DNA of 7,107 nucleotides from Pseudomonadota bacterium (GTDB taxonomy: Bacteria > Pseudomonadota > Gammaproteobacteria > Acidithiobacillales > Acidithiobacillaceae): assembly GCA_021840785.1 (NCBI GenBank), contig JAKBXD010000097.1, positions 1-7,107 of the forward strand, in the 5' to 3' direction. The notes under the pieces were generated by a model. It had not been told where the DNA came from and did no database searches. It was given only the letters and a program-made list of their open reading frames with translations. Positions 1 to 7,107 of the stretch are shown in pieces. How positions within the stretch are numbered: position 1 is the first letter of the stretch; every line of letters starts with the position of its first letter. The position numbers were made by a program, and so were the translations under genes.

Positions 1-2
1 GG

Positions 3-80
3 AGTAATTTTAATGTGGGGGGTTATCTTAGTGAAGATAGCGTGGATGACCGTTGGAAGAAGGAGAAGAGCGATGTGTGA
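3..80 (+). CDS. 3' end of an upstream gene (partial)
   Basis: The third frame is open from the window edge to a TGA at 78-80 and encodes 25 residues ending WKKEKSDV. The composition (Gly-Gly-Tyr, then acidic, then a lysine-rich hydrophilic end) looks like a real protein C-terminus. Its stop lies just inside the next gene: the ATG at 73 and the TGA at 78-80 overlap by 8 bases, a typical phage junction suggesting translational coupling. Too little is present to name a family. A gene for a DNA-replication protein would fit the neighbourhood, but that is only inference. Confidence 0.55.
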   Translation, partial: SNFNVGGYLSEDSVDDRWKKEKSDV

Positions 81-348
81 AGAAATGGGAAAAATGCCGA
101 AGTACAAGTGTCACAAGACCGTTCGGGCGTTCAAGATTTTGGATATTTATTTGGCTGAGGAAGCAGTGAATGGTAAGCCGTTACCACCGCGCATCTTAGA
201 AGGCGATGGCACGCAAGTAACGGTCAGCCAAGAGTTTATGGAAAAGCACAAGCCTCACGTCGGCGGCTACTACGTCCGTTATGAAGACGGCTACGAGTCA
301 TTTTCCCCGGCAGAGGCATTTGAATCTGGGTACACACGGGTTGGTTGA
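73..348 (+). CDS. small phage-type protein of unknown function, 91 residues
   Basis: This encodes a soluble protein with no signal peptide or membrane segment. The body (KYKCHKTVRAFKI near the start, then VGGYYVRYEDGYESFSPAEAF and an end of the type GYTRV) resembles, from memory, a widespread small phage protein of unknown function with a conserved Tyr/Gly/Asp-rich C-terminal half. The frame extends back to an ATG at 13, but the ATG at 73 is preferred: AAGGAG at 60-65 sits 7 bases before it, and it overlaps the stop of the preceding gene in the usual phage way. The stop at 346-348 is followed directly by the ribosome binding site of the collagen-like gene (AAGGAG at 351-356), so the two are probably co-transcribed. 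No function is proposed. Confidence 0.8.
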   Translation: MCEEMGKMPKYKCHKTVRAFKILDIYLAEEAVNGKPLPPRILEGDGTQVTVSQEFMEKHKPHVGGYYVRYEDGYESFSPAEAFESGYTRVG

Positions 349-363
349 CTAAGGAGAAGTAGC

Positions 364-1158
364 ATGTTGAAGCGAGTTGCGGTATTGGTAGCAGTAGCAT
401 CGCTGGGTATGGGCAGTGCAGTGGCAGGGACTGGATGGGGGGACCATGTAGTCATCCCCGAGCCGGTTATACCGTCTCACTTCATCCCGAAGCACTATCA
501 TTTTCACAAAGAGCCAGTACGGGGACCACAGGGACCACAGGGACCACAGGGACCACAGGGACCACAGGGACCACAGGGACCACAGGGACCGCGAGGACCA
601 CAGGGTATCCCTGGCAAGAACGGCGTGGTGAACTACACGAAGGTGGACCAACAGATTAGCGCGGGGGACAAGACTACCCTTTCTACTTCCGAGCAGTACA
701 CCAACGTCAAGTCTACCCAGACGCTCACTGCGGCTAACAGCTACACGAACGAGGTCAATCAAGCCACGTATCAGGCAGCGGAGAATTACTCCAACTCTGG
801 GGACCAAGCGACTCTGCAACAGGCCAACGTCAACGCGCAAGGATATGCGGCGCAGGCTCAAGCCAACGCAGAGCAGTATGCTCAAGGCGCAGCAAATCAG
901 GCGCAGGAGAACGCGGAGCAGTTTGCCGCTTCGGGTATCGCCGCAGCTCTCGCCATGCCCAGTTCCCCCGTCCTCGCTCCGGGTCAGGTGTATGTCGGTG
1001 CGGAGATGGGAACCTATGACGGTCAGCAGGCGATTGGCGCAAAAGCAACGTACCAGATCACTCGCCGCTGGAATGCGAACGTGGGCGTGTCCGGTGGGTT
1101 TGGTCAGTACGGCCACACTGCGGTAGCAGCAGGGGTTGGATATACGTTCGGAAATTGA
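364..1158 (+). CDS. secreted collagen-like protein with YadA-type trimeric outer-membrane anchor
   Basis: A 264-residue modular surface protein. Residues 1-21 form a signal peptide (Lys-Arg, hydrophobic core, SAVA before the likely cut). Residues 22-53 are a Pro/His linker including HYHFHK. Residues 54-89 are twelve Gly-X-Y triplets (seven GPQ, then [15 protein letters not shown]), able to form a collagen triple helix. Residues 90-187 are a Gln/Asn/Ala-rich stalk with aromatics at 112, 127, 142, 172 and 187, all on a 15-residue register. Residues 188-264 match the YadA C-terminal anchor pattern: a hydrophobic helix, then four short beta strands ending GVGYTF. Such anchors trimerise in the outer membrane and carry their own stalk outside, which agrees with the trimeric collagen module. 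ATG at 364 has AAGGAG 7 bases upstream. Finding it beside phage replication genes suggests lysogenic conversion, adhesion or receptor masking (inference). A virion fibre is less likely because of the signal peptide. Confidence 0.85.
523..603 (+). repeat. 9-bp tandem repeat encoding Gly-Pro-Gln collagen triplets
   Basis: The 9-mer GGACCACAG occurs seven times without a mismatch at 523-585. It is followed by a variant copy at 586-594 (GGACCGCGA, Gly-Pro-Arg) and one more exact copy at 595-603. The unit is three codons, so gain or loss of copies keeps the reading frame and only changes the length of the collagen rod. Identity at the DNA level, including third codon positions, suggests recent expansion by slippage or recombination rather than selection on protein alone. 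Confidence 0.95.
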
Positions 1159-1165
1159 CGATTTT

Positions 1166-1189
1166 GGCCCGGCACTCCCGGGCCTTTTT
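1166..1189 (+). terminator. intrinsic (Rho-independent) terminator after the collagen-like gene
   Basis: GGCCCGG (1166-1172) pairs perfectly with CCGGGCC (1178-1184) across a 5-base loop, and five T residues follow at 1185-1189. The GC-only 7-bp stem plus U-tract is a textbook terminator. It starts 7 bases after the TGA of the collagen-like gene and ends only 14 bases before the polymerase start. Transcription entering polA from upstream must therefore read through it or be antiterminated. Confidence 0.85.
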
Positions 1190-1192
1190 GGT

Positions 1193-1200
1193 GGAGGTGA
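1193..1200 (+). promoter_or_regulatory. strong ribosome binding site that fixes the polymerase TTG start
   Basis: GGAGGTGA is an 8-base match to the anti-Shine-Dalgarno sequence, ending 3 bases (core GGAGGT: 5 bases) before TTG at 1204. It lies just after the terminator U-tract. The next in-frame ATG (codon 24) would delete exonuclease motif I, so the TTG start is well supported. Confidence 0.8.
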
Positions 1201-1203
1201 GAA

Positions 1204-3342
1204 TTGAATAAAACAACAACCGTCGTTTTCGACTTCGAGACGTTCTATTCTGCTAAGTACAGCGTAAAAACTATGAGCTACACGGACTACGTGGACGACG
1301 AGCGGTTTTTGGTTCACGGCATGGCCGTATGTGGGGGTGTGCCTGCGGAGTTTCTTGGGCAGGATGACGTGCCAGAGTTTTTTGCGTCCCTGCCTGATCG
1401 GACCATATTGGTGTCCCACAACAGTCTGTTTGATTTGACCGTTGTCGCGCGTCATTACCGGCTGTCGGCGCTGTTTCACCAAAAGCGGTTCAGTTTCATT
1501 GACAGCATGGGGCTTGCAGCACTGCTGCGCGGGAATTACACCCTACTAAACCTCAATGCGCTGACTGGGCAAAAGACCGAGGGACTGGCGAACACCAAGG
1601 GTAAGCGGGAACTGACGCCGGAGGAGTATGAGGCACTGGTGCAATACGCGATCAACGACGCCCGGATCACGGAAGGACTGCTGCGGGATTTGCTGCGCGA
1701 AGGGACTGGGCGCCTAGGGCGTGAGCTGCTACGCAAAGAGTTACAGGTCATGGACTACACGCTGAAGCTACTTCTGGTGGACCCTGCGCTGGATCGGAAT
1801 ACGAGGCCGGTGCTTTGCTTGGACCGCGTTGTGCTGGAGCAATGCCACCACGACGAGCTACGGAAAGAAGATACCCTGTTGAGCGGGGTGGCTGCGGCGT
1901 TACGGATCAGCACAAAGGAGCTGGAGACCATCATCCGGTCGCGTGTCAAGTTCCCGAAGCTGCTGGAGACGCATGGGGTTGCGGTGCCCAAGAAAATCTC
2001 CCCGACCACGGGCAAAGAAACCTGGGCCATGGCGAAGAGCGACACGGCGTTCCTCCAGCTTCTGGAGCGGTACGGCATCACCGAGGACACGGACGTAGAG
2101 GAAAATATCAGCGTTGCGGACCATGAAACGCTCATCAAGCATCTGCTACTCATGAAAGTGCGACTCGGCAGCACGATCTTACGGACCCGTTCGGAGCGGA
2201 TGCTGCGGCTGAACCTGGAGGGCCAGGATACATTCCCGATGCCGGTATACCTTCGCTATTACGGGGCGCAGAACACAGGTCGGTGGTCGGGTGAGAACAA
2301 GTTGAATCAACAGAATTTTCCGCGCGGCTCCTTGATCCGCTCCGCTATCGTCCCTCCACCGGGGCATAAGATCGTCGTGTGTGATTTCTCCTCCATTGAA
2401 GCACGGGTGCTGGCGTGGCTGGCAGGAGAGGACGATCTGCTAGACGCTTTCCGTGCCAACAAAGATGTGTACATTGAGCAGGCGAAGAAAATCTGGCCCT
2501 CCCTCGCGGGGCTGCCGGACAAAGTTATCAAAGATGAGCATGGGCTTAAACGGCAGGTCAGTAAAGTAACGATCCTTGGTCTGGGGTACTCCGCTGGTTG
2601 GGCGGTGTTGGAGCGGCTACTTCGTCTCGGCCTTATGGGTCCGGCGGTGTTGTTGGATCGGGAGACCGCCGAAGGACTCGGCGTTGAGCGGGAATGGGTA
2701 CTGGACCGCCTTCAGCGGCAGAAAGACTGGCGTAAGGAACAAGCCGGGGATGACCCAGAGAAGCTACAAGACGCGAAAGCCTGGTGGGAAGGCTTGATGT
2801 TGCCCCTCCAGAAAGACCTGGCAATCCTGTGGCACTATGGCGCGGCGATGCGGCTGGTGGATATTTATCGGGAAGCGAACCGGAACATCGTGGCGTTTTG
2901 GAAGCGCATGGGCGCATTGGACGGCGGCGAACACTGTGAGTGGGTAGAAGAAACCTATCAGGGCGTACCTACCATGACCCTGCGCCTCCCTGACGGCAGC
3001 CTGCTTCCCTTTCCACACCTGCGCTACTCAGACGACGAGCGCGGACGGATACTGTACCGACAGAAAGGCGTGATTCAGCATACCTACTCTGCGCGCCTCG
3101 CAGAGAATGCGACGCAAGCCACCGCCCGAGCGCTACTTCGAGATGTTTGGATAGAAGCGGTCAAAGCAGGCGTACCTGTATGCCACTCGGTGCATGACGA
3201 GCTCGTGTCCGTGGTCCCAGAGCAAGATGCAGAGGACGCTCGTAGCGCGTTGCTGGAGATCATGTCCAAGCCCCCCGCGTGGGCGCCAGACTTGCCCGTG
3301 GCGGCGGAAGCGAAGATTTTGGACAGCTACGCGGGGAAGTAA
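1204..3342 (+). CDS. polA: phage family A DNA polymerase with 3'-5' proofreading domain
   Basis: A 712-residue replicative polymerase, close in length to T7 gp5, without an N-terminal 5'-3' exonuclease. The proofreading domain is DEDDy type: D10 and E12 in FDFETF, D77 in HNSLFD, and Y148/D152 in YAIND. The polymerase domain has TGRWSG at 358-363, motif A DFSSIEAR (D394, E399), motif B with R450 and K454 (RQVSKVTILGLGYSAG) and motif C HDE (H664, D665, E666). All metal-binding aspartates are present, so the enzyme should be active. The residue equivalent to E. coli Phe762 is Leu458, a type common in environmental phage polymerases; Tyr766 corresponds to Tyr462. The start is TTG at 1204; a later ATG would remove motif I. 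A terminator precedes the gene and a promoter follows its stop by 4 bases, so it may form its own transcription unit. The gene symbol denotes the family, not orthology to bacterial polA. Confidence 0.96.
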   Translation: MNKTTTVVFDFETFYSAKYSVKTMSYTDYVDDERFLVHGMAVCGGVPAEFLGQDDVPEFFASLPDRTILVSHNSLFDLTVVARHYRLSALFHQKRFSFIDSMGLAALLRGNYTLLNLNALTGQKTEGLANTKGKRELTPEEYEALVQYAINDARITEGLLRDLLREGTGRLGRELLRKELQVMDYTLKLLLVDPALDRNTRPVLCLDRVVLEQCHHDELRKEDTLLSGVAAALRISTKELETIIRSRVKFPKLLETHGVAVPKKISPTTGKETWAMAKSDTAFLQLLERYGITEDTDVEENISVADHETLIKHLLLMKVRLGSTILRTRSERMLRLNLEGQDTFPMPVYLRYYGAQNTGRWSGENKLNQQNFPRGSLIRSAIVPPPGHKIVVCDFSSIEARVLAWLAGEDDLLDAFRANKDVYIEQAKKIWPSLAGLPDKVIKDEHGLKRQVSKVTILGLGYSAGWAVLERLLRLGLMGPAVLLDRETAEGLGVEREWVLDRLQRQKDWRKEQAGDDPEKLQDAKAWWEGLMLPLQKDLAILWHYGAAMRLVDIYREANRNIVAFWKRMGALDGGEHCEWVEETYQGVPTMTLRLPDGSLLPFPHLRYSDDERGRILYRQKGVIQHTYSARLAENATQATARALLRDVWIEAVKAGVPVCHSVHDELVSVVPEQDAEDARSALLEIMSKPPAWAPDLPVAAEAKILDSYAGK

Positions 3343-3346
3343 AGGG

Positions 3347-3375
3347 TTGCATTTGGTCCCACCGCGCCGTATAAT
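3347..3375 (+). promoter_or_regulatory. sigma70-type promoter P1
   Basis: TTGCAT (-35, 3347-3352), a 17-base spacer and a perfect TATAAT (-10, 3370-3375) lie just after the polymerase stop. The expected start of transcription is 3382-3383, about 25 bases before the next ATG. A second promoter at 5577-5605 matches this one at 32 of 41 aligned positions from the -35 box through a downstream CATGGA, including GGTCCCAC in the spacer and GCCG before the -10 box. Two independent near-copies in correct geometry make the call strong. Host RNA polymerase should read it. Confidence 0.88.
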
Positions 3376-3407
3376 ACTCTTCATGGATACAGCACAGGAG
3401 AAGTGAC

Positions 3408-3827
3408 ATGTTGGACATAGACTGGAGCAAAGTGCCCGAAGGGTACGACTGGGTGGCGCAGGATGAACACGGTTGTATTCACGTATTTATTAATAAACCT
3501 TTTCCATCCGAAGGAGAATTTGGCGCTTGGGTTTGTCGTAATGGGCGAGTTTTTTTATGTCGCCGCAAACCTAACAAGAACTGGAGAGATACGCTCACAA
3601 AAAGACCAGTCTCAGAGACGCAATCACCCGATGTCGAAGCGCACGAACCAGAAGCCGACCCCGCTGAGGAGCCGAAGTGGGAAATTTGCCAGGGGGACCC
3701 GAGCGAGATGGCTGATCGGTACCGAGACGCGAGGATACGAGAATCCTTTGCTGTAATTATGGCCGAGCTACCGGCGCTGCTGGAGGATCGAGAGAAGCTG
3801 CGGAAGTTGACGGGGGTGTTGGGATGA
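3408..3827 (+). CDS. phage protein of unknown function, 139 residues
   Basis: First gene after promoter P1. AGGAG at 3396-3400 precedes the ATG at 3408 by 7 bases. The N-terminal part (DWSKVPEGYDWVAQDEHG, then a KP motif, and WRDTLTKRP at about residue 60) resembles, from memory, a common small phage orphan in which a Trp-rich, sheet-like N-terminus ends in a Trp-Arg-Asp...Arg-Pro signature. Residues 68-95 are acidic and probably disordered. Residues 100-137 look like one or two amphipathic helices rich in Glu, Arg and Leu. There is no signal peptide or membrane segment. The TGA overlaps the ATG of the next gene (ATGA at 3824-3827), so the two are likely translationally coupled. Its position in a replication operon is the only hint to function. 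Confidence 0.85.
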   Translation: MLDIDWSKVPEGYDWVAQDEHGCIHVFINKPFPSEGEFGAWVCRNGRVFLCRRKPNKNWRDTLTKRPVSETQSPDVEAHEPEADPAEEPKWEICQGDPSEMADRYRDARIRESFAVIMAELPALLEDREKLRKLTGVLG

Positions 3828-3994
3828 CCCCCTTGCAGATCGGGCTACGAATTGTTGGCTTCGTCTCTTTGGCGGCTGGTGTGTTCCTGTTTTTTAGGGG
3901 GGTAGAAAGCGAGAGCCCCGCCGAGAGCGTAACAGGAATAGTCCTGTTTTTTGGCGGAATGTGGCTTATGGATCATGCAGAGCAGGTGTCATGA
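3824..3994 (+). CDS. small two-helix membrane protein, 56 residues
   Basis: A short ORF starting at the ATGA overlap with the previous gene and ending at TGA 3992-3994. Residues 4-24 are hydrophobic (IGLRIVGFVSLAAGVFLFF) and residues 36-49 form a second hydrophobic stretch (VTGIVLFFGGMWLM). They are joined by a short acidic loop with three Glu (RGVESESPAES). This predicts a helical hairpin in the inner membrane. The overlap start, the hydrophobic pattern and the lack of any other gene between 3828 and 4048 support a real gene. Small hairpin membrane proteins of phages can act in lysis, superinfection exclusion or membrane attachment of replication, but nothing here decides between these. Confidence 0.7.
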   Translation: MTPLQIGLRIVGFVSLAAGVFLFFRGVESESPAESVTGIVLFFGGMWLMDHAEQVS

Positions 3995-4048
3995 CTTGAT
4001 ACTCCCTGAATTGGCGAAATTCCCTAACAAAAAGACCGGAGCAATAGC

Positions 4049-4945
4049 ATGAAAGAACTTGGAAGGCTAGTGAGTAAGACGGCGGTGTATGCCATCATCA
4101 AAATGACCAAGGATGGCTTGGTGCTGCGGAATGACGACACGGATTTGGAGTTTGATACGTATCTATCGCGGGCCAAGATGACCCCGTTCACGGTGATGAC
4201 GGACGACGAAGGGCTGCGCGCCCATGTGGAAGGGGTGGAGGGGATTGAGGTCACGTCTTTACAGTCGCGCTCCGAAGATATTCAGACCATCACTTTCCCT
4301 TTGTCCTATTCCAGCATAAGTACCTTTGGTACTTGCCCTCGTCAATTCCAACACCTACACGTCCTCCAGGACGTAATAAACGAAAGTAGCGCCGAGACGA
4401 TTTGGGGGTACGAGTGTCGTAAGCAGATTGGGGATTATATTACCCATGGCGCAGGTATAACGGAGCCGGTTGCACAGAACGCCATCCCCTATTTGAACTC
4501 CATCAAAGCCCAAGACGCGAAAGCGGAATGGAAGTGGGGGCTGACCAAAGATTTTGAGCCCTGTGATTTCTCGGCGCCGGACGTTGCTTATTACGATACG
4601 GCGAACTACTTGGCGCTTTTGGAGGGCGGTCGGGCGTTTGTGGTTGCGTGGGAGATGGGTGACGCTACGGACGACTTTGGCAAGATGGATTTGTTTGCGT
4701 TGGCTACGTTCATCCACCATCCCGACGTTCAGAAGATACGTGGTATGTACGTCTGGTTAAAGACTAATACCCACACCAAGAAAGACTACACCAGAGCCGA
4801 CGTGGACCGCTTAAAAGAACAGGTGCGAGAAAAAGCAAAGCCGGTTTTGCGTGGTGTAGTACGCGGAGAGTTCCCTACCAAGCCCAGCGGTTTGTGTCGG
4901 GGGCGGTGTCCCGTCAAGGAGTGCCCGGAGTACAAGGAAGTTTGA
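4049..4945 (+). CDS. PD-(D/E)XK (RecB/Cas4-like) nuclease-fold protein, probably catalytically inactive
   Basis: A 298-residue protein. From residue 85 it follows the phage Cas4/RecB-like exonuclease family: LSYSSISTFGTCPRQF (C96), a WG helix at 119-131, a segment around E and D183, a core strand at 196-204, then PSGLCRGRCPVKECP at the C-terminus with C283, C287 and C292. Together with C96 these could bind an Fe-S cluster. However, the core motif that normally reads Asp-x-Lys-Thr-Gly is AWEMG (200-204), so the metal-binding Asp and catalytic Lys are replaced by Ala and Glu. The usual His of the WG helix appears to be Arg124 and its Glu to be Gly128. The frame is intact with a good start (GGAG at 4038-4041, ATG 4049), so this looks like a maintained protein with changed function, perhaps DNA binding or scaffolding. 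Residues 1-84 form an extra N-terminal segment I do not recognise. Family assignment is secure; inactivity is inference from a by-eye alignment. Confidence 0.8.
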   Translation: MKELGRLVSKTAVYAIIKMTKDGLVLRNDDTDLEFDTYLSRAKMTPFTVMTDDEGLRAHVEGVEGIEVTSLQSRSEDIQTITFPLSYSSISTFGTCPRQFQHLHVLQDVINESSAETIWGYECRKQIGDYITHGAGITEPVAQNAIPYLNSIKAQDAKAEWKWGLTKDFEPCDFSAPDVAYYDTANYLALLEGGRAFVVAWEMGDATDDFGKMDLFALATFIHHPDVQKIRGMYVWLKTNTHTKKDYTRADVDRLKEQVREKAKPVLRGVVRGEFPTKPSGLCRGRCPVKECPEYKEV

Positions 4946-4989
4946 GGCGGCTAGCGGCGACTTGCCACTCGTTTTATGGGGGATAACAG

Positions 4990-5604
4990 ATGGTTTTGCA
5001 AATAGGGCTACTCGGGCCTGCCAACGCCGGTAAAGATACCGTCGCGGATATGATCGTCGAGTTTTTTGGCGGAGTGGTGCGGAAGCATGCTTTTGCCGAT
5101 GCGTTGTATGCGGAGGTAGCGGAAGCGTTTGAGGTGAGTGAGGACTACCTTCGCGACCGGAAATGGAAAGAGAAGCCTTCTCTGCGGCTCTCCCCACGAT
5201 TCTGCTTGGACGACGCCTTTGTACAGGTGTGTCGGGAGGTAGGGGTGTCGGTGATGTCCGCGCTCTCCCCTCGTCGTGTGTTGGAGCTATGGGGTATGGA
5301 ATACCGTCGGGCGCAGGACGCGGATTACTGGGTACGGAGGCTGGTAGATAAGGGCGGTGACGTGGTGATCTCGGATGTCCGGTTCTCCAACGAACTGCAA
5401 ATTGTCGCAGTACCACTCATCGTTCGGCGCCCTGGTCACGAGATTCTGCGAGACCATCGCAGTGATACCCTATGGCGGCGGGTAGAGGGCGTGCCCGAGG
5501 TGTGGAACACAGGGAGCCTGGATCAGTTGCGTAAGTCCGTGATTGATCTGCTGTCGGCGCTACCTAAAGAAAAGACTTGCATCGGGTCCCACTCAGCCGT
5601 ATAA
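4990..5604 (+). CDS. deoxynucleoside monophosphate kinase
   Basis: A 204-residue cytoplasmic P-loop kinase that would phosphorylate dNMPs to dNDPs with ATP, supplying precursors for the phage polymerase; T4 gene 1 product is the best-known member (somewhat longer). Walker A is GPANAGKDT (G9, G14, K15, D16, T17) right after the first beta strand. SPRRVLELWGMEYRR at 93-107 fits the family's Arg-x-x-x-Gln-x-x-Gly-Thr-Glu region, with Glu99 in place of the usual Gln. SDVRFSNE at 128-135 matches the conserved Asp-x-Arg-Phe-x-Asn-Glu signature that helps bind the nucleotide monophosphate. The start at 4990 is supported by a G-rich Shine-Dalgarno (4978-4983). The TAA stop at 5602-5604 forms part of the -10 box of promoter P2, so the 3' end of the gene doubles as promoter. 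A dephospho-CoA kinase relative is less likely given the phage context. Confidence 0.88.
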   Translation: MVLQIGLLGPANAGKDTVADMIVEFFGGVVRKHAFADALYAEVAEAFEVSEDYLRDRKWKEKPSLRLSPRFCLDDAFVQVCREVGVSVMSALSPRRVLELWGMEYRRAQDADYWVRRLVDKGGDVVISDVRFSNELQIVAVPLIVRRPGHEILRDHRSDTLWRRVEGVPEVWNTGSLDQLRKSVIDLLSALPKEKTCIGSHSAV

Positions 5605-5605
5605 T
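5577..5605 (+). promoter_or_regulatory. sigma70-type promoter P2, near-copy of P1
   Basis: TTGCAT (5577-5582), a 17-base spacer and TATAAT (5600-5605) lie in the last codons of the kinase gene; the kinase TAA stop is bases 3-5 of the -10 box. The spacer shares GGTCCCAC and GCCG with P1 at identical offsets, and CATGGA follows at the same distance (5612-5617). The expected start of transcription is 5612-5613, giving a leader of about 40 bases before the gene at 5654. Confidence 0.88.
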
Positions 5606-5653
5606 ACAACCCATGGAAGCCGCCCATCCCGGCGCGGCACTTGGGAGACCGAA

Positions 5654-6007
5654 ATGGAATGCTACCCCCAGTTTGCTACCGGCGAACAGTTGCTCAACCT
5701 CGCCGAGTTGAGAGAGGACCGCGCCGCCGAGCGTGAGTCCGAAATCTTTGATGCTGAGCGCGAAATCCTGCGCTACCCCCAGAGCATCGTCGATGCGTTC
5801 GACAACCAGGAAAGCGGAGATGATGTGCAGAGCGTCTACTTGGCGCTTGCCAAGATGTTCCAGGAGTACAAGTCTACCGCTCTTAGTTACGACGACCGCG
5901 TTAAGGGGATTTTTGACATATTCTGCCACGAGATAGCGCCCGTTTACGAACGGTGTGTCGGCAAGGAAGCGAAGTACCGGGCGAAAAATACGGAGTGCGA
6001 CCAGTGA
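5654..6007 (+). CDS. acidic helical protein of unknown function, 117 residues
   Basis: First gene behind promoter P2. The frame is open further back (to an ATG at 5543 inside the kinase gene), but that start lies upstream of the promoter. ATG 5654 has GGGAG at 5643-5647, 6 bases away, and is chosen. The protein is rich in Glu, Asp, Arg and Ala, with long predicted helices at about residues 10-42 (charged, possibly coiled coil) and 57-75, followed by FDIFCHEIAPVYERC. It has no signal peptide, membrane segment or recognised catalytic motif. Its TGA overlaps the GTG start of the MazG-like gene (GTGA at 6004-6007), suggesting coupled synthesis. I do not recognise the family. Confidence 0.82.
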   Translation: MECYPQFATGEQLLNLAELREDRAAERESEIFDAEREILRYPQSIVDAFDNQESGDDVQSVYLALAKMFQEYKSTALSYDDRVKGIFDIFCHEIAPVYERCVGKEAKYRAKNTECDQ

Positions 6008-6303
6008 ATACCAACGAGCGCGTCGTGCGGTGGGCGGCGGCTCGTAATCTGATCCACGGCAGCGACCCCAAGAACCAGACCATCAAGTTAGGGGAGGAGT
6101 TCGGCGAGCTATGCGCTGCCATCGCGCGGGGTAGCACCTAGGAAGCTGTAGACGCCATCGGAGACATGGTTGTTGTACTTACTATTCTGGCCGCGCAGTT
6201 AGGGACCAGTATTGAGGCGTGCCAAGATGCGGTTTGGGAGCAGATCAAAGACCGCAAGGGCCGCATGGTAGACGGTATGTTTGTGAAGGAGGGTGAGGGG
6301 TGA
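6004..6303 (+). pseudogene. MazG-like nucleotide pyrophosphohydrolase, interrupted by an in-frame amber codon
   Basis: Read from GTG 6004 to TGA 6301-6303, this frame gives a 99-codon protein with one internal TAG at 6139-6141 (codon 46). Before the stop it has KLGEEFGEL with the EExxE metal-binding motif. After it come DAIGDM and VVVLTILAAQLG, matching the second Asp-containing motif and helix, and the family-typical end IKDRKGRMVDG. Both halves are in one frame, so this is a point nonsense change, not a frameshift. MazG enzymes hydrolyse NTPs or dNTPs (and in some phages are linked to ppGpp) to NMP and PPi. The amber falls in the loop between the motif-bearing helices, so a product ending there should be inactive. 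No good restart is visible: ATG 6166 has GGAG only 2 bases upstream. Options are a recent mutation (CAG or GAG to TAG), a base-call error, or amber suppression. GGAG at 5992-5995 serves the GTG start. Confidence 0.82.
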
Positions 6304-6509
6304 AACGGACCTGTTATGGTTGTAGAGCCCTATTGCATGACGGTCCTAGCACCTTTTGTGGGCTCGGGTTTCGGATGAAAACGAAATTATCCTATGAGGG
6401 TCTTGAATATACCCCAGACGAGCCTTGTCCGAAACCAATAACACACAGGCAGCACGTTGATTTTTTGTTGTGGCGTGACGTTGGGCGTTGGAAGCAGGAG
6501 GGTGAATAG
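6300..6509 (+). CDS. small Cys-containing phage protein, possible zinc-binding, 69 residues
   Basis: The GTG start at 6300 overlaps the MazG TGA (GTGA) and has a strong AAGGAGG at 6286-6292, 7 bases upstream. The protein begins KRTCYGCRALLHDGPSTFCGLG and has cysteines at 5, 8, 20 and 43; the last is in EPCPKP. The CxxC plus two further Cys could bind zinc. The pattern of CxxC, HDGP, CGLG, EPCPKP and T resembles, from memory, a small phage orphan of unknown function. It ends with TAG at 6507-6509, whose G is the first base of the next gene's GTG. This is the only gene here that uses TAG as its terminal stop. Confidence 0.78.
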   Translation: MKRTCYGCRALLHDGPSTFCGLGFRMKTKLSYEGLEYTPDEPCPKPITHRQHVDFLLWRDVGRWKQEGE

Positions 6510-6712
6510 TGGTTCAGCTTTATCGTGTCGTATCTACAGCACCAGATGGAGAGATTACCCTGACATTTTTGCAGGCCGAATCGGTGGAAGCTGCGGCTGC
6601 CCGGTTTTTTCGTGAGGCCGATTGGGGTGATAGGACGGAGCTACAAGCCCACGTTTACGATGATGCTAATGATGCGGTTTGGGCTTATAAATCTACGCGG
6701 AGCTTGGATTAA
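6509..6712 (+). CDS. small protein of unknown function, 67 residues
   Basis: The GTG start at 6509 overlaps the previous TAG by one base (TAGTG). AGGAGGGTGA at 6496-6505 places GGAGG 7 bases before the start, the same geometry as at 6300. The protein reads as alternating strands and one helix: LYRVVSTAPDGEITLTFLQAES, then VEAAAARFFREA, then a strand-like C-terminus with HVYDD and AVWAYK. There is no Cys, signal peptide or membrane segment. Size and pattern resemble small alpha/beta phage orphans. I do not recognise it. The stop is TAA at 6710-6712. Confidence 0.75.
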   Translation: MVQLYRVVSTAPDGEITLTFLQAESVEAAAARFFREADWGDRTELQAHVYDDANDAVWAYKSTRSLD

Positions 6713-6723
6713 GAGGACGAAGA

Positions 6724-6849
6724 ATGAACCATAAAGTTTATGCGTCTGATTTGAGAGAGGGTCATGTCATCGTCACGGGAAACAACAGACGATACTATGT
6801 CTGCGACGTCCGGTTCCGACACGATGGCAGGGCGGTTGTTGACTTCTGA
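6724..6849 (+). CDS. very small beta-rich protein, 41 residues
   Basis: ATG 6724 has AGAGGA at 6712-6717, 6 bases upstream; the stop is TGA 6847-6849. The sequence has ASDLREGHVIVTGNNRRYYV then CDVRF and AVVDF: a short 'loop-Gly-strand' layout seen in many tiny phage proteins with an SH3-like barrel (pattern from memory). Good spacing to both neighbours (11 bases upstream, 15 downstream), a proper ribosome binding site and plausible composition support it. Function unknown. Confidence 0.65.
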   Translation: MNHKVYASDLREGHVIVTGNNRRYYVCDVRFRHDGRAVVDF

Positions 6850-6864
6850 ATTTGGAGGTGGGAA

Positions 6865-7029
6865 ATGAAGATTGTGGACGATGTGGAATTTGTACGGAAA
6901 GAATTGGAGAAGTTTGGGTTTACTGCGGACGATTTAGCCCTTCGTTGGGTTGGGGAGGGGGGGGGGGGGGGGGGGGGGGGGGGTTGGGTGGGGGGGGGGG
7001 GGGGGGGGGGGGGAGTGCGTCGTAATTAG
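6865..7029 (+). CDS. start of an unknown gene, corrupted by a poly-G tract
   Basis: ATG 6865 has a strong GGAGGTG at 6854-6860. The first ~30 codons read as a charged helix (MKIVDDVEFVRKELEKFGF, then TADDLALRWVGE) with normal composition. From 6957 the sequence is almost pure G, giving a run of glycines. As written, the frame ends at TAG 7027-7029 after VRRN. This end is probably false: the next frame (from 7013) continues with credible coding sequence to the window edge. The most likely picture is one gene running off the window, with its middle lost or mis-read. Confidence 0.55.
   Translation: MKIVDDVEFVRKELEKFGFTADDLALRWVGEGGGGGGGGGWVGGGGGGGGVRRN
6957..7013. repeat. poly-G tract (27 G, TT, GGG, T, 24 G), probable sequencing artefact
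   Basis: A run of 27 G (6957-6983), a short TTGGGT, then 24 G (6990-7013). Nothing like it occurs elsewhere in the window. Two-colour Illumina chemistry calls dark cycles as G, and long G runs in assemblies commonly come from this. The flanking sequence is itself G-rich (GTTGGGTTGGGGA), so a shorter real G tract may have been extended. The length in bases should not be trusted. Confidence 0.8.
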
Positions 7030-7107
7030 GTACGATGATGTGGATGGAACCGTACTTTGCGGATTCCAAAGCGGTGAACAAGAATGGTTTCCAAAATCCT
7101 GTGTAGT
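7013..7107 (+). other. coding continuation after the poly-G tract, in a different frame (partial)
   Basis: From GAG 7013 a frame is open to the window end and encodes ECVVIRYDDVDG, then TVLCGF and EWFPKSCV, a strand-rich, natural-looking sequence of the type found in small SH3-like or adaptor proteins. It is +1 relative to the frame starting at ATG 6865. It is most simply the rest of the same gene, displaced by a wrong number of Gs. It could also be a different gene joined by misassembly. Confidence 0.45.

Follow-up and report, generated by a model that had tools for sequence, protein, structure and literature searches.

The locus described here raises the question of why a phage would carry, directly beside its DNA polymerase gene, a gene for a small protein that joins a collagen-like rod to a YadA-type membrane anchor, and where such a protein would act. 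The window (the whole stretch of DNA analysed, 7,107 nucleotides) represents part of a phage genome. A phage family A DNA polymerase, a PD-(D/E)XK exonuclease, a deoxynucleoside monophosphate kinase and a MazG-like frame are all encoded on the + strand, and the gene at 364..1158 is located directly 5' of the polymerase gene within this replication block. The initial annotation, made from the sequence alone, had described a phage gene beside a phage DNA polymerase, in agreement with the phage nature of the contig and the polymerase at 1204-3342. The features are:

351..356, +, ribosome binding site AAGGAG, with the ATG 7 bases downstream
364..1158, +, gene of the trimeric-autotransporter-like protein (264 aa), whole gene including stop
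364..426, +, signal-peptide-like segment, residues 1-21 (MLKR, hydrophobic core, AVA; read from the sequence)
427..522, +, His/Pro-rich N-terminal tip, residues 22-53 (32 residues), expected outermost
522..605, +, 9-bp tandem repeat, consensus GGGACCACA, 9.3 copies
523..630, +, collagen-like tract, residues 54-89, 12 Gly-X-Y triplets, the last being GVV
628..921, +, stalk, residues 89-186, 15-residue periodicity, helical prediction from residue 91 (residue 89 is common to the collagen tract)
922..1155, +, YadA-type membrane anchor, residues 187-264, helix end and four beta strands
1166..1184, +, intrinsic-terminator-like hairpin, 7 G-C pairs followed by TTTTT, between the 364..1158 gene and the DNA polymerase gene
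1204..3342, +, family A DNA polymerase (phrog_17), listed with a TTG start
3347..3375, +, promoter-like element TTGCAT-N17-TATAAT, copy 1 of a 29-base repeat, TTGCATnnGGTCCCACnnnGCCGTATAAT
4049..4945, +, PD-(D/E)XK exonuclease, context gene
4990..5604, +, deoxynucleoside monophosphate kinase (phrog_139), context gene
5577..5605, +, promoter-like element, copy 2 of the 29-base repeat

Phage context and architecture of the protein

Polymerase and exonuclease match Rhizobium phages such as RHph_TM3_14A among the phage records (30.5% and 25.2% identity, respectively). No annotated adhesin was found around the polymerase of this phage or of Pseudomonas phage KPP25, also a relative by its polymerase; in both, most of the genes nearby are hypothetical. 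In IMG/VR, no relatives of the exonuclease or the kinase were detected, and the locus matched by the polymerase (30% identity) contains no collagen or YadA-type gene by eye within its 7.7 kb. Five terminator-like hairpins are present in the window compared to 6.3 expected in shuffles, and the fold z of the hairpin at 1166..1184 is -1.4; neither value is exceptional. The TTGCAT-N17-TATAAT pattern, which was derived from its own two copies, occurs twice with 0 expected in shuffles. Both copies are absent from the sigma-70 scan list of the window and neither lies within the 363 bases 5' of the gene at 364..1158; the element is perhaps the phage's own promoter signature. The frame of the MazG-like pyrophosphatase (6007-6303) is interrupted by a single in-frame TAG at 6139-6141 and is open again to 6303; the gene may be broken, the sequence may contain an error, or the stop may be read through. 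Two long G runs (6950-7013) close to the end of the contig probably arose as an artefact of assembly or sequencing.

Signal peptide, collagen repeats, stalk and YadA-type anchor, which the initial annotation had read in the 264 residues, were all found, the first as a signal-peptide-like start. The proposed HMM search placed the anchor (YadA_anchor, PF03895) above the Pfam cut-off (E=1.2e-7; 32.1 bits, cut-off 22.7), whereas the collagen tract, with triplets of the GPQ type, stayed 0.4 bits short of it (26.8 versus 27.2). A simple signal-peptide rule is positive for the protein, with the cut placed earlier, at residue 12; the same rule is positive for 14 of 121 control open reading frames. The 15-residue period of the stalk gives z=7.3 in the window protein alone and z=22.4 across 16 relatives, the latter value being inflated by kinship. 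A repeat of this length is described for right-handed YadA stalks. No head-domain family was identified with Pfam or NCBIfam, as had been supposed. The collagen rod had been taken for the whole exposed end; it is retained as part of that end, but the His/Pro-rich tip of 32 residues (22-53) lies beyond it.

The AlphaFold monomer has a low mean pLDDT (51.3), yet the helix and four strands are visible; helices 91-145 and 148-196 are predicted at low confidence. In VIA-align, the anchors of AtaA and Hia top the structural alignments with the model by a clear step, and phage YadA-like proteins rank 1, 2, 6 and 7 in a viral structure library, none of them at E<=0.001. Foldseek gave no significant match for the model and a profile search of PDB sequences matched nothing. 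From its sequence modules, localisation of the protein in the outer membrane is well supported. By analogy with the family, it is probably routed via Sec and BAM, trimeric and exposed at the surface.

Close relatives and counterparts in isolated phages

Among 744 candidates, 47 database proteins match residues 89-264 at E<=0.001. They carry no telling names and are mostly encoded on contigs of a few kb; the closest metagenomic relatives are known from contigs of 0.8-2.7 kb only and may or may not be phage genes. In the nearest full-length relatives (P0001, P0002, P0004 and P0006; 65-86% identity), signal, collagen, stalk and anchor are all kept, with 5 to 9 collagen triplets compared to 12 in the window. 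The tip is identical at only 7 of 32 positions in P0004 and 4 of 32 in P0006, while the anchors are identical at 76 and 72 of 78 positions, respectively. P0001 and P0002 share 29 of the 32 tip residues with the window protein. P0001 has 21 collagen residues fewer, which at the protein level would correspond to seven 9-bp units, and a stalk identical at 90 of 98 positions. Other family members have longer and quite different passengers, some with YadA-type necks, and P0129 and P0131 match YadA_stalk. Tip and collagen length thus vary over an almost constant anchor in the close relatives, and passengers vary among the other members, so that the anchor appears as a fixed base on which the outer parts are swapped and resized. 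P0008 and P0012 have near-identical passengers on two different anchor types, seen in their sequences as a sign of passenger-anchor swapping in the metagenomic family.

A pattern search of the genome collection gave five loci. Two of them, in Acidithiobacillus sp. HP-2 and in a sulfur-cave MAG, are 57% identical, the other three, all from Burkholderia, 34-37%, and the plasmid collection gave one Variovorax adhesin (51% identity over the anchor). The whole window protein had no match at E<=1e-3 in 50,697 phage records (tblastn), and no relative in IMG/VR by single-protein search. An alignment search of IMG/VR found four loci, all via the collagen stretch and none via the anchor; at one of them a second match (28%) reaches residue 223.

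Proteins with YadA anchors in isolated phages were reached via the anchor of the HP-2 protein, which led to Burkholderia phage FLC9, and via the window anchor, for which the E values of the phage hits were no better than 0.06 to 8; the protein of phage Munch was then used as query. This query matched 80 phage records, and 17 of the 18 proteins considered stem from the best 60 of these, FLC9 being the other one. From 20 fetched loci 18 proteins were translated. Those left out are Aeromonas phage D3, whose gene (over 1000 aa, annotated as YadA-like and for recognition of the host receptor) is cut by the fetched stretch, and phage 15G, which has no annotation but a signal-like start and a YadA-type end. 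A YadA-type C-terminal segment is present in 18/18. In Pfam searches with ten of the proteins the anchor was above the cut-off in all and collagen in five. The signal-peptide rule was positive for 15/18 with the annotated start and for 18/18 with the annotated or another start; the 121 control frames are other open reading frames of the same loci, one ATG each, not known to be genes. Six of the 18 proteins carry collagen shafts, 17-44 triplets long: phiEco32 gp119, EK5, TR2 gp24, FSL SP-076, Munch gp428 and RF1.

The YadA-like gene adjoins a dUTPase gene in TR2, SP-076, S6 and AAM22 and tRNA genes in GAP32, XbC2, SW16-7 and Hena1, and is two small genes away from DNA polymerase I in RF1, so that 9 of the 18 have such a neighbourhood. 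A helicase gene lies within 1 kb in phiEco32 and EK5; around the remaining genes, most neighbours are hypothetical. Genes annotated as tail, structural or particle genes occur in the fetched stretches of AAM22, Hena1, RF1 and fHe-Yen8-01. The 18 are variously annotated as tail protein, adhesin (7/18), receptor binding or hypothetical, and some duplicate records as agglutinating adhesin. In Pantoea phage AAM22, the gene of a collagen-bearing structural protein (L042:3507-4970) adjoins the collagen-free YadA-like gene in opposite orientation, and in Erwinia phage S6 an annotated lipoprotein gene directly precedes it (L039:847-1680), possibly encoding a helper or an exclusion lipoprotein. Where classified, the phages with such genes presumably belong to lytic groups, while some, e.g. 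RF1, are unclassified. A likeness to yadA was noticed in SP-058, SP-076, phiEco32 and N4-like phages and a part in virulence was proposed in PMC3728262 and PMC10654107. The word collagen is absent from the main text of PMC3728262, and among the top-listed matches in an open-access library, judged by title and abstract opening, none is centred on collagen-bearing YadA proteins of phages.

For comparison, 398 bacterial genomes were drawn evenly from the phylum; 50 of these encode YadA anchors at E<=1e-6 (114 matches). The median length is 406 aa for the 18 phage proteins and 1106 aa for the 114 bacterial matches (open-frame lengths, including a few fragments). Forty bacterial genes were read from the frame of the anchor, 20 taken evenly down the list and 20 picked as short. 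A collagen run of at least 8 triplets was present in 1/40 of these and in 6/18 phage isolates, or 4/14 phage lineages in our own grouping. The excess in phages gives p=0.0026 by isolate and p=0.013 by lineage (Fisher). By lineage without Munch, the query and itself a collagen bearer, p is 0.042, and without Munch against the short bacterial copies only (1/23) it is 0.12. That collagen is commoner in phage than in bacterial YadA-anchor proteins is thus suggestive and not firm, because of the value in this strictest comparison.

An anchor tree (31 rows, 82 columns), which is of modest power and carries a long-branch warning, places the window in a 14-row set (95/95), together with the anchors from metagenomes, Acidithiobacillus, the sulfur cave and Variovorax. 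Another branch (83/85) has the 16 phage rows on one side. The tree does not include EK5 and SKML-39, and 15G is misframed in alignment and tree. Collagen-shafted proteins occur at three places among the phages: TR2/SP-076/phiEco32, Munch and RF1. Since the window anchor groups with the Acidithiobacillus adhesin and apart from the phages, the combination of collagen and anchor probably arose separately, and from these sequences we infer at least two origins in phages.

Role in infection

The role we favour, with confidence close to even, is that of a short, minimal trimeric autotransporter (type Vc) made during infection, which remodels the host surface and most likely hinders the adsorption of other phages. 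The signal peptide would lead to export of three chains through Sec, and their C-terminal segments would form one 12-strand barrel via the host BAM complex. The stalk with its 15-residue repeats would rise from this barrel. The His/Pro-rich tip would be carried away from the membrane by a collagen triple helix, about 10 nm long for 36 residues with a rise of 0.29 nm per residue. A cell surface remodelled in this way would adsorb fewer other phages and less of the cell's own progeny. Tip sequence and rod length would change fast, through recombination and slippage of the 9-bp repeat.

An adsorption block, which like adhesion and aggregation had been named among the possible roles initially, is ranked first because such proteins are kept in several unrelated phage groups which we take to be lytic, because the gene lies in the replication block, and because exposed tip and rod vary in close relatives around a constant anchor. 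A further reason is that a homologue is dispensable in a T4-like phage: an open reading frame with a YadA anchor lies within a region deleted in viable escape mutants, according to PMC5449768. For this reading as a whole, the Pfam anchor, the alignment with AtaA and Hia, the 15-residue stalk, the same build and signal starts in isolated phages and the neighbourhoods of 9/18 genes were counted in favour. Counted against it were the receptor-binding and particle annotations, the tail filing in PHROGs, the structural genes near the copies of AAM22, Hena1 and RF1, the low-confidence monomer model, the failure of Foldseek and the PDB profile search to match, and the short metagenomic contigs.

Ranked second is aggregation, i.e. 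the same outer-membrane protein would clump infected cells with each other, with uninfected neighbours or with surfaces, so that progeny reach new hosts. Known trimeric autotransporters are mostly adhesins, and the adhesin and agglutinating-adhesin labels among the phage copies as well as the His-rich, variable tip would fit this account. On the other hand, these labels probably rest on the anchor alone, Pfam finds no head domain, and clumping prior to lysis might cost the phage through rebinding. We consider a primary role in stickiness possible but doubtful.

It is unlikely, and ranked third, that the protein is part of the virion, with collagen and the YadA-like C-terminal fold as the trimeric shaft and tip of a tail fibre or spike. 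A signal-peptide start is found in the window protein and in 15/18 isolates compared to 14/121 control frames, the four-strand membrane anchor sits at the extreme C-terminus and the window gene belongs to the replication block. Moreover, the yadA homologues of SP-058 and SP-076 are seemingly not near tail genes, as noted in PMC3728262. These points stand against several annotations. In PHROGs, phrog_26246 and phrog_17426 are filed under tail and one further matching family under unknown; the SW16-7 homologue is annotated for recognition of the host receptor, and a tail fibre assembly gene lies less than 1 kb from the YadA-like gene of RF1. Collagen and YadA domains also occur in proteins assigned to phage tails, according to PMC7029224 and PMC3909814. 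Detection in virions as a fibre, named initially as a finding that would refute the anchored surface protein, is touched by one annotation: gp92 of Yersinia phage fHe-Yen8-01 is labelled both as a receptor binding protein and as associated with the phage particle, and further genes with a particle label lie nearby. No paper on this phage was found in the open-access library; the label could be true or reflect membrane carry-over.

Still less probable is lysogenic conversion, in which a temperate phage, as had been assumed initially, would change the host surface stably, in the manner of E. coli Eib proteins. Eib is listed as phage-borne, with a solved stalk under Enterobacteria phage P, in PMC7247746. 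The terminator-like hairpin 3' of the gene and the anchor identical at 52 of 75 positions to that of Acidithiobacillus sp. HP-2 point in the same direction. However, no integrase, repressor or other lysogeny family was detected in the nine window proteins scanned, the 7.1 kb being part of a phage, and the classified phages with such genes are, we presume, lytic. Nor did the suggested check for an integrated prophage, which also covered spacers, bear it out: in 29 Acidithiobacillaceae genomes (the family of HP-2; up to 10 candidates scored per genome) the window DNA matched over at most 47 bases, the best short match (E 4.5e-4) lying inside an adhesin anchor. The host is therefore a guess. The same 29 genomes contain nine YadA-anchor matches in eight genomes, and since just one of the nine has the window-type anchor, an Acidithiobacillus host is a weak lead. 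A chance cargo gene from the host, useless to the phage, is very improbable: the anchor is close to a bacterial one and the whole protein has no match in the phage records searched, but frame and modules are kept in P0001, P0002, P0004 and P0006, and the same build is kept at three other places of the phage tree.

Comparison with known systems

The bacterial proteins with the most similar anchors differ from the window protein in their passengers. The trimeric autotransporter of Acidithiobacillus sp. HP-2 (L007) and that of the sulfur-cave MAG labelled Phycisphaera mikurensis (L006; anchor identical at 53 of 76 positions) have the same FG-type C-terminus, but are 756 and 716 aa long, respectively, with head-like repeats and no collagen by eye. 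In both, an OmpA-like lipoprotein gene follows the adhesin gene (by eye; L006:2572-3084 and L007:10405-10932), and none is found beside the phage gene; it possibly encodes an assembly helper of adhesins with this anchor type. AtaA and Hia are long adhesins with large passengers, and the prophage-borne Eib proteins likewise have larger passengers; none of these is known to contain collagen. PMC7247746 lists a structure of Eib, also a trimeric autotransporter, under Enterobacteria phage P. In VtaA of Haemophilus parasuis Nagasaki, a YadA anchor at the C-terminus comes after collagen repeats, as in the window protein, but VtaA is encoded by bacterial genes and has an extended signal peptide and YadA heads, as described in PMC6211672; the pairing of collagen and YadA anchor is therefore not restricted to phages.

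Collagen-like tail proteins of phages (PHROGs 1806, 5073 and 6320) share the Gly-X-Y tract with the window protein, and their matches span the tract or the stalk, never the anchor. A signal peptide is not expected in such tail proteins.

The closest counterparts in build are the collagen-bearing YadA-like proteins of enterobacterial phages (phiEco32 gp119, EK5, TR2 gp24, FSL SP-076, Munch gp428 and RF1; 226-441 aa), in which signal peptide, collagen shaft, stalk and C-terminal YadA anchor follow each other as in the window protein. They do not match the whole window protein at E<=1e-3, their anchors lie across the 83/85 branch from it (the tree lacks EK5) and have Trp at the end instead of FGN, and TR2 and Munch have charged collagen of the GKDG type where the window protein has GPQ. 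To date, phage YadA homologues have been regarded as possible virulence genes, in PMC3728262 and PMC10654107, or as tail proteins, by their filing in PHROGs. Considered jointly, they give the impression of a type of surface protein of infected cells, and the group seems under-described rather than unknown. Our broader proposal, which we put forward tentatively and well short of an even chance, is that phages of Gram-negative bacteria have evolved short trimeric autotransporters with a collagen shaft several times, independently of each other, for remodelling the surface of the infected cell, with a slippage-tuned rod and a fast-changing tip that would keep rival and sister phages off. The same build in other phages suggests an ability of phages to give an infected cell a new surface, a point of interest for the question of how such a cell wards off further phages.
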